64,000 bases of DNA, from the NCBI RefSeq assembly GCF_003675875.1, contig NZ_RCDI01000001.1:868001-932000 (forward strand), written 5' to 3'. How positions within the stretch are numbered: the stretch's first letter is position 1; each line of letters begins with the position of its first letter. The notes under the pieces were generated by a model. That model was not told the origin of the DNA. It ran no database searches and saw nothing but the letters and a program-made list of their open reading frames with translations. The stretch is from Halostella limicola. Its GTDB lineage: Archaea > Halobacteriota > Halobacteria > Halobacteriales > Natronoarchaeaceae. Both the position numbers and the translations under genes were made by a program. Shown here piece after piece: positions 1 to 64,000 of this stretch.

Positions 1-47
1 AGCGCCTCGATGAGCGCGTCCGCCGGCACGTCGTACAGCGTTGTCAT
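1..47 (-). CDS. rps19e: 30S ribosomal protein S19e, N-terminal fragment (cut by window edge)
   Basis: Only the first 15 codons lie inside the window; the peptide begins MTTLYDVPADALIEA. This matches the conserved start of haloarchaeal S19e, which typically reads M-[AT]-T-[LM]-Y-D-V-P and then an acidic helix. S19e is a small-subunit protein needed late in 30S assembly. It reads away from thiL, with a UPF0104 membrane protein gene between them. The identification rests on a very short stretch. Confidence 0.6.
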   Translation of the reverse strand, partial: MTTLYDVPADALIEA

Positions 48-86
48 GGACGTGCTTTCCCCCGCGCCGCATTTAAGACCATCGTA

Positions 87-1109
87 TTATCGCGCGCCCA
101 TCGCGCCGAACGCCGACGCCGCGCCCGCGCCGAGGACCGTCGAGAGCCAGTACGTCGACGCGCGGTGGATGACGACGGCGGCGCTGGCCGTCGACAGGCC
201 GATACCGGTCGTCGGAACGAGGAGGGCGGCGAGCACCGCCTCCACGCCGCCGAGGCCGCCGGGCAGGGGGGTGACGCCGGCGACGCTCCCCAGAGGGACG
301 GCTACCATCACCGCCCCGAACGACACTGTGAAGCCGAGCGCGTACAGCGAGAGCCACAGCGCGCACATCTGGGCGAACCACCCGAGCGCCGAGAATCCGA
401 GCGCGAACGCGAGCGTCCGGCGGTCGGACCCGACGCGCTCGATGGTGCCGAAGAAGCCCTCGATGCGACGCTCCAGGTCCGCTGCGGTCGGCGGCGACTT
501 CCGCGGGATCAGCTTCGTTATCCACCGGACGAACGGCGTCACGACGCGGACGGCCCCGCGCTCGACGCGGTAGCGGTGCTCCCAGCCGAGGTACGCGACG
601 ACCGGCAGGGCGACCGCGAGCGCGCCGACGGAGGCCGCGGCGTACTCCAGGCGGGCGCTGAACGTCACCTCCGTCGCCATGTAGGCGACCCCGAGCAGGG
701 CGAACCCGATGGAGGGAACGAAGTTCAGCGCGTCGACGCTCGCAATGGCCGCCAGCGACGTCTCGTACTCGCTGTCGGTCGCCCGCGAGATCAGCAGCGC
801 GGTGAACGGCTCGCCGCCGGCCTGCCCGAACGGCGTCACGTTGTTCGAGAACATCGCGCCCGTCCAGACGAGAAACGACCGGGGGACCGACAGCGGGATG
901 CCGAGGCCCCCGAGAACGGTCCGGAGCGCGAGCCCCCACGCGAGGAGCCACCCGAGCGCCGCGACGACGACGAGCGCGACGATATCCGGCCGGGCGCGCC
1001 CCAGGGCGGCGAGGATGTCCTCCACGCCGGCGACCCAGAACAGGCCCGCCAGGATGGCGAGCGCGCCCAGAAAACCGACGACCTTCGCTCGGGTGCTCCC
1101 GTCGACCAT
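87..1109 (-). CDS. UPF0104 / lysylphosphatidylglycerol synthase transmembrane (YbhN-like) membrane protein
   Basis: About 340 residues with some eight hydrophobic segments, so an integral membrane protein. Two family hallmarks are visible: TPFGQAGGEP near residues 92-101 and a later PLPGGLGGVEA block, both typical of the UPF0104 family, which shares its fold with the flippase domain of MprF. Related proteins move or modify lipids, but the substrate here is unknown. I chose the ATG at 1109; an in-frame GTG at 1118 would add three residues. It is oriented like rps19e and divergent from thiL. Confidence 0.85.
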   Translation of the reverse strand: MVDGSTRAKVVGFLGALAILAGLFWVAGVEDILAALGRARPDIVALVVVAALGWLLAWGLALRTVLGGLGIPLSVPRSFLVWTGAMFSNNVTPFGQAGGEPFTALLISRATDSEYETSLAAIASVDALNFVPSIGFALLGVAYMATEVTFSARLEYAAASVGALAVALPVVAYLGWEHRYRVERGAVRVVTPFVRWITKLIPRKSPPTAADLERRIEGFFGTIERVGSDRRTLAFALGFSALGWFAQMCALWLSLYALGFTVSFGAVMVAVPLGSVAGVTPLPGGLGGVEAVLAALLVPTTGIGLSTASAAVVIHRASTYWLSTVLGAGAASAFGAMGAR

Positions 1110-1222
1110 GCACACCACTGCGACGGTGAGGGAGTTGAAGCCACCGACTCGGCCGGAGCGCCGGCCGTCTCCCCCGCGCGCACACCGGACGGTTTTTCGG
1201 CCGTCACCGGAATGAAGGAGGT

Positions 1223-2098
1223 ATGGACGAACGGACGGCGCTGACGCTGCTCGGCGGCTCCGTCGAGGGGGCCGGCGACGACGCGGCCGTCGTCGGCGAC
1301 CGCGTGCTGACGACGGACATGCTCCACGAGCGGACGGACTTCCCCGACGGGACGACGCGGTACACCGCCGGCTGGCGGTCCGTCGGCGCGTCGCTGTCGG
1401 ACGTCGCGGCGATGGGCGCGGACGCAGCGGCAGCCGTCGCCGCCTACGCGGCTCCGGCGTTCGACCGGGAGGAACTGGAGGCGTTCGTCGACGGCGCGTC
1501 GGACGTCTGCGAGGCGGTCGGTGCCGAGTACGTCGGCGGCGACCTGGACGAGCACGACGAGTTCACCGTCGCCACGACCGCGCTCGGCGAGACGACCGAC
1601 CCGGTCCGCCGGAGCGGCGCGCGGCCGGGCGACCGGCTCTGCGTCACCGGCACGCTCGGGCGGAGCGGCGCGGCGCTGCGGCTGTTCCGGCGCGGCGACA
1701 GAGAGCGGGCGAACGAGCTGTTCCGGTTCGAACCGCGCGTCGCCGCCGGCCGCGCCGCAGCGCCGCACGCGACGGCGATGATGGACTCCAGCGACGGCCT
1801 CGCCCGCTCGGTTCACCAGCTCGCGGAGGCGAGCGACTGCGGGTTCGCAGTCGAGGGAGCGGCGGTCCCGATCGACGGCGCGGTCGACGACGTCGCGGCG
1901 GACGGCGAGGAGCGCCGCGAACTCGGACTCTTCTTCGGTGAGGACTTCGAACTGGTGTTCACCGTCCCGGACGAGAAACTGGACGCGGTTCGGGACGCCG
2001 CGCACGTCCCGGTCACCCCGGTCGGCACCGTCACCGACGAGAGCGTGACGCTGGACGGCGACCCGATGCCCGACCGCGGGTTCACCCACGGCGACTAG
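1223..2098 (+). CDS. thiL: thiamine-monophosphate kinase
   Basis: ThiL phosphorylates thiamine monophosphate to the active cofactor thiamine diphosphate using ATP; it belongs to the PurM/AIR-synthase fold. The 291-residue product shows the N-terminal GAGDDAAV motif (metal/ATP-binding aspartates), the TTDMLHERTDF block, SLSDVAAMGA and the MMDSSDGLA motif, all in the order expected for ThiL. An ATG preceded by GGAGGT-like sequence (aaggaggt just upstream) supports this start. Its stop overlaps the stop of the convergent protease gene in the shared sequence ctag. Confidence 0.93.
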   Translation: MDERTALTLLGGSVEGAGDDAAVVGDRVLTTDMLHERTDFPDGTTRYTAGWRSVGASLSDVAAMGADAAAAVAAYAAPAFDREELEAFVDGASDVCEAVGAEYVGGDLDEHDEFTVATTALGETTDPVRRSGARPGDRLCVTGTLGRSGAALRLFRRGDRERANELFRFEPRVAAGRAAAPHATAMMDSSDGLARSVHQLAEASDCGFAVEGAAVPIDGAVDDVAADGEERRELGLFFGEDFELVFTVPDEKLDAVRDAAHVPVTPVGTVTDESVTLDGDPMPDRGFTHGD

Positions 2099-3192
2099 GG
2101 GAAGACGATCGGGACCGGGGTGAAACAGAGCGCGCCGAGCACGAAGGTGAGCACGCCAAGCGCCGTCCGACGGGCGTCGAGCGACTCGTCCCGCACGGGC
2201 TTGGCCGGCCCGGCGAAGGCGATGGCCGACGAGAACAGCCCCCAGAACACCCACAGGAAGGTGGCGTTCCCGTCGACGTTCTGGACGTAGTGGAGGTAGC
2301 CGGCCATGCCGAACAGCACGGCGGGCACGAGCGCGGCGACGGTCTCCTGGCGCTCGCCGGCGATCGCGCGGACGATGTGGCCGCCGTCTAGCTGTCCGAC
2401 GGGGAGCAGGTTCAGGAACGTGACGAACATCCCGACCCACCCGCCGACGACGACGGGGTTTATCGACTGCCCGGCCGGGAACGACAGCGGCTGCCCGGTG
2501 AGCGCTGCGAGCAACTGCAGCATGGGCGGATAGCCCAGTTCGAACGGGAGCGCCCCCTCCGGGACGCTCACGGGGTCGAGGTAGAGGCCGACGGTCGTCA
2601 CGACGACGGTCGCCACCAGCCCCGCGAGCGGCCCCGCCGCGCCGATGTCGAACAGCGCCTTCCGGTCCGGCATCTGGCCGCGTATCTTGATCACCGCGCC
2701 CATCGTCCCGATGAGGTTCGGGAGCGGCAGGAAGTACGGGAGCGAGGCGTCGACGCCGTGGTAGCGGCTCATGACGTAGTGGCCGAGTTCGTGAACGCCG
2801 AGGACGCCCATCACGGCGGCCGTGAACGGCCAGGCGTGCAGGATCGTCCACGGGTCGGCCATCGGGTCGAGCCCGTACCACATCGTCCCGACGAACAGCG
2901 TCGAGCAGACGGTGGCGAACGCGAGGACGACGTTGGTCCAGGGGATCCCGTCGATGCCCTCGGAGACGGGTTCGGCCACGAGGACGTACTCGCCGGTCTG
3001 CTGGGCCAGTTGCACCTCGTAGCCGTCGTCGCGAAACTGGGGCCAGACGCGCTCTAACAGCGTGTCCGGGGGGACCAGTGGATCGCCGAAGTACAGCACG
3101 CGCTCGCCGTCGGTACGGACTTCGTAGACCCGAAAGGAAGCAGCAAACGAATCGACGGGGGGACCGGGTTCCGGGTCGTCGATCTCCGCCAT
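2095..3192 (-). CDS. site-2 protease family (M50) intramembrane zinc metalloprotease
   Basis: A 365-residue polytopic membrane protein. The HELGHY zinc-binding/catalytic motif and the downstream NLLPVGQLDGGHI motif (third zinc ligand, Asp) identify an M50 intramembrane protease, which cleaves transmembrane anchors to release regulators or remodel the membrane. The first 100 or so residues are soluble and acidic, with no PDZ domain recognisable. This is the first of two M50 genes in the window; the other (8455-10248) carries PDZ repeats, so they are not recent duplicates. Substrate unknown. Confidence 0.9.
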   Translation of the reverse strand: MAEIDDPEPGPPVDSFAASFRVYEVRTDGERVLYFGDPLVPPDTLLERVWPQFRDDGYEVQLAQQTGEYVLVAEPVSEGIDGIPWTNVVLAFATVCSTLFVGTMWYGLDPMADPWTILHAWPFTAAVMGVLGVHELGHYVMSRYHGVDASLPYFLPLPNLIGTMGAVIKIRGQMPDRKALFDIGAAGPLAGLVATVVVTTVGLYLDPVSVPEGALPFELGYPPMLQLLAALTGQPLSFPAGQSINPVVVGGWVGMFVTFLNLLPVGQLDGGHIVRAIAGERQETVAALVPAVLFGMAGYLHYVQNVDGNATFLWVFWGLFSSAIAFAGPAKPVRDESLDARRTALGVLTFVLGALCFTPVPIVFP

Positions 3193-3263
3193 TGGCGGTT
3201 ATACGGCGCGTAGCGCCATAAACCCACTGACGGCGGGACCGTGCGGGCGGGCGTAAGCGGGGA

Positions 3264-3518
3264 TTACGCCGGTTCGACGCGCCACGTCGTCGCGCTCGTG
3301 TACGACCACTTCTCGACCTCGAGGTCGGTCGCGGAGTCGCTCAGCTTCACCATGAGGGCCCCGATCTCCTTGGGGGAGAGCCCGACCTCGTCCGCGATGA
3401 ACTTGCTCTTGAAGTACAGCTCGCCGTCCTTGGCTTTCCGCCGGAGGAATCGCTTGAGACGGTCCTCTTTGCTTTCGGTCGAGCGGTCGTCGTTGGAGGG
3501 CTGCGTAGTTGCGCTCAT
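3264..3518 (-). CDS. small DUF7123-like winged-helix DNA-binding protein
   Basis: An 84-residue, charged protein with a Lys/Arg-rich N-terminal helix (KEDRLKRFLRRKAKDGE) followed by a helix-turn-helix-like stretch (FIADEVGLSPKEIGALM) and a short beta hairpin ending in TWRVEP. This is the layout of a small haloarchaeal HTH family (DUF7123 by my recollection), proposed to bind DNA. It has its own promoter with a clear TATA box about 40 bp upstream of the ATG. Targets cannot be inferred. Confidence 0.75.
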   Translation of the reverse strand: MSATTQPSNDDRSTESKEDRLKRFLRRKAKDGELYFKSKFIADEVGLSPKEIGALMVKLSDSATDLEVEKWSYTSATTWRVEPA

Positions 3519-3553
3519 CTGTTGTCGCCTCGCTCTTCCGTAACACCGGGGAT

Positions 3554-3564
3554 ATGTTATAAAG
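3554..3564 (-). promoter_or_regulatory. TATA box/BRE for the DUF7123-like gene
   Basis: Read on the minus strand, the sequence is CTTTATAACAT with a CC-rich flank upstream. It is a good match to a haloarchaeal TATA box and lies about 38-46 bp before the ATG at 3518, giving a predicted untranslated leader of roughly 15 nt. Confidence 0.55.
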
Positions 3565-3756
3565 GAAGGATGCTTCGGCCTTTTTTGAGCACTTTTAGCC
3601 CGATGCGGCGGTTTTTACCACGTTTCACTCCCCGGGACGAACGTTTCACGGCTCCTTCAAAACGCGCCAGACGTTTTATAGAGCGATCTAACGCTGTACA
3701 CTCCCCCGGAACAATACATAATATAGATATAATTAGGATTCCAATAGGAGTGCCGA

Positions 3757-4584
3757 TCAGCGCTCGTGAACCCAGAACTCGTCCTCGACCGTCACTTCCT
3801 TCTTGAAGATCGGGACCTCCTCCTTGAGCCGGTCGATGCCGTCCTCGACGGTGCGGAACGCCTCCTTTCGGTGGCCCGCGAGCACGACGACGAAGACGAT
3901 GTCCTCGCCGTACTCGATCACGCCGGTCCGGTGGTGCAGCAGCACCTCGTACACTCCCTCGCGCTCCTCCAGTTCGGCACGCAGCGCGTCGAGACGGTCC
4001 TCCGCGACGCCCTCGTACTTCTCGAACTCCAGTAGCTCGGTCGGCTCGTCGTCGTCGTGGTCCTTCGCGCGCACCCGCCCGGTGAACGTCGCGACGGCGC
4101 CGGCCTTCTCGGCATCCGGCGAGCGCTTCGCCCTCGCGACGAGCGACGACAGGGTCACGTGCGGGTCGACGTCCCGGAGCGCCTCCACGACCTCGTCGAG
4201 GTCCACGTCGCCCGCAGTGTCGCCGGTCGCCAGCGTCGGCCCGCGGTGCTCCCGGCCGCCGAGGACGACCTGCGGGAGGTCGGCGCGGCTGAACCCCTCG
4301 ACGACGGCGTAGTCGTGGTCGGGCGCAAGCTCGTCGAGCGTCTCGCCGAGCGACCGCGCGTCGCCCGTGGCGAACCAGTCGCCCTCGTCCGTGATCCCGT
4401 ACGTGCTCGCCGCGCCGGCGGCGCGGTGGCGCGCCGTGTCCTTCCCCTCCGCGTCCACGTCGGGCTCGTGGGTGAGGTGCTTGACCGTCGCGACCGTCGC
4501 GTCGCTCGCCAGCCGCTCCGTCAGCCGCTCGACCAGCGTGGTCTTCCCGCTGTCGGAGGGTCCGACGACGCCGAGTACCTTCAT
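3757..4584 (-). CDS. moaE: MobB-MoaE fusion: molybdopterin synthase large subunit with GTP-binding MobB domain
   Basis: A two-domain, 275-residue protein. The N-terminal half starts MKVLGVVGPSDSGKTTLVE, a Walker A P-loop of the MobB family (adaptor for molybdopterin guanine dinucleotide synthesis). The C-terminal half, from about residue 155, has the MoaE pattern: GAVATFTGRVR, LEFEKYEGVAE, LHHRTG, IPIFKKE and a terminal FWVHER. MoaE is the large subunit of molybdopterin synthase, which adds dithiolene sulfur to cPMP with MoaD. The start is the ATG before the P-loop; a longer upstream reading lacks conservation and was not used. Confidence 0.92.
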   Translation of the reverse strand: MKVLGVVGPSDSGKTTLVERLTERLASDATVATVKHLTHEPDVDAEGKDTARHRAAGAASTYGITDEGDWFATGDARSLGETLDELAPDHDYAVVEGFSRADLPQVVLGGREHRGPTLATGDTAGDVDLDEVVEALRDVDPHVTLSSLVARAKRSPDAEKAGAVATFTGRVRAKDHDDDEPTELLEFEKYEGVAEDRLDALRAELEEREGVYEVLLHHRTGVIEYGEDIVFVVVLAGHRKEAFRTVEDGIDRLKEEVPIFKKEVTVEDEFWVHER

Positions 4585-4627
4585 ACCGGGTCGTGGGTGC
4601 GCGCGGGGCTTGTAGCCTTCGCCCTCG

Positions 4628-5854
4628 TTACCGCCGCCGCGCGGCGAGAGCGAGCGAGGCTGCGACCGCAGCGAGGGCCGGAGCCGCGCCGAAGCCATCG
4701 AGTTCGCCCCCGCTCGTCTGCTCATCGCCGGACTCGCTCCCATCGTCCTCCACGCGGATCGTGACGGTCTGGCCGTTGACCGTGGCGTCGTAGATCCCGG
4801 ACGCCTCTATCGACCGCACGAACTCGACGGTCCGACGCTCGCCGGGGTCGAGGGTCACGTCCTCGGTCGCCACCCGCTCCCCGAACAGGCGGAGGGTGAC
4901 CGAGACGTCGTTCGTACTGTCGTCATCGTTCACGACCGTCGCTCGGATCGCGACCGGGTCGCCGCTCGTGACGTTGGTCCGGTTCGCCGTCACCTCGGTG
5001 ACGCCGACCGTCGCGCTCCCGTCGCCGTCCGTCGCGTTGGTCGCCGTTTCGGACGCGCTCGCGGCGGTCGTCCCGTCGTCGGTTCGCGTCTCGGTGTCGG
5101 TTTCGTCCCCGATCTCCGTATCTGTGCCGGCCGCGGACGTCGTTTCCTGTCCGCCCTGGGTCTCTCGACGATCGGCATCGGACCCGGTGTCGCTCTGCTC
5201 GTTCCCGTCGCCCGTGACGATGATCTGTTCAGTTCCGTTCCCGGTTTCATTCACGGTCGCGTTGGTGCTGTTCGAATCCCCTCCGTCGCTCTCGTTGTCC
5301 TGTAGGACGATCGAATCCTCGTTCCCGTCCGTTTCCGCTTCTTGCTCCGTCTGGAGGTCTCCCTCGTCGTCTCCTTCGCTCCCGCCGGTAATGACGACCT
5401 GCTCGTCGTCGGACGATTCGGTGTCGTTCGCCGTAGTCGTCGTCTCGTTGGTCCCGTTGTCGTCTTCATCGCTTTCGTCGATGACTATCGAGTCCTGATC
5501 GTCGTCTTCGCCGGACTCTGCCTCCTGATCTGCCCCCTCGTCCCCGTCGCTCTCGGTCGTCTCGGCTCCCGTTTCCGCCTCTCCGAGGATACCGTCGTCG
5601 GACTCGTTCTCCTCCTGCTCGTCGTCGTCATCCTCGGTTTCCTCCTCGTCGTCTTGGTCGGTCTCTTCATCCTGATCTGGCCCGTCGTCTCCGTCGGTGC
5701 CGTTGTCGTCGTCGTCGGCGTCGTCGTCCTGTAACCGGACGTCGACGGGGTCGCCGGTCGCGCTCCCGTCCGCGGCGACCGCTCCGGCCGAAGCGGCGAC
5801 GGTCGCGACCAGAAACAGCACGCAGGCGCACGCGAAGATCCTCGGTCGGTTCAT
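4628..5854 (-). CDS. secreted, extremely acidic surface protein with CARDB-like domain and PGF-CTERM-like tail
   Basis: A 408-residue protein. The N-terminus is a Sec signal peptide (MNRPRIFACACVLFLVATVA). Residues ~40-260 are almost pure Asp/Glu/Ser/Thr/Asn with many N-glycosylation sequons, broken by four short hydrophobic islands (DSIVID, EQVVITGG, DSIVLQD, EQIIVTGD). Residues ~275-370 look like one Ig-fold CARDB/NEW3-type domain. The C-terminus (LDGFGAAPALAAVAASLALAARRR without its first residues) has the Gly-Phe, hydrophobic, Arg-rich layout of archaeosortase-processed PGF-CTERM proteins, with DGF in place of PGF. It is probably a glycosylated, lipid-anchored S-layer-associated protein. 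The start at 5854 is chosen because the signal peptide begins there. Confidence 0.75.
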   Translation of the reverse strand: MNRPRIFACACVLFLVATVAASAGAVAADGSATGDPVDVRLQDDDADDDDNGTDGDDGPDQDEETDQDDEEETEDDDDEQEENESDDGILGEAETGAETTESDGDEGADQEAESGEDDDQDSIVIDESDEDDNGTNETTTTANDTESSDDEQVVITGGSEGDDEGDLQTEQEAETDGNEDSIVLQDNESDGGDSNSTNATVNETGNGTEQIIVTGDGNEQSDTGSDADRRETQGGQETTSAAGTDTEIGDETDTETRTDDGTTAASASETATNATDGDGSATVGVTEVTANRTNVTSGDPVAIRATVVNDDDSTNDVSVTLRLFGERVATEDVTLDPGERRTVEFVRSIEASGIYDATVNGQTVTIRVEDDGSESGDEQTSGGELDGFGAAPALAAVAASLALAARRR

Positions 5855-6041
5855 GTCGGTCGTCGGAACCACCGCACGAGAGCGGTATTGTTATGACGAG
5901 CCAAGGTCCCCGGACCGGCCGTTCAACGTCGGCTTTACCCTCCGGCGGGTTCGGAGCGAGCGCGATCCGGCGGCGAAACGCGGCGACAGTGCCGGGGAGT
6001 TGGCAACCCTTAAGAGCGCGACCGGGTTACTCGGCGGTAGC

Positions 6042-6761
6042 ATGAAAGTGGTCGTTTCTATCGGCGGGAGCGTGCTCGCGCCCGACCTCGGGTCCGAGCG
6101 GGTCAGCGAGCACGCCGCCGTCATCGAGGCGCTCGCCGACGAGGGTTGTTCGGTCGGCGCGGTCGTCGGCGGCGGCGGCGTCGCGCGCGAGTACATCGGG
6201 ACGGCGCGGGACCTCGGCGCGAACGAGATCGAACTCGACCAGATCGGCATCGACGTGACGCGTCTGAACGCGCGCCTGCTCATCGCGGCGCTCGGCGAGA
6301 ACGCCGTCCCCGCCCCCGCGGAGGACTACGAGCAGGCGGGCGAGGCGATGCGCCGCGGTGACGTCTGCGTCATGGGCGGCGTCACGCCGGCGCAGACGAC
6401 CGACGCCGTCAGCGCGGCGCTCGCGGAGTACGTCAACGCCGACCTGCTCGTCTACGCCACGAGCGTCCCCGGCGTGTTCAACGCCGACCCCAACGAGGAC
6501 GCCGACGCGCAGCGGTTCGACCGGCTCTCGGCCGGCGAACTCGTCGACGTGATCGCCGATCTGGACATGACCGCGGGCAGCTCCGCGCCGGTCGACCTGC
6601 TCGCCGCGAAGATCATCGAGCGCTCCGGCGTGCGCACCATCGTCCTCGACGGGACCGACCCGCAGCGGATCGCCGACGCCGTCCGGCACGGCGACCACGA
6701 CGGGACGGACGTCGTGCCCGAGAGCGCGGGCGACGAACCGACCTACTGGGCAGAGGGATGA
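6042..6761 (+). CDS. pyrH: UMP kinase (archaeal amino-acid-kinase type)
   Basis: UMP kinase makes UDP from UMP and ATP in pyrimidine nucleotide synthesis. The 239-residue protein begins MKVVVSIGGSVLAPDL and continues with AVVGGGGVAREYI, a DQIGIDVTRLNA block, GGVTPAQTTDAV and LVYATSVPGVFNADP, all diagnostic of archaeal PyrH in the amino-acid-kinase fold. The ATG at 6042 directly precedes the first beta strand; an upstream in-frame extension is not conserved. Its stop overlaps the lysS start by four bases, so the pair is probably one transcript. Confidence 0.95.
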   Translation: MKVVVSIGGSVLAPDLGSERVSEHAAVIEALADEGCSVGAVVGGGGVAREYIGTARDLGANEIELDQIGIDVTRLNARLLIAALGENAVPAPAEDYEQAGEAMRRGDVCVMGGVTPAQTTDAVSAALAEYVNADLLVYATSVPGVFNADPNEDADAQRFDRLSAGELVDVIADLDMTAGSSAPVDLLAAKIIERSGVRTIVLDGTDPQRIADAVRHGDHDGTDVVPESAGDEPTYWAEG

Positions 6762-8404
6762 CCGACGAGCGAGACCCGTACACCCTGCAGGACGGCGACC
6801 AGCGCCACGCCTTCTGGGCCGACGAGGTTGCGGACGCGGTCGAGGCCCGAGAGCCGGACGAGCCGGTCGTGATCAAGGGCGGCATCTCCCCCTCCGGCGT
6901 CCCGCACCTCGGCAACGTCAACGAGATCATGCGCGGCTACGTCGTCGCCGAGGTGCTCCGGGACCGCGGCCACGAGGTCCGACAGGTGTTCACCACCGAC
7001 GACCGCGACCCGCTCCGGAAGCTCCCGCGGACCCTCGCCGACCTCGACGGGAACCTCGTCGATCTGGGCGACGTCGACGCGGGCGCGCTCGGGCGCAACC
7101 TCGGCAAGCCGTACACGGACATCCCGGACCCCTTCGGCTGCTGTGACTCCTACGGCGACCACTTCTCGACGCTCATCGCGGAGAGCGCGGAGCTGCTCGG
7201 CGTGCCCCTCGACGTCGTCTCGAACACCGAGATGTACGCGGCCGGCGACTTCGACGACGCCGTCCGGCACGTCCTGGAGCACCGCGACGCCGCCCGCGAG
7301 GTGCTCGCGCCGTACCAGGACAAGGTCGGCGAGGACTACGTCCCGTTCAACCCCGTCTGCGAGAACTGCGGGAAGATCACCGAGACGGTGACCGCGGTCG
7401 ACGTGGAGTCCGGCACTGTCGAGTACGAGTGCACCGACATGGAGGCCGGCGACCGGTCCATCGAGGGCTGCGGCCACGAGGGCACCGCATCGTTCCGGGA
7501 GGGGAAGCTCCCGTGGCGCTTCGAGTGGCCCGCCCAGTGGCAGGTGCTCGGCGTCGACTTCGAGCCGTTCGGCAAGGACCACGCCGAGGGCTCGTGGCCG
7601 AGCGGCGAGGACGTCGCCCGCAACGTCTTCGAGTTCGAGCCGCCGGTGCCGATGGTGTACGAGTGGTTCACTCTGAACGGTGAGCCGTTCTCCTCCTCTG
7701 AGGGGAACGTGATCCTCGTCTCCGACGTGCTGGAGCTGCTCGAACCGGAGGTGCTCCGGTACTTCTTCACGAAGGACCCGAGCAAGGCCCGGGACTTCGA
7801 CGTCGAGCGCCTCGACCAGCTGGTCGACGAGTTCGACGCCTTCGAGGCGACGTACTTCGGCGAGGGGGACGCCGACGAGCGCGAGCGGGAGCTCGCGGAG
7901 CGCGCGTACCCCATCGCCGTCGGCGAGATCCGCGAGGACCGGATCCGCCTGCCGTACACCTTCGCGGCCGTCCTCGGCATGACCGACGACGAGGACCTGC
8001 GCGAGGAGATCGCCCGACGAGAGGGCCACATCCCGGACGACGCGCCGGGGTGGGCCGTGGAGGACGCCCTCGCCCGCGTCGAGCGCGCCCGCAACTGGGC
8101 GCGGCGCACGGACAACGAGTTCAACTACGAGCTGAAGCGGCAGGCGATCCCCGACGTGGACCTCGACGAGGACACCGCGGCCGCGCTCGACGAGCTCGCG
8201 AACTTCGTGGAGGGCGAGGACGACCCCGAGGCGATCCAGGGGGAGATCTACGAGACGGCGAAGCGCCACGACATCCCGGTCGGGGACTTCTTCTCGGTCG
8301 GCTACCGGCTGTTCTTCGACGAGGAACAGGGCCCGAAGCTCGGTCCCTTCCTCGCGAAGCTCGACCGGACCTTCGTGCTGGAACGGCTCCGGCGCGAGGG
8401 GTGA
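6758..8404 (+). CDS. lysS: lysyl-tRNA synthetase, class I
   Basis: Class I LysRS charges tRNA-Lys; this form is typical of archaea. The 548-residue protein carries the HIGH-like motif PSGVPHLGN (about residues 45-53) and the KMSKS equivalent FSSSEGN (about 311-317). It also has a four-Cys zinc-ribbon region (VCENCGK and the later EGCGHEG), as expected in the class I enzyme. It starts inside the last codons of pyrH (ATGA overlap), so the two are translationally coupled. Confidence 0.96.
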   Translation: MTDERDPYTLQDGDQRHAFWADEVADAVEAREPDEPVVIKGGISPSGVPHLGNVNEIMRGYVVAEVLRDRGHEVRQVFTTDDRDPLRKLPRTLADLDGNLVDLGDVDAGALGRNLGKPYTDIPDPFGCCDSYGDHFSTLIAESAELLGVPLDVVSNTEMYAAGDFDDAVRHVLEHRDAAREVLAPYQDKVGEDYVPFNPVCENCGKITETVTAVDVESGTVEYECTDMEAGDRSIEGCGHEGTASFREGKLPWRFEWPAQWQVLGVDFEPFGKDHAEGSWPSGEDVARNVFEFEPPVPMVYEWFTLNGEPFSSSEGNVILVSDVLELLEPEVLRYFFTKDPSKARDFDVERLDQLVDEFDAFEATYFGEGDADERERELAERAYPIAVGEIREDRIRLPYTFAAVLGMTDDEDLREEIARREGHIPDDAPGWAVEDALARVERARNWARRTDNEFNYELKRQAIPDVDLDEDTAAALDELANFVEGEDDPEAIQGEIYETAKRHDIPVGDFFSVGYRLFFDEEQGPKLGPFLAKLDRTFVLERLRREG

Positions 8405-8454
8405 CGACGGACGGAACCAAACCCATTTGACCGGCCCGCCCCGAGGGTGCACCA

Positions 8455-10248
8455 ATGAGTACGCTGACGTGGGTGCTCGCCGGCATTATCGCCTACTGGT
8501 TCGCGGTCCTGCTGCTTCGCCGTCAGGGATGGCTCCCGGAGTACGTCGGGACGCAGGGCCCAATCATGACCCTCCACACGAAGCGCGGTCGGGCGTTCCT
8601 GGACCGCCTTTCCGCCCCGAAGCGCTTCTGGCGGGCGTGGGCGAACTTCGGCATCGGCACCGCCGTCGTCCTGATGGTCGGATCGTTCCTGTTCCTGCTT
8701 TTCGGCGCGTTCGCCGCGCTCCAGCAGACGGAGGCGACGGCGGTCAACCAGCCCCGCAACGTCCTGGTGATCCCCGGCGTCAACGACTTCCTCCCGCTGT
8801 CGGCCGCGCCGGAGATCGTCGCCGGCCTGCTTGTCGGCCTCGTCGTCCACGAGGGCGGGCACGGCCTGCTCTGTCGCGTCGAGGACATCGACATCGACTC
8901 GATGGGGCTGGCCTTCTTCACGATCATCCCGGTCGGCGCGTTCGTCGAACCCGACGAGGAGAGCCAGCGCGAGGCCGACCGCGGCGCCCGGACCCGGATG
9001 TTCGCGGCGGGCGTCACCAACAACTTCGCGGTCACGATACTCGCGTTCGCGCTGCTTTTCGGCCCCGTCATCGGCTCAATCGGCGTGGCGTCGGGCGCGG
9101 CCGTCGGCGCGAGCCTCCCGGGGTCGCCGGCCGACGCCGCGGAGATCGATAACGGCGACCGCATCACCGCCGTCGACGGTCAGCCGGTCGAGTCGAACGG
9201 CGACCTCGACGCGGTGCTCGAAAACGCCTCCGACCGCGAGGTGAGCGTCGAGATTAACGGCGAGGAGACCCGCACCGTCGAGCGCTCCCTGCTCGTGACC
9301 GCGGTCACGCCGGACGGGCCGGCGGACCTGCAGCGCGGCGAGACGGTCCGCGCGGTCAACGGGACGGAGGTGTACACCGAGCGGGCCTTCGAGGACGCCG
9401 TCGCCGAGCGCGAGGTCGTGCGCCTGACCGTGCAGGCGAACGGCTCCGACTCGGTCCGGGAGACGACGTTCCCCGCCGGCGCGTACGTCCACGTCGCCGA
9501 GGACGGGCCGCTCAGCGGGACCGACGCGTCGGCCGGCGACGGCGTCGTGATCGTCCGGATGAACGACCAGCGGATCGCCTCGCTGTCGGACCTCCACGAC
9601 TGGGCCGACGACACGTCGCCCGGCGACGAGGTGTCGATGGTCGCCTACCGGAACGGGAGCCGCGAGACGTACAACTTCACCCTCGGCGAGCACCCGACCG
9701 AGGATATCGGGTTCATCGGGGTCACCCGCCAGGCGCAGGGGATGACCGGCACCTCGGTCAGCGACTTCGGGATCCGGACGTACCCGTCCCAGCAGTACCT
9801 CGCGCTCCTGGGCGGTGAGGGCGACGGCCCGAACTTCGGCGGCCCCGTCGGGTCGTTCTTCGGGAAGATCGTCGTCACGCTGTTCCTGCCGCTGGGGTCG
9901 CTGGCGCTCCCGAGCTTCCCGTTCCCGTTCGCCGGGTTCACGCCCAACATCACGAACTTCTTCGTCGTGCAGGGGCCGCTGTCGGTCCTCGGCGGCGGCG
10001 TGTTCACGCTGGCGAACGTGCTGTTCTGGACCGGCTGGATCAACGTCCAGCTGGGCTTTTTCAACTGCATCCCGGCGTTCCCGCTCGACGGCGGGCGCAT
10101 CCTCAGAACCGGGACCGAGGCCGTCGTCTCGCGGCTTCCGATCTCCTCGACGCACGAGCTCACCAGAACCGTGACGACGACGGTGGGCCTGACGATGTTC
10201 GTCGCGTTCCTCCTGCTGGTGTTCGGGCCGCAGCTCGTCTCGGGGTAG
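8455..10248 (+). CDS. site-2 protease (M50) with PDZ-like repeats
   Basis: A 597-residue membrane protease. The zinc motif HEGGH lies near residue 131 and the distal ligand motif FPLDGGRI near residue 540, each in a hydrophobic segment. The intervening ~330 residues face outside and hold PDZ-like modules: ADAAEIDNGDRITAVDGQPV, ADLQRGETVRAVNGTEV and GVVIVRMNDQRIASLSDL, each followed by an alpha/beta pattern. This large archaeal subgroup, with PDZ domains between the two catalytic motifs, probably does regulated intramembrane proteolysis or surface quality control. It follows lysS by 50 bp on the same strand. Confidence 0.9.
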   Translation: MSTLTWVLAGIIAYWFAVLLLRRQGWLPEYVGTQGPIMTLHTKRGRAFLDRLSAPKRFWRAWANFGIGTAVVLMVGSFLFLLFGAFAALQQTEATAVNQPRNVLVIPGVNDFLPLSAAPEIVAGLLVGLVVHEGGHGLLCRVEDIDIDSMGLAFFTIIPVGAFVEPDEESQREADRGARTRMFAAGVTNNFAVTILAFALLFGPVIGSIGVASGAAVGASLPGSPADAAEIDNGDRITAVDGQPVESNGDLDAVLENASDREVSVEINGEETRTVERSLLVTAVTPDGPADLQRGETVRAVNGTEVYTERAFEDAVAEREVVRLTVQANGSDSVRETTFPAGAYVHVAEDGPLSGTDASAGDGVVIVRMNDQRIASLSDLHDWADDTSPGDEVSMVAYRNGSRETYNFTLGEHPTEDIGFIGVTRQAQGMTGTSVSDFGIRTYPSQQYLALLGGEGDGPNFGGPVGSFFGKIVVTLFLPLGSLALPSFPFPFAGFTPNITNFFVVQGPLSVLGGGVFTLANVLFWTGWINVQLGFFNCIPAFPLDGGRILRTGTEAVVSRLPISSTHELTRTVTTTVGLTMFVAFLLLVFGPQLVSG

Positions 10249-10291
10249 TAAGAGCGGGTCTCTCCCGGTGCGCCGCCGTCGCGCGGCCCCG

Positions 10292-10810
10292 CTACTCCTC
10301 GTCGAGGCCGTGGCGCGAGTTGAACTCCTCGGGCGTCTCCCCGATGCGCTCGAACTCGTCGAAGTAGTGCTCGTGGTGGCGGACCATCTGCTCGACGATC
10401 CAGGCGCTGAACTCCTCGTCGAACCGCCAGCTCTCTGCCCGCGACGGCACGTCGAAGCGCTCGTCGGTGGCGAAGCCGACGTACACGTGGTAGAAGCCGA
10501 GGATCACGTCCGCGAAGTCCTTGGCCTTGTCCGCGCTCTCCTCCCGTTTCTCGGCCAGCTCCTCGCGACCGCTCTCGGTGAGCTCGAAGTACTTCCGGTC
10601 CGGTTCGTCCTCGCGTTCGATCCGCTCCGCCCACCCCTTCTCCTCGAACTTGTAGAGGATGGGGTAGACGGAGCCGTACGACGGCTCCCAGTGGCCGCCG
10701 CTTATCTCCTCTATCTCCTTCAGGATCTCGTAGCCGTACCGGGGCTTCTCGTCCAGCAGTTCGAGCACGAGATACGAGATCAGGCCTTTCGGCGGGCCGC
10801 TCTTCCGCAT
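10292..10810 (-). CDS. PadR-family transcriptional regulator
   Basis: A 172-residue protein with the PadR winged helix at the N-terminus: GLISYLVLELLDEKPRYGYE, then SYGSVYPILYKFEEKGW and the hairpin wing RKYFELTESGREEL. The C-terminal part is a charged helical dimerisation arm. PadR proteins usually repress a nearby or divergent gene in response to small ligands. The start at 10810 (MRKSGPPKG) is where the conserved fold begins; the longer upstream reading is Arg/Pro-rich and not credible. The neighbouring small membrane protein gene (10878-11174), on the same strand, may be linked. Confidence 0.88.
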   Translation of the reverse strand: MRKSGPPKGLISYLVLELLDEKPRYGYEILKEIEEISGGHWEPSYGSVYPILYKFEEKGWAERIEREDEPDRKYFELTESGREELAEKREESADKAKDFADVILGFYHVYVGFATDERFDVPSRAESWRFDEEFSAWIVEQMVRHHEHYFDEFERIGETPEEFNSRHGLDEE

Positions 10811-10877
10811 TGGCGGGGACTTCCGGTGGTGACCGTGAAAGGGTTTCGGTCGCCCGCTCCGTCGCGATCGGGAGCGG

Positions 10878-11174
10878 TCACGCGTCCGCGTCGGCCTCGG
10901 CGGCGTCGCCCCTGCCGTCCTCGGAGAGCTGGATCGCACGACGGACGACGTACAGGAGCACGAGGGCGCTTCCCACCGCCAGCACGAACTGCCCGGCGAC
11001 CGCGAACAGCCCGGCGAACACCGAGCGCCCGAGCAGGGCGGCGATCCCGAGGGGGACGAGCGCCACCCCGCCGGCGAGCGCGATCAGCTTCGCGATCGGT
11101 ATCGCCTCGTACGCCAGTCGGTCGAAGTCGAGCTCGCCGGTCGTCGGATCGATGAAGAGCGGCGTGGAGGGCAT
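10878..11174 (-). CDS. small two-helix membrane protein, unknown function
   Basis: A 98-residue protein with a soluble N-terminus (MPSTPLFIDPTTGELDFDRL), two hydrophobic helices at about residues 30-50 and 55-80, and an acidic tail. No motif is recognisable. It lies 67 bp upstream of the PadR gene on the same strand. The high charge of the ends and haloarchaeal-style composition support a real gene. Confidence 0.6.
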   Translation of the reverse strand: MPSTPLFIDPTTGELDFDRLAYEAIPIAKLIALAGGVALVPLGIAALLGRSVFAGLFAVAGQFVLAVGSALVLLYVVRRAIQLSEDGRGDAAEADADA

Positions 11175-11302
11175 CGGACAACGGTTGCGACGGCTCCGGT
11201 ATCAACGTTGTTACTTCTCGCGCCGCGACACGTCCCCGCGATCGGTCCCGGCGGCGCGGCGAAACGGTAAGGTCCTTACTCCGGCCGTCCGAACGAGCGC
11301 GC

Positions 11303-13051
11303 ATGGACCGACGGGATCCCCCGCCGACGGAAGAGGGCTGGTACGTGCTCCACGACCTCCGGACGATCGACTGGGACGCCTGGCGTGCCGCCCCGGACCG
11401 CGAGCGAGAGCGCGCCCTGGAGGAGGGCGTCGAGTACCTCGAAGCCGTCGAGGGCGTCGACGCGGACCGCGGCGACTCCGCCGTCTTCAGCGTCGTCGGC
11501 CACAAGGCCGACCTCATGTTCGTCCACCTGCGCCCGACCATGAGCGACCTCGACGCGCTCGAACGCGAGTTCGAGGGGACGGCCTTCGCCGGGTTCACCG
11601 AGCAGTCGAGCTCCTACGTCTCGGTCACCGAGGCGTCGGGCTACACCGAGCGTGCCCGCGACTACTTCGAGGGGGAGGTCGACGACGATTCCGGTCTCGC
11701 GCAGTACATCCGGGCGCGCATCCACCCGGGGCTTCCCGAGGACGGCTACGTCAGCTTCTACCCGATGAGCAAGCGCCGGGACCCCGAGTACAACTGGTAC
11801 GACCTGCCGTTCGACGAGCGCGCCGAGCACATGGCCGACCACGGCGACATCGGCCGTGACTACGCCGGCAAGGTGAACCAGATCATCACCGGCAGCGTCG
11901 GCTTCGACGACTGGGAGTGGGGCGTCACGCTGTTCGCCGACGACCCGACGGACATCAAGGACCTGCTGTACGAGATGCGCTTCGACCCCTCCTCGTCGAA
12001 GTTCGCGGAGTTCGGCCAGTTCTACTTCGGCCGGCGGTTCCCGCCGGCGGACCTCGACGCCTTCCTCGCCGGCGAGAAAGTGCCGACGGACGACGGCGCC
12101 GACGAGTCGGCGGCGAGCGACGCCGGGTCGAAGCTCCGCGACGAACTCGACGCGCTCGGCGTCGACGCCGACGCGCCCGAGGGATCGCACGGTCTCGTGC
12201 TCCGCTCGGACGCCGACGCCGAGACGGTCCGCGAGGAGGTCGACGGCCTCCGCGGCAACTTCGAGCACTACGACACGCACGTCCTGACCGAGGTCCGCGA
12301 GGACGGGGACGGCACCGCGGTCGTCTCCGTCTGGGAGACCGAGAGCGCCGCCGACACCGCCCGGGGCTTCCTCGAGGACCTGCCGGGCGTCACCGAGACC
12401 ACGGCGGGGCCGCTCGACGGCGACGGGGCGACGACGACCCAGTCCGGCGGCGCGGACGACGGCGCCGACGCCATCCGCGACGAACTGGACGACCTCGACA
12501 TCTACGCCGGCCAGCCCCGCGGCGAGGACGTGTACGCGCTGGTGCTGTACACCGAGGCCGACCCCGACGACCTGCACGGCGAGGTCGAGGACCTCCGGGA
12601 CGGCTTCGACCGCTACGACACCCACGTCAAGACCGCCGTCTACGCCGCCGACGGCGCTGAGGCGGCCGTCGTCTCCATCTGGGACACCGCCGACGCCGCC
12701 GACACCGCCAGCGACTTCCTCTCGGACCTGCCCGGGATCGTCCGACAGGCAGGCGACGATGGCACCTCCGGGTTCGGCACGATGGGGATGTTCTACACCG
12801 TCAAGCCCGAACACCGCGACGACTTCGTCGAGAAGTTCGGCGCCGTCGGCGACGTGCTCGCGGACATGGACGGCCACCGCGCGACGCATCTCTACGCGAA
12901 CCGCGAGGACGAGAACGACATGTTCATCGCCAGCCGCTGGGACTCGAAGGAGGACTGCATGGACTTCTTCCGCAGCGACGCCTTCGCCGACACCGTCGAC
13001 TGGGGTCGCGACGTCCTCGCGGACCGACCGCGGCACGTGTTCCTCGCGTAA
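11303..13051 (+). CDS. pitA: PitA-type chlorite-dismutase/HemQ family protein fused to an ABM domain
   Basis: A 582-residue fusion. Residues 1-260 are a Cld/HemQ-family haem-binding domain with YPMSKRRDPEYNWYDLPF (the Tyr of NWY aligns with the catalytic Tyr of coproheme decarboxylase), HGDIGRDYAGKVNQI and GSVGFDDWEWGVTLF. Residues ~277-369 and ~390-484 are two copies of one ~90-residue repeat (DELDALG... / DELDDLD..., each with YDTHV and DTA...FL..LPG). Residues ~493-582 form an antibiotic-biosynthesis-monooxygenase domain (GMFYTVKPEHRDDF...). PitA of Haloferax volcanii is the named prototype of the Cld-ABM fusion. Coproheme decarboxylation is the likely activity, by inference from retained residues. 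Confidence 0.88.
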   Translation: MDRRDPPPTEEGWYVLHDLRTIDWDAWRAAPDRERERALEEGVEYLEAVEGVDADRGDSAVFSVVGHKADLMFVHLRPTMSDLDALEREFEGTAFAGFTEQSSSYVSVTEASGYTERARDYFEGEVDDDSGLAQYIRARIHPGLPEDGYVSFYPMSKRRDPEYNWYDLPFDERAEHMADHGDIGRDYAGKVNQIITGSVGFDDWEWGVTLFADDPTDIKDLLYEMRFDPSSSKFAEFGQFYFGRRFPPADLDAFLAGEKVPTDDGADESAASDAGSKLRDELDALGVDADAPEGSHGLVLRSDADAETVREEVDGLRGNFEHYDTHVLTEVREDGDGTAVVSVWETESAADTARGFLEDLPGVTETTAGPLDGDGATTTQSGGADDGADAIRDELDDLDIYAGQPRGEDVYALVLYTEADPDDLHGEVEDLRDGFDRYDTHVKTAVYAADGAEAAVVSIWDTADAADTASDFLSDLPGIVRQAGDDGTSGFGTMGMFYTVKPEHRDDFVEKFGAVGDVLADMDGHRATHLYANREDENDMFIASRWDSKEDCMDFFRSDAFADTVDWGRDVLADRPRHVFLA

Positions 13052-13072
13052 CGCGACCTTCTACGCTGCACG

Positions 13073-13352
13073 GTGACGAGCGGTCCGCCGTAGGCGGACA
13101 CGCTCGCGAAACTCGGCAAAAGCTCGACCAAAATCGCTGCGTCGTCTGCCCGCGGGCCGCCGGCCCGCTTGCACGGTCCGAGGCGGCTTTGCCGCCTCGC
13201 TACTCCCGTCGCAGCGCCGAGGCGCTGCGGCGGTCGCTCCTCGGACCGCTCGCTCGTTCGCTTTGCCCACTCGCTCGCGGGTGCATCGCTTGACGATAGC
13301 CTGCCCTTCCCCGGGTTGCGCGGCGCTCGGCGCACGGCTTCACGCCGCGCTC
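13073..13352 (+). repeat. dispersed palindrome-rich non-coding repeat, copy 1
   Basis: This fills the 307-bp gap between convergent pitA and the DUF1508 gene; I see no gene in it. It begins gtgacgagcggtccgcc and ends around cgctcggcgcacggc...ccgcgctcc, and reappears inverted at 32872-33073. Shared blocks include ctcggcaaaagctcga, cttgacgatagcctgccc and gcgcggcgctcggcgc. The variable middle holds four near-perfect hairpins: 13083-13099 (7-bp stem, gta loop), 13152-13168 (7 bp, gcc), 13180-13198 (8 bp, ttt) and 13210-13229 (8 bp). Function unknown; it could also serve as a bidirectional terminator. Confidence 0.8.
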
Positions 13353-13358
13353 CAGGTC

Positions 13359-13934
13359 CTACTCCTTGCCGGGGTCGAGTTCGACCGCCGCGCCGGGCGC
13401 GTTCGCCTTCACGCTCTGGAGGCCCTGCTCGGCCTTCTGCTTCGAGGAGTAGCCCTCGCCGCTGTCGGCGATGATGTTGCCGTTGTCGTGGCGGAGCCGC
13501 CAGCGCCAGTCGCCCGCCCTGTCGCGGAACAGCTGGAAGCGCGCCTTCGAGTCCTCGAAGGTCGGCTGCTCGTCGCCCAGCGGGTCGTCCGGGAGCGCCT
13601 CCGCGATCTCCGCCTCGCTGACCGACTCGCCCGTCTCCGCGGGCTCGACGTGCTCGGCCATGTCGGCGGTCTCGACCGCCTCGTCTATCTCCGTCGGCGG
13701 CTCGCCCGGCCTGCTCGGCGGGGCCTCGTCGCTCTCGGCATCGTCTCGGGCGTCGAGTTCGGCGTCGCCGCGCTCGGCTTCCACCACGTCGGTGACCGCC
13801 CGCAGGAGCCCCTCGACGCCCGGGGCCGACAGTTCGGCCGTCGCGGCGTCGCCGCCCTCGCCGGACAGTTCCAGTTCGTCCTCGTCGACGTCGATCTCCA
13901 GCGTCGCCGTGACCCTGACGGTGTCCTCGGCCAT
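13359..13934 (-). CDS. DUF1508 (YegP-like) domain protein
   Basis: A 191-residue acidic protein. The first ~125 residues are low complexity and Glu/Asp/Ala-rich, with ATLEIDVDEDELELSG at the start. The C-terminal ~60 residues are a DUF1508/YegP domain: FQLFRDRAGDWRWRLRHDNG followed by IIADSGEGYSSKQKAEQGLQ and SVKANAPGA. This small alpha-beta domain is widespread and of unknown function. The start is the ATG at 13934, where the acidic haloarchaeal sequence begins. Convergent with pitA. Confidence 0.82.
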   Translation of the reverse strand: MAEDTVRVTATLEIDVDEDELELSGEGGDAATAELSAPGVEGLLRAVTDVVEAERGDAELDARDDAESDEAPPSRPGEPPTEIDEAVETADMAEHVEPAETGESVSEAEIAEALPDDPLGDEQPTFEDSKARFQLFRDRAGDWRWRLRHDNGNIIADSGEGYSSKQKAEQGLQSVKANAPGAAVELDPGKE

Positions 13935-14054
13935 GCTCCGACGTACCACGACAGTGGGGTTAACCGTTGGCCCGCCGCGAAGCGCGGGGCGGAAGTGAAA
14001 ATAGTCCGGTCGGTCACGGCTCAGTCGAGGGGTTTCGATCGGAAACGAGGGGGT

Positions 14055-14204
14055 TCGCGACGAGGCGCTCGGCCGATCAATCTCCCGCACAGAAGTGCCG
14101 CGGATCGCGGCCTCGCGACGAGACGCTCGGCCGATCAATCCCCGGCAAAAAAGCGCGCGAGATCACGGACTCACGATGAAACGCTCGTCCGGTTAATCTC
14201 CCGC
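14055..14204. repeat. 58-bp tandem repeat, about 2.6 units, overlapping the end of the aldo/keto reductase gene
   Basis: A ~34-bp core (tcgcgacgaggcgctcgg, then ccgatcaatctcccgc) occurs at 14055, 14113 and 14171, an exact 58-bp period. The last unit contains the final codons and stop of the aldo/keto reductase on the minus strand, so the array looks like tandem duplication of that gene's 3' end. Units 1 and 2 differ at few positions; unit 3 is more diverged. A weak fourth unit may exist near 14015. The whole 13935-14192 gap holds only this. Confidence 0.8.
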
Positions 14205-15251
14205 GCTCACCTTCTCTATCCCCGCCGACTCGATGTCCTCGCCGTCGACCGACGACCGGAGGCTGTCCATGCCGTCGTCGCGGTCGACGCCGAAGTTGTC
14301 CTCGTGAAGGTCGGCGACGCGGGCCATCTCCTCGTCGCTGAGGGCCGGCGTGTCGGGGGCGGCCGCCCACTCGTCGACGTCTTCGGCGGTGCGGAAGGTG
14401 GGCGTGACGGAGGCGACGGCGTCATGGCCGAGGAGCCACTGGATGGCCGCCTGTCCCATGGTGCGCTCGCCGTCCCGCTCCAGGAAGCGGAGCGCGTCGA
14501 CTTTCTCCCATCCCGTCTCGTACCACTCGTCGGGGCGGTAGGCGCGGTGGTCGCCCTCGCCGAGTTCGGTGTCGGGGGTGACCTGCTCGTTCAGCAGGCC
14601 GGAGGAGTGCGGGACGCGCGGGATCAGGCTGGTGTCGGCGTCGAGTTCCTCGATGGTGTCGAGGAAGTGCTGGCCCGGCATCTGTTCGAGGACGTTGAAC
14701 ACGACCTGCACGGCGTCGAACTCCTCCTCGATAGCGCGGTCGCCCTCGGCGAGCCAGCCGATCGAGGGGCCGAGCGCCCACCCGATGGCGTCGACGGTGC
14801 CGGCCTCGCGGAGCTCGTCGAGCGCTTCGAGCACGTCCTCGTCCACCTCGTCGACGTTGGCGTTGTGGAGCATAAGCACGTCGACGTAGTCCATGTCGAG
14901 GCGGTCGAGGCTGCGCTCGACGGCGGTGTGGATCCACTCGCCGTCCATCCGCTTCGGAAGTTCGCCGTGGCCGGCCTGCGGGTTGTTGTAGAAGTCGTAT
15001 CCGACCTTCGTGCTCACCGTCACCTCGTCGCGGTGCTCCGCGAGGGCGCGGCCGACGAGCTCCTCGCTGTCGCCGTGGCCGTACACGTCGCCCGTGTCGA
15101 AGAACGTGATCCCGCGGTCGACGGCGTGCTGGAGCATCTCGACGGCCTGCTCCTCGGATCGGTCGCCCCACCAGTCCGTGCCGACGACCCACGCGCCGAA
15201 GCCGACTTCGCTGACCTCGACGCCCGAGTCCCCGAGTTCGCGGTGTTGCAT
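14193..15251 (-). CDS. aldo/keto reductase
   Basis: A 352-residue NADPH-dependent oxidoreductase of the (beta/alpha)8 aldo/keto reductase superfamily. The catalytic tetrad is visible: Asp52 and Tyr57 in FDTGDVYGHGDSEE, Lys82 in STKVGYD and His129 in VLMLHNAN. The N-terminus MQHRELGDSGVEVSEVGFGA is the standard start of the bacterial/archaeal AKR group. Physiological substrate unknown. Its 3' end lies in a tandem repeat array. Confidence 0.93.
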   Translation of the reverse strand: MQHRELGDSGVEVSEVGFGAWVVGTDWWGDRSEEQAVEMLQHAVDRGITFFDTGDVYGHGDSEELVGRALAEHRDEVTVSTKVGYDFYNNPQAGHGELPKRMDGEWIHTAVERSLDRLDMDYVDVLMLHNANVDEVDEDVLEALDELREAGTVDAIGWALGPSIGWLAEGDRAIEEEFDAVQVVFNVLEQMPGQHFLDTIEELDADTSLIPRVPHSSGLLNEQVTPDTELGEGDHRAYRPDEWYETGWEKVDALRFLERDGERTMGQAAIQWLLGHDAVASVTPTFRTAEDVDEWAAAPDTPALSDEEMARVADLHEDNFGVDRDDGMDSLRSSVDGEDIESAGIEKVSAGD

Positions 15252-15374
15252 GCGCGGGTCTTGGTGTAGGATCTACTTATACTGCCTGCTGTCGATGAGC
15301 GACTCCGGTACCGGAAGCGGCGACGCGGTCGCAGCGATGCGTGTCACCCCGGATCGGCGGCTGAATTGGCCGTC

Positions 15375-15794
15375 TCAGGGATCGTATTCGACGGTCGCGG
15401 TTTCGTCCGGGCTCGTCGCGGTTGCGGAGCCGAGCTCCTCGCCGTCGCCCTCGACGGTCACCGTCAGCGGGGTCTCCTCGGTGGTCCCGTCGTCCCTCGG
15501 CGAGACGCTGACCGAGATCGGCGGTTCGACGGAGTCGACCTCGTCGCCGCTCTGCAGGTCGTCCGGGATGACGAGTTCGGCGTCCTGTATCCCGTTGAAC
15601 CTCGGGACCGTGTTCGTCGTGGTTCCGTCGTCGAACTCGGCGGTGCCGGTCCAGGTGCCGGTCGAGTCGATACTGATGGTCACCGTGTCGAACGACTCAC
15701 CGCTGATGACGCCGAGGACGGTTTCGGTGCAGCCGGCGGTGCCGGCGAGTGCGATCCCCGCCGCGCCGAGCGCGGAGCGTCGCGTGAATTCCAT
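15375..15794 (-). CDS. small Tat-exported lipoprotein, unknown function
   Basis: A 139-residue protein starting MEFTRRSALGAAGIALAGTAGC: a twin-Arg motif, hydrophobic stretch and lipobox AGC, so a Tat-exported lipoprotein anchored at Cys22. The mature part is Thr/Asp/Gly-rich beta-strand sequence resembling a single Ig-like domain (FDTVTISIDSTGTWTG..., ending ATVEYDP). No catalytic motif. The AT-rich spacer 15795-15930 upstream is probably a divergent promoter region shared with the acyltransferase gene. Confidence 0.78.
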   Translation of the reverse strand: MEFTRRSALGAAGIALAGTAGCTETVLGVISGESFDTVTISIDSTGTWTGTAEFDDGTTTNTVPRFNGIQDAELVIPDDLQSGDEVDSVEPPISVSVSPRDDGTTEETPLTVTVEGDGEELGSATATSPDETATVEYDP

Positions 15795-15930
15795 ACGCTC
15801 TAGTGAAAGAATTCGTATATCTAAGTTACGGATCTATATTTTCATCGACTATCGCTGCAGAGAGCCGCCCTCTGGCGGGGGATACACACAACCGAATCCA
15901 TATGAACGCCGCACGCGAAACGTGTCGTCA

Positions 15931-16836
15931 ATGACGAAGCGACGCGTCTCGCTCCCCGCGGAGGCCGACGAGGGGGTCACGGCGTTCATCGAGGAGGTCG
16001 ACGACCGCCTGTCGAGCGACGAGGACACCTGTTCGGTCGTGCAGGACGTGCTGGCCGACCTCTACGGGGACCGGGAGGCGCACGAGCGCTGGCAGTCGGG
16101 GAAGCCGGTCTCGAACGCCGAGCGCGTACGGCTGCAGGGGTACGACCCCTGTAACGCGACGCTCGAATCGGAGTACTACGCCGAGAAGGACGAGGAGAAG
16201 TTCGAGCGATCGAAGCACCTCCAGTGGCTCTGGCGACAGTTCGACGCGACGCCGATGGCGGACAACATCGAGTTCGCGCTCCGCTTCCGGCGGATGCTTG
16301 CCGACCACCTCTTCGACGAGTGCGGCGACGGCTGCCGGTTCTTCAAGGGGATCACGTTCACCTACGGCCACAACATCGAGATCGGCGACAACGTCGTCGT
16401 CCACGACGACGTCCACCTCGACGACCGCGGGCGCCTCACCATCGGCGACCGCGTCTCCATCAGCGACGGCGCGCACGTGTACAGCCACGACCACGACGTC
16501 GTCGACCAGACCGCGGTGAAGAACTACCACACGATCATCGAGGACGACGCCCGCGTCACGTACGACTCGATGGTCCGGGCCGGCAACAAGGTCGGGCGAA
16601 ACGCCATCGTCGGTGCGCGCGGCGTCGTCCAGCACGACGTGCCCGCCCACCACATCGCGGTCGGGATGCCCGCCAAGAGCGTGAAGATCAAACCGGGGTG
16701 GGAGGATGTCGCCACGCCGATAGAGCAGGCCAACGAGAACCGCCAGGAGGAGCGCCGCATCGAGTACGAACTCGACGACGACCTGGAGGTCTTCGACGAG
16801 TTCGAACGGGATCTCTCGCCGCCGAACGAGCAGTAG
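15931..16836 (+). CDS. hexapeptide-repeat (left-handed beta-helix) acyltransferase
   Basis: A 301-residue protein. Residues ~130-255 have the hexapeptide pattern of LbH acyltransferases: FTYGHNIEIGDNVVVHDDV, RLTIGDRVSISDGAHVYSHD, and GNKVGRNAIVGARGVVQHDV, with AVGMPAKSVK as in CatB/maltose O-acetyltransferase relatives. The N-terminal ~110 residues are helical and charged and match no domain I know. It probably acetylates a sugar, perhaps in surface polysaccharide or glycan synthesis, though nothing adjacent confirms it. The ATG at 15931 follows an AT-rich promoter region. Confidence 0.85.
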   Translation: MTKRRVSLPAEADEGVTAFIEEVDDRLSSDEDTCSVVQDVLADLYGDREAHERWQSGKPVSNAERVRLQGYDPCNATLESEYYAEKDEEKFERSKHLQWLWRQFDATPMADNIEFALRFRRMLADHLFDECGDGCRFFKGITFTYGHNIEIGDNVVVHDDVHLDDRGRLTIGDRVSISDGAHVYSHDHDVVDQTAVKNYHTIIEDDARVTYDSMVRAGNKVGRNAIVGARGVVQHDVPAHHIAVGMPAKSVKIKPGWEDVATPIEQANENRQEERRIEYELDDDLEVFDEFERDLSPPNEQ

Positions 16837-16888
16837 ATTCCGCTTATTGGGAGGAAGTATTATACCCGGGAGCCGCCTATCACAGGCC

Positions 16889-17179
16889 GTGATCAGGTTT
16901 CGGCCCTCCGATCTCAACGGGTACGGGAAAGTAGCGTCGGGGTGTGTGCTTCTCGGTCTCGCAGCGATCGTCGTCGGCGGAAACGCGTATCTGTCCTCCG
17001 GTCTCGCGGCGTTCGCTGTTGCCGCCGTCACCGTTGGTTGGGCGATGCGTCGGAACGGGTCGCCGGACCGCAGCGACGAGTACCCGCAGGACCGGGACGA
17101 CGACCGGTCCGAGCGCGAGAAGCAACGCGAGAAGGAGATGGAAGGCGAAAAAGCGCGGGCCCTCGGCGAATCGCTGTGA
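16889..17179 (+). CDS. small two-helix membrane protein with charged tail
   Basis: About 96 residues: two hydrophobic segments (ASGCVLLGLAAIVVGGNAYL and LAAFAVAAVTVGWAM) and a strongly charged C-terminal tail (RSEREKQREKEMEGEKARAL). I prefer the GTG at 16889, placed ~28 bp after a tattata box at 16857-16863, consistent with a leaderless transcript. A TTG at 16847 would add 14 residues. Function unknown. Confidence 0.55.
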   Translation: MIRFRPSDLNGYGKVASGCVLLGLAAIVVGGNAYLSSGLAAFAVAAVTVGWAMRRNGSPDRSDEYPQDRDDDRSEREKQREKEMEGEKARALGESL

Positions 17180-17197
17180 TCCGCCGCCGGCCGACGG

Positions 17198-18517
17198 CTA
17201 CTCTTTGAACCGCCTGATCCCCGTCCGGACGCCGAGCACGGCGAAGTCCACGACGATCGCGAGCGACGCCAGCGCGCCCGTCGCCAGCGTCAGCAGATGT
17301 GGGAGTTCGATCCAGTTCGGGAGGACGAACCGCGCCCACGCTTCCATTTGCGTCGCGGCTTCCTGACCCGTCGACTGATTCGCCGACCGGCTCTGGAGGT
17401 GCCATCCCGGCACGGTCGCGCCGTCCTCTTCGGGAACCGAGAGGCGGTCGGCGGCGTACGGCATCGCGAGGCCGCCGTACTCCCAGACGACCTGGCCGGC
17501 GCTGTTGACCTCGATCACGCGGTTGTTGAACGTGTCGACGATCAGCGTGTTCCCGTTGGGCAGGCGGTCGGCGTCGCGGGGCCAGTGAAGCAGGTCGCTC
17601 CCGCCGTACTCCCACACCTTCGACTCGTTGTCGACGCGGTACTCGACGACGCGGTCGTTCTCGCTGTCGGCGACCAGCACCGTGCCCCACTCCTCCAGCC
17701 GGCGCGGGTTGTGCTGCTCGTACAGCGTCTCGTGGTCCCCCGGCTCGCCGACCACGCCGACGACCTCGTTCGTCTCGGGGTCCACTTCGATCACGGCGTC
17801 GAAGTTGCGGATCGAGAGCTGGAAGTTGCCGTCGTCCAGCCGATCGATGTCGTTCATGTGGGTCCAGTCGCTCTCCGGCCCCTCCCGTTCGGGGCCGCCG
17901 TACTCCTCCCGGAACTCGGAGCCCTCGCCCAGATGTTCCGTGGCGTTCCACTGCCAGGTTATCGTCCCGTTGCGCGCGACGGTGAACGCGCGGTCCTCGC
18001 CCATGTCGATTATCGCCGTCTCGCCGCTCTCCAGTCGGTCGGCGTCGTGGACCTCGTGGTGGCTGACGAACTCGTCGTACCACGAGTGGTTCCAGACGAC
18101 CTCCTTCTCGCCGTCGTCGAGCGTGTCGCCGTCGATCTCGATCACGCGGTTGTGCACGCACTCGTCGTCGTCGACGCGGAGTTGCTCCTCGGGGCAGTCC
18201 TCGGGCGGCACCTTGGTGGCGACCGAGACGAGGAGGTTTCCGTTGTCGAGCATCTCCGAGTCGAACACGCGGGAGTTCGGCGGGTCGTAGGTCCAGAGGC
18301 GCTCGCCCTCGGGCGTCACCTCCATCACCTTCCCGTCGTAGTCGTCGCCGTAGCTCTGCGTGCTGATGAGCGTGTTCCCCGGATACTGCTCGCCGGGGGA
18401 CGTGACGGTCGCGCTCGGGTCGCCGTCCGTGTCCGCGAGGGCGGCCTGCAGTCCGAACAGGCCCGCGAGGACGAGCACGACCGCCGAAAGCGCGACCACG
18501 CGCGTCCGTCGATCCAT
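17198..18517 (-). CDS. arylsulfotransferase (ASST)-like membrane-anchored beta-propeller protein
   Basis: A 439-residue protein with an N-terminal signal anchor (RTRVVALSAVVLVLAGLFGL) and a C-terminal transmembrane segment (LLTLATGALASLAIVVDFAV). The outer middle part has repeated propeller blades: PGNTLIST, ERLWTYDPPNSRVFD, HHEVHDADRLESGE, WTHMNDIDRLDDGNF, HWPRDADRLPNGNTLIVDT and VVWEYGGL. This DxDRLxNGNTLI pattern is typical of arylsulfotransferase-family proteins. Catalysis is unproven; such proteins are often annotated ASST from the fold alone. Confidence 0.8.
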   Translation of the reverse strand: MDRRTRVVALSAVVLVLAGLFGLQAALADTDGDPSATVTSPGEQYPGNTLISTQSYGDDYDGKVMEVTPEGERLWTYDPPNSRVFDSEMLDNGNLLVSVATKVPPEDCPEEQLRVDDDECVHNRVIEIDGDTLDDGEKEVVWNHSWYDEFVSHHEVHDADRLESGETAIIDMGEDRAFTVARNGTITWQWNATEHLGEGSEFREEYGGPEREGPESDWTHMNDIDRLDDGNFQLSIRNFDAVIEVDPETNEVVGVVGEPGDHETLYEQHNPRRLEEWGTVLVADSENDRVVEYRVDNESKVWEYGGSDLLHWPRDADRLPNGNTLIVDTFNNRVIEVNSAGQVVWEYGGLAMPYAADRLSVPEEDGATVPGWHLQSRSANQSTGQEAATQMEAWARFVLPNWIELPHLLTLATGALASLAIVVDFAVLGVRTGIRRFKE

Positions 18518-18590
18518 GTCAGGCGAGATGGCAGGGGGCCGCCTAACTCTGACGGTCCCCCTGCGAAAGCACAAGTGGATTCAGCACATA

Positions 18591-18920
18591 GTGTCACGTG
18601 TGGACATCCCGCAATGGGCTCTCGTCTACGTCGTCTCGTTCGCCCTGCTCCATCTCGCTATCTACTACTACTACCTCCGGGGAGAGGACGGTGAGAGTTC
18701 CACGCACCCCTCGCTCTCGGGGGAGAACGGCGGCGACTACCCGTCTGGGAACCCCCTCGCGGCCGACAACGCGGACCGCAACTCCGAGCGCCGCGAGTTC
18801 GTCCGACGGGCGCACGACGACGACGAAGACGGGCGACGCTGCCCTCACTGCGGGACGGTGAACGACTCCGAGAGCGCGTACACCTTCTGTCACAACTGCG
18901 TCGAGCGCCTCGGCGTGTGA
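18591..18920 (+). CDS. membrane-anchored zinc-ribbon protein (DUF7577-like)
   Basis: About 109 residues. One N-terminal transmembrane helix (ALVYVVSFALLHLAIYYYYL), a linker rich in Ser/Gly/Asn, and a C-terminal zinc ribbon with CPHCGTV and CHNCVERL (four Cys, CxxC pairs 15 residues apart). This layout is common in small haloarchaeal proteins annotated DUF7577. The start is GTG; 18591 and 18600 are both possible, nine bases apart. It is divergent from the ASST-like gene. Confidence 0.7.
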   Translation: MSRVDIPQWALVYVVSFALLHLAIYYYYLRGEDGESSTHPSLSGENGGDYPSGNPLAADNADRNSERREFVRRAHDDDEDGRRCPHCGTVNDSESAYTFCHNCVERLGV

Positions 18921-18957
18921 CGCTCGCCTTTTCACGCCCCGGCGCGTAGCTGCCGGC

Positions 18958-19674
18958 ATGCCCAGAAGCGTCGCCATCAACGTCGGCGCGAACACGACGC
19001 TCCCGGGGGTCCGCGCGCCGGTCTACCCCGACGGTAGCTTCGAGTACGTGCCCATCCCGGAGCGCGAGCCCACCGCCGTCGCGCCGCCGACGTACGCCGA
19101 CCTCGACCTGGAGACGGACGTCCCCGCCGACGCGGTCGACGCGCCCGTCCACCTCGACCCGGAGTTCGCCGAGTACCCCCACTGCGACGCCTACACGTAC
19201 GGCGACGAGCACGCCGTCAAGGCCGGCCCGCTCTCGGAGCTCGCGGCCGGCGACTACGTCTACTTCTACGCGACGCTGTCGACCGCCGGCGACCCGCCGG
19301 CGTGGATGGCCCCGGAGTGGGGCGCGTACGTCATCGGCGTCTTCCGTCTCGACCGCAACCCCGTCACCGACTACGCGGTGCTCGATCCCGCCGAGCGCGA
19401 ACGGTTCGCCAACAACGCTCACGTCAAGCGCGAGACGGTCGACGCCGCGGTGCTGCTGTCCGGCGACCCCGACGAGTCGCGCCTGCTCGACCGGGCGATC
19501 CCGCTGTCGTCGCGCTCGGCGGGCGCCGACGCGAACCGCGTCGTGACGGGCCTCTCGGCGGACTCCGGCAAAGGCCCCTGGTGGCGGCGGCCCCTGCGGT
19601 TCGACGAGGCGGCGACGGCGGAACTCGTGGAGATCGTCGAGAACGGTGCTGTCGAGCGGTGCTTCGAGGGGTGA
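18958..19674 (+). CDS. Nmad3-like putative nucleotide-modification-associated protein
   Basis: A 238-residue soluble protein. The N-terminus (RSVAINVGANTTLPGVRAPV, YPDGSFEYVPIPE) and later DYVYFYATL and GAYVIGVFRL blocks match my recollection of the Nmad3 family, proposed to accompany DNA base-modification systems in phages and prokaryotes. A conserved C-terminal region reads SGKGPWWRRPLRF. No methyltransferase, glycosyltransferase or restriction gene is nearby. It sits directly beside the tRNA-bounded AT-rich island, which fits accessory DNA. Confidence 0.6.
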   Translation: MPRSVAINVGANTTLPGVRAPVYPDGSFEYVPIPEREPTAVAPPTYADLDLETDVPADAVDAPVHLDPEFAEYPHCDAYTYGDEHAVKAGPLSELAAGDYVYFYATLSTAGDPPAWMAPEWGAYVIGVFRLDRNPVTDYAVLDPAERERFANNAHVKRETVDAAVLLSGDPDESRLLDRAIPLSSRSAGADANRVVTGLSADSGKGPWWRRPLRFDEAATAELVEIVENGAVERCFEG

Positions 19675-19730
19675 GATCGAACGCGGGCAACGGGTAGCTG
19701 CGGGGCTGATCGTCAGTTCTCGGCAGAAAG

Positions 19731-19754
19731 TGCGTCGGCTGGGAATCGAACCCG
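19731..19754 (-). repeat. tRNA-Gly 3'-end fragment (possible attachment-site remnant)
   Basis: The 24 bases match the 3' end of the tRNA-Gly gene at 20544-20567 at 21 positions and in the same orientation, covering the T-loop and 3' acceptor strand. No tRNA body follows: the upstream T-stem pairing is already broken and no anticodon arm is present. A tRNA 3' end duplicated ~800 bp from an intact tRNA is the usual footprint of integration, although the three mismatches mean it may come from a different Gly isoacceptor. Confidence 0.6.
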
Positions 19755-19903
19755 TTGCGAATCCTCGCTACCGCTCGGATTCGCGTGGTTCTATTCTCTC
19801 TGACGACACCATACGACTGATGCGCTTTCGTTTACTCATATCCTCACACTGACCATCCCTTTTTGGCGTGGTAGGTTTACCGTCTCTCTCGCTAAACTGT
19901 ACC

Positions 19904-20143
19904 ATGCTGAACATTGACGTGGGATCTGATGTACTTGCTAATTCGCAACGGCGTCGGTTGTCAGTACATCTGCTGGAACCCGATCCAGAAGACGTCCCAA
20001 GAGTCTCTGGTAGGAATCTGGACGCCGACACCGACAGGGAGGAACGTCTTTTACAGACAGCCCATCTTCTCCTTCCAAAATTAGAGGAGAGAGGCTTCAA
20101 CAACTCGCTCGTGGTATCTGATCTAACGATGGGGCAGACGTGA
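19904..20143 (+). CDS. short DUF7344-like helix-turn-helix protein
   Basis: A 79-residue protein in a visibly AT-richer stretch. DVLANSQRRRLSVHLLE resembles the first helices of haloarchaeal DUF7344 winged-helix regulators, and QTAHLLLPKLEERGF resembles their HxHLPKLxxxG recognition end, but the middle is short, so it may be degenerate. Its stop overlaps the start of the next HTH gene (TGATG), implying coupled translation. It is inside the tRNA-bounded island. Confidence 0.5.
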   Translation: MLNIDVGSDVLANSQRRRLSVHLLEPDPEDVPRVSGRNLDADTDREERLLQTAHLLLPKLEERGFNNSLVVSDLTMGQT

Positions 20144-20472
20144 TGTCCAGAAGTCCTATTTCGCAGGGCATCTCCGACGATAATTCTGATTTCAACCAAA
20201 TGGCGATCTGGTACCTGTTGATTGGAACTCGGGGTGGAGAGACTCGTACGAAAATTCTTCAGGTCCTCGACCAACAGCCACGGAATACCAACCAGATCGC
20301 AGAAGAGGTGAATCTGGATTATAAAACAGTCAAGCACCATCTTGATGTGCTTCAGGAAAACAACATTGTGAAAGATAGTGGCCACGACTACGGCGCCGTT
20401 TATCTCCTCACACAGCGAGTGGAGGAAAACTGGGATATGATCGAGGGGATCATCAAGTCCCTGGAAACGTAA
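20143..20472 (+). CDS. ArsR-like winged-helix transcriptional regulator
   Basis: A 109-residue protein. Residues ~40-85 form a clear winged helix: TRTKILQVLDQQPRNTNQIA, then EEVNLDYKTVKHHLDVLQEN and NIVKDSG...AVYLLT as the wing. It follows the DUF7344-like gene with a one-base stop/start overlap, a pairing common in haloarchaeal regulator cassettes. Codon use is AT-richer than in the flanking genes, consistent with transfer. GTG at 20140 is an alternative start. Confidence 0.82.
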   Translation: MSRSPISQGISDDNSDFNQMAIWYLLIGTRGGETRTKILQVLDQQPRNTNQIAEEVNLDYKTVKHHLDVLQENNIVKDSGHDYGAVYLLTQRVEENWDMIEGIIKSLET

Positions 20473-20543
20473 TATCTTGCGGAAACCCTGACGAGTGGAC
20501 TAAATGTACCGCTCCAGGCGAAATCGGACACCTCGCAGGACGA

Positions 20544-20614
20544 TGCGCCGGCCGGGAATTGAACCCGGGCTATGAGCTTGGGAAGCTCATGTCCTACCAC
20601 TAGACCACCGGCGC
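20544..20614 (-). tRNA. tRNA-Gly (anticodon CCC)
   Basis: Read on the minus strand this is a full 71-nt cloverleaf: acceptor GCGCCGG paired with CCGGCGC, discriminator A, D-loop GGTCTAGTGGTAGGAC, anticodon stem TGAGC/GCTCA around loop TTCCCAA (anticodon CCC), and T-arm CCCGGGTTCAATTCCCGG. There is no intron and no encoded CCA. Confidence 0.95.
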
Positions 20615-20662
20615 TCGTTCGCTCTGCTCACTCACGCCGTGCATCGACGGACGCCGTCCGTC
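20611..20662 (+). repeat. degenerate partial copy of the dispersed repeat upstream of tRNA-Gly
   Basis: The stretch gctcgttcgctctgctcactc matches the inner part of repeat copy 1 (near 13253) at 19 of 21 positions, and gtgcatcg follows in both at similar spacing. A perfect 7-bp hairpin with a 3-nt loop (20646-20662) sits next to it, in the style of those in copy 1. The match is short, so this is tentative. Confidence 0.4.
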
Positions 20663-20804
20663 TCCACACCGGCGCTCACTTCCCCCTTCCCTATCGTCGC
20701 ACTTCAACGTAGCGCTTCGGTCTCACGCTCCCGCGAGTGGTCGTTCGTTCAGTTCTCGCGCCCGACGAGTGGCTATTAGTCACCTCGCTCCCAACGAGTG
20801 ACCG

Positions 20805-21596
20805 ATGATCGATCTCCGCTTCTCGGAGTCGGAACTGGAGGCGCGTCGCGAGAACATCACCTCGTTTATCGCGGACACGGTCGACGCGGCGGGCGCGGAC
20901 GGCGCGGTGCTCGGGCTGTCGGGCGGCGTCGACAGTTCGCTCACGGCCACCCTCGCCGTCGAGGCGCTGGGGAGGGAGTCGCTGTACGGGCTCGTTCTTC
21001 CGGCGACGGTCAGCAGCGAGGACAACATGAGCGACGCCGAGCGGGTGGCGGAGGACCTGGACATCGAGTACGACGTGATCGAGATCGACCCCATCGTCGA
21101 CACCCTGCTCGACGCCTACCCCGACGCGGAGGGCGACGCGACGGCTGTCGGCAACAGCCGTGCGCGGGTCAGGGGAGTGCTGAACTACCTCGTCGCCAAC
21201 CACGAGAACCGGGTGGTGCTGGGGACGGGGAACAAGAGCGAGGCGCTGACGGGCTACTTCACGAAGTACGGCGACGGCGCGGTCGACTGCCACCCCATCG
21301 GCAACCTCTACAAGCAGCAGGTGCGCCAGCTGGCGAGCGCGGTCGGCGTCCCCGAGGGGATCGTCACGAAACCCGCCACCGCGGAGCTGTGGGCGGACCA
21401 GACCGACGAGGACGAGATGGGCGTCGACTACGACACGTTAGACGCCGTGCTCGCGCTGCACGTCGAGGGGCCGCTGTCGGCGGCGGCGACCCGGCGGACG
21501 CTGGACGTCGACGGGGAGACCGTCGAGCGCGTACGGAGCCTGTACGAGCGGAGCGCGCACAAGCGGTCGATGCCGCCCGCGCCCGAGGTGCCGTGA
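20805..21596 (+). CDS. nadE: NAD+ synthase
   Basis: NadE makes NAD+ from deamido-NAD, ATP and ammonia, the last step of NAD synthesis. The 263-residue protein has the PP-loop LSGGVDSS at residues 38-45, GTGNKSE in the ATP/deamido-NAD site, the DCHPIGNLYK block and the KPATAELW segment, all canonical. There is no glutaminase domain, so it is the ammonia-dependent form typical of archaea. Confidence 0.95.
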   Translation: MIDLRFSESELEARRENITSFIADTVDAAGADGAVLGLSGGVDSSLTATLAVEALGRESLYGLVLPATVSSEDNMSDAERVAEDLDIEYDVIEIDPIVDTLLDAYPDAEGDATAVGNSRARVRGVLNYLVANHENRVVLGTGNKSEALTGYFTKYGDGAVDCHPIGNLYKQQVRQLASAVGVPEGIVTKPATAELWADQTDEDEMGVDYDTLDAVLALHVEGPLSAAATRRTLDVDGETVERVRSLYERSAHKRSMPPAPEVP

Positions 21597-21623
21597 TCGT
21601 CGACGCTACCGAGCGGTGGTCGC

Positions 21624-22232
21624 CTACTCCGTCGTGACGATCACGCGGACCTCGTCGCCCTCCTGCAGGACGTAGTCGCGCGGATTCACCGGTTCGCCGT
21701 TCACTTCGATGGTGACCGTCGTCCCCTCGTCGTCGTCGCTGTAGGTGGTGCCCTCGAACGTCACGGAGTCCTCGGTCACCTGGATGTCGAGCGTGTGGAG
21801 CGCGTACTCCAGCGTGACGTCCTGCCCGTGGACGTGCCACTGGCTCCCGTCGCCGGCCTCGTAGTGGAAGAACTGCCGGTCTTGCATCTGGTACCGGTCC
21901 CTGCTGAAGTCGAGCGTCTGCCCGTCGATGGTCACGTTCATCGTCCCGTGGTAGTGGACGCTCCCGGACGAGTGGGGCTCGACCTTGACGTCGCCGTCCG
22001 CGCCGCTCCCGCCGCCCACGAAGAAGACGTACGCGACCGCCGCGGCGAGCAGTATCCCGACGATCGTCGCGCCGTAGACGGCGGCCGTGGGGACGCCCTC
22101 GGACCCGTCGTCGAGGCCGTCGACCCGGCGCTGTTCGATCCGGGACAGGTCGCCCGCGTGCTCCTCCCGGAGGTGGCGGAGGTACGCCTCCTCCTCGTCG
22201 AACGACTGCCCGCAGTGGTCGCACTGTTCCAT
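21624..22232 (-). CDS. C2H2 zinc finger membrane protein with extracellular domain
   Basis: A 202-residue protein in three parts: a cytosolic C2H2 finger (CDHCGQSFDEEEAYLRHLRE then EH; C-x2-C-x12-H-x4-H), a transmembrane helix around residues 52-72, and an outer ~130-residue beta-rich domain with YHGTMNVTIDGQTLDF, QWHVHGQ and a VNGEPVNPRDYVLQEGDEV segment. The start at 22232 is fixed by the finger. Function unknown; the finger suggests binding of a protein or nucleic acid partner on the inside. Convergent with nadE. Confidence 0.75.
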   Translation of the reverse strand: MEQCDHCGQSFDEEEAYLRHLREEHAGDLSRIEQRRVDGLDDGSEGVPTAAVYGATIVGILLAAAVAYVFFVGGGSGADGDVKVEPHSSGSVHYHGTMNVTIDGQTLDFSRDRYQMQDRQFFHYEAGDGSQWHVHGQDVTLEYALHTLDIQVTEDSVTFEGTTYSDDDEGTTVTIEVNGEPVNPRDYVLQEGDEVRVIVTTE

Positions 22233-22258
22233 GGTTACGCATCGGGGCCACCGCGTAT

Positions 22259-22945
22259 CTAATCCTTGCGACTCCGGCGGTCGGCCGCGAGGTCCGCGAA
22301 CGCCGCGACCTCCCGCTCCTCGCGGATCGCCCGGTCGGCGTCGTCGCGCAGGCGCTCCTTGAGGACTGACAGGGCGGCTTCGTCGTTCGCCGCTATCTCC
22401 TCGGCGACCTCCCGCGGGTCCGCGACCACCCGCGAGACGAGGCCGATCCGGCGTGCCTCGTCGGCGTCGATCACCCGGCCCGACAGCGCGAAGTCCATCG
22501 CCTCCCCCTCGCCGACGACCCGCGGGAGGCGGACCGTGCCGCCCCACGCGCCGAACAGGCCGAAGGTGACGCCCGGTTCGCCGAACGTCGCTGCGGGGGT
22601 CGCAGCTCGCACGTCGCAGGCGAGCGCCAGTTCGACGCCGCCGCCGCGGGCCGCGCCGTCGACGCCGGCGACGACGACGCTGTCGGCCTCTGCGATGGCG
22701 GTCGCCGTCTCCTGCCCGCGCCTCGCGAGCGTCTCGGCGGCCTCGCGGACCATCTCGTCGACCACGTCGAGGTCGGCGCCGGCACAGAAGGCGTCGCCGG
22801 CTCCGCGGAGGTAGACGACCGGCGCGTCGGCCCCCGCGACCGCCGCGGCGAGGTCGTCGAGCCCGGCCGGTGTGAGGGCGTTCTTCCGGTCGGGTCGCGC
22901 GAGCGTCACCGTCCGGACCCGCCCCTCGTCCGTCGATTCGATCAT
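22259..22945 (-). CDS. enoyl-CoA hydratase/isomerase family protein
   Basis: A 228-residue crotonase-fold protein with the usual order of motifs: LARPDRKNALT, YLRGAGDAFCAGADL (oxyanion hole), DGAARGGGVELALACD and GLVSRVV. It probably hydrates or isomerises an acyl-CoA in fatty acid or amino acid degradation; the exact substrate cannot be told. It is slightly short for the family. The start at 22945 is chosen because the conserved first beta strand (RVRTVTLARP) follows directly. Confidence 0.85.
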   Translation of the reverse strand: MIESTDEGRVRTVTLARPDRKNALTPAGLDDLAAAVAGADAPVVYLRGAGDAFCAGADLDVVDEMVREAAETLARRGQETATAIAEADSVVVAGVDGAARGGGVELALACDVRAATPAATFGEPGVTFGLFGAWGGTVRLPRVVGEGEAMDFALSGRVIDADEARRIGLVSRVVADPREVAEEIAANDEAALSVLKERLRDDADRAIREEREVAAFADLAADRRSRKD

Positions 22946-23005
22946 GTCGAGGGGTGGGGGCGCGTTTCCAAAGGTCTTTGCCCCTCCCACCGCTAGTCGC
23001 CGCTA

Positions 23006-23674
23006 ATGGAAGAGGCCGCCACGTGCCGGCGCGCCGCCCGCGAGGCGGTGCGGGACGTCGAACCCGATCGACTCCGCGACGTCATCGACGACCTCATCGC
23101 GGACGCCTCGATGGCGCCCGGGGCCCTCGCGCTGCTCTCGGCGCGGGCCGCCGACGAGAGCGTCGACCTGGACAGCGTCGCCGACCGCGCGGCCGGCGTC
23201 CAGCTCATCTACGACGGGCTCCGCCTCACCCGGACCCTCGCCCACGACGAGCCCTGGGTCGACCTCGACGACCACACCGAACCGAACCTCGGCGTCCTCG
23301 CGGCTGACGTGCTCGTCTCCCGGGGCTTCTACCTGCTCGCCCGGACCGACGCCGCCGAGAAGGCGGTCGAGACCGTCCGGGCGTTCGGCCGCGACCAGAC
23401 CAGCCGCCGCGCCCCCGACGCCGACGCGGCCGCCCTCGACGCCACCCTCGAACGCAACGTCCTCGAACTCGCGGTCATCACCGGGACGACGGCCGTCGGC
23501 GTCGCCCCCTCCTCCGCGATGCTTGACACCGCGGCGGGGCTCGTCGACGAGGACGGACCGTTCGCGCCGGCCGACGCGGTGCTCCCCGACTCCCCCGGCG
23601 ATCTGGGCATCGGCGCCACCGCCACGAAGGGCGGCGGCACCGACGGCGTCACTCAGTCCGCCTCCGACCGGTGA
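23006..23674 (+). CDS. haloarchaeal all-helical protein (DUF7114-like), unknown function
   Basis: A 222-residue acidic, mostly helical protein. Helices such as AAGVQLIYDGLRLTRTLAHD and LGVLAADVLVSRGFYLLART recall trans-isoprenyl diphosphate synthases (the AGVQLIY and GD-x-LLARAF helices), but no DDxxD metal motif exists, so it cannot be a normal prenyl synthase. I recall the haloarchaeal family as DUF7114. It is divergent from the enoyl-CoA hydratase gene and lies 69 bp before tRNA-Thr. Confidence 0.65.
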   Translation: MEEAATCRRAAREAVRDVEPDRLRDVIDDLIADASMAPGALALLSARAADESVDLDSVADRAAGVQLIYDGLRLTRTLAHDEPWVDLDDHTEPNLGVLAADVLVSRGFYLLARTDAAEKAVETVRAFGRDQTSRRAPDADAAALDATLERNVLELAVITGTTAVGVAPSSAMLDTAAGLVDEDGPFAPADAVLPDSPGDLGIGATATKGGGTDGVTQSASDR

Positions 23675-23743
23675 CCGTAGCGAATCGAAACGCCTAAAGA
23701 GAGTTACCGTCAATCAGAAGACGCGAAGGCGAAACCCCGACGC

Positions 23744-23815
23744 GCCTGGGTAGCTTAGCGGTAAAGCGCGTCCTTGGTAAGGACGAGAGCCCGGGTTCAA
23801 ATCCCGGCCTAGGCT
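23744..23815 (+). tRNA. tRNA-Thr (anticodon GGT)
   Basis: A 72-nt cloverleaf: acceptor GCCTGGG paired with CCTAGGC (one G-U), D-loop TAGCTTAGCGGTAAAGC, anticodon arm CGTCC/GGACG around TTGGTAA (anticodon GGT), T-arm CCCGGGTTCAAATCCCGG, discriminator T. No intron and no encoded CCA. Confidence 0.95.
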
Positions 23816-23912
23816 CTTCTCGCGAACAGTACTCGAAGAGTGTCATTTCCGCAGCTCGGCGAGCGATACGGATCCACCAGCGGCGTGAACACCGTCAGCG
23901 AGCGACCGGTCG

Positions 23913-24710
23913 CTACATCTCCCGCACGTCCGACACCTCTCGGGTGTCGGCGCGGTCGGCCACCGTCGCGTTCACGATGACGCCGGTCATGAGGATGGAC
24001 GCGGCGATGTAGAGGCTCGTGAGGATGATGATGATGCCGCTCAGAACGCCGTAGATCGCGTACTGGGCGGCGTTCGCGGCGTAGAAGAGGATGGCGGTGT
24101 GGATGACCGTCCACCCGAACGCGGCGGTTATCGCGCCGGGGAGCGCCGCCTCGGGAGAGGGGAGCACGGTCGAGGGGACGTAGTACAGCGGGAGGAAGGC
24201 GACCGTGAGCGCGATAAAGAGGATGACCAGCCCGGCGAACGAGCCCTCGGGCGGCAGGGTAAAGAGGAGGCTCGTGAGCAGTATCGCGAGGATGGCCAGT
24301 CCGAGCGACGCGAGGACGACGGCGGAGTCGCGTAGCTGCTCCCGGAGCGACTTCTCGCCGGACGCCTCGACGCGCTCGACGACGGTCTGGAAGTCGGTGG
24401 CGACGTTCGCCCCGCTCCACGCGATAACGCCCGCGGCGAGCACCGACCCGCCGGCCTGCCCGGATGCGGTGGTCGTCGCCTCGTAGACCAGCCGGCGGGC
24501 CTCGATAGTGAGGAACTGCGGCATCGCGGTTTCGACCTCCGAGAGAACCTGGTCGCCGACCACCGCGAACACGAGCAACAGCACCGGGACGAACGAGACG
24601 AACGCGTAGTACGCCATCGCCGCCGCGGGGTACCTGACGTCCTTCTCGTAGGCCACTTTGATGACCGTCACCACGGTGTCGAGCGCACGGTCCAGCCGAT
24701 CGTCGCCCAT
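23913..24710 (-). CDS. YihY/BrkB-family inner membrane protein
   Basis: A 265-residue protein with about six transmembrane helices. The YhjD/YihY/BrkB pattern is visible: AYEKDVRYPAAAMAYYAFVS at the first helix, then VPVLLLVFAVVG, WSGANVATDFQTVVERV, PLYYVPST and the last helices with SLYIAASILMTGVIV. Family members were once called RNase BN; that activity is no longer accepted, and transport or cell-envelope roles are suspected. The start at 24710 (MGDDRLDRAL) is chosen because the earlier reading is Arg/Pro-rich. Confidence 0.88.
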   Translation of the reverse strand: MGDDRLDRALDTVVTVIKVAYEKDVRYPAAAMAYYAFVSFVPVLLLVFAVVGDQVLSEVETAMPQFLTIEARRLVYEATTTASGQAGGSVLAAGVIAWSGANVATDFQTVVERVEASGEKSLREQLRDSAVVLASLGLAILAILLTSLLFTLPPEGSFAGLVILFIALTVAFLPLYYVPSTVLPSPEAALPGAITAAFGWTVIHTAILFYAANAAQYAIYGVLSGIIIILTSLYIAASILMTGVIVNATVADRADTREVSDVREM

Positions 24711-24859
24711 ACCCTCCGTAAGAGGGAGAGGGCTATGAAAGTTGGATCGCCGCGGGTCAGGGATCGGGTACCGCCGGCCGCGGGCTGAGCCGCCCGGCGG
24801 ACGGCTAGGTACAACCGGATCGAGCGCGTACCGACGCACGGGAACGGGAGCAGAAAGAG

Positions 24860-25255
24860 ATGTCTACGCCACGCAAGAGAATGACGGGCGAACCGGACGA
24901 CGAACAGCGCGCGACGTTCGACGCGGCCGACGAGACCCTGCTGAAGTCCGCTCTGCGACGCGCACGGGCCGGGGCCGTCCCGCTGATCGCTGGGGGAGTG
25001 CTGTTCGCCTGGGCCGTCCGAGCGCGGCGTCGCGGCGGGAGCGGAGCGGGGCAGGTAATCACCGGCGCCGCGCTCGTGGCGCTCGGCCTGCGCCGGCGGC
25101 GGTCGTCGAGCGGACTGCCGGACGCGGCGGAGATCGCGATCCGCGAGATCGACTCCGACGGGAACGCCGTCTCCGACGAGCCGGACGCGGCCGGGAGCGA
25201 CGGAGCCGACCAGTCCGGGTCCGACGAGGGCTCGGGAACCGAGCGCGAGTGGTGA
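24860..25255 (+). CDS. small membrane protein, unknown function
   Basis: A 131-residue protein. A charged N-terminus with an Arg-rich helix is followed by two short hydrophobic segments (AVPLIAGGVLFAWAV and AGQVITGAALVALGL) separated by RARRRGG, and a Ser/Asp/Gly-rich tail. The positive-inside pattern suggests a hairpin membrane protein. No family recognised. Confidence 0.55.
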   Translation: MSTPRKRMTGEPDDEQRATFDAADETLLKSALRRARAGAVPLIAGGVLFAWAVRARRRGGSGAGQVITGAALVALGLRRRRSSSGLPDAAEIAIREIDSDGNAVSDEPDAAGSDGADQSGSDEGSGTEREW

Positions 25256-25313
25256 CGCGGGGACCTGTCGCCGCCCCGGTGATTTTTCTCCGCGGCGACC
25301 TAACCACGCGTCG

Positions 25314-26738
25314 ATGCGTTCGCTTCGCCTCCTCGCCCTGATCGGTCTGGTCCTCCTCGCCGGCTGCGCGGCCCCGACGGGGTCCGCCGCCCCGCCGGAC
25401 GACGTGTCGAACGGCTCGGACGGGCAGCCGGACGTGCAGGGGTGGGAGAACGGCTACTGGCACAACGCCTCGCTCTCGGTCGACCCCGATGACGGGCTGA
25501 ACGAGAGCGAACTCGACGCCGTCGTCGCCCGGTCGATGGCCCGCGTCGAGGTCGTCCGCGACATCGAGTTCGAGGAGGACGTGAACGTCACGGTCGTCTC
25601 CAGGGCGGAGTACCGGCGAAACGCGCCCGGGAGCGCCCCGGAAGACGCCGATCGCACGTTCGAGAACGTGAAACACCGGGCGCTGTTTCTCGTCGGCGAC
25701 GGGGCCGACGCCGCGGACCTCTCGCAGCGGAACGCCGAGTCGGCGGTGCTCGGCTACTATGACGTCCGTGAGGACCGGATCGTGCTCGTCTCCGACGCCG
25801 AGACGCCCCGGGTCGACGAGATAACGCTGGCTCAGGAGCTGTACCACGCCTACCAGTTCCGGTACGGGAACGACGTCGAGATACGGGCGCCGCTCGCGGC
25901 GACCGACGACACCGTCGCGGCCGTGCTCTCGCTCGTCGAGGGCGACGCGAACCTCGTCGACGACCGGTACGACCGGCGCTGCGAGGCGGAGTGGGACTGC
26001 CTGCGACCCCGCGACGACGACGCGGGAGCGGCGACGAACGCGACGCCGCCGGACGTCCACATGGGGCTGTACCTGCTGGAGTACTTCCCGTACGCCGAGG
26101 GGCAGTCCTACGTCGAATCGGTGCGTGAGCGCGAGGGCTGGGACGGCGTCACCGCGCAGTACGAGACCCCGCCGGTGAGCACGGAGCAGGTCATCCACGG
26201 TCGCCACGTCGAGGGGCCGCGCCCGCTCGACCTCCCCGACCGGAGCGCCGCGGAGTGGCGGCGGGTGGGCCGGAGCGGCGGCGGCGAATCGGCGACCCTC
26301 GGCGAGCGCGGCCTCGCGACGATGTTCGCGTACACGCTGTACGACGACCGGAACGGGTCGCTGGTCGAGCCCTCGGCGTTCGTCCAGCGCTCGGGGGACA
26401 ACGTCTCGCTCGACTACGACCTTGAGTACTCGAACGGCTGGGGGAACGACCTGCTGTACGCCTACGAGAACGGCGACGACACCGGGTACGTCTGGCGGAT
26501 ACGGTGGGACGACGAGGCCAGCGCCCGAACGTTCGTCGAGGGGTACGAGCGGCTGCTCAGGTACCACGGCGCGACGAGCGAGGGCAGGCACTGGGTCGTC
26601 GAGGACGGGCCCTTCGCCGACGCGTACTACGTCGAGCGCGTAGACGACGCCGTGACGATCGTGAGCGCCCCCTCGGCGGGCGAGATCGCGGAACTGTACC
26701 CCCGGGCGGGTGATGCAGTAAGGGACGACGGGACGTGA
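25314..26738 (+). CDS. Hvo_1808-type surface lipoprotein
   Basis: A 474-residue lipoprotein: MRSLRLLALIGLVLLAGC is a signal peptide with lipobox AGC. The mature part begins with a Ser/Pro/Gly linker and then a domain with YWHNASLSVDPDDGLNESEL, ITLAQELYHAYQFRYG, SLVEGDANLVDDRY and GLYLLEYFPYAEG. The ELYHAYQ/EGDAN arrangement resembles an HExxH-like helix plus distal Glu of a gluzincin, but Y replaces the first zinc His position, so catalysis is doubtful. Matches my memory of the haloarchaeal Hvo_1808 surface protein family. Confidence 0.7.
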   Translation: MRSLRLLALIGLVLLAGCAAPTGSAAPPDDVSNGSDGQPDVQGWENGYWHNASLSVDPDDGLNESELDAVVARSMARVEVVRDIEFEEDVNVTVVSRAEYRRNAPGSAPEDADRTFENVKHRALFLVGDGADAADLSQRNAESAVLGYYDVREDRIVLVSDAETPRVDEITLAQELYHAYQFRYGNDVEIRAPLAATDDTVAAVLSLVEGDANLVDDRYDRRCEAEWDCLRPRDDDAGAATNATPPDVHMGLYLLEYFPYAEGQSYVESVREREGWDGVTAQYETPPVSTEQVIHGRHVEGPRPLDLPDRSAAEWRRVGRSGGGESATLGERGLATMFAYTLYDDRNGSLVEPSAFVQRSGDNVSLDYDLEYSNGWGNDLLYAYENGDDTGYVWRIRWDDEASARTFVEGYERLLRYHGATSEGRHWVVEDGPFADAYYVERVDDAVTIVSAPSAGEIAELYPRAGDAVRDDGT

Positions 26739-26807
26739 ACGGCGAAAAAAGCGGACCGAATCGATCGCCTGATAGCTGCGGGAGGGCCGAAGCGAGGATT
26801 TCGTCCC

Positions 26808-27203
26808 TTACTGCGCGCTCTCGCCGTCGGACTCGGTCGTAGCGTCGGTCGCGTTGCCGGTCTCTTCGTCCGATTCGTCGGCGTCCTCGTCGCTCGGCGT
26901 CAGGTCGCTCACCGCGTCGCCGAGGCTGTCGACGGTCCCGTCGAGGAACCCGTTGATCGCGTCGTGGATCTCGCTCACGTGGTCGGGGACCTGATCAGGG
27001 AGCGAGACGGACGGTCCGCGGTCGTCCGCGTTCCCCGCGTCTGCGGGCGGCCCCTGCACCGCGGAGTCGTTGCCTGCGGCGTCTGCCGCGGTGTCGTTGG
27101 ATGCCTGTGCGTCGACGGGGGCGTTCCCGGGCGCGGCCGCCGCGACCCCGGTGGTCAGCAGCAGCGCCGCGAACCCGAGCGCCGCGAGTTTGCTGAAGCG
27201 CAT
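26808..27203 (-). CDS. small secreted acidic protein
   Basis: A 131-residue protein with a Sec signal peptide (MRFSKLAALGFAALLLTTGV, AAA cleavage site) and a mature Asp/Asn/Ala-rich chain. One amphipathic patch, DQVPDHVSEIHDAINGFLDG, stands out, followed by a very acidic tail. Start at 27203 fixed by the signal peptide. Function unknown. Confidence 0.6.
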   Translation of the reverse strand: MRFSKLAALGFAALLLTTGVAAAAPGNAPVDAQASNDTAADAAGNDSAVQGPPADAGNADDRGPSVSLPDQVPDHVSEIHDAINGFLDGTVDSLGDAVSDLTPSDEDADESDEETGNATDATTESDGESAQ

Positions 27204-27491
27204 GTTGCACTCGCCACTGGGGGGGTACACCCACTTGAACCGTCGAGAGCGTGGCCCCGGATTTCGGCGGTTTGAACCCCGATTCACTCCGATTTAATCC
27301 GAATTCGAACCGTTCAATCCGGATGAACGGTCACCGGGCGAGCGACCGACCGTCGCGGCGGCGGAACGGGTCGGATGCAGGGTGGCGCGCGGAGTCGGGC
27401 AGAGCCCGGACGCGGGGAACGGCCACCGCCGGGACGTGTCCGGTCGACCTGCCGCGCCGAAGCCTACAGAATCAAGTGACCGCAGGCGCAG

Positions 27492-28043
27492 GTGTCGCCC
27501 GTGCGCCGAGTTCTCCTCGCCGTCGTGCTGATCCTCGCGCTCGCGGGGTGTGCCGGCGTCGTCTCCGACGACGGCCCGCGGACCACCGAGCGGACCGAGG
27601 TCACCGTCGTCCGGGTCGTCGACGGCGACACGGTCGAGGTCGAGTACCCGAACGGGACGCGCGAGACGGTGCGGCTCCTCGGCGTCGACACGCCGGAGGT
27701 CCACGCCGAGAACGACCTCGGCGAGTTCGAGGGCGTCCCCGACACGGAGGCGGGCCGGGAGTGCCTGCGCGACTGGGGCCACCGGGCCGGCGAGTTCGCG
27801 CGGGCGGAACTCGGCGGCGAGTCGGTGACGCTGGTGATAGACCCCGAATCGGACCGTCGCGGCGGATACGGCCGCCTGCTCGCGTACGTGGACTACGACG
27901 GCGGCCGGTTCAACGAGCGCCTCGTCGAGGAGGGGTACGCGCGCCTCTACGACACGACGTTCGCGGACCGAGATCGGTACGCGGCGGCGGAGGACCGCGC
28001 CCGCGAGAACGGGACCGGCCTCTGGGAATGCGCGACCCGGTAA
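27492..28043 (+). CDS. secreted thermonuclease (SNase)-family lipoprotein
   Basis: A 183-residue protein: signal peptide with lipobox (LLAVVLILALAGC) and an SNase/OB-fold domain. Diagnostic motifs are VVRVVDGDTVEVEYPNG, VRLLGVDTPE (Arg and Asp of the active site) and ERLVEEGYARLY, with DRRGGYGRLLAYV supplying the second Arg. It probably degrades extracellular DNA or RNA. Start codon GTG at 27492; a second in-frame GTG at 27501 is possible. Confidence 0.88.
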   Translation: MSPVRRVLLAVVLILALAGCAGVVSDDGPRTTERTEVTVVRVVDGDTVEVEYPNGTRETVRLLGVDTPEVHAENDLGEFEGVPDTEAGRECLRDWGHRAGEFARAELGGESVTLVIDPESDRRGGYGRLLAYVDYDGGRFNERLVEEGYARLYDTTFADRDRYAAAEDRARENGTGLWECATR

Positions 28044-28084
28044 CGGGAGACACTATTTTCATCCCCCGTTTCGTATGCCTCCGC

Positions 28085-28741
28085 ATGAAGTTCGTCATCG
28101 TCGGGTACGGCCGCGTCGGCATCCGGACCGCCCGCATCCTCCGCGAGGAAGGCCACGAGGTCGTCGTCGTCGACAACGATCCCGAGAAAGCGGACCGCGC
28201 GCGAAGCGAGGGCTTCGAGACGATCGAGGGCGACGCCTCCGAGGAGGACGTCCTCGACCAGACCGGCCTGAAGACGGTCGACGCGCTCGGCGGCCTGACG
28301 GGCGATCTCAACGCGAACTTCGCGGCCTGCATGGTGGCCAAACACCACGGCTGCCGGACCGTCATGCGCATCGACGAGGACTACCGCGAGGAGATCTACG
28401 ACAAGTACGCGGACGACGTCGACGAGATCATCTACCCCGAACGCCTCGGGGCCGCCGGCGCGAAGACGGCGCTGCTGGGCGGGGACTTCAACGTCGTCTC
28501 CGACCTCACCGAGAAGCTCCAGCTCAGCGTGTTCACCCTCCGCGAGGGGTCGCCGCTCATCGGCGACCGGGTCAACGACGTGGACCTCCCCTCGACCGCG
28601 CGGATCTACGCACACGGACGCGAGCACGAGTCGCTGACGATCCCCCTGCCGGGGACGCGGATCGAGGCGAACGACCGCATCGCCGTCATCGTCCAGACGG
28701 ACACCGTCGAGGACGTGCGGCAGTCGGTGCTCCCGGCCTGA
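28085..28741 (+). CDS. TrkA-type potassium uptake regulatory protein (RCK N and C domains)
   Basis: A 218-residue soluble protein with a Rossmann RCK-N domain (MKFVIVGYGRVGIRTARIL, acidic VVVDNDPE loop, GDASEEDVL) and an RCK-C/TrkA_C domain from about residue 135 (QLSVFTLREGSPLIGDRVND, RIEANDRIAVIV). It binds NAD(H) or ATP and gates a Trk/Ktr potassium channel; no channel gene is adjacent. Potassium uptake matters here because haloarchaea balance salt with internal KCl. Confidence 0.88.
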   Translation: MKFVIVGYGRVGIRTARILREEGHEVVVVDNDPEKADRARSEGFETIEGDASEEDVLDQTGLKTVDALGGLTGDLNANFAACMVAKHHGCRTVMRIDEDYREEIYDKYADDVDEIIYPERLGAAGAKTALLGGDFNVVSDLTEKLQLSVFTLREGSPLIGDRVNDVDLPSTARIYAHGREHESLTIPLPGTRIEANDRIAVIVQTDTVEDVRQSVLPA

Positions 28742-28949
28742 GATCGGCGGCTTCCCGCGAAAAGCTGCGGGTGGGAGAGAGCGGTGTGCCGGGCGCGCGG
28801 TCGGGAGGATGGAACTGAGGCCGTTGCGACGCGCCCACCGAATCCTGTTCACTCCGGCGACTTAAACACCCGTCAGACGCACGCGTGACCGGGCGGATTC
28901 GCTTTCCGCTTCACCCACGCCTATGCCGGTCGCGCGCGTTCGCCGGACC

Positions 28950-29807
28950 ATGGACGGAACCGGCGTACCACTGGTGACACCGTTTACCGAAGAGGGGAGC
29001 GTCGACGAGGACGCGCTCCGGAGCCTGACCGCGTGGGTCGAGGATCGGGGCATCGACTTCCTCGTCCCCTGCGGCTCGACGAGCGAAGCGCCGCTGCTCG
29101 ACGACGACGAGCGCGAGCGGGTGATCGCCGCCGTCGCCGAGGCGGCGGACGGCCCGGTCCTCGCCGGCACCGGCAAGGAGAGCCTCGCCGACACGCTCGA
29201 CGCCACGGAACGGGCGGCCGAGGCGGGGGCTGACGCCGCCCTCGTCGTCACCCCGCACTACTTCGACTACGGGCAGGACGCCCTCGCGGAGTACTACCGC
29301 GACGTGGCCGACGAGAGCCCCCTGCCGGTGTACCTCTACAGCGTCCCGCCGTACACCGACGTGGCGCTCGACCCCGAGACCGTCGGCGCCGTCGCCGACC
29401 ACGACAACGTCGCTGGGATCAAGGACTCCAGCGGCGACCTCGCGCGCCTCCAGCGGACGCTCGACCGCGTACCGGACGACTTCGACGTGCTGGTCGGCAA
29501 CGGGAGCGTCTACGCTCCGGGGCTCGACGCGGGCGCGGCGGGCGGCGTGCTGGCGGTGGCCAACGCCGCCCCGGAGCGCGCGAGCGAGATCTACCGCCGG
29601 CACCGCGATGGCGACGACGAGGCGGCCCGCGAGATAAACCGCGACCTGGTCGAACTCGACAGCGTCCTCGGCGAGCGCGGGATCCCGGCCGTCAAGGCCG
29701 CCGTGCGGGAGCGCGGCCAGCCGGCCGGCCGTCCCCGGCGTCCGTTCCGACCGCTCGACGGGGACGACCGGGAGGCGGTCGCTCGGACCGTCGAGGAGCG
29801 CACCTGA
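28950..29807 (+). CDS. DHDPS/NAL-family aldolase, probably 2-keto-3-deoxygluconate aldolase-like
   Basis: A 285-residue class I aldolase of the dihydrodipicolinate synthase superfamily. It has GVPLVTPFTEEGSVDE, a GSTSEAPLLDDDER block (GTTGE in DapA), YLYSVPPYTD with the catalytic Tyr, and GIKDSSGDL with the Schiff-base Lys. The GSTSEAP variant agrees with haloarchaeal KDG aldolases of the semi-phosphorylative Entner-Doudoroff pathway rather than DapA; this is inference. An in-frame ATG at 28923 is possible, but conservation starts at 28950. Confidence 0.82.
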   Translation: MDGTGVPLVTPFTEEGSVDEDALRSLTAWVEDRGIDFLVPCGSTSEAPLLDDDERERVIAAVAEAADGPVLAGTGKESLADTLDATERAAEAGADAALVVTPHYFDYGQDALAEYYRDVADESPLPVYLYSVPPYTDVALDPETVGAVADHDNVAGIKDSSGDLARLQRTLDRVPDDFDVLVGNGSVYAPGLDAGAAGGVLAVANAAPERASEIYRRHRDGDDEAAREINRDLVELDSVLGERGIPAVKAAVRERGQPAGRPRRPFRPLDGDDREAVARTVEERT

Positions 29808-29911
29808 GCGAGACCACCGGGAGTAACCGTAACGGGTTACCCGAACGGGTTCGCGGAGCCGATCTCAGTTTCTCCAAACGGTAATGTGACTCCGCGCCGT
29901 GTACTGGTCCG

Positions 29912-30994
29912 ATGGCGACGACCACCGAGCGGTCCGTCCGCGACCGGGTGTCGTTCTCGGCGGGGGAAGTGACCGGTGCGCTAGGGGATTCGGTTACGGT
30001 CCTCCCCATCGTCGTCGCGCTGGGCGCGACCACGCAGGTGTCGCTTCCGCACGTCCTCGTCCTCTTCGGCGCCTTTCAGGTCGTCTGGGGGCTCGCGTAC
30101 GGCCTGCCGCTGTCGGTCGAGCCGATGAAGGCGCTCGCCGGCCTGGCGATCGCCGGCGCGCTCACGGCCGGGGAACTCGCCGCCGCGGGCCTGCTCGCGG
30201 GCGTCGCGCTCCTCGCGCTCGGCGCCGCCGGCGCGCTCGACCGGATCGCGGCGGTCGTCGGGCAGCCGGTGATCCGCGGCGTCCAGTTCGCGGTGGCGCT
30301 CCTGTTGCTGGAGACCGGTCTCTCGCTCGGGCTCGCGAGCCTCCCGCTCGCGGGCGTCGGAGCGGGCGTCGCGCTCGCGGTGGCGGTCACGGGCCGCCGG
30401 CGGGCGAGCGCCCTGGCCGTGCTGGCGGTCGGCGCCGGCCTGGCCGTCGCCGAGGCGGGCGTCCCGTCGATCGCCCTCCCCGCCCTCGTGTCGTTCGAGA
30501 GCGGCGCGCCGGCGCTCTCACCGGCCGCGATCGAGGGGACCGTGGCGCAGCTCGCGATGACCGTCGGCAACGCTGCCGTCGCGACCGCCCTGCTCTGTGA
30601 CGACCTGTTCGACCGCGACGTGTCCCCGGACGACCTCTCGCTCAGCATGGGCGCGATGACGCTCGCGTCCGTGCCGCTCGGCGGCATCCCGATGTGTCAC
30701 GGCTCCGGCGGTCTCGCCGGCAAGTACGCCTTCGGCGCGCGCACCGGCGGCGCGAACCTCGTCCTCGGCGCCCTCTACGTCGCCGTCGCGCTCGTCGCCG
30801 GCGGCGGCCTCGTGATGGCGTTCCCGACTGCGCTGCTGGGCGTGCTGCTCGTCGTCGTCGCCTGGCAGCTCGGCCGGGCCGCGGCGGAGACAGAGGACCT
30901 GCTCCTGACCGCCGCCGTGGGCGTCGCCGGCCTCCTCGTCAACGTCGGCGTCGCGTTCGTCGGCGGCGCGCTCGCGTACCGGTACCTTCGGTAG
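29912..30994 (+). CDS. MOT1-type putative sulfate/molybdate transporter
   Basis: A 360-residue protein with about ten hydrophobic helices. It shows the family signatures EVTGALGDSVTVLPIVVALG near the start, YGLPLSVEPMKALAGLAIAG and GGIPMCHGSGGLAGKYAFGA. These correspond to the MFS_MOT1/SulP-like family that includes plant molybdate transporter MOT1. Molybdate uptake would fit the MobB-MoaE gene in the window, though they are 25 kb apart. A hairpin downstream of the preceding aldolase gene (gtaacc-gtaacg-ggttac near 29825) may separate transcripts. Confidence 0.82.
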   Translation: MATTTERSVRDRVSFSAGEVTGALGDSVTVLPIVVALGATTQVSLPHVLVLFGAFQVVWGLAYGLPLSVEPMKALAGLAIAGALTAGELAAAGLLAGVALLALGAAGALDRIAAVVGQPVIRGVQFAVALLLLETGLSLGLASLPLAGVGAGVALAVAVTGRRRASALAVLAVGAGLAVAEAGVPSIALPALVSFESGAPALSPAAIEGTVAQLAMTVGNAAVATALLCDDLFDRDVSPDDLSLSMGAMTLASVPLGGIPMCHGSGGLAGKYAFGARTGGANLVLGALYVAVALVAGGGLVMAFPTALLGVLLVVVAWQLGRAAAETEDLLLTAAVGVAGLLVNVGVAFVGGALAYRYLR

Positions 30995-31034
30995 CTTCGA
31001 CCCGCTTTTGCCTCGCCGGCCCCTCGCGTCGCGT

Positions 31035-31133
31035 ATGACCGAGACGTGGGCCGACCTCTTCGACCGCGCGGACGAGACGGACGTCGACGTCGAGACCGTC
31101 CGAGAGACGCTCCGGGAGCGCCGCGATGACTGA
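31035..31133 (+). CDS. 32-residue acidic peptide, candidate antitoxin-like partner of PIN-like protein
   Basis: A tiny ORF reading MTETWADLFDRADETDVDVE followed by [12 protein letters not shown]. It is one amphipathic, charged helix pair with good haloarchaeal codon use, and its last codons overlap by eight bases the start of the PIN-like gene. The overlap and size suggest a VapB-like partner, or just a conserved upstream peptide. It is too short to classify by sequence alone. Confidence 0.5.
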   Translation: MTETWADLFDRADETDVDVETVRETLRERRDD

Positions 31134-31596
31134 CCCCGACCCGACCCGCGTCGTCGCGGACGCGGACGTGCTCGCCGCGGACCTCCTCGTCGGCGGCGCT
31201 GCCCGCGAGGCGCTGGACCACGTGCGCCGGCACTCGTGGGTCGACCTCGCGGCGAGCGACCGACTGCTCGACGACGCCGAGGCCGTCGTCGTGGAACTGG
31301 CCGGCTCGGACCTGGCGGCGGACTGGCGCGACCGGATCGAGGCGGAGCGCGTCGCCGTCGACCACCCGCCGGACGACCACCCGGGACTCGCCAGCGCGTA
31401 CCGATCGGGAGCGGCGCATCTCCTCTCGTTCGACGAGACTCTGCGCTCCGCGAAGACGGGGCTCTCGCTACAGCCGTATCAGGGGCTCTCGGTCCGCACG
31501 CCGGACGCGTTCGCGAAAATCTTCGACGCCGCGAGCCTCTACGAGGCGACGCGGGACGGCGAGTACCCCGGGCCGGACCGGGACCCGCGAGCCTAA
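31126..31596 (+). CDS. PIN-like domain protein (DUF7384-like), candidate toxin ribonuclease
   Basis: A 156-residue protein. The N-terminal strand [20 protein letters not shown] holds the first PIN aspartates and has the usual small hydrophobic helix after it. [13 protein letters not shown] and HLLSFDETL supply further acidic positions in the right order for a PIN ribonuclease, although the central Glu is not certain. The short acidic ORF overlapping its start makes this look like a VapBC module. Its stop overlaps the convergent hpt stop. Confidence 0.6.
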
Positions 31597-32195
31597 GCCC
31601 CGGGCGCCGTCGCGGACCGCTCCTCGCCGTCGCCGTTCTCGTCGACCACGACGACCTCGCCGTCCTCGACCCTGACGTTGATGAGCGTCTTCGCCTCGTG
31701 GCCGCTGCCCGCGAGCGCGTTCTCCCCGCCGACCTTCTTCATGACGGCGACGACGTCGACGACCTCGGCCCCGATCTCGTCGAGCGCCTCGGTGATCGCC
31801 CGGAGCGTCCCGCCGGTCGACAGCATGTCGTCGAGCAGCAGCACGCGGTCGCCCTGGTCGACGTCGTTGATGTACATCTCGCTCTCGCTGTAGCCGGTCT
31901 CCTGGAACAGCGCGACCTCGCCCTCGAGGCCGTACTGGCGCTTGCGGATGACCACGAGCGGGATGTCCGTCGTCAGCGAGACGGCGGTGCTGATGTGGAT
32001 GCCCATCGCCGCCGGCGTGACGATCTTGTCCACGTCCTCCAGGTCCGCCTTCCGGATGATCCCGTTGACGACCTCCCGGAGGAGCCCGGGTTCGAGCATC
32101 GGGACGCAGTTGCTGATCGGATGCACCAGGTACTCGTAGCCGCCCTCCTTCTCGACGATGGGGGCCTCGTGGAGGGAGCGCCGGAGTTTATCCAT
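31593..32195 (-). CDS. hpt: hypoxanthine/guanine phosphoribosyltransferase family protein
   Basis: A 200-residue purine salvage enzyme of the archaeal adenine/HGPRT-like family. The PRPP-binding loop [20 protein letters not shown] is clear, preceded by [14 protein letters not shown] and [13 protein letters not shown], which are typical of the archaeal HGPRTase group (family names HGPRTase and Apt-like overlap). It converts free purine bases and PRPP to nucleotides. Start ATG with MDKLRRSL is the usual family start. Confidence 0.88.
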
Positions 32196-32266
32196 GCCGG
32201 GTGTACTCGACCTGAGAGAAAAAGCTACTGGTCGGTCGGACTCACCGTCCCGCTAACCGAACGGTC

Positions 32267-32800
32267 TCACTCCCCCGCGAGCCAATCCGCGAACTTCGCT
32301 AGCGCCCGCCCGCGGTGCGAGATGGCGTTTTTCTCCGCGGTGCTCATCTCCGCGAACGTCTTCCCGTCGTGTTCGAAGACGGGGTCGTAGCCGAACCCGC
32401 CCTCGCCGCGTGGGGCGACGATCCGCCCGCGGACGCTCCCCTCGAACGTCTCGGCCGTCTCCCCGTCGTAGTACACGAGCACGGTCCGGAACGCGGCCTT
32501 GCGGTTCTCCTCGGCCTCGGCCAGCCGCCAGACGCGCTCGATGCCGAGGGTGTCCTCGACGAACGCGGAGTACGCCCCCGGGAACCCGTCGAGCGCCTCG
32601 ACGAACAGCCCGGTGTCGTCGACCAGCACCGGCTCGTCGTCCTCGGTCGCATCGAACGTCTCGCGCGCGCCGTACCGCGCGATTTCCGCCAGGTCGCCCT
32701 GTATCTCGGTGTAGTCGTAGTCGACCTGCTGGACGCGATCGTCGAGGTACTCGCGGGCCTCCGCGACCTTCCCCTCGTTGCCGGTGACGAAGCGGATCAT
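32267..32800 (-). CDS. rdgB: XTP/dITP pyrophosphatase (RdgB/HAM1 family)
   Basis: A 177-residue house-cleaning enzyme that hydrolyses non-canonical purine triphosphates (ITP, XTP). Motifs in order: FVTGNEGKVAEAREYL, LVDDTGLFVEAL, FPGAYSAF, GGFGYDPVF and the terminal ISHRGRALAKF. Length is normal for archaea. It lies downstream of the kae1-bud32 cluster on the same strand, separated by repeat copy 2 and a DUF5808-like gene; the proximity to kae1-bud32 is common in haloarchaea as I recall. Confidence 0.93.
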   Translation of the reverse strand: MIRFVTGNEGKVAEAREYLDDRVQQVDYDYTEIQGDLAEIARYGARETFDATEDDEPVLVDDTGLFVEALDGFPGAYSAFVEDTLGIERVWRLAEAEENRKAAFRTVLVYYDGETAETFEGSVRGRIVAPRGEGGFGYDPVFEHDGKTFAEMSTAEKNAISHRGRALAKFADWLAGE

Positions 32801-32871
32801 ACCCGACAGCGCGGCCCCCGCGGGAAAATAGGCGTCGGTCCCGAGTTACGCTGTCCGACTCGCGGCGGCCG

Positions 32872-33073
32872 GGAGCGCGGCGCGAGGCCGCGCGCCGAGC
32901 GCCGCGCGACCCGGGGAGGGCAGGCTATCGTCAAGCTCTGCACCCGCGAGCGCCGTCAGGCACGAGCGGAGCGACGACTGAACGGAGCGCAGCGAAGTGA
33001 AGGAGGAGTGGTTTTGATCGAGCTTTTGCCGAGGACTGCGAGCGTGTCCGACTCCGGCGGACCGCTCGTCACG
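32872..33073 (-). repeat. dispersed palindrome-rich non-coding repeat, copy 2
   Basis: The reverse complement of this stretch matches the copy at 13073-13352: gtgacgagcggtccgcc, ctcggcaaaagctcga, ctcgcgggtgca, gcttgacgatagcctgccc and gcgcggcgctcggcgc occur in the same order. The middle is shorter (about 200 versus 280 bp) and its hairpins are replaced by gctgcgctccgttcag-type sequence. It fills the 294-bp gap between rdgB and the DUF5808-like gene; no gene is seen in it. Confidence 0.78.
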
Positions 33074-33094
33074 CCGCAGCGCAAAAGGTCGTCT

Positions 33095-33358
33095 TCAGTC
33101 CACGATGACTTCGACCGGCTCGTCCTCGGCGTCGCGCTCGTCGCTGCTCTGCTCGTTCCACAGCAGGGCGCCGGCGACGGCGAGGACGACCCAGGAGCGC
33201 CAGCTGGCGAGGTTGAGGGTGTACCCGATACCGAACGGCTTCTCGACCAGCATCCCGTCGTCGGGCTGCCAGTACGCCGAGAGGAGGCGGCTCATGCTGG
33301 GGCGCTCGAAGTTGTACGGTACGCCGAGAAGTTCGCCTGACTTCGGCTTGTCGGCCAT
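33095..33358 (-). CDS. DUF5808-like small membrane protein
   Basis: An 87-residue protein. LLGVPYNFERPSMSRLLSAY and WQPDDGMLVEKPFGIGYTLN are the two conserved blocks I associate with DUF5808 (G-[VI]-PYNFERP, then W-x-P-D and KPFGxGYT[LI]N). One transmembrane helix follows (WVVLAVAGALL) and a short acidic tail. The start at 33358 gives MADKPKSGEL; an upstream in-frame extension is less likely. Function unknown. Confidence 0.72.
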   Translation of the reverse strand: MADKPKSGELLGVPYNFERPSMSRLLSAYWQPDDGMLVEKPFGIGYTLNLASWRSWVVLAVAGALLWNEQSSDERDAEDEPVEVIVD

Positions 33359-33451
33359 ACGAGACGTTACGACGGGCGCGAACAAGAACGTACTGGTGAA
33401 CCGCGGCGGGGATGCGGGGGCGGCGGCGCGAATCGGGGGCCGATCCCCCCG

Positions 33452-35092
33452 CTACTGGTACCGGCCGCGCCCCTCGACCGCGCGCAACTGGTCGAGGACC
33501 GCGTCGTCGCCGCGCTCGGCGTACGCCGCCTCGAACGCCGCCCGGAGCGGGGCGGGGTCGTCGGCCGTCCCGTCGACGCTCTGCTCGAAGACGTGCAGGT
33601 CCATCGCGAAGTCCTCGGCGTCGTCGGTGTAGTAGCCCAGGCCGAAGTCGATGAGGTACGTGCGCTCGCCGTCGACGCGGACGTTGCGGGTGGTCGGGTC
33701 GCCGTGGACGAACCCTGCCTCGTGGATCGCCGCGAGGTGGCGGCCGACGTCCCGAACGCGGTCCACGGAGAGCGCCGCCTGCAGGTCGGCGTCGCCGACG
33801 GTCTGGAGGACGAGCGTCCCCTCCCGAACGTCGACGTCCCGAACGACCGGCGTGGGGACGCCCTGCCGCCGCGTGGCGCTCGTGAGGCGCGCTTCGAGCA
33901 CGGTGCGGTCCCGGCGGAGCCGGTCGTCCAGGTCGGGATGGCGGTACGCCTTCGGCACGCGGCGCTTCGTCACCCGGTCGTCGCCGACCTCGACGACCGC
34001 CTCGGCTCCCTGCCGCTCGCGGCCCTCCGGCGGCTGTCGGCGGACGCTCTCGCCGGCGCGCCAGGTCACGGGGACCTGGTCCGGCCGGAAGTCCGGGCGG
34101 ACCCGGGACTCTTCGACCGCGATCGTGTCGCCCGCCTCGTACATCGTCGCGCCGAGCACCGCGATCATCCCGGCGTTGTCGCGGAGAAAGCGCGGTTCGG
34201 GCGCGTAGAACTCGGCGCCGCGCTGCTCGCACATCGCGGCGAGCATCTCCCGGAGGCGGTCGTTCTGCCCGACGCCGCCGCCGAGGACGAGTTCGTCGCT
34301 CCCAGTGAGCGACAGCGCGCGCTCGGCGACCTCGGTGAGCATCGCGAAGACGTTCTCCTGCAGGGAGAAACAGACGTCCTCGACGGCCTCGCCGTCGTTC
34401 TCAGAACTCTTCGAGTTCTGATGTGCTCGGGAATCGCCATGCGATTCCCGACCGTCGACCGCCTGCTTCGCGGCGCTCATGATCCCCGAGAAGGAGAAGT
34501 CCATCCCCTTCACGACGTACGGCAGGTCGATCAGGTCGCCGCCCTTCGCGCGCTCCTCGACCTTCGGCCCGCCGGGGTGTGACCAGCCGAGGTGGCGGGT
34601 GAACTTGTCGATGGCGTTGCCGACGCCGGTGTCCATCGTCTCGCCGAGCACGCGGTACCGGCCGTCGTGGAACCCGAGCACGTGGGCGTTCGCGCCGCTG
34701 GCGTTCAGACACACCGGCGAGTCGAACCCCGACCGGTGGCGACCGATCTCCAGGTGGGCGACCATGTGGTTGACGCCCACCAGCGGCACGTCGAGCGACT
34801 GCGCCAGCGCGCGGGCGGCCGTGCCGACGGTACGCAGGCACGGTCCGAGGCCGGGCCCGCGCGAGAAGGCGACCGCGTCGATGGGGCCGTCCGCGTGGTC
34901 GAGCGCGGTCTCGACCACCTCGGGAATGGCCTTCGACATGTGCTCGGCGGCCTCGCTCGGGTCGATGCCGCCGCTCTGGGGCTGGTAGGGGTCCGTCTCG
35001 ATAAACGTGGTATCGGTCTCGGCGTCGTACACCGCGGCGCTCGCGGCCCACGCGGTGCCCTCGATGCCGAGGACGCGGAGGTCGCCGCTCAC
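33452..35092 (-). CDS. bifunctional Kae1-Bud32: tRNA threonylcarbamoyltransferase / protein kinase (KEOPS)
   Basis: A 546-residue fusion. The N-terminal ~325 residues are Kae1, which transfers threonylcarbamoyl to A37 of ANN-decoding tRNAs: LGIEGTAWA, GVNHMVAHLEIGRH (HxxxH metal site) and LGGGVGQN. The C-terminal ~205 residues are the Bud32 kinase/ATPase: Lys of GDDRVTKRRVPKAYRHPD, FVHGDPTTRN and LIDFGLGYY. This fusion is found in many euryarchaea. An unusual 50-bp palindromic insert adds ESHGDSRAHQNSKSSE within the Kae1 part (about residues 214-230). Follows rps27ae in the cluster. Confidence 0.95.
   Translation of the reverse strand: MSGDLRVLGIEGTAWAASAAVYDAETDTTFIETDPYQPQSGGIDPSEAAEHMSKAIPEVVETALDHADGPIDAVAFSRGPGLGPCLRTVGTAARALAQSLDVPLVGVNHMVAHLEIGRHRSGFDSPVCLNASGANAHVLGFHDGRYRVLGETMDTGVGNAIDKFTRHLGWSHPGGPKVEERAKGGDLIDLPYVVKGMDFSFSGIMSAAKQAVDGRESHGDSRAHQNSKSSENDGEAVEDVCFSLQENVFAMLTEVAERALSLTGSDELVLGGGVGQNDRLREMLAAMCEQRGAEFYAPEPRFLRDNAGMIAVLGATMYEAGDTIAVEESRVRPDFRPDQVPVTWRAGESVRRQPPEGRERQGAEAVVEVGDDRVTKRRVPKAYRHPDLDDRLRRDRTVLEARLTSATRRQGVPTPVVRDVDVREGTLVLQTVGDADLQAALSVDRVRDVGRHLAAIHEAGFVHGDPTTRNVRVDGERTYLIDFGLGYYTDDAEDFAMDLHVFEQSVDGTADDPAPLRAAFEAAYAERGDDAVLDQLRAVEGRGRYQ
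34402..34451. repeat. double triloop-hairpin insert within kae1-bud32
   Basis: Two back-to-back perfect inverted repeats lie inside the coding sequence: cagaactc-ttc-gagttctg (34402-34420, 8-bp stem) and tcgggaatcgc-cat-gcgattcccga (34427-34451, 11-bp stem), each with a 3-nt loop. They keep the reading frame and encode a polar loop between AVDGR and the conserved EAVEDVCFSLQE block. Confidence 0.85.
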
Positions 35093-35156
35093 GGTTTACC
35101 CCGGGTAACCGGCCGCGGTTCCGCGACGAGTCTCGCGTCCCCGCGGGGCATCCGCC

Positions 35157-35291
35157 TTACTCCCACTCGGTGTAGCCGCACTGGCCGCAGTGGTAGCGGT
35201 CGCCGTGGTCCGCGAGGAACGTGTCGCCGCAGCGGGGGCACATCTCGCGCTCGGTCGTGCCGTCGTCCTCGTAGAGCTCGTGTCGCGCCAT
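35157..35291 (-). CDS. rps27ae: 30S ribosomal protein S27ae
   Basis: A 44-residue zinc-ribbon protein, [18 protein letters not shown] then [20 protein letters not shown] and GYTEWE. The two CxxC pairs 11 residues apart are the S27ae zinc ribbon, part of the small-subunit head. It starts one base after the rps24e stop, as in most archaea, confirming the call. Confidence 0.93.
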
Positions 35292-35292
35292 C

Positions 35293-35598
35293 TCAGGCCT
35301 CCTCCGCCGTCTCTTCGTCGGCGACGATCTTGTTGCGCTCGAGCATGTGGTCCTGCTCGACGTCGCGGGCGTGGTCGGCGGACTCGTAGACCTTCGCCTC
35401 GCCGACGGTCTTGCGCATCCCGAACTTCGTGTCGAGGTTGCGGACGACGACCTCCTCGGCGTCCTTGTTGAGCTTCGCTGCGAGACTGTCGCGGACGGAG
35501 AGCCGAGAGGGCGTGGCTTCGTCGTGGACGAGTTCGAACGTCACGTCGGTGCGGTGCAACATCGGGTTCTCGTCTTCTTCGATGATATCGACGTCCAT
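35293..35598 (-). CDS. rps24e: 30S ribosomal protein S24e
   Basis: A 101-residue small-subunit protein. [20 protein letters not shown] followed by [12 protein letters not shown] and [20 protein letters not shown] is characteristic of archaeal S24e, including the conserved TxFGxxKTxGxAxVY pattern. It is directly followed by rps27ae with a one-base gap. Its promoter probably lies in the structured 222-bp spacer upstream. Confidence 0.94.
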
Positions 35599-35680
35599 GG
35601 TGTGATCAGTTACCTCTTACTTCTCCTCGAAACGGGTAAAAGGATTTCGAACGACCTTTTTCGCGCTCGGGGTCGCGCGC

Positions 35681-35739
35681 GGAGCGAGCGAATCTCTCGC
35701 CCCGAAAAGCTCGCCCCGAAAAACTCGGGGCCTCGCTCC
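35681..35739. repeat. structured intergenic region upstream of rps24e
   Basis: ggagcgag (35681-35688) pairs perfectly with ctcgctcc (35732-35739). Inside this are two direct copies of tcgccccgaaaa at a 14-bp period (35697, 35711) and a smaller hairpin ccccga-aaaac-tcgggg (35714-35730). It lies between the dephospho-CoA kinase gene and rps24e, and could be a terminator, attenuator or repeat remnant. Confidence 0.6.
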
Positions 35740-35820
35740 GTTCGGCCGCGCGAACCGCTCACTTCGTTCGCGGGTGTTCCGTGCAGTTGACAACCGCTCC
35801 GCGGTGATGGACACGAACCG

Positions 35821-36399
35821 CTACGCCAGCAGTTCCAGCGCGCGCTCGCCGTCGCCGTCCATTCGCAGCAGCAGTTCGCGGAACTGCGCGCGAGCGTCCT
35901 CGTCGACGACCACGTGGACCATCCCCTCGTCGGGCTGGCCGTAGACGACGCTCGCACCGTCAGGCGCGGCGACAACGGCGGGCAGCGTGGCGAGGTCCTC
36001 CTCGCCGTCGACGACGATGGTCGTGGGGCGATCGCTGGCGATCGCGTCGCGAAGCGCCGTGAGCAGGTCCGCCGTGAGCGTGGCGGCGGGGTTCTCGACG
36101 GTGACGGTGTCGACCGCCGCCCGATCTACCTCCTCGCTCTCGATCGTCTCGCTGACCTCGCTGTCGACGGCCTCGCGCTTCGTGCGGCCGTCGACGACGG
36201 CGACGTCCGGGGTGCGGCCGACGCGTTCGAAGTGGTAGGTGACGATGTCCCCGACGGCGACCAGCGGTCCGGTCACGTCCGCGAGGACGCGCTCCGGGTC
36301 GGTCTCGACGGGGCCGAACGGGTCTTTGAACGCACCGCGGAGGTCCTCCGGCAGCGCCAGGAGGGGGTCGGCGTCCGACGCCGGCTCGTCGGTCGTCAC
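35821..36399 (-). CDS. GTP-dependent dephospho-CoA kinase (DUF359)
   Basis: A 192-residue protein of the DUF359 family, shown in Thermococcus to phosphorylate dephospho-CoA using GTP, the last step of CoA synthesis in most archaea. Conserved blocks visible: KDPFGPVETD, LVAVGDIVTYHF, VVDGRTKREAVD, VENPAATLTADL, IVVDGEEDLATLPAV and VYGQPDEGMVHV. It starts one base after the spt4 stop and so is part of the rpo7-spt4 operon, a context conserved in archaea. Confidence 0.93.
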   Translation of the reverse strand: MTTDEPASDADPLLALPEDLRGAFKDPFGPVETDPERVLADVTGPLVAVGDIVTYHFERVGRTPDVAVVDGRTKREAVDSEVSETIESEEVDRAAVDTVTVENPAATLTADLLTALRDAIASDRPTTIVVDGEEDLATLPAVVAAPDGASVVYGQPDEGMVHVVVDEDARAQFRELLLRMDGDGERALELLA

Positions 36400-36400
36400 G

Positions 36401-36598
36401 CTAGCGGACCTTCAGGGCGTACGCGCCCTCCTCGTCGACTTCCATCTCGGTGGCGATCTGGCTGGTCTCGGGGTGTGCGATGTACACGTAGCCGGCCCAG
36501 TCCTCGGTGAGGCTGCTCGACCCGCACGAGGGGCAGGTCTCGACGTTGGGTTCGACGACGCGGTGGCACTCGCGGCAGACGAGGCGGTCTTCCGCCAT
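36401..36598 (-). CDS. spt4: transcription elongation factor Spt4 (RpoE'')
   Basis: A 65-residue zinc-binding factor. CRECHRVV and CPSCGSSSL give the four-Cys zinc site, and DWAGYVYIAHPETSQIATEM is the conserved Spt4 core that binds the Spt5 NGN domain. Together Spt4/5 close the RNA polymerase clamp and raise processivity. I chose the ATG at 36598; an in-frame GTG at 36604 would overlap the rpo7 stop. Confidence 0.94.
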   Translation of the reverse strand: MAEDRLVCRECHRVVEPNVETCPSCGSSSLTEDWAGYVYIAHPETSQIATEMEVDEEGAYALKVR

Positions 36599-36600
36599 GC

Positions 36601-37170
36601 TCACTCACCCGTCGCGGCCTGGCGCTTCTGGCGCTCCTCTTCGAGCCACCCGTGCTTGCCGAGGCCGACCTGCTTCGCGGTCAGCCCGATCTTGCTGTCC
36701 CGGGGGTTGCGCTCGTCGATGCTCTTGGTGACGATGCGCGCCCGGACGGCGTCCTCGACGCCGAGCGTGCGGTTCGACTCGTTCGAGGCGAGCTGCTGGT
36801 TCTCCGCGTCGAACGCGAGGTACTCATCGGAGATCTGCGAGACGTGGAGCAGGCCGTCGACGGGACCGATCCCGACGAACGCGCCGAACTCCACGACCTC
36901 GACGACGTTGCCGTCGACGACCTCCTGCATCTGGGGGTCGTACGTGACGGCGTCGAACTCCGCCTCGTAGTAGACTCCCGGTCGGTTCGGGAGGACCGTT
37001 CCCTCCCCGATGTCGTGGACGTTGACGACGCTGACGACGCTGCCAACGTCCTCGTCCATCCGGCCCTCCAGCTTGTCCTGGAGGAGGCGTTTCACTAGCT
37101 GTGGCGTGACGTCTGCGAGCTCCTTCGGAGGCACCTCGACGGTGTCCTTGAGCCTGACCCGTTTGTACAT
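36601..37170 (-). CDS. rpoE1: DNA-directed RNA polymerase subunit E' (Rpo7)
   Basis: A 189-residue homologue of eukaryotic Rpb7, part of the RNAP stalk. It starts MYKRVRLKDTVEVPPKELAD, the canonical RNP-like tip domain, and has an S1/OB domain in the C-terminal half (VDGNVVEVVEFGAFVGIGPV, DGLLHVSQISDEYL, KIGLTAKQVGLG). The subunit helps open the promoter and bind nascent RNA. It is followed by spt4, the standard archaeal order. Confidence 0.96.
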   Translation of the reverse strand: MYKRVRLKDTVEVPPKELADVTPQLVKRLLQDKLEGRMDEDVGSVVSVVNVHDIGEGTVLPNRPGVYYEAEFDAVTYDPQMQEVVDGNVVEVVEFGAFVGIGPVDGLLHVSQISDEYLAFDAENQQLASNESNRTLGVEDAVRARIVTKSIDERNPRDSKIGLTAKQVGLGKHGWLEEERQKRQAATGE

Positions 37171-37173
37171 GGA

Positions 37174-37557
37174 TTATGGTTGAGTGACTGCAAGTTTGTT
37201 CTTGCCCCTTAAACCAATTACTGGGACGCCCGCGTCGAGCACGCGGTCCTTCAGGGGCTTGTCGTTCGTGACGACGTAGTCGACGGTGCCCTCGCGGGCG
37301 AGTTCGACGATGGCGTCGTCGGCGTACGATTCTTCCGTGTGGAGGAGGAGACAGCGGTCCGTCGCCAGGTCGTGGCCGACGCTCGCGGCGATGCCCTCCT
37401 CGCCGCCGGTGTCCGAGAGCTTCCGCAGCTCCTCGGCGACCGCCTGCGGCGCGACCGGTTCGTAACCGGTCAACAGCCGGTCGAGTTCGTCGAACAGCCG
37501 CACGTCGAGTTCGACGGGCATCATGAGCGCGTTCGTGTCCAGGGCGACGGTCGTCAT
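37174..37557 (-). CDS. PIN-domain protein conserved beside aIF2-gamma
   Basis: A 127-residue single-domain PIN protein of the Fcf1/Utp24-like archaeal group. It begins VALDTNALMMPVELDVRLFD (first Asp), then APQAVAEEL (Glu) and ADDAIVELA...VVTNDKPLKDRVL (two further Asp), so all four metal-ligand positions appear present. It is inserted with almost no spacing between eif2g and rpo7, a context seen in many archaea, suggesting a role in rRNA or mRNA processing rather than a toxin. Confidence 0.85.
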   Translation of the reverse strand: MTTVALDTNALMMPVELDVRLFDELDRLLTGYEPVAPQAVAEELRKLSDTGGEEGIAASVGHDLATDRCLLLHTEESYADDAIVELAREGTVDYVVTNDKPLKDRVLDAGVPVIGLRGKNKLAVTQP

Positions 37558-38796
37558 CTACCCCGTGAGCGTGCCGACGCCGATGAGCCGCCAGCGAGCG
37601 CCGATGCGGCGGTTGATCGCGATCTTCGCGCCCTCGGGGGCGCAGACGGGCCGCTTGAGCGCGACCTCCGCCTCGTCGCCGCGGGCGCTGGTCACCGACC
37701 CGACGGTGGTCGCCGTGCCGATGGTCATCATCAGCGGTTCGCCGGTGCTGATGTCGTCGACCTCGCCGCCCTCCATCTCGCCCACGACGCGGTCGAGCAG
37801 GTCGACGTCCATCGTGAACGACTCCCAGGTCGGTGGGAGCGTTCCGGGCGGACCGGCCATCTGGCCGGCCAGCGCGTCGCCTTTCGTCAGGCTGGGGTCG
37901 AGCCCGGTGCCGACGCCGAGCAGGCCGCCGGGGAACACCTCGTCGGCCGACTCGCCGCCCGCCTGGAGCGAGCGGATCGTCGTCGTGATCGGCCGGTACT
38001 CGGACTGGCCGCCCTCCTCGACCTCGCGGCCGGGACGGATCTCGATCTCCTCGTCGTTCTCGAGACGGCCCTGCACGAGGCTACCGCCGAGAACGCCGCC
38101 CGAGAGATCGTTCCAGGTCGTCCCCGGTCGGTTGATGTCGAAGCTGCGCGCGACGTGCATCCGAGCGTCCTGCTCGGGGTCGCGCTCGGGCGTCGGGATC
38201 TCGCGCTCGATGGCGTCGATGAGGAGGTCGACGTTGACCTCCTGCTGGGCGCTGATCGGGACGATTGGCGCCCCCTCGGCGACGGTGCCCTCGACGAACT
38301 CCTGGATCTGCTCGTAGTTCTCGCGGGCCTGGTCGGCGTCGACCAGGTCGACCTTGTTCTGCGCGATGACGATGTTGTCGATGCCGATGATGTCGAGCGC
38401 GCTCAGATGCTCCGCGGTCTGCGGCTGTGGAACGGGTTCGCTCGCGCTCACGACGAGCACCGCGCCGTCCATGATCGCGGCGCCCGACAGCATCGTCGCC
38501 ATCAGCGTCTCGTGGCCCGGCGCGTCGACGAACGAGACGGTGCGAAGCACCTCCGTGTCGACGCCGTGTTCCGAGCACGTCTCCTCGACGGTGAACGCTT
38601 CGGGCTCGTCGCCCTCGGGACAGCGGCGGAACGTCGCGTCCGCGTAGCCGAGGCGGATCGAGATCCCCCGCTTCATCTCCTCGCTGTGCTGGTCCGTCCA
38701 CTCCCCGCTGAGCGCCTGGACCAGCGTCGTTTTGCCGTGGTCGACGTGGCCGACGAGTCCGATGTTCACCTCCGGTTGCTGGTGTGTTCCTGGCAT
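37558..38796 (-). CDS. eif2g: translation initiation factor aIF2, gamma subunit
   Basis: A 412-residue GTPase that brings initiator Met-tRNA to the small subunit. G motifs: [13 protein letters not shown] (G1), [11 protein letters not shown] (switch 1), [10 protein letters not shown] (G3), IAQNKVDLV (G4). The zinc-knuckle remnants RRCPEGDEP and EETCSEHG fit the aIF2-gamma subgroup. A strong Shine-Dalgarno sequence precedes the ATG. It heads the transcription unit running down to kae1-bud32. Confidence 0.96.
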
Positions 38797-38800
38797 GAAA

Positions 38801-38807
38801 CCTCCTG
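38801..38807 (-). promoter_or_regulatory. ribosome binding site of eif2g
   Basis: The minus-strand sequence CAGGAGG lies four bases before the ATG and complements the 16S rRNA 3' end. Such clear Shine-Dalgarno sites are uncommon among haloarchaeal first genes. A TTTATCAG box about 45 bp further upstream (near 38844-38852) may be the promoter. Confidence 0.55.
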
Positions 38808-39047
38808 AAAGTAATCTTGGTACAGTTTCGCCCCGAACGACTGATAAACCTACTGTTCTCTGCGCGTCTCGCTCCCCCGTCGGGCGCTACCACGCACCGC
38901 GAGGCGGAGGGCGGGGCGGATCGCTGACCACCGACACAGTTCTGTGCGATCTGCGTCGCTGCGCGTCGAAAACGCGGCAAATGTAACGCATCCTACATAA
39001 CTGTAATTGAGCTAACGCTTTAGGGGGTAGCAACCGATGGCGCACGT

Positions 39048-39971
39048 ATGAGCGAAGCGAGCGAAGCCGGCGAACCCGACCTCCAGCACTGCGAGGACTG
39101 CATGACGCCGGCGGAGGCGTTCTCCGTGATCGGCAACGAGACGCGCCTGTCCATCCTCGAAGCCCTCTGGAAGGCCGACGAGCGGCCGGTGAGCTTCTCG
39201 GACCTGCGGAAGGCGGTCGGCATGCGCGACAGCGCGCAGTTCAACTACCACCTCGACAAGCTCCGCGGGCAGTTCGTCCGGAAGACCGACGACGGCTACG
39301 GCTTCCGCCACGCCGGGTGGGCGGTCATCCACGCGGTGCAGGCCGGGTCGATCAACGAGCACCCCCGGATCGAGCCGTTCCCCGTCGAGGGCGACTGCGC
39401 CGACTGCGGCGAGGGCCTGCAGGCGAGCTACGACGACGAGCGCATCGTCGTCGACTGCGCGGACTGCGGGCGGATCCACGCGGACTACCCGTTCCCGCCG
39501 GGCGGCCTCGACGACCGCACCACCGACGAGGTGATGGCCGCGTTCAACCAGCGCGTGCGCCACCTCCACTGCCTGATGGCCGACGGGGTCTGTCCGGAGT
39601 GCTCCGGCACCGTCGAGACGAACATCGTCCGCGACCCCGCGAAGTTCGACCTCGACGTGGCGGTCCGCCACGAGTGCCGGCGCTGTCGCCACCAGCTCAC
39701 CACGTCCGTCGGGCAGGTCCTGCTCGACCACGCCGAGATCGTGTCGTACTACCGCGACCACGGGATCGACCTGAATCAGGTGCCGTTCTGGACGCTCGAC
39801 TGGTGCACCGACGACGAACACACCGTCGTCCTCGACGACGACCCGTGGCGGATCCGGCTTGAGATCCCCGTCGACGACGAGACCCTCTCGCTCACCGTCG
39901 ACGCGGACCTCGTCGTCGTCGGCGTCGAGCGCACGCCCGTCGAGGGCGAGGGAGCGCGGTCGACCGCCTGA
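39048..39971 (+). CDS. winged-helix regulator with zinc-ribbon domain (DUF7351-like)
   Basis: A 307-residue protein. Residues ~20-95 form an ArsR-type winged helix (SVIGNETRLSILEALWKADE, FSDLRKAVGMRDSAQFNYHL). The rest holds two CxxC pairs (DCADCGEGL / DCADCGRIH) and a second Cys cluster (CPECSG / CRRCRH), then a C-terminal effector-like part. This arrangement matches haloarchaeal regulators annotated HTH plus DUF7351. The target is unknown; it lies upstream of the copper oxidase operon, on the same strand, with one small gene between. Confidence 0.82.
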   Translation: MSEASEAGEPDLQHCEDCMTPAEAFSVIGNETRLSILEALWKADERPVSFSDLRKAVGMRDSAQFNYHLDKLRGQFVRKTDDGYGFRHAGWAVIHAVQAGSINEHPRIEPFPVEGDCADCGEGLQASYDDERIVVDCADCGRIHADYPFPPGGLDDRTTDEVMAAFNQRVRHLHCLMADGVCPECSGTVETNIVRDPAKFDLDVAVRHECRRCRHQLTTSVGQVLLDHAEIVSYYRDHGIDLNQVPFWTLDWCTDDEHTVVLDDDPWRIRLEIPVDDETLSLTVDADLVVVGVERTPVEGEGARSTA

Positions 39972-40065
39972 GCGGCTGAAACGAATTTCAGTAAGGCGGC
40001 CTACAGAAATGTTTTTCAGATTACACTTTTGAGGGTGGCGGTCCTCTGTCCAAGTGAGAAGGGAG

Positions 40066-40362
40066 ATGACCGCGAAACCCACTGCCGCACGTCGCGACCG
40101 CAGCAGCACCGTTCGAACGCCCGCACCGACCGGGAGCCTCGCCGACCTGGTCCGCGCAGCCAAGCGCACCGTCGCCGGCCTGCTCGCCGCCGCCTTCGCC
40201 GCGCTCGTCGTCACCGGAGCCGTCGCGTTCCTCACCAGCTTCGAGGGGGCGTACGCCTTCGCGCTGGTCGCCGCCGTGGCGCTCGCGTTCGGCACCGCGT
40301 GGGCGCTCCCGTTCCTCGTCGTCCGCGCCGTTACCGCCGCGCTCGTTCGCCTCGACGGCTGA
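40066..40362 (+). CDS. small membrane protein, unknown function
   Basis: About 98 residues: a basic N-terminus (MTAKPTAARRDRSSTVRT) and two hydrophobic helices (VAGLLAAAFAALVVTGAVAF and YAFALVAAVALAFGTAWALP) with Arg in the last turn. The GTG at 40054 would add four residues, but the ATG is preceded by an AAGGGAG-like sequence too close for a normal ribosome site, so the start is uncertain. Confidence 0.55.
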   Translation: MTAKPTAARRDRSSTVRTPAPTGSLADLVRAAKRTVAGLLAAAFAALVVTGAVAFLTSFEGAYAFALVAAVALAFGTAWALPFLVVRAVTAALVRLDG

Positions 40363-40518
40363 TCCCGCCCTTTTCTTGACCCCTGACGACCCGACCCGCT
40401 GTTTCGTCTTCTCTCTATCCGCCGTCGCCGCGAGCTGAGTCGCCAACTCGGTTCCGGCGCACCGAACGCTGCTCCCGGGAATTTCGAGAAACCGGCAATC
40501 TCTAGTTAGGGCTAGTGA

Positions 40519-40541
40519 ATATATAGTTTAGACTCGTCTAA
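40519..40541 (+). promoter_or_regulatory. TATA box with overlapping palindromic operator for the copper oxidase operon
   Basis: The AT-rich block atatatagttta is followed without a gap by a perfect inverted repeat ttagac-tc-gtctaa (40528-40541). The 260-bp spacer 40363-40622 holds nothing else clear. An inverted repeat touching the TATA box is the typical position for an archaeal repressor; the TTAG...CTAA form recalls DtxR-family sites, an inference only. Confidence 0.5.
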
Positions 40542-40622
40542 TTCATGTATGGTATCGATCCGCACGCTGACGGGCAGCAGTAGCTCCGGAGCGGTAACCG
40601 ACGGCGGCGGAGGCGAGCGGAT

Positions 40623-41873
40623 GTGACTGACGTCGACTACGGCGATGCGGCGAGGCTCACGTCGGCGCTAGAGGACCGGCTGACCGCGGCGATCGCCGGG
40701 GACGGTGTGAGCCGGCGAACGGTTCTCGGCGGCCTCGGGGTCGCCGGGAGCGCCGCGCTCGGTCTCTCCGGGCCGGGTGCCGCAGGCGGCGGCCACGACG
40801 AGGATGGACACGGGAACTTCGGGGCGAAAGGGGAGTACGACGACCGGTCCTTCGACCCGCACGAGTACCTCCGGACGTTCAACACCGGCCACGAGGGGCG
40901 GGACGGGGTGAACGAGGGCGTGTACGAGGAAAACGGGCGGACCGTCCGGCACTTTACGCTCACCGCGGTGGACACGACGATCGAGATAGCGCCGGGCGTC
41001 GAGTTCGAGGCCTGGTCGTTCGACGGGCAGGTCCCGGGCCCCACGCTTCGCGTCGTCGAGGGCGACCTGATCCGCGTCACGTTCCGGAACCGGAGCCGGC
41101 ACGCGCACACGATCCACCCGCACGTGAAAAACGTCGACCCGGGGATGGACGGCACGCCGCAGACCGGTCCGGGCGTGCTCGACACCGACGAGGCGTTCAC
41201 CTACGAGTGGGAGGCCCAGCCGGCGGGCGTCCACTTCTACCACTGCCACTCCCTGCCGCTGAAGGAGCACCTCCACCGGGGGTTGTACGGTGCGATCGTC
41301 GTCGACCCCGACCCCGACCGCGTCCGCGAGAACCCGCGGGAGTACGTCTCCGGACACCACCCCGTCTCCGACGAGTACGCGGCCGAACTCGTCGATCGGG
41401 CGAAGACGCGCAACCACGAGTACCCCGAGAACGACCGCTACGACGAACTCGTGATGGTGATGAACGGGTTCGACACGAACTTCGACGGCGAGAACGAGGT
41501 GTACGCCGCCAACACCCGTGCGTTCGCGTACGGCGTCGGGTCGACCGACGGGAACGGTGAGTGGGAGGAGGGCGAGACGAAACGCCCCATCCAGATCGAC
41601 GGCGAGGGGCGCCAGCGGGTGTACCTGATCAACGCGACGGAGTTCGACCCCATCAACTCCTTTCACACCCACTCGCAGTTCTTCGACTACTACGACCACG
41701 GGACGACGCTGGAACCGACGCACGGCACCGTCGACACGGTCATGCAGTGTCAGGCGCAGCGGGGCGTGATCGACCTGGACTACGGCGACCACGAGCCGGG
41801 GCTGTACATGTTCCACGCCCACCAGTCCGAGTTCGCCGAACTGGGCTGGATGAGCTTCTTCGAGGTGGTCTGA
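40623..41873 (+). CDS. two-domain multicopper oxidase (Tat-exported)
   Basis: A 416-residue protein with a twin-Arg signal (SRRTVLGGLGVAG) placed ~30 residues in. Copper motifs: HTIHPH (H165, H167), HFYHCHSLPLKEHLHRGLYG (H204, H207, C208, H209, H216) in domain 1, and HTH (~348-350) and HAH (~397-399) in domain 2. Thus the trinuclear site is complete and the type 1 Cys is in domain 1 only, as in type C two-domain oxidases related to nitrite reductase. Axial position is Leu, giving high potential. Probably an outward-facing metal oxidase; starts with GTG. Confidence 0.9.
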   Translation: MTDVDYGDAARLTSALEDRLTAAIAGDGVSRRTVLGGLGVAGSAALGLSGPGAAGGGHDEDGHGNFGAKGEYDDRSFDPHEYLRTFNTGHEGRDGVNEGVYEENGRTVRHFTLTAVDTTIEIAPGVEFEAWSFDGQVPGPTLRVVEGDLIRVTFRNRSRHAHTIHPHVKNVDPGMDGTPQTGPGVLDTDEAFTYEWEAQPAGVHFYHCHSLPLKEHLHRGLYGAIVVDPDPDRVRENPREYVSGHHPVSDEYAAELVDRAKTRNHEYPENDRYDELVMVMNGFDTNFDGENEVYAANTRAFAYGVGSTDGNGEWEEGETKRPIQIDGEGRQRVYLINATEFDPINSFHTHSQFFDYYDHGTTLEPTHGTVDTVMQCQAQRGVIDLDYGDHEPGLYMFHAHQSEFAELGWMSFFEVV

Positions 41874-43106
41874 ATGGCGGGCGACGACCTCTCTGCGGAC
41901 GGCGGGACCGCCGCCGACCGCGCCGACTCCGTCGGCGTCCCGCTCGGACTCCCCCGGTGGGTCGCCGCGGCGGTCCCGCTGGTGCTGCTCGCGCTCGTGG
42001 TCGCGTGGTTCCTCGTCGCGCCGCCGCTCGGAGGCGTCCAGTCCGGGGAGCCGCTCCCCGACGTGTCGGTAAGCCACGCCACCCTCCCGGACGACGGGAG
42101 CGTCGTGTTGCACGTCGTGAACAACGGTCCCGACTCGGTGACCGTCTCGCAGGTGCTCGTCGACGAGGCGTACTGGCAGCACGCGGTGACGAGCGGGGGC
42201 GAGGAGGTGCGCACGCTCTCCCCGGGCCAGAGCGCGGAGATCCGCATCCCGTACCACTGGCAGCCGGGGTGGGACCTGGAGGTGGCGATCGTGCTCGCCG
42301 ACGGGACGACGGTCCACCACGACGTCGTCGCGCCCCAGCCGACGCCGGGGATGACGGCCGGGACGCTCGGGACGCTCGCGGTCGTCGGCCTGTTCGTCGG
42401 GGTGATCCCCGTCGCCCTCGGCATGCTCTGGTTCCCGTTCATGCGGAGCATGAGCGACCGCCGTCTCCACGCGGTGCTCGCCTTCTCCGCCGGCGTCCTC
42501 GCCTTCCTCGGCTTCGACGCGGGCTTCGAGGCGTTCGAGGTCGCCGAAAGCGTCCCCGGCGCCTACGAGGGGCAGTTGCTGGTCGTCCTCGGCGTCCTCG
42601 GCGCGATGCTCGTCGTCCAGTCGGTCACCGCGCGGACCGACGAAGGCGGGCGGAGCGCTCTCGCCGTCGCGTACGCGGTCGCCGTCGGCATCGGCCTCCA
42701 CAACCTCGCGGAGGGGCTCGCGATCGGCAGCGCGTTCGCGCTCGGCCGGGCGTCGCTCGGCGCGTTCCTCGTCGTCGGCTTCATGATCCACAACGTCACC
42801 GAGGGGCCGGCGGTGGTCGCGCCGGTCGCCGGCGACGACCGACCCCCGCTCCGTCACTTCGTCGCGATCGGCGCGATCGCCGGCGCGCCGGTGATCCTCG
42901 GCGGCTGGATCGGCGGGTTCGCGTACTCGCCGACGCTCGGCGCGTTCTTCCTCGCGGTCGGCGTCGGCGCCATCGCGCAGGTCGTCTGGGAGATCGCCGG
43001 CATGGTCCGCGACCGCGGGGGCCGCGTCGGGAGCCCGACGAACGCGCTCGCCTTCCTCGGCGGCCTCGTCGTGATGTACGCGACCGACCTGCTGGTGATG
43101 CTCTGA
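41874..43106 (+). CDS. ZIP-family metal transporter with extra N-terminal outer domain
   Basis: A 410-residue protein. The C-terminal ~270 residues are a ZIP transporter: GIGLHNLAEGLAIGSAFALG (~274-293) and VGFMIHNVTEGPAVVAPVAG (~300-319) carry the paired His-Asn-x-x-Glu metal sites. Unusually, a first transmembrane helix (~30-50) is followed by a ~100-residue outer beta-rich domain (PLPDVSVSHATLPDDGSVVL, VNNGPDSVTVSQVL, PYHWQPGWDLEVAIV) before the ZIP core. Starts right after the oxidase stop and overlaps the halocyanin start, so co-transcribed. Metal (Fe, Zn or Mn) not determined. Confidence 0.88.
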   Translation: MAGDDLSADGGTAADRADSVGVPLGLPRWVAAAVPLVLLALVVAWFLVAPPLGGVQSGEPLPDVSVSHATLPDDGSVVLHVVNNGPDSVTVSQVLVDEAYWQHAVTSGGEEVRTLSPGQSAEIRIPYHWQPGWDLEVAIVLADGTTVHHDVVAPQPTPGMTAGTLGTLAVVGLFVGVIPVALGMLWFPFMRSMSDRRLHAVLAFSAGVLAFLGFDAGFEAFEVAESVPGAYEGQLLVVLGVLGAMLVVQSVTARTDEGGRSALAVAYAVAVGIGLHNLAEGLAIGSAFALGRASLGAFLVVGFMIHNVTEGPAVVAPVAGDDRPPLRHFVAIGAIAGAPVILGGWIGGFAYSPTLGAFFLAVGVGAIAQVVWEIAGMVRDRGGRVGSPTNALAFLGGLVVMYATDLLVML

Positions 43107-43507
43107 TGGCGTCCCGTCGGGCGTTCCTCGCGGCCGCCGGGGCGACCGTCGCAGCCGGCGTCGCCGGCTGTTCGAGAGCCGGCGACGATGCGACGGTCCG
43201 CACGACCGACGCGTTCGCGTTCGACCCCGAGTCCCCGACGGTCGCGTCCGGCGGAACGGTCACGTGGACGAACGAGAGCGGCGTCGGTCACACCGTCACG
43301 GCCTACGAGCGGCGGATACCCGACGGCGCCGACTACTTCGCGAGCGGCGGTTTCGGCTCGGAAGCGGCCGCCCGAGACGACGTCGAGGGCGGCATCGTCG
43401 ACCCCGGAGAGACGTACGAGACGACGCTCGACGCGGCCGGCGAGTACGAGTACTTCTGCGTCCCGCACGAGGGGTCGGGCATGACCGGCGTCGTCGCCGT
43501 CGACTGA
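43106..43507 (+). CDS. halocyanin/plastocyanin-like copper lipoprotein
   Basis: A 133-residue blue-copper protein. MASRRAFLAAAGATVAAGVA then GC is a Tat lipobox. The cupredoxin fold has type 1 ligands His62 (SGVGHTVTA), Cys118, His121 and Met126 in YFCVPHEGSGM. It likely passes electrons to or from the multicopper oxidase outside the cell. Its ATG overlaps the ZIP gene stop (TGATG), so the three genes form one operon. Confidence 0.9.
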   Translation: MASRRAFLAAAGATVAAGVAGCSRAGDDATVRTTDAFAFDPESPTVASGGTVTWTNESGVGHTVTAYERRIPDGADYFASGGFGSEAAARDDVEGGIVDPGETYETTLDAAGEYEYFCVPHEGSGMTGVVAVD

Positions 43508-43545
43508 CCGCGAGCCTTTTTTCGCCCGCGCCCCTCCCTTCTCCC

Positions 43546-44514
43546 GTGCGAGAGTACGGGTTCGAACTGGCCCTGTGTGCCCATCTGGAGGACGACGAGA
43601 CGCTCGTCGCCCGACAGCTCGGCGGCGGCGTCGCCGCGCCCGCGAACCGCGTGCTCGACGTCGTCGCCGTCGCCCCCGGCCCCGAGTTCGAGGACCGGAC
43701 CCGGATCACCCCGGAGCGTATCCCGGCACCAGCCGTCGAGAGCAACGTCGGCCCCGGCCGCTTCCGGTACTGGAAGGACGCCTTCGACTGTCACCCGGAC
43801 CGCGCCCGGGGCGCCGTCGACCGCGCCGTCGACCTCGGCTTCTTCGAGCGCGAGCGCCGCGGCGGTCGCGACTACGTCCGACAGGTGGCCCGTTACCCCG
43901 ACTGGTTCGGGGGGATACGCGCTATCGAGAACAAGCCCGACCTCGGCGCGCCCGGCGACCTCTACACGCAACTCCGCAAGGACGTGAGCCTCGCGCTGGT
44001 CGACGAGGTGGTGCTCGCCACCGAGAGCCACGTCACCCGCGCCCACCTCAACCGCATCCCCGACGAGGTCGGCGTCTGGCGGTTCGACCCAGACGAGGGG
44101 GTCGAGGTGATCCGCGAGCCAGCCCCGCTCCCGACCGACGAGACGGGGATCGAACTCATCGAAGAACGACCCGGACGCACGGAGGTGCGACCGATAGACG
44201 CCGACGAGAAGGCGCGCTACCGCCGCCGTCTCGCCGAGCGCGCCTACGGCAAGGGCTGGCGCCCCCGCGAGCTGCCCGCCTGCGAGCGCGCTGCCGCGAC
44301 CGCCGTCGACGGCGGGGACGGCCTGCCCTACTGCGCGTGGAAAGGGCGCGTGGTCGACCCCGGGAGCGAGTGCGGCGGCGACTGCGACGGCCGCGTCGCC
44401 GCCGACCCGCCGGCGTTCGACCGCGAGAGAGAGCGGGCCGCGCGCACGCCGTGGGTCGCCGACCCCGACGGCGCCGCCCGGCGTCAGGCCGGCCTCGACC
44501 GGTTCACGGACTGA
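43546..44514 (+). CDS. DUF5787-like protein, candidate PD-(D/E)XK nuclease with Cys cluster
   Basis: A 322-residue protein starting GTG (VREYGFELALCAHLE). An N-terminal acidic helix, then RVLDVVAVAP (Asp38), a long insert with a basic helix (FRYWKDAFDCHPDRARGAVD), then GIRAIENKPDLGAPGDLYTQ (Glu128-x-Lys130), LRKDVSLALVDEVVLAT and three further strands. This is the PD-(D/E)XK nuclease order. The C-terminus has C246, C263, C276 and C280, reminiscent of the four-Cys iron-sulfur clasp of Cas4/AddB-type nucleases. Recognised as the haloarchaeal DUF5787 family; the nuclease call is my inference. Confidence 0.7.
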   Translation: MREYGFELALCAHLEDDETLVARQLGGGVAAPANRVLDVVAVAPGPEFEDRTRITPERIPAPAVESNVGPGRFRYWKDAFDCHPDRARGAVDRAVDLGFFERERRGGRDYVRQVARYPDWFGGIRAIENKPDLGAPGDLYTQLRKDVSLALVDEVVLATESHVTRAHLNRIPDEVGVWRFDPDEGVEVIREPAPLPTDETGIELIEERPGRTEVRPIDADEKARYRRRLAERAYGKGWRPRELPACERAAATAVDGGDGLPYCAWKGRVVDPGSECGGDCDGRVAADPPAFDRERERAARTPWVADPDGAARRQAGLDRFTD

Positions 44515-44569
44515 TCGGCATCGGATTCCGGGAGAAGTACGGTTCGAAGAACGTTCGCTGCGGGTCGGG

Positions 44570-45364
44570 TTACGACTCGGCCTCGCTCAGCCAATCGGGC
44601 TCCTCGACCTCGGTCGAGCCGACGTTCGACGTCTCGACCTCGTAGGTGACGGTGGTGTCAGAGTCCCCCTCCTCGACGGTGTAGGTCAGGTCGTACTGGC
44701 GGACGACACCGTCGGCGTCGACCAGCATCGTCGCGGAGACGTTCGTGACGTTCTCGGCGTCCGTGCCCGCACCGACGAGGGCGGTGACGTTCGCGACGCC
44801 GGTCGACTCGTAGCGGGTCACGCCGACGCCGTCGAGTTTCTCGGTGCCCTCCTGGCTCCACTCGACCCCGTCGACGAGGGAGGCCTGGAACGAGGGCGTC
44901 GTGTTCACGGGCTGGACACTCCCCTGCTCGGAGGAGGCGTACTCCGCGTTCTCCTCGTCGCCGCCGCGGACGGTCTTCTCGTAGGAGGTGTTCCCGCTCG
45001 TGTACTTGTAGGTGGTCTGGTTGCCGAAGATGTTCGACTCCTGAACGGAGTACGCGTCGCCGCTCTCCATGTCCGCCTCGAGGTGGGCGTCTATCGACAG
45101 CGACGATTCGCCGTCCGCGGCCTCGAAGGCCACGTCGAACGTGTACGACCCCGCGGCGTCTATCGCGTCCACGTGGTCCGACGCGACGGTCTCCCCGTCG
45201 AGGTCGTCGCCGGATTCGGTGTACGGGTCGACGTCCGCCGATCCGGCGTCGCCGCCGTCGCCGCCCATCCCGGGGAGCTGGGCGCAGCCGGCGGACGCGA
45301 CGAGCAGCGCGACGAGCGCGACGGCGAAGAGCCGCTTCGCGGTCGACGTATCGAGCGATCTCAT
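44570..45364 (-). CDS. DUF7537-like lipoprotein
   Basis: A 264-residue lipoprotein with signal KRLFAVALVALLVASAGC (lipobox SAGC). After an acidic Gly/Asp linker, the mature part is ~190 residues of beta strands: SYTFDVAFEAADGESSLSID, TTYKYTSGNTSYEKTV, VTRYESTGVANVTAL and RQYDLTYTVEEGD. This resembles LolA/LppX-like half-barrel lipid carriers and matches haloarchaeal DUF7537 lipoproteins as I recall. Function unknown. Confidence 0.7.
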   Translation of the reverse strand: MRSLDTSTAKRLFAVALVALLVASAGCAQLPGMGGDGGDAGSADVDPYTESGDDLDGETVASDHVDAIDAAGSYTFDVAFEAADGESSLSIDAHLEADMESGDAYSVQESNIFGNQTTYKYTSGNTSYEKTVRGGDEENAEYASSEQGSVQPVNTTPSFQASLVDGVEWSQEGTEKLDGVGVTRYESTGVANVTALVGAGTDAENVTNVSATMLVDADGVVRQYDLTYTVEEGDSDTTVTYEVETSNVGSTEVEEPDWLSEAES

Positions 45365-45439
45365 ACCCGTTCTCGCCGACGACCCGCCTTCATCCTATCG
45401 GTTCGGAAAGGGGTTCCGGGCGCGGCGACCGCGGGCCGG

Positions 45440-45640
45440 CTACTCCTCTCCGTCCTCTTCGGCGGCGAACTCCGCCCGGAACCGCCGGAGGAGCGCCAGC
45501 ACCACGGCCGTTCCGGCGACGACGGCGGCGAGGCCGAGCCAGTCGACCTCGTCGCCCGCGAGCAGCGCCCCCGCGAGGTAGCCGGCCCCGACGACGGCGA
45601 CCAGCGACACCAGCCGCGAGGCGTCGCCGAGGCCAGTCAC
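45440..45640 (-). CDS. small two-helix membrane protein
   Basis: A 66-residue protein with two hydrophobic helices (RLVSLVAVVGAGYLAGALLA and WLGLAAVVAGTAVVLALL) and an acidic tail. Its start overlaps the stop of the upstream MBL-fold hydrolase gene by four bases, so the two are probably co-transcribed. Function unknown. Confidence 0.65.
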   Translation of the reverse strand: MTGLGDASRLVSLVAVVGAGYLAGALLAGDEVDWLGLAAVVAGTAVVLALLRRFRAEFAAEEDGEE

Positions 45641-46461
45641 AGTCGGAACACCTCCCCGTCGACCGCGAGCGGGTCCGCGAACGCCTCGTCGGCTGGGTAG
45701 AAGTGGGCGACGTGGACCAGCCGCGTCCGGTCCGCGCCGAGGTCGTCGGCGAGCGCCAGCGCCCCCTCGCGGGTCATGTGCTTCGTCCCGAACGTCCGGG
45801 GAACGCCGTCAGGACCCTCGTGGCGGCCGCCGATCGGGTGGTGCTCGCAGAGGCTCGCCGGGACGATGGCGTCGGCGAACAGGAGGTCCGGGTCGGCGAG
45901 GCGCTCCCGCGACGCCTCCGGGACGGCGTAGCTCGTGTCGCCCGAGAGCGAGAGCTTCGCGCCCGTCTCCGGGTCGGCGACGACGACGCCGTAACACAGA
46001 AGCGGCGGGTGGTCGACCGGGACGAGCGTCACGTCGAGGCCGCAGGTCCGGACCGTCGAGAGTGGCGCGGTCGGTTCGACGGACACGGCGTCGAGGTAGT
46101 CGTACCGCCGCGAGACCGTCTCCGCGACGCTCTCGCCGGTCTGAGGGTCGGTCTCGTCGGCGGCGTACACCGGCGCCTCGTCGAGCAGGCGGTACGCGTT
46201 CCCGAGGCCGTCTAGGTGGTCGAAGTGCACGTGGGTGACGACGACGGCGTCCGGCAGGTCGACCTCCTGTGTCAGAAACTGGTGGCGGAAGTCGGGACTG
46301 GCGTCGATCAGCAGCGACTCGCCCGTCCGCTCGTTGCGGACGTGGACGGAAAACCGGGTGCGTTCGACGCCGAGTTCCCGCGCGCGCCGGCAGGTGTCGC
46401 AGTCGCAACCCGGCGTCGGCGTCCCCGTCGTGTCGCCGGTGCCCAGCAGGGTGACCTCCAT
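45637..46461 (-). CDS. MBL-fold metallo-hydrolase (PhnP-like)
   Basis: A 274-residue metallo-beta-lactamase-fold hydrolase. MEVTLLGTGDTTGTPTPGCD and CDTCRR at the N-terminus are typical of the PhnP/phosphoribosyl cyclic phosphodiesterase group. Metal motifs: THVHFDHLDG (HxHxDH), LSLSGDTSY (Asp) and VHVAHFYPADE (His). Expected reaction is hydrolysis of a cyclic phosphodiester; the natural substrate in haloarchaea is unknown. Confidence 0.88.
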   Translation of the reverse strand: MEVTLLGTGDTTGTPTPGCDCDTCRRARELGVERTRFSVHVRNERTGESLLIDASPDFRHQFLTQEVDLPDAVVVTHVHFDHLDGLGNAYRLLDEAPVYAADETDPQTGESVAETVSRRYDYLDAVSVEPTAPLSTVRTCGLDVTLVPVDHPPLLCYGVVVADPETGAKLSLSGDTSYAVPEASRERLADPDLLFADAIVPASLCEHHPIGGRHEGPDGVPRTFGTKHMTREGALALADDLGADRTRLVHVAHFYPADEAFADPLAVDGEVFRL

Positions 46462-46558
46462 TCGGTTCGAACTGCGAGCGCCGGCGTGCTAAAGGCCGCG
46501 GTTCCGGCGAGGCGGCGCGTCGACGAAGTTCGCCGCAGCCCGCGCCGGCCCGCGGCGG

Positions 46559-47914
46559 TCAGTGGTCGTGCGAGTGGTCGTGTCCGCCGCCGCCCGAGCC
46601 GCCGATGTCGCCGCCGGCGACCAGCGCGTCGTGGTCGCCCTCGATCATGTCCATGTTCTTGAGGGTGTCGCGCTCCTCGAAGTCGGTGACGGCGTCTTCG
46701 AGGTCCTGCTGGGTGAGCGTCGTGCGCTCCTCGGTCAGCGCGTCCAGCACCGCCTCGCGTAGCACCATCCGGAGGTCGCTGCCGGTCAGCCCCTCCGTCA
46801 GCTCCGCGATCCCGTCGGGGTCGAACTCCTCGATGTCCATCGCCCGGGTGATCACCCGGAGGATGTCCGCCCGCATCCCGCGGTCGGGCTTGGGGAAGTT
46901 GACGATCTCGTCGAAGCGCCGCCACGCCGCCGCGTCGAGCTGGTCGGGGTGGTTCGTCGCGCCGATGAGGAGCACGTCGTCCTGGATGAGGCTGATGTCG
47001 TCGATGCTCTTGAGCAGGGTGTTGACAGCGCGCTTGATGGCCGCGTGCTCGTCGGAGGCGCGGGTCTTCGCGACGAAGTCGAACTCGTCCATGAAGAGGA
47101 TGCAGGGGGAGAGCCGCTTCGCCACCTCGAACACCTTCTCGACGTTCTTCGCCGTCTCGCCGAGGTACTGGCTGGTGATCATCGACAGCTTCACCTCGAC
47201 GAAGGGGAGGTCGAGGTTGTGGGCCAGCGCCCGCGCCGTCGAGGTCTTGCCGGTGCCCGGCGGGCCGACGAACAGCAGCTTCCCGATCTCGCGCAGCCCG
47301 ATCTGCGCGAGGTACTCGCGGTGCTCGATCGCTTTGACGATCTTGTTGATCTCGCCCTCCTGGTCCTCGGTGAGCACCAGCTCGTCGAGGGTCATCTCGA
47401 TCTCCTCGGGCGCGCGGATGTCGACGAGTTCGAGCATCTCCTGCTCCTCCTCGTCGTCGAAGTACTCCGAGAGCAGGCTGTCGATCCACACCCGGTCGGC
47501 CTGGATCGGCCGGTTCGCGTCGCGGGCGCGCTCGTAGTCGACGTCGGCCTCGTCCTCGAAGGCGTAGGCCAGCGTCGGGTTCCGGGCGATCCGGTTCTCG
47601 TCGGCGCGTTCGAGGAACCACTCCTCCGCCATGTCCGGCTGCGCGAGCGAGATGGAGCCCGAGAACTCGTCACGCTCGGTGAACATCAGGTCGGAGATGG
47701 CCTCCCACGGCCGCTCGATGCCGGTCGCCGCGCGGGCGTTGCTGTTCGTGACCGACAGCGGCCGCTCGATGCCTCCCGGACCGTCCTCGTCTCCGCCGGT
47801 CCAGAACACCTTGCGATACCGCGGCGGCAGGTCGTTCTCGTCCAGATCGCGTTCGTCGTCGTACACCCGAGTCGTCAACAGGAACTCGACGACGTCAAGC
47901 GCCCCGTCGTTCAT
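46559..47914 (-). CDS. CDC48/proteasome-related AAA ATPase with His-rich tail
   Basis: A 451-residue protein. A ~190-residue N-terminal region (DVVEFLLTTRVYDDERDLDE) is followed by one AAA module: Walker A VGPPGTGKTS (~214-223), Walker B CILFMDEFDF (~270), sensor GATNHPDQLD and Arg-finger AWRRFDEIV. The tail ends GGSGGGGHDHSHDH, a possible metal-binding patch. It may unfold or remodel a protein partner. The haloarchaeal family is conserved but uncharacterised, to my knowledge. Confidence 0.88.
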   Translation of the reverse strand: MNDGALDVVEFLLTTRVYDDERDLDENDLPPRYRKVFWTGGDEDGPGGIERPLSVTNSNARAATGIERPWEAISDLMFTERDEFSGSISLAQPDMAEEWFLERADENRIARNPTLAYAFEDEADVDYERARDANRPIQADRVWIDSLLSEYFDDEEEQEMLELVDIRAPEEIEMTLDELVLTEDQEGEINKIVKAIEHREYLAQIGLREIGKLLFVGPPGTGKTSTARALAHNLDLPFVEVKLSMITSQYLGETAKNVEKVFEVAKRLSPCILFMDEFDFVAKTRASDEHAAIKRAVNTLLKSIDDISLIQDDVLLIGATNHPDQLDAAAWRRFDEIVNFPKPDRGMRADILRVITRAMDIEEFDPDGIAELTEGLTGSDLRMVLREAVLDALTEERTTLTQQDLEDAVTDFEERDTLKNMDMIEGDHDALVAGGDIGGSGGGGHDHSHDH

Positions 47915-48063
47915 TCCCCGAAGAGTTGGTGCGGGGGAATCTTAAGGCCGTCGAAGCGGGCGAGCGCGGCCGGCGGGGTCGCTCTGCACGACCGCCGGCC
48001 CCCGCTCGGGCTCGGTCGCCGGCAGTGCGAGCGTTGTCGGCCGTGCGAGCGTCGCCGGCCGCC

Positions 48064-49884
48064 TCAGTCGTCGAGGTAGTCCTCGTCGACGAAGACGACG
48101 AACGCGCTGTCGTGCAGGTAGCGTTCGTGCTGGTGGGCGCGGTAGCCGTCCAGCTTCGACTCGTACGCGGCGGCGTCGCTCCGCTCCGAGATGACCACCG
48201 GCGGCGGGTCGTCGTCGAACTCGCTCGCGTCCGTGGTGCTGTTCACGACCAGTTCGGCGTCGCTCCCCTGCAGGCGGTGCTGCTCGGCCTCGAAGTACCA
48301 CGCGAGCGGGAGGCGCTCGAACCAGCCGCCCGGATGCGCCGGCGGCTGGTCCGCGTTCGACTCGTTCGGCGAGGCGAACTCGTCGCCGTAGTACATCACG
48401 TCGACGCCCTCGTTCTCGCGGGCGACGGCGTACACCGTCTCGAGCGTCGGCTTCATGTCCGAGGACGACTGCGCGTACTGGACCAGTTCGTTGTCGGTGC
48501 CGGCGGGGTCGCGGTAGGAGGTGTCCATCGCGGCGCCGCCGACCTGCGCGACCAGCAGCAGGACGAGGATGACGGCGGCCGAGACGCCGACCACGTCGCC
48601 GTCCTCGTACGCGTCGACGCCCCAGCGCCCGATCATCGCGAGGCCGACGGCGGCGGGGAGCGCGAGCGGTACCACGGCGTGGACGGTCGCCCACGGCGAC
48701 GGGATGTCGGTGATGATCGGATAGCCGAAGACGCTCACCGCGCCGATGTAGCCGCCCAGCGCGACGAGGTCCCGCGGCCCCTCCGAGGAGTACCGGTCGG
48801 CGACGAAGCCGACGACGGCGAGCGCGACGAGGGCGACCGCGCCGGTCTCCATCGTGTCGACGTAGTCGTTCCAGTAGTAGAGGAACTCGTGGCCGTGGCC
48901 GGACCCCCACTGGTGGACGAACTTCGTCCAGCTCCCGACGAGCGCCTCCTCGACGACGGCGACGAACATGCCGGGCCGACCGGCGGCCAGTTCCTCCAGC
49001 GACCAGTACAGCCCCATCCCCTCCGTGTCGCCGTAGCCGGGGTAGCCGCCCTTCCGCGGCGCGTAGAAGAAGACGACGATCGCGAAGAACTCCAGTACGA
49101 CGGCGACCGAGAGGAGGATCGCCCGCTTCCGGGCACGGACGGCGTCCGGGAGGTCGGTGAGCAGGCTGGCTCGCGCGTCCCGCGAGAGGCTCCGCACGGG
49201 GTCGAAGGTGAGCGCGCCGCTGGCGTAGCGGCGCAGTTCAGCGTAGGGGTTCTGACCGCGGACGCGGGCGAGGAACAGCCGGTGGTCGAGCAGCAGGGCG
49301 GCGGCCCCGAGGAAACAGAGCGCGTACACCAGCGCGTTCTCCTTCGTCGTGAACGAGAGCGCGTACGACGCCGTCGCGGCGAACAGGTACCGGTCCTTCC
49401 GCGTGTCGTACCAGCGGACGAACAGCCCGAGCGCGAAGAACGTGAACGCCGCGAGCAGGACGTCCGTCCGGTAGAACCGCGAGTAGTACAGCAGGATCGG
49501 GTTGCACGCGAGCACGACGGCTAGCGCGACGACCTCGCTGTCGCGCAGGCGGTCGCGGAACAGCCACGCCGACAGTGGGAGACAGGCGCCGATCGCGGCG
49601 ACGACCAGCCGCATCGTGAAGTCGTTCGGCCCGAGCAGTGCGAACACCTTGCTGTTGACCAGGGGGAGGAACGGCCCGTGGACGATGGGGCGGTACTCGT
49701 GGAGGCCGGTTTCGAGGTACCGGAGCGTCCAGTAGGCAACGCGGGCCTCGTCCTGGTGGGCCACCCGCGACCCGAGGTCGTAGAGCCGCGCGAGGAAGCC
49801 GAACGACGTGACCGCGACGACCGCAAGCGCCGTCCCGCGGCGGCCGGAGAGGGCGTCGGGAACCGGGGACCTGCCGGTGGTCAT
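48064..49884 (-). CDS. flippase activity-associated protein Agl23 (TIGR03663 family)
   Basis: A 606-residue polytopic membrane protein of the GT-C/Dpm-type superfamily. The first loop DLGSRVAHQDEARVAYWTLR with its DE motif and VHGPFLPLVNSK, then FYRTDVLLAAFTFF and SFTTKENALVYAL, match the TIGR03663 family, which includes Agl23. Agl23 is thought to aid flipping of dolichol-linked glycan during N-glycosylation of the S-layer. The C-terminal ~150 residues form a soluble outer domain (WFERLPLAWYFEAEQHRLQG). Confidence 0.85.
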   Translation of the reverse strand: MTTGRSPVPDALSGRRGTALAVVAVTSFGFLARLYDLGSRVAHQDEARVAYWTLRYLETGLHEYRPIVHGPFLPLVNSKVFALLGPNDFTMRLVVAAIGACLPLSAWLFRDRLRDSEVVALAVVLACNPILLYYSRFYRTDVLLAAFTFFALGLFVRWYDTRKDRYLFAATASYALSFTTKENALVYALCFLGAAALLLDHRLFLARVRGQNPYAELRRYASGALTFDPVRSLSRDARASLLTDLPDAVRARKRAILLSVAVVLEFFAIVVFFYAPRKGGYPGYGDTEGMGLYWSLEELAAGRPGMFVAVVEEALVGSWTKFVHQWGSGHGHEFLYYWNDYVDTMETGAVALVALAVVGFVADRYSSEGPRDLVALGGYIGAVSVFGYPIITDIPSPWATVHAVVPLALPAAVGLAMIGRWGVDAYEDGDVVGVSAAVILVLLLVAQVGGAAMDTSYRDPAGTDNELVQYAQSSSDMKPTLETVYAVARENEGVDVMYYGDEFASPNESNADQPPAHPGGWFERLPLAWYFEAEQHRLQGSDAELVVNSTTDASEFDDDPPPVVISERSDAAAYESKLDGYRAHQHERYLHDSAFVVFVDEDYLDD

Positions 49885-50034
49885 GGTCGTCTCCAGACCC
49901 GTAGCGGCTAAATGGCTTGTGGGTTTCGGTCGCCCGGAAATAAACGGTCGACGCGTTCGATGCGCCGTAAACTCCTCGCCCGGGGGCTCGCCGTTCTAAC
50001 GTGATTTAAGTTCATGAAGGTCGACTGTACGGGC

Positions 50035-51174
50035 ATGGCAACAGACACCACCCCCGTCATCGTGAAGGCGTACCGGACGCCGCAGGGCAAGGAGGACGGC
50101 GTCTTCGCTGACGTCCGCAGCGAGGACCTGTCGATCCCGCTCATCAACGAGATCCTCGCCGAGACCGGCCTCTCCGGCGAGGACATCGACGACCTGATGT
50201 GGGGCTGCGCGCAGCAGCGCGAGGAGCAGGACAACAACCTGGCGCGGGTCATCGCGCTCCTGTCGGACCTGGGCGAGGACGTCCCCGGCACGACGATCAA
50301 CCGCTGGTGCGCGTCCTCGATGCAGTCGATCATCTCCGCGTCCGACGCCATCCGCGCCGGCCAGCGCGACGCCATCATCGCGGGCGGCGTCGAGTCGATG
50401 TCCCGCGTCGAGATGGGCGAGAGCCACGGGTACATCCACCCGCGGATGGCCGAGGAGTACAACGTCGGCGAGCTCCAGATGGGGATGACCGCTGAGGAGG
50501 TCGCCGACCGCTTCGACGTCTCCCGCGAGGAGCAGGACGAGTACGCGGCCCGGAGCCAGCAGCGCGCCTGCGAGGCGACCGACGAGGGCCGCTTCGACGA
50601 CCAGATCGTCCCGATCGAGACCGAGGACAGCACCGTCACCGAGGACGAGGGTCTGCGCCCCGGCACCACGAAGGAGAAGCTCGCCGAGCTCCCGACCGTG
50701 TTCAAAAGCGACGGCTCGGTCACGCCCGGCAACGCCTCGCAGATCAGCGACGGCGCGGCCGCGACGCTCGTCACGAGCAAGGCGTTCGCCGAGGAGCACG
50801 ACCTGGAGATCATGGCCGAGGTCGGCTCGAACAACGTCGTCGGCGTCGACCCCCGGATCATGGGCGTCGGCCCCGTCCCCGCGACTGAGGGGCTGCTCGA
50901 ACGGACCGGCCGCGACATCGACGACTACGACCTCGTCGAGCTGAACGAGGCGTTCGCCAGCCAGACCGTCTACAGCCAGCGCCAGCTTGGCGTCCCGGAC
51001 GACAAGTTCAACGTCAACGGCGGCGCCATCGCCATCGGGCACCCGCTGGGCGCAAGCGGCGCGCGCCTGCCGGTGACGCTGATCCACGAACTGCAGGAGC
51101 GCGGCGGCGGCCGCGGCCTCGCGACGCTCTGCGTCGGCTTCGGTCAGGGCGCCGCCATCGAGTTCGAGGTGTAG
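50035..51174 (+). CDS. acetyl-CoA acetyltransferase (thiolase)
   Basis: A 379-residue thiolase that either joins two acetyl-CoA to acetoacetyl-CoA or cleaves 3-ketoacyl-CoA. The nucleophile Cys lies in INRWCASSMQ (~residue 93), and the catalytic His and second Cys lie in NGGAIAIGHPLGASGAR and ATLCVGFGQG. ATG at 50035 chosen; an ATG at 50014 would add seven residues. Role may be in isoprenoid lipid or PHA precursor supply or beta-oxidation; context does not decide. Confidence 0.92.
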   Translation: MATDTTPVIVKAYRTPQGKEDGVFADVRSEDLSIPLINEILAETGLSGEDIDDLMWGCAQQREEQDNNLARVIALLSDLGEDVPGTTINRWCASSMQSIISASDAIRAGQRDAIIAGGVESMSRVEMGESHGYIHPRMAEEYNVGELQMGMTAEEVADRFDVSREEQDEYAARSQQRACEATDEGRFDDQIVPIETEDSTVTEDEGLRPGTTKEKLAELPTVFKSDGSVTPGNASQISDGAAATLVTSKAFAEEHDLEIMAEVGSNNVVGVDPRIMGVGPVPATEGLLERTGRDIDDYDLVELNEAFASQTVYSQRQLGVPDDKFNVNGGAIAIGHPLGASGARLPVTLIHELQERGGGRGLATLCVGFGQGAAIEFEV

Positions 51175-51273
51175 GCCACCGCCCGCCGCGGGCGGTCCGG
51201 CCGAGATCTGCCGTGGGTCCTTTTCCGCCGTTTCTCGTCCATCACAGCGGCTCGTCCGCGACGACGCTCGCGC

Positions 51274-52443
51274 TCAGGGCGTCAGCACCACCTTGATGCA
51301 GCCGTCCTCCTTGTCGCGGAAGGTCTCGTACATCTCGGGCCCCTTCTCCAGCGGCTCCTGATGGGTGATGACGAAGGAGGGGTCGATCTCGCCGTCCTCG
51401 ATCTTCTCGAGCAGCGGGTCGAGGTAGCGCTGGACGTGGGTCTGTCCCGTCTTCACCGTCAGCGCCTTGTTCATCAGCGGGCCGACGGGGACGTTGTCGG
51501 CGTGGCCGAGGTAGACGCCGGGAACCGACAGCGTCCCGCCCTTCCGGCAGCACTTGATCGCCTGCCGGAGCACTTCCGGCCGGTCGGCCTCCAGTTTCGC
51601 CTGCTGTTTCGCCTTGTCCATCTTCCCCATCACGCCCGTGCCGTGGGCCTCCGTCCCGACCGCGTCGATGCACCGGTCCGGCCCGCGGCCGCCCGTCATC
51701 GCCATCAGTCGGTCGTAGACGTCCGCCTCCTCGAAGTCGATCGTCTCCGCCTCCCCATGCTCCCGCGCCATCTGGAGGCGTTCCTGGACGCGGTCGATGG
51801 CGATCACGCGCCCCGCACCGAGCATCCAGGCGCTCTGGATCGCGAACTGCCCGACGGGGCCGCACCCCCAGACCGCGACCGTGTCGTCTTCCTCGATCTC
51901 GGCGTTCTCGGCGGCCATGTACCCCGTCGGGAAGATGTCCGAGAGGAACAGCACCTGCTCGTCCGGCAGGTCGGAGTCGACCTTGATCGGTCCCACGTCG
52001 GCGTAGGGCACCCGCAGGTACTCCGCCTGTCCCCCGGCGTAGCCGCCCATCATGTGCGAGTAGCCGAACAGCCCGGCCGGCGACTGCCCCATCATCTTCC
52101 GGGCGACCTCCGCGTTCGGGTTCGAGTTGTCACAGAGGGAGTACAGCTCCTCCTCGCAGAACCAGCACGACCCGCAGCTGATCGTGAACGGGACGACCAC
52201 GCGGTCGCCCGCCTCCAGCGTCTCGACGGCGCTGCCCGTCTCGACCACCTCCCCCATCGGCTCGTGGCCCAGCACGTCGCCCTCCCGCATCGTCGGCACG
52301 TACCCGTCGTACAGGTGGAGGTCGGAGCCGCAGATGGCGGTGGCGGTGATCTCGATGATCGCGTCGTGCGGGTTCACGATCTCGGGGTCGGGGACCTCGT
52401 CGACGCGCACGTCCTCCGTCCCGTGCCAGGTGAGCGCCCTCAT
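51274..52443 (-). CDS. zinc-dependent alcohol dehydrogenase (MDR superfamily; formaldehyde-dehydrogenase-like)
   Basis: A 389-residue medium-chain dehydrogenase. Catalytic zinc: Cys in [10 protein letters not shown] and the [10 protein letters not shown] block; structural zinc: [15 protein letters not shown] (four Cys). NAD site [18 protein letters not shown]. An unusually long [17 protein letters not shown] loop and the C-terminal half resemble glutathione-independent formaldehyde and threonine dehydrogenase-like enzymes. Substrate uncertain. Convergent with the thiolase gene. Confidence 0.88.
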
Positions 52444-52686
52444 CGGTCCGTCCCCGCTCGCTCGCGGTCGGGACTCCGCCCGGCCCGCCGCCGTTCGATC
52501 GGTCGGTTCGCCGCCGCCGGTGAGAGATGAATCTGGCTCACTACCTGTTCACCGTTCACAGCGACCACACGGCGTTCATTAAAGATGTGTTCCGGCTCCG
52601 CGGAGAGATAGCCGGGCTGACAGGCGGTTTCTGCCCGCCGCGGCTTCCGCGCGTCGGCCGGCGCAAGCGGTCGGCGGCCGCGCCGC

Positions 52687-53769
52687 CTACACCAGGTCCT
52701 CGTAGCGCGCCCCGGTCTGTTTCAGCGTCTCCGTCGAGTAGAGGCGTTCGTGGTCGTAGGGGAGGTGTTCGGTCGCGAGTTCGTCTATCTTCTCGTCGAC
52801 TGCGTCGGGGTCGCGGCCGTGGATCATCGTGAACACGCTGTAGGGCCACCCCTGCTCCTCGCGGCGCGGCCGGTGGTAACAGAGCGTGACGTACGGCAGG
52901 CCGCCGACGGCGGTGCCGCGGTCGTCGAGGTCCTCGTCGGGCACGTCCCACACCACCATGCAGTTGCTGTCGAACCCGGTGACGACGTGGTTGACGACGC
53001 AGCCGATCCGCTTGATGCAGCCGTCTGCGCGCAGGCGCTCGATGGCGTCGAGGACGTCGTCGACGTCGGCGCCCACGGCGTCGGCCACGTCGGCGTACGG
53101 CGTCGCGGTCAGCGGGAAGCCGTCCTGGATCTCCAGCAGGAGGTCGGCCTCGAACGCCGAGAGGTCGCCCGCCGCGTTCTCGCTGATGCGGGTTGCGTCG
53201 ACGTCGGTTTCCCGCAGCGCTCGCGGAGTCGCTCCGCTCGCGGGTCCCGAGGAGCGCGGCTCCTCGCCGCTCTCCCTGGCGAACCGGTCGGAGTTCACCA
53301 CGGGGAACTCGAGATCGATGTAGTAGTCGGTGAGCATCGGGAGGTTCAGCACCTCGCAGCCGGTGCGGTCCTCGATCTCGGCGAGGATCTCGTCGCGGCG
53401 TTCGAGCGACCCCGCGGTGACGACGAACCACATGTTCCACTCGTGGTCGCGCCGGTAGTTGTGGTTCACCTGCCGGTAGCCGTTTATCACCTCGGCCACC
53501 TCGTCGAAGCGGTCTGCGGGGGCCTGCACGGCCGCGAGCGTCGAACTGCCGATCACGGGCGGGTTCAGGACGGGGCCGAACCGGCGGAAGATCCCCTCGT
53601 CGGCGAGGCGTTCGACCCGCGCGAGCGCGTCCGCCTCGTCGGTGCCGACCGCGTCGCCGACCGCCTCGAAGGGGCGGCGCTCGACGGGGAACCCGCTCTG
53701 GAATCCGTCCACGAGTTTGGCGTCGCAGTCGTCGATCCGCTCGCGCCACTCGCCCGCCTGGAGGCTCAT
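52687..53769 (-). CDS. siroheme decarboxylase, fused AhbA-AhbB (NirD/L-type) Lrp-like protein
   Basis: A 360-residue tandem of two AsnC/Lrp-fold halves. Each half has an HTH-like start (VGDAVGTDEADALARVERLA, ADAVGADVDDVLDAIERLRA) and the NirDLGH core (FGPVLNPPVIGSSTLAAV with NHNYRRDHEWNMWFVV; GCVVNHVVTGFDSNCMVVWD with TLCYHRPRREEQGWPY). These decarboxylate siroheme to 12,18-didecarboxysiroheme in the archaeal haem path, normally as a heterodimer; here the two parts are fused. A polar, hairpin-encoded insert (about residues 168-184) lies in the linker. The start at 53769 is where conservation begins. Confidence 0.88.
   Translation of the reverse strand: MSLQAGEWRERIDDCDAKLVDGFQSGFPVERRPFEAVGDAVGTDEADALARVERLADEGIFRRFGPVLNPPVIGSSTLAAVQAPADRFDEVAEVINGYRQVNHNYRRDHEWNMWFVVTAGSLERRDEILAEIEDRTGCEVLNLPMLTDYYIDLEFPVVNSDRFARESGEEPRSSGPASGATPRALRETDVDATRISENAAGDLSAFEADLLLEIQDGFPLTATPYADVADAVGADVDDVLDAIERLRADGCIKRIGCVVNHVVTGFDSNCMVVWDVPDEDLDDRGTAVGGLPYVTLCYHRPRREEQGWPYSVFTMIHGRDPDAVDEKIDELATEHLPYDHERLYSTETLKQTGARYEDLV
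53223..53266. repeat. double triloop-hairpin insert within the siroheme decarboxylase gene
   Basis: Two adjacent inverted repeats: gcggag-tcg-ctccgc (53223-53237, 6-bp stem) and cgaggagc-gcg-gctcctcg (53248-53266, 8-bp stem), both with 3-nt loops. They sit in frame in the linker between the two halves (encoding ARESGEEPRSSGPASGATPR). Architecture is the same as the kae1-bud32 insert and the intergenic repeat. Confidence 0.8.
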
Positions 53770-53870
53770 TGGTCGTTCTCGGGACGGGACGACCGTACCT
53801 TTTTCGGGTCCGGACTCTCGCCGGCGGCAGGTCCGTGGATACTTTGTTCCGCGGCACCAATGCACAGTAC

Positions 53871-54758
53871 ATGGTTTTCCCCGACTGCTCCGAGAGGACG
53901 ATACTGCTGACGGGCGGGACGCGGGGTATCGGCCGCGCGGCGGCGCGAAAACTCGGCGAACTCGGCGCGACCCTCCTGCTCGTCGGTCGCGACGCGGAGC
54001 GGGGGGAGGCGACGACCGAGCGCCTCCGGCGGAAGGGAGTCGACGCCGAGTTCCTCCGCTACGACCTCGCCGAGCAGGCGGCGGTGCGGGACCTCGCCGC
54101 GACGGTGCGAGACCGCGTCGACGACCTCGACGCGCTGGTGAACAACGCCGGCCTGGCCCGGAGCAGCCGGAGCAGGACCGCGGACGGGATCCCGGTCACG
54201 GTCGCGGTCAACCACCTCGCGCCCTACCTGCTGACGCACGAACTGCTCCCGCTGCTGCTCGACGGCGAGCCCGCCCGCGTCGTCGTCACGTCCTCGGGGG
54301 TCCACGAGGGGGCGTCGCTCGACCCCGACGACCTCGACCTGCGGGGCGACTACGAGGGGTTCGACGGCTACGCCCGCACGAAGCTGATGAACGTCCTGTT
54401 CGTCTACGAGCTCGCCGACCGGCTCCACGGGACGGAGGTCACCGCGACGGCGTTCCATCCGGGGTTCATCCCCTCCAGCAGCCTCTACCGGGACAGCGCG
54501 TTCTACGTCCGCGCCGCGATGCGTCTGCTCTCGATACTCCCCGTCGGCAGCACCGTCGAGGACGGCGCGGAGGCACTCACTTACCTGACCTGCTCGGAGG
54601 ACGTCGCCGGCGTGACCGGCCAGTACTTCGACGGGACGGAGCCGGCGGAGCCATCCGCGGACGCTCACGACGAGCGCCTCCGGCGGGCCCTGTGGACGGA
54701 GAGCGCGGAGCTCGTCGGCGTCGAACCCGACTGGCCGCGCGTCGAGCGCGAGATCTGA
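53871..54758 (+). CDS. short-chain dehydrogenase/reductase
   Basis: A 295-residue classical/atypical SDR with ILLTGGTRGIGRAAARKLGE (cofactor), DLDALVNNAGLAR, Ser in VVTSSGVHEG, and YARTKLMNVLF (Tyr-x3-Lys). This resembles retinol-dehydrogenase-type reductases in the HPGFIP region. Start ATG at 53871 (MVFPDCSERTILLTGG); the longer upstream reading overlaps the siroheme decarboxylase promoter. Substrate unknown. Confidence 0.9.
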   Translation: MVFPDCSERTILLTGGTRGIGRAAARKLGELGATLLLVGRDAERGEATTERLRRKGVDAEFLRYDLAEQAAVRDLAATVRDRVDDLDALVNNAGLARSSRSRTADGIPVTVAVNHLAPYLLTHELLPLLLDGEPARVVVTSSGVHEGASLDPDDLDLRGDYEGFDGYARTKLMNVLFVYELADRLHGTEVTATAFHPGFIPSSSLYRDSAFYVRAAMRLLSILPVGSTVEDGAEALTYLTCSEDVAGVTGQYFDGTEPAEPSADAHDERLRRALWTESAELVGVEPDWPRVEREI

Positions 54759-54768
54759 GCGGCGAACG

Positions 54769-55245
54769 ATGTCCACCCTCCGCGTCAGGGAGTACGAACC
54801 GGCCGACGCCGAGGCCGTCTGGGCCGTCCACGAGCGGGCGCTCCGCGCGTCGCCGATCCCGTGCGTCGAGGACGCGCCCGCGGACGACGACCTGCGGGCG
54901 ATCGCGGAGCACTACCTGGAGCCCGCCGACGCCGCGTTCCTCGTCGGCACCGTCGACGGCGAGGTGGTCGCGACCGGCGGCTACCGCGGGACGGACGACG
55001 AGACCGTCGAGATCCGCCGGATGCGCGTCGATCCCGACCACCGGCGGAACGGCCACGCGCGGCGATTGCTCGACCGCCTCGAAGCGCGGGCGGCGGCGGA
55101 GGGGTTCGAGCGGGCCGTCCTCGAAACGCACGAGGACCTGACGGCGGCGCGGGCGCTGTACGAGGACGCGGGGTACGCGGCGGTCGGCAGCTGGCCCCAT
55201 CCGGCCGGGGACACGTCGCTGTACCGGTACGCGAAGCGCCTCTGA
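54769..55245 (+). CDS. GNAT-family N-acetyltransferase
   Basis: A 158-residue acetyl-CoA-dependent acyltransferase. LRVREYEPADAEAVWAVHER is the N-terminal GNAT strand-helix, IRRMRVDPDHRRNGHARRLL contains the acetyl-CoA-binding Q/R-x-x-G-x-[GA] loop (here RRNGHA), and ALYEDAGYAAVG is the last motif. Follows the SDR by 10 bp on the same strand, so possibly one operon. Substrate unknown. Confidence 0.88.
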   Translation: MSTLRVREYEPADAEAVWAVHERALRASPIPCVEDAPADDDLRAIAEHYLEPADAAFLVGTVDGEVVATGGYRGTDDETVEIRRMRVDPDHRRNGHARRLLDRLEARAAAEGFERAVLETHEDLTAARALYEDAGYAAVGSWPHPAGDTSLYRYAKRL

Positions 55246-55295
55246 CGGCCGCCGGAAACGGGACGCTTTTGCGGCGAGCGTCCCAACCCACGCGC

Positions 55296-56360
55296 ATGGC
55301 CGAAGCGACCCCGCAGTACGGCGACTGGCCCCTGAAGCGGCTGATGACCGAGGTAGTCGGCTCCGGGCCCAAGTCCGCGGAGGACATGACCCGCGAGCAG
55401 GCCCGCGAGGCGTTCACCCGGATCCTCGGCGACGAGCCCGACCCGACGACGCTCGGCGCGTTCTGGCTGGCGAACCGCTGGAAGCGCAACAACGGCGAGG
55501 AGCTGGCGGCCTACACCGACGTGATGGTCGAGGAGTCCGTCCGGCGCGCCGAACCCGACGCCGACCCCGTCGACTGCGGCGCGAACTACGACGGCAAGGG
55601 CGACACGGCGATCCTCGGCGTCGCGGCCGGGGTCGTCGCCGCCGGCGCGGGGACGCCCGTCGTCGCCCACTCCGGGGACCGCGTGCCGACCCAGAAGCAG
55701 GACGCCTACAAGCACGTCCTCGACGAACTCGGCGTCCGCACCGAACTCGCCCCCGCCGAGAGCGCCGACATGGTCGACGAGACTGGCTTCGGCTTCTACT
55801 ACCAGCCCGAGTTCAACCCAGGCGTCGACGACCTGGAGGACCGCCGCGACATGATGGGCGTTCGCACGTTCGTCAACACCATCGAGACGCTCGCGAACCC
55901 CGCGAACGCCGACGTCCACCTCGGGAGCTTCTACCACCTCGCGTTCGCGAAGAAGGTGACCGACACGTTCGCCGAGATGGAGACGGAGAGCCCCGACCGC
56001 GTCATCATGTTCCAGGGCATGGAGGGGTACGACGACATCCGGCCGGGGTACACGAAAGTGGCCGAATGGCGAGACGGCGACTTCGACGACTACGAGATAG
56101 AGACGCCCGAGTACGGCATGGAGTTCGAGGAGGCTGACCTCGAAGTCGACGACGTGGCCGCCGACTCCGCTGCGATCACCGAGTCGGTCGTCGCCGGCGG
56201 GCGCGACGACAACTTCGCCGACGCCGTCGCGGTCAACGCCGCCTTCCGCATCTACGCCCGTGACGACGCCGACTCGCTGGACGAGGGGCTCGAACTGGCC
56301 CGCGAGGCGATCGACGACGGGAGCGCCGAGGCGGTGCTCGACGACCTGCGAGCCTTCTGA
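55296..56360 (+). CDS. TrpD-like anthranilate phosphoribosyltransferase family protein
   Basis: A 354-residue protein of the nucleoside-phosphorylase/TrpD fold. Helical N-domain (AFWLANRWKRNNGEELAAYT) and a C-domain with TGFGFYYQPEFNPGVDDL and DMMGVRTFVNTIETLANPA agree with TrpD. However, the PRPP motif GTGGDGxxTFNIS is replaced by CGANYDGKGDTAILG and the HGNR motif by HSGDRVPT, closer to TrpD2/YbiB proteins. It is thus probably not the tryptophan-pathway enzyme; no other trp gene is near. Start ATG at 55296. Confidence 0.8.
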   Translation: MAEATPQYGDWPLKRLMTEVVGSGPKSAEDMTREQAREAFTRILGDEPDPTTLGAFWLANRWKRNNGEELAAYTDVMVEESVRRAEPDADPVDCGANYDGKGDTAILGVAAGVVAAGAGTPVVAHSGDRVPTQKQDAYKHVLDELGVRTELAPAESADMVDETGFGFYYQPEFNPGVDDLEDRRDMMGVRTFVNTIETLANPANADVHLGSFYHLAFAKKVTDTFAEMETESPDRVIMFQGMEGYDDIRPGYTKVAEWRDGDFDDYEIETPEYGMEFEEADLEVDDVAADSAAITESVVAGGRDDNFADAVAVNAAFRIYARDDADSLDEGLELAREAIDDGSAEAVLDDLRAF

Positions 56361-56363
56361 GCC

Positions 56364-57386
56364 TCAGCCGACCGTTTCGACGCCCGTGATCTCGAAGCGG
56401 GCCCCGCCCGCCTCGCCCTCAGCGACGTCCACCGACCAGCCGTGCATCTCGGCGGTACGCTCGACGATCGCGAGGCCGAGGCCGGTGCCGCCGGTCGTGT
56501 AGCCGTACTCGAAGACCCGATCCCTGTCCGCATCGGGCACGCCCGGGCCGTCGTCGGCGACGAAGAACCCCGCGGCGTCGCCGGATTCACCGTCTATCGG
56601 GCCGACGCGCACCGCGGCGGCGTCGCCGCCGTGCTTCACGGCGTTGCCGAGCAGGTTCTCCAGCACGTGGCCGAGCAGCGTCGGGTCCGCGCGGATCGCC
56701 GGCGTCTCCGCCACCGCGAGCGTCGCCTCGCCGGCGTCGACCGACGCCCACGCTTCCTCCGTCGCGTGACGGAGGTCGACCGGTCGCGGGTCCGCCTCGT
56801 CCCGGCGGAGGAACACGAGCGAGTCCTCCACGATGGAGCCGATCCGGTCGAGCGCGTGCCGAACGGCGCCGGTGCGGGCGGGGTCGGCGTCGGTCTCGCG
56901 TTCGAGCAGGTCGAGTTCGCCCATCGCGACCGTCAGCGGGTTCCTGAGGTCGTGCGAGAGGACGCTCGCGACCGTCTTCAGGCGGTCGTTGCGGTCGTTG
57001 ACTTCCATCTCGGCGATCTTTCGCTCCGTGATGTCGACGTGCATGACCAGCGCGTGCGCCGCGTCGCCGCGGACGAACCGGACCGCCCGCATCGTGAACC
57101 AGCGCGGCTCGTCCGGCGTGTGACAGGGGTACTCGTACTCGAACGACTCCCGGTCGCCCGCGAGCACCGCCCTGATGCCGTCGCTCGCCTCGCAGACGTC
57201 CGCGTCGGCGTCACAGACCGCCAGGTAGTTCTCCCCGACGAAGTCGACGGTCGCGGCGTCGTTCTCGGCGGCGAACTCGTCCCAGGCGCGGTTCGTGTAG
57301 GCGATCGTGCCGTCCGACTCGAGGACGGCGACCTGCGACGGGAGAGCGTCGAGCGCGGCCTCCTCCAGCGACGGGGGACCGTTCAT
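56364..57386 (-). CDS. PAS-domain sensor histidine kinase
   Basis: A 340-residue soluble kinase. A PAS domain (VAVLESDGTIAYTNRAWDEF) and PAC extension (YEYPCHTPDEPRWFTMRAVR) are followed by the phospho-acceptor helix VLSHDLRNPLTVAMGELDL (His ~142), and a HATPase domain with NLLGNAVKHGGD, DDGPGVPDADRDRV and GTGLGLAIV. No membrane segment, no response regulator beside it. It likely senses a cytoplasmic signal and signals to an unlinked partner, as is common in haloarchaea. Confidence 0.92.
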   Translation of the reverse strand: MNGPPSLEEAALDALPSQVAVLESDGTIAYTNRAWDEFAAENDAATVDFVGENYLAVCDADADVCEASDGIRAVLAGDRESFEYEYPCHTPDEPRWFTMRAVRFVRGDAAHALVMHVDITERKIAEMEVNDRNDRLKTVASVLSHDLRNPLTVAMGELDLLERETDADPARTGAVRHALDRIGSIVEDSLVFLRRDEADPRPVDLRHATEEAWASVDAGEATLAVAETPAIRADPTLLGHVLENLLGNAVKHGGDAAAVRVGPIDGESGDAAGFFVADDGPGVPDADRDRVFEYGYTTGGTGLGLAIVERTAEMHGWSVDVAEGEAGGARFEITGVETVG

Positions 57387-57467
57387 ACGGTCGGTTAGAA
57401 GTCAAGGGATATGACCTGTTCGGCCGAAACCGTCGACGGCGGCCGGTCGCGAGGCCCCGCGTCGCGG

Positions 57468-58421
57468 TCACTTCGGGATCGCGACGTTCGCCAGCTTGTC
57501 GCCGCCGACGACCGTCGCCTCGCGGGTGAGCGCGTAGAGGATCCCGTCGTAGTCGGCGGTGGCCTCCTGCAGCACCGCGTACGTCCCCGGGTCGTACAGC
57601 GTGCCGAGCGGCGTCCCGGCGGTCACGCGCTCGCCGATGCGGCGGTCGGGATGCGGCCGAAAGAGCCCCGAGTCGGCCGCGTCGACCCGGCCGAGGTGGT
57701 TGCGCGCGACGGTCCGGTCGCCAGTCGGTTCGGGAGCACCGGGGAGGATATCGAGGTGATGGAGGACGTTCAGCACGCCCTCGACGCCGGTCTCGACCGC
57801 GGGCTCGACGATCTGTTTGTTGTGCGCAAGTTCGGGCGTGACCGTCGGAATCCCCGCCTCGGCGGCGGCGACGCGAAACTTGCCGGCGAAGTTCCGCCGG
57901 TTCCACTCGTCGCCGGCGTCCTCGCCCGCGGGTTCGGCCAGCAGGAGGTCGGCGTCGAACGTCTCGGCCAGCGCGCGGGCGTCCCCGTCGCCGTCCATGA
58001 AGACGACGTGGGTCTGCATGTCGGGACTGCCGGTGTGGAGGTCGACGGCGGCATCGGCGTCGCCGGCGTACTCCCAGAGCGCCGCGGCCATGCGCTCGTG
58101 GAGCGTCCCGTCGGGGGCGCCGGGCCACACCCGGTTCATGTTCGAATGGACGCTGTCGAGTTCCTCCGGGGTCGTGTACGAAACGCGGTCGAAGGTGAGC
58201 GGGTTCGCCACCGGGACGGCGACGACGCGGCCGGACAGGTCGGCGCCGACGAGCCGGTCGTGAACGCGCCGGAGGACTTCGGTCCCGTTCACTTCCCGGC
58301 CGTGCTGGGCCGCTTGCAGGTACACGGTTGGGCCGTTCCGGTCGCCGTAGGTGTGGACGGTCGTCGCCACCTCGACGCCGGAGGGGAGGCGCGCGAGCGT
58401 CACGCGCTCGGCACTGTGCAT
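57468..58421 (-). CDS. succinylglutamate desuccinylase/aspartoacylase family (M14-like) hydrolase
   Basis: A 317-residue zinc amidohydrolase. Zinc ligands His40 and Glu43 in QAAQHGREVNGTE and His129 in AAVDLHTGSPD fit the HxxE...H pattern, with VPVANPLTF and SVHSNMNRVWPG between. A C-terminal beta domain (GERVTAGTPLGTLYDPG) is like the biotinyl-like tail of DUF2817/AstE relatives. It removes an acyl group from an unknown amino acid or similar compound. Confidence 0.88.
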   Translation of the reverse strand: MHSAERVTLARLPSGVEVATTVHTYGDRNGPTVYLQAAQHGREVNGTEVLRRVHDRLVGADLSGRVVAVPVANPLTFDRVSYTTPEELDSVHSNMNRVWPGAPDGTLHERMAAALWEYAGDADAAVDLHTGSPDMQTHVVFMDGDGDARALAETFDADLLLAEPAGEDAGDEWNRRNFAGKFRVAAAEAGIPTVTPELAHNKQIVEPAVETGVEGVLNVLHHLDILPGAPEPTGDRTVARNHLGRVDAADSGLFRPHPDRRIGERVTAGTPLGTLYDPGTYAVLQEATADYDGILYALTREATVVGGDKLANVAIPK

Positions 58422-58494
58422 GGTCGGACACTCGGCCCGCGACGCCTTGTACGTGGGGATCCCCGAAACCTCGGGGCGGAAAACGCCGAGGGCC

Positions 58495-59382
58495 TCAGGT
58501 TCGGTCGACGAAGTCGACGATCTCGTCGGCGACCGCCTCGCCGCGGTCCTCCTGCAGGAAGTGACCGCCGCCCTCGATCCACGTGTCGGGCTGCTCGTCC
58601 GCGGTCGGGAAGACGGACATGAGGTCCCCGCGGGCCGACCGCGTGATCGGGTCCGAGTCGGAGAAGAGGACGAACACGGGCTTCTCCCAGTCGGCGAACG
58701 TCGCCCGGGCGTCGCCGATCACGTCCGCGCCCGGCATGTCGGCCTCTATCGGCACGCGACTCGGCAGGATCCGCGCCCCGGCTCTGTGGTCCTCGTCGGG
58801 GAACGGCGCCCGGTAGGCGTGGAGCACGTCCTCGTCGAGGTCGGACGTGCAGCCGTCGGCGATTATCTTGGCCACGTCGAGTTCCGGCGCGTTCGCGGTC
58901 ATCTCCTTGAACTCGTGCCAGACGTCGGGCATCGTCGTCGTCCCGTCGGGCATCCCGGTGTTCATCGGTACCAGCCGCGCGAACCGCTCGGGGTTGTTGG
59001 CGGCGACCGGGAGGCCGAGCAGGCCGCCCCAGTCCTGACAGACCAGCGTGACGTCCTCCAGGTCAAGCTCCTCGACGAACCGCTCGGTCGTCTCGTACAG
59101 CATCCCGTACGTGTACTCCTCGGGGTCGTCGTACTTGTCGGAGCGCCCGAACCCGATCATGTCCGGCGCGACGACCCGCCCGCGGTCGGAGAGCCGCGGG
59201 ATCATCTTCCGGTAGAGGAACGACCACGACGGCTCCCCGTGCAGGCAGAGGAACGTCTCGTCGCCGTCGCCCTCGACGTCGACGTACGCCATCTCCGGCC
59301 CGCCGACGTCGACGTACTCCGGCTCGTACGGGAAGTCGGGCAGGTCCTCGAACCGACCGTCAGGTGTACTAACGAGTGACAT
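58495..59382 (-). CDS. haloalkane dehalogenase (HLD-I/DhlA-like alpha/beta hydrolase)
   Basis: A 295-residue alpha/beta hydrolase. LCLHGEPSWSFLYRKMIPRL strongly resembles DhlA of Xanthobacter; Asp117 in LVCQDWGG is the nucleophile, Trp118 and Glu50 fit the halide-binding positions of the HLD-I subfamily. FSDSDPIT supplies the acid and GGGHFLQED the catalytic His. It would hydrolyse C-Cl or C-Br bonds to alcohols plus halide. ATG at 59382 is used (MSLVSTPDGRFE). Confidence 0.86.
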   Translation of the reverse strand: MSLVSTPDGRFEDLPDFPYEPEYVDVGGPEMAYVDVEGDGDETFLCLHGEPSWSFLYRKMIPRLSDRGRVVAPDMIGFGRSDKYDDPEEYTYGMLYETTERFVEELDLEDVTLVCQDWGGLLGLPVAANNPERFARLVPMNTGMPDGTTTMPDVWHEFKEMTANAPELDVAKIIADGCTSDLDEDVLHAYRAPFPDEDHRAGARILPSRVPIEADMPGADVIGDARATFADWEKPVFVLFSDSDPITRSARGDLMSVFPTADEQPDTWIEGGGHFLQEDRGEAVADEIVDFVDRT

Positions 59383-59482
59383 GGTCGTCCCCACGACGAT
59401 CCCCGGGATAGTTCTTGGTAAACCCGGATGAACGAAAGAAGCCTCGGAAGTCGCTGCCTCCGCGACCGGGCGGAAGAGCGGT

Positions 59483-60469
59483 TCAGTCGTCCGCCGTCGC
59501 GGCGTCCGGCCCGACCGCAGCCCGCTCGTCCCGCCACGAGAAGAGACTCGCCAGCGCGGGGCCGGTGACGTTGTGCCAGACGCTGAAAAGCGCCGGGATG
59601 AGCGCCGCCTCGGCGCTGAAGAAGGCGGTCGCGAGCGCCACCGCGAGTCCGCTGTTCTGGAGGCCCACCTCGAACGTGCAGGCCCGAACGCGGTCCTCGG
59701 CCATCCCCGCCGCGGTGCCGACGCCGTACCCCCCGGCGAGGCCGACCGCGTTGTGCGCGACGACGGCCGCGAGGACGGCCGCGCCGGCCGTCAGGATGTT
59801 GTCGACGTTCGCCCCGACGACGCCGGCGACGATGGCGACGATGGCGACCACGCTCACCGCGGGGAACACGTCGACGCCGACCTCGGCGGCCCTCGGCGCT
59901 CGCCGGTCGAGGTAGTACCGGATCGCGAAGCCGAGCAGCACCGGGATCAGGACGATCTGGACGATAGTGGTGAACATCTCCAGGAACGTCACTTCCAGGC
60001 TCTCGCCGATGAGCGCCAGCGTCCACGCAGGCATCACGACCGGCGCGGCGAGCGTCGTCACCGTCGTGATCGCCACCGAGAGCGCCACGTCGCCCTTGCC
60101 GAGGAACGTCATCACGTTCGACGCCGTCCCGCCGGGCGCGGCGCCGACGAGGATGAGACCGATACCGATCTCCGGCGGGAGCGAGAGCACCTGCACCAGC
60201 CCGTACGCCGCGGCGGGCATGATCAGCCACTGCGCAACCGCGCCGATCGCCACGTCCCGCGGGCGCTCGACCAGCCGCCGGAAGTCCGCGGGCTGGAGCG
60301 TCAGCCCCATCCCGAGCATGATGATCCCCAGCAGCGGGGCGACGTAGTCGAGCACCGGCAGGAACGGCTCCGGCGCGTACAGCGCCACGCCCGCGAACAG
60401 CAGTACCCAGACGACGAAGTACTTGTTCGCGACCTCGCTCACCTGTCGCAGTCGATCCACAGCCGTCAC
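59483..60469 (-). CDS. bile acid:sodium symporter (BASS) family transporter
   Basis: A 328-residue protein with about ten transmembrane helices. BASS family patterns: [40 protein letters not shown] (conserved GxxPGGxxSNV sodium-site motif) and [20 protein letters not shown] (ExGxQNxxLA). Such carriers import organic anions with sodium; bacterial and plant members move pyruvate, pantoate or steroids. The substrate is unknown here. Confidence 0.9.
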
Positions 60470-60621
60470 GTCGATCCCTCCGTACCTGTCATGGCGTAAC
60501 GTCCACCAATGGTGATAGTTATCCCTGTCGATGTTCCCGAACGCGTTCCCCCCCGAGGGTTCGACTCGCTCGTCGCGGCGTCTCCAGTAGGGTTTTCAGG
60601 CGGGCCGCCCCACTCAACTGT

Positions 60622-61173
60622 ATGAGTGACCTGACCGCGACACTGCACACCAGCGAAGGCGACGTCGAAGTACGACTGTTCGAGGACCGCGCCCCGCGCA
60701 CCGTCGAGAACTTCGTCAACCTGGCGGAGCACGACCCCGCGGCCGACGCCGAGCCCGCGCCCGACACCGTCACCTGGGAGGACCCGGAGACCGGCGAGAC
60801 GCGCGGCGACGCGCTGTACAACGACGTCCCGTTCCACCGCGTCATCGAGGACTTCATGATCCAGGGCGGCGACCCGACCGGTACCGGCCGCGGCGGCCCC
60901 GGCTACGAGTTCGAGGACGAGTTCCACGACGACCTGCGCCACGACGACGCCGGCATCCTCTCGATGGCCAACTCCGGCCCGGACACCAACGGTTCGCAGT
61001 TCTTCATCACCCTGGGTCCCCAGCCCCACCTCGACGACCGCCACGCCGTCTTCGGCGAGGTCGTCGACGGCATGGACGTCGTCGAGGAGATCGGCAACGT
61101 CGAGACCGGCCCGAACGACCAGCCCAAGAAGGACGTGGTGCTGGAGTCCGTGACGGTTCACGACGACGAGTAA
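60622..61173 (+). CDS. cyclophilin-type peptidyl-prolyl cis-trans isomerase
   Basis: A 183-residue single-domain cyclophilin. [37 protein letters not shown] (catalytic Arg), [20 protein letters not shown] and [15 protein letters not shown] are canonical. A ~24-residue acidic loop ([20 protein letters not shown]) after the second helix is common in haloarchaeal members. It speeds proline isomerisation in protein folding. No signal peptide, so cytoplasmic. Confidence 0.94.
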
Positions 61174-61229
61174 GACCGTCGAACGAGCGGTTCGCTCGCG
61201 GCGCGACCCCGAACTGAGAAACGGCCGCG

Positions 61230-61658
61230 TTACTCGCCGTCCGCGATGGCCGCGAAGTCGTCCATCGGGATGACCGAGTAGTCGATGTTGAGCGTGTCCT
61301 TCGTCGCCCGGATCCGGCCGACGAACGCGGAGATCTCCTCCAGGGTCCCCTCCAGTACGAACAGCTCCATGCAGTGGTGGCCGCCGACGTGACTGTGGAA
61401 GTTCGAGGCGACGACGTCCTCGTGCTCGTGGCGGAGGTGCATCATCTTCTCCTCGACGCTGGTGGTCTCGTAGTCGAACAGGACGGTGACGACGCCCATC
61501 AGTTCGCGGTCCTCGAGGCGCCGGTCCTCGAACTCGCCGAGCAGGTTCCGGCTCGCCTCTCGGATCACTTCGCTCCGGCCCGTGTAGCCGTGTTCCTCGG
61601 CGAAGCGGTCAAGCCGCTCCAGCAGTTCCTCCGGCATCGAGACGCTGACGACGGTCAT
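61230..61658 (-). CDS. nikR: nickel-responsive transcriptional regulator
   Basis: A 142-residue ribbon-helix-helix/ACT-fold regulator. [20 protein letters not shown] followed by [19 protein letters not shown] is the N-terminal RHH DNA-binding domain. [20 protein letters not shown] gives the nickel ligands (His, His, Cys in HxxxHHC) plus an upstream HEHEDV. With nickel it represses nickel uptake genes. Start ATG at 61658 fits a leaderless transcript from the adjacent TATA box. No nickel transporter lies in this window. Confidence 0.93.
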
Positions 61659-61697
61659 GTAATAATCCACCCTCGAATTCCTATTAAGAGTTATTAC
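61659..61697 (-). promoter_or_regulatory. nikR promoter with inverted repeat (candidate NikR operator)
   Basis: Perfect 7-bp half sites gtaataa (61659-61665) and ttattac (61691-61697) flank 25 bp. Between them, on the minus strand, is a TTAATAG box 23-30 bp before the ATG. So the repeat spans the TATA box through the start codon. E. coli NikR uses GTATGA-N16-TCATAC; this shares the type of symmetry, not the exact sequence. Confidence 0.5.
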
Positions 61698-61757
61698 TTC
61701 ACGCGGCTCAGAACGCTGGAGTTGCTATCGAACGGCGCACGGATCGGGCGCTGGCGG

Positions 61758-62195
61758 TCACCCGTCGCGGCGCTCTTCGAGGTGGTCGCGGAGGATCGTT
61801 CGGTGACAGCGCTTCTCGTCGGTGTTCTCGTAGCAGACGAGCGCCAGGTCCTCGCCGTCGCGGAGGCGCGCCAGCAGGTCGTCGACCGCGTCGCGTGCGT
61901 CCGGCGACGAGTCGAGGTGGGCACGGTACCGGGCTGCGAACTCGACGTCGTCCCAGGCGGCGTCGTGAGCCTCGGTCTCCGACGTTCCCTCGGCTTCCAG
62001 TTCGTCCCGCCGGTCGCCGAACTCGTCGAGCAGCGACGCTGGCGGGGCGAGCGCCGGTCGGTTCTCGTCCACCGCGGGCGAGAACCAGCGCGTCGGCCGG
62101 CGGACGACCCCCACCAGCGTCGCCCCGTCCGGGAGGTCCGCGAGGTCGTGCTGGAGCGCGGCGACGTACGTGTCGTGGAGCGTTCCGGCGGTCAC
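61758..62195 (-). CDS. DUF488 family protein
   Basis: A 145-residue protein. The start GTG (VTAGTLHDTYVAALQHDLAD) matches haloarchaeal DUF488 members. DLPDGATLVGVVRRPTRWFS and AAWDDVEFAARYRAHLDSSP precede the signature LALVCYENTDEKRCHRTILR near the C-terminus, with an invariant Cys in LVCYE and CHR. DUF488 proteins are often linked to DNA repair/modification contexts, but function is unknown. Nearer upstream starts are not in a conserved frame. Confidence 0.85.
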   Translation of the reverse strand: MTAGTLHDTYVAALQHDLADLPDGATLVGVVRRPTRWFSPAVDENRPALAPPASLLDEFGDRRDELEAEGTSETEAHDAAWDDVEFAARYRAHLDSSPDARDAVDDLLARLRDGEDLALVCYENTDEKRCHRTILRDHLEERRDG

Positions 62196-62279
62196 GTGCG
62201 GGCGTTCGACCGGGACCGTGGTGAACGTTGGGGCGGGGAACCGTAAGCCGAAAGACCGTTCGCCCCCAGTATCACGGTA

Positions 62280-62621
62280 ATGAGCGATCCGGACGAGGTT
62301 CTCGCGGCGAGCGACGTCGGCGAGAGCGACGCGCCGCCCGTCGAGGAGAAGCCGTACAAGATCATCTTCGAGGCGAACAAGTGCTTCGGCGCGGGCAAGT
62401 GTGCCGAGGTCGCCGACAACTGGGAGATGGACCTCGCGAGCGGGATGGCGAAGCCGAAGTCGTACTTCTTCGACGAGGGCGACCTGGACGAGAACGTCCG
62501 GGCCGCGGAGGTCTGCCCGGCGAAGAAAGGCGACGGCTGCATCCACGTGGTCGACCGCCGGACCGACGAGGAGATCGCGCCCGATCCGCACGGCGACGGC
62601 ACGCTCTCCGTCGACTGGTGA
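62280..62621 (+). CDS. ferredoxin-like iron-sulfur protein with incomplete Cys set
   Basis: A 113-residue protein. FEANKCFGAGKCAEVADNWE and AAEVCPAKKGDGCIHVVD hold Cys35, Cys41, Cys79 and Cys87. In ordinary single-cluster ferredoxins (CxxxxxC with a third Cys between), the middle Cys is replaced by Gly/Ala, which suggests a [3Fe-4S] cluster or a 4Fe cluster completed by Cys87. It is probably an electron carrier. It lies 85 bp upstream of the BsuPI-like gene and divergent from DUF488. Confidence 0.8.
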   Translation: MSDPDEVLAASDVGESDAPPVEEKPYKIIFEANKCFGAGKCAEVADNWEMDLASGMAKPKSYFFDEGDLDENVRAAEVCPAKKGDGCIHVVDRRTDEEIAPDPHGDGTLSVDW

Positions 62622-62622
62622 C

Positions 62623-63099
62623 ATGCCGGCGAGCGAGCGGGGGGACCGCCACGGGCTCGACGACACCCGCGACCACCTGCGCCGGTTGCTGGGGTCGTTC
62701 GTCCCCCAGTGGCTGGCCCGCCGCGCGGTCGCCGTCGAAGTGCGGACCGACGCCGACCGCTACGAGGCCGGCGACTCGGTGGAGATGGCGATCGCGTTCA
62801 AGAACCGACTACCGGTCCCGGTGACGGTCGATACGCCGGGCAAGCGCCTCTGGGGATGGACGGTCGACGGCGAACTGGAGGCCAGCGACGAACCGCGGAA
62901 GCGCAGCACCGACGGCGGGTCGATCTCGTTCTCGCCGCGCGAGCGAAAGGAGATCACCCGGACCTGGGACGGTCGGTTCAAGCGCGTCGACGACCGGACG
63001 CGCTGGGTTCCGGCGGATCCGGGCACGTACGAGATCGCGGCGTTTCTCGCGCTCGACGGGGACCGGCCGTCCGACGCGACGACGATACGGATCGAGTAG
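62623..63099 (+). CDS. BsuPI-like domain protein, unknown function
   Basis: A 158-residue protein starting one base after the ferredoxin stop. A ~35-residue charged helical start is followed by a beta-sandwich: VEVRTDADRYEAGDSVEMAI, FKNRLPVPVTVDTPGKRLWG, ERKEITRTWDGRFKRVDD and VPADPGTYEIAAFLALDG. This is the BsuPI (intracellular proteinase inhibitor)-like fold; function here is unknown. Tight spacing with the ferredoxin-like gene suggests shared transcription. Confidence 0.65.
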   Translation: MPASERGDRHGLDDTRDHLRRLLGSFVPQWLARRAVAVEVRTDADRYEAGDSVEMAIAFKNRLPVPVTVDTPGKRLWGWTVDGELEASDEPRKRSTDGGSISFSPRERKEITRTWDGRFKRVDDRTRWVPADPGTYEIAAFLALDGDRPSDATTIRIE

Positions 63100-63162
63100 G
63101 TCAGGGACCGCGGATCGCGGTGGCGTCCCCGCCGGAGCACGAGCGGCGCCGCGACCGCGCGG

Positions 63163-64000
63163 TCAGTGGACTCCGTCCAGGTCCTCCTGGTGGAGGTGAC
63201 ACGCGGCGAAGTGCCTGCCGTCGCCGTGCTCCGGCGGGACCTCGTAGGCGGGCTGCTCGCGGGCGCAGATGCTCTCCTCGGCGAACCACTCCCGGAGCAT
63301 GTCGGCGGCCTCCTCCCACTCTCCCTCCCCGACGAGGCCGATCGCTTCGTCGACGACGTCGCCCGCCTGGCCGCGCGGATCGGCGTCGGCGAAGAACCGC
63401 TCGCGGATCTCGGTGGCGCTCGTCGCCTCGAACGTCCGCCGGTCGACCGCCCGCACGAACGCCCGGACGTTGTCCCACTCCGCGGACGAGAGGTCGTAGT
63501 CCGGCGGCGAGATCAGTTCGGGACAGCGCGTCCGGAACCGGCAGCCGCTCGGCGGCTCGATGGGACTGGGCACGTCGCCCTCAAGAACGCCGCGCGTCCC
63601 CCGCTCTCGCGGGTCCGGCACGGGGATCGACGAGAGCAGCGCCCGGGTGTACGGGTGCTGCGGGTTCTCGAACAGCTCCCGCTTCTCCGCGAGCTCGACG
63701 AGCTGGCCGAGGTACATCACGGCGACGCGGTCGCTGATGTGCCTGATGACCGAGAGGTCGTGAGCGATGAACAGGTACGTCAGCCCGAACTCGTCCTGCA
63801 GTTCGTTCATCGTGTTCAGCACCTGGGCCTGGATCGACACGTCGAGCGCGGAGACCGGCTCGTCGCAGACGATCAGGTCCGGGTTGACCGACAGCGCCCG
63901 GGCGAGGTTCACGCGCTGGCGCTGTCCGCCCGAGAAGGCGTGCGGGTAGCGGTTGTAGTGCTGGGGGTCGAGGCCGACCTTCTCCAGGAGCTCCTTGGCG
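63163..64000 (-). CDS. peptide/oligopeptide ABC transporter ATP-binding protein (OppF/DppF-like), C-terminal part; 5' end beyond window
   Basis: The visible ~279 codons begin before the ABC signature: [40 protein letters not shown] (signature), [20 protein letters not shown] (Walker B) and [20 protein letters not shown] (H-loop). [14 protein letters not shown] block and CRFRTRCPE form the oligopeptide_HPY tail typical of OppF/DppF. An extra ~100-residue acidic extension follows ([20 protein letters not shown]), longer than usual. Likely energises di/oligopeptide uptake, though nickel transporters share this family. Confidence 0.9.

Follow-up and report, generated by a model that had tools for sequence, protein, structure and literature searches.

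The kae1-bud32 fusion gene of the haloarchaeon Halostella limicola, which acts in tRNA t6A synthesis, is interrupted in frame by a 57-bp insert made of two hairpins. This insert is very probably a copy of a mobile element. As a whole explanation, we hold with considerable confidence that it represents a haloarchaeal two-hairpin miniature mobile element, a counterpart of the Rickettsia palindromic elements and REPs, which is moved in trans. The canonical unit, gene-free and 57 bp long, would read GRCG^T/G-HP1-GCACA-HP2-NGACG^ (^, junction; HP, hairpin) and would insert 3′ of GRCG; selection would keep only in-frame copies, in tolerant loops.

An in-frame two-hairpin insert in kae1-bud32

The window analysed is a stretch of 64,000 nucleotides (contig NZ_RCDI01000001.1 of assembly GCF_003675875.1), in which kae1-bud32 occupies positions 33452-35092 of the reverse strand. 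The open reading frame matches Pfam TsaD (2.5e-72) and the best solved relative of its product is the methanogen Kae1-Bud32 structure 3EN9 (E 8.6e-114). Against its counterparts in eight other members of the family, the gene aligns along its whole length save at the insert. The sister species carries the same insertion with one stem mismatch; in three congeners and four other family members exactly 57 bp are missing at this site, and 3EN9 displays the identical 19-residue gap. The first-pass annotation had predicted an in-frame insertion and suggested checking it against close relatives. The residues are absent from the seven relatives just mentioned and the insertion stands; its extent, given as 34402-34451 and about 17 residues, is corrected by the alignment to 34396-34452, that is 57 bp and 19 amino acids.

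The nearest empty relatives read GTCGACGACG. The ancestral site was therefore presumably GTCGACG^ACGGCGAGG, with the insert taking the form G-HP1-GCACA-HP2-GAACG. On the reverse strand, the target GACG (34453-34456) lies directly 5′ of the insert and pre-exists in the empty site. Hairpin 1 (34427-34451), TCGGGAATCGC-ATG-GCGATTCCCGA, has a perfect 11-bp stem; the spacer GCACA (34422-34426) separates it from hairpin 2 (34401-34421), TCAGAACTC-GAA-GAGTTCTGA, whose stem is a perfect 9 bp; the right end GAACG (34396-34400) is GGACG in the sister species. The back-to-back perfect inverted repeats with 3-nt loops described in the first-pass annotation are thus present, with the 11-bp arm as given and the other arm 9 bp instead of 8. 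Together both inverted repeats encode the peptide GRESHGDSRAHQNSKSSEN. The 21-nt palindrome gave no chance match in 100 dinucleotide shuffles, up to three mismatches being allowed. An AlphaFold prediction for the protein, with a mean pLDDT of 44, is too poor to interpret.

Two side observations concern this gene and its surroundings. In the metagenome-assembled genome of the sister species (G004, L125/L126, C20:224987-226575), the Kae1 and Bud32 parts match as two overlapping pieces in different frames; the cause could be a frameshift, a gene split in two or an error of assembly. In the window, a weak match (35722-35783, reverse strand, 26 bits, E 0.0018) to a second palindrome class, called B below, lies upstream of kae1, some hundreds of bases from its start and near a small ribosomal-protein-like gene; it may be another palindromic element.

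Covarying structure across haloarchaea

A DNA search of the window genome returned a second copy, with the same layout and different stems, in frame in another gene. The 13-nt core CGAGCACATCAGA, searched in 392 haloarchaeal genomes, retrieved more true copies amid chance hits. When named genomes were scanned with a narrow consensus pattern, just seven loci came up, one of them in Halogranum amylolyticum. A covariance model was then built from seven copies, including the window copy, which as one of the seeds scores 86 bits against it. This model matches 346 of the 392 genomes at E ≤ 0.01, the E-values being rough and the copy counts per genome (13 candidates scored in each) being lower bounds. 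In a phylum-wide draw, 49 haloarchaeal genomes match at E ≤ 0.001, and outside the order three weak matches appear among about 240 genomes (best E 3e-5).

Across 69 distinct copies, structure, spacer and right end are kept and stem sequence is not. Both stems covary: 97.4% of cells pair, compensatory changes on both sides occur at 19 of the 20 pairs, and covariation scores 0.554, whereas shuffled pairings reach 0.160 and slid ones stay below 0.10. As the alignment was fitted to the model, these figures are tilted in its favour, though the margin is wide. Most stems measure 9-11 bp, and stems start with TC or CC; most loops have 3 nt, and the unit spans 54-63 bp. The spacer is GCACA in 33 copies and GCCCA in 14, and the right end is GGACG in 49. 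The same palindromic unit, which the first-pass annotation proposed to look for elsewhere, is thus found in other genes of the window genome and throughout haloarchaea, with covarying stems.

Similar hairpins could also be born locally and independently, by template switching during replication, and palindromes are indeed many in GC-rich haloarchaeal genomes. Copies at unrelated loci, however, have spacer, right end and length in common, and the 13-nt core itself recurs at unrelated loci, so that local birth is a very improbable origin of the family.

Insertions in unrelated genes and in IS605 transposons

Comparison of filled and empty genes revealed insertions elsewhere, each empty in relatives: 54 bp in frame in purK, 54 bp in frame in a ribonucleotide reductase gene, and 105 bp in frame in a DHH/OB-fold gene, where one unit is accompanied by 48 bp. 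Further coding copies, recognized by Pfam and context, reside in genes for NAD(P)H-hydrate dehydratase, short-chain dehydrogenase, aldehyde dehydrogenase and cytochrome oxidase. Pfam domains span the insert in the first three of these and in ribonucleotide reductase.

Transposons are also hosts. One genome (G080) contains three copies of one IS605 transposon, whose tnpB is empty in one copy and holds 60 bp in frame in the other two, with GGCG at the left and GACG at the right junction. Filled and empty copies in one genome support past mobility, and in this sense the earlier wording ‘actively spreading’ can be followed. The left end of many IS605-type elements holds a copy as well, at times with nested inverted copies, and the unit also seems to land in hairpin loops. 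We considered whether the unit could be the omega-RNA of TnpB or a native IS605 end. Both were ruled out, because TnpB transposons occur with and without the unit, and because the unit, in either orientation, lies in their left end or within tnpB.

Several details of individual loci deserve mention. The extra 48 bp in the DHH gene (L127, ~1680-1790) resemble a second, degenerate palindromic piece. In the short-chain dehydrogenase gene, units with different stem sequences sit at the identical place in two genomes (L057 and L063, both 1501-1566). At IS605-type left ends (L111 443-634, L112), copies are nested in opposite orientation and each GACG end seems to provide a new target. Intergenic copies of the window genome (L075, L076 and L080, near 1501) occupy the tip of a larger palindrome, GAAAGCCCT..GACG^unit^..GCCCTTTC.

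Coding capacity

The length of coding copies is a multiple of three in 16 of 16 cases, against 29 of 40 for the others (p = 0.016). Of 56 copies, 48 have no stop codon in the frame that kae1 uses. Proteins are left intact since 57 = 3 × 19 and most frames through the unit are stop-free. The encoded peptide is polar, with the pattern DGRxSxxDxRAHQNxxxSED; it is probably a tolerated loop, a by-product without function.

Strong hairpins on the mRNA strand could alternatively serve as a splice signal of an RNA intron or processed RNA element, in which case the peptide would not be made; archaeal bulge-helix-bulge introns do exist in some mRNAs. We find this hardly credible, as coding copies are all multiples of three and stop-free in frame, a constraint that introns do not have. 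Moreover, copies in tnpB genes lie antisense, and no Rfam family reaches the cut-off for the two-hairpin unit.

Repeated occupation of the Kae1 loop

To take a census of this site, kae1 without its insert was searched in the 392 haloarchaeal genomes. It matched in 387, with 28 split matches, i.e. about 7% of the 387 loops are occupied; the unsplit matches listed all span 339-342 bp and hence have no insert. The 26 other split matches that were read have, at this very position (KQAxD^), inserts of about 45-70 bp. Most belong to the second palindrome class (B), GACG^GCGT-CTCCGCGAGCGAAGCGAGCGGAG-GCTCG-TCGGAC..GTCCGACG^, which shares the layout of the two-hairpin unit described above (class A), also covaries, and is found elsewhere adjoining class A copies. 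The inserts also include a few degenerate ones and one in which no palindrome is visible. In Halogranum amylolyticum, it is a class A unit that occupies the site. We assume that one mechanism would move both classes. A third type of palindromic insert, APSTGNRDSKSSGDAVDSG, was noticed at the same loop (L208, L210, family f14).

On a gene tree of 98 kae1 sequences, in which filled genes were over-sampled, the filled state requires 23 changes, at least 16 of them forced by well-supported branches, gains and losses not being separable by parsimony. This last point, together with the filling of the same loop in many families, would suit an ancestral Kae1 loop lost many times. Such a history is nevertheless improbable: the inserts fall into different sequence classes, congeners of filled genomes are empty, the methanogen structure is without insert, and other genes and the IS605 pair prove that the unit has inserted independently. 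The first-pass annotation had itself named conservation of the peptide in Kae1 of many haloarchaea as the sign of an ancestral loop; the occupied loops turn out to be few and dispersed on the tree, and most differ in sequence. Repeated insertion is thus the preferred reading, and the GRCG present in the loop in 64 of 69 empty sites would have helped to make it a hotspot.

Tiny mobile DNA has repeatedly given haloarchaeal proteins new loops. We lean, by a little, towards a broader view, in which an archaeal superfamily of double-hairpin elements, defined by structure and fluid in sequence, comprises at least two classes of one layout, is spread among haloarchaeal genomes by a hairpin-directed enzyme and is a continuing source of protein loops, the kae1 loop being recurrently hit.

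Junctions and mode of movement

Positions -4 to -1 of the 69 copies read GGCG in 23, GACG in 18, AGCG in 10 and GTCG in 6, and the right end is GGACG or TGACG in 57. Since left flanks vary and the right end is fixed, GACG belongs to the element. A target-site duplication of GACG as a general rule was rejected, since many copies that end in GACG have GGCG or AGCG as their left flank; no dinucleotide but CG is regularly common to both junctions. The junctions fit either IS200/IS605-like joining without duplication or a 2-bp CG core.

Because the junctions show no proper target duplication, we propose a single-strand movement of HUH/REP type. A hairpin-recognising enzyme would act on the unit, and the hairpins would most simply be recognised as single strands, as by IS200/IS605 (HUH) or REP-associated transposases. 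We infer the HUH-like step only tentatively, as the search for a mobiliser in ten copy-bearing genomes found none: Y1 transposase (PF01797) is present in six and absent from four, one of them 99% complete, and the IS605 (Y1) elements inspected in genome G080 have ends that differ from those of the unit. Pattern scans of viral contigs found no carrier of the unit. Hairpin 1 starts 1 nt from the left junction, which leaves no room there for an IS608-like guide.

The same element might instead be moved by a CG-core recombinase (serine, IS607-like) or by a DDE enzyme with a 2-bp CG duplication. CG as the sole dinucleotide common to both junctions in nearly all copies, and the lack of Y1 transposases in some copy-bearing genomes, would agree with this. 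On the other hand, a CG core would need neither so long a right end as GACG nor so long a target as GRCG, and no feature is better conserved than the paired hairpins, a pattern in line with single-strand recognition. We therefore regard such a mover as rather unlikely.

Relation to known palindromic elements

In-frame coding palindromes are already known from Rickettsia and other bacteria. Here they are nearly ubiquitous among haloarchaea, with clean empty sites, a target and a right end that are fixed, and over two dozen Kae1 loops occupied. The open-access literature searched yielded no account of haloarchaeal palindromic elements inserted in frame. Our results suggest that polar loops of haloarchaeal proteins, such as ‘RAHQN’ or ‘SEASGGSSD’, can be mobile DNA and not conserved function. 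Which enzyme moves palindromes ended by CGTC/GACG, and whether such inserts matter for protein evolution, can be tested in tractable archaea such as Haloferax and Halobacterium.

Rickettsia palindromic elements (RPEs) are small mobile palindromes that sit in frame in numerous unrelated genes, where they encode a tolerated peptide (PMC10969869, PMC3733652). The haloarchaeal unit is likewise palindromic, dispersed in unrelated genes and inserted in frame, and the likeness drawn in the first-pass annotation is supported by these dispersed copies, the empty sites and the covarying stems. By description, however, RPEs are bacterial and about 150 bp long, whereas the haloarchaeal unit measures 54-63 bp and consists of two adjacent hairpins.

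CGTC-tagged REPs include RPE-4, RPE-6 and Neisseria dRS3, and a dedicated transposase is not known for them (Di Nocera et al. 2013, PMC3733652). The right end GACG of our unit is CGTC on the other strand, next to a hairpin, and both kinds have intragenic copies. Yet these REPs are described in bacteria, with 8-9 bp stems starting with AT, 4-5 nt loops and a CCA-like tail (PMC3733652), a definition from which the haloarchaeal unit departs. Its hairpins form a fixed two-hairpin unit, whereas the REPs form head-head dimers with both tags outside.

Closer in host are the Haloquadratum SMR-A/B, which, according to PMC3119063, are 80-110 bp long (SMR-A about 110 bp) with inverted terminal repeats. 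Like the 57-bp unit, they are haloarchaeal and transposase-free; they insert without target duplication and land in IS605-type transposons and palindromes. Compared by description, our copies do occur in IS605 left ends, as SMR-A targets, but are 57 bp long; they insert in frame in coding sequences, of which the passages of PMC3119063 consulted make no mention for SMRs. The same text describes PATEs, or terminal-only IS200-IS605 derivatives, with near-terminal palindromes, no target duplication and possibly mobile forms of 52 bp. In PATEs the ends correspond to those of IS605, whereas the ends of the unit differ from those of the IS605 elements inspected in G080. As to insertion 3′ of a short target, the unit shows GRCG on the left and GACG on the right, with which a 2-bp CG duplication is also compatible. 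Since it departs from RPEs and CGTC-tagged REPs in the size or stems that define them, and by its length apparently from SMRs, we set the haloarchaeal two-hairpin unit apart as a new variant and not as a member of these groups.
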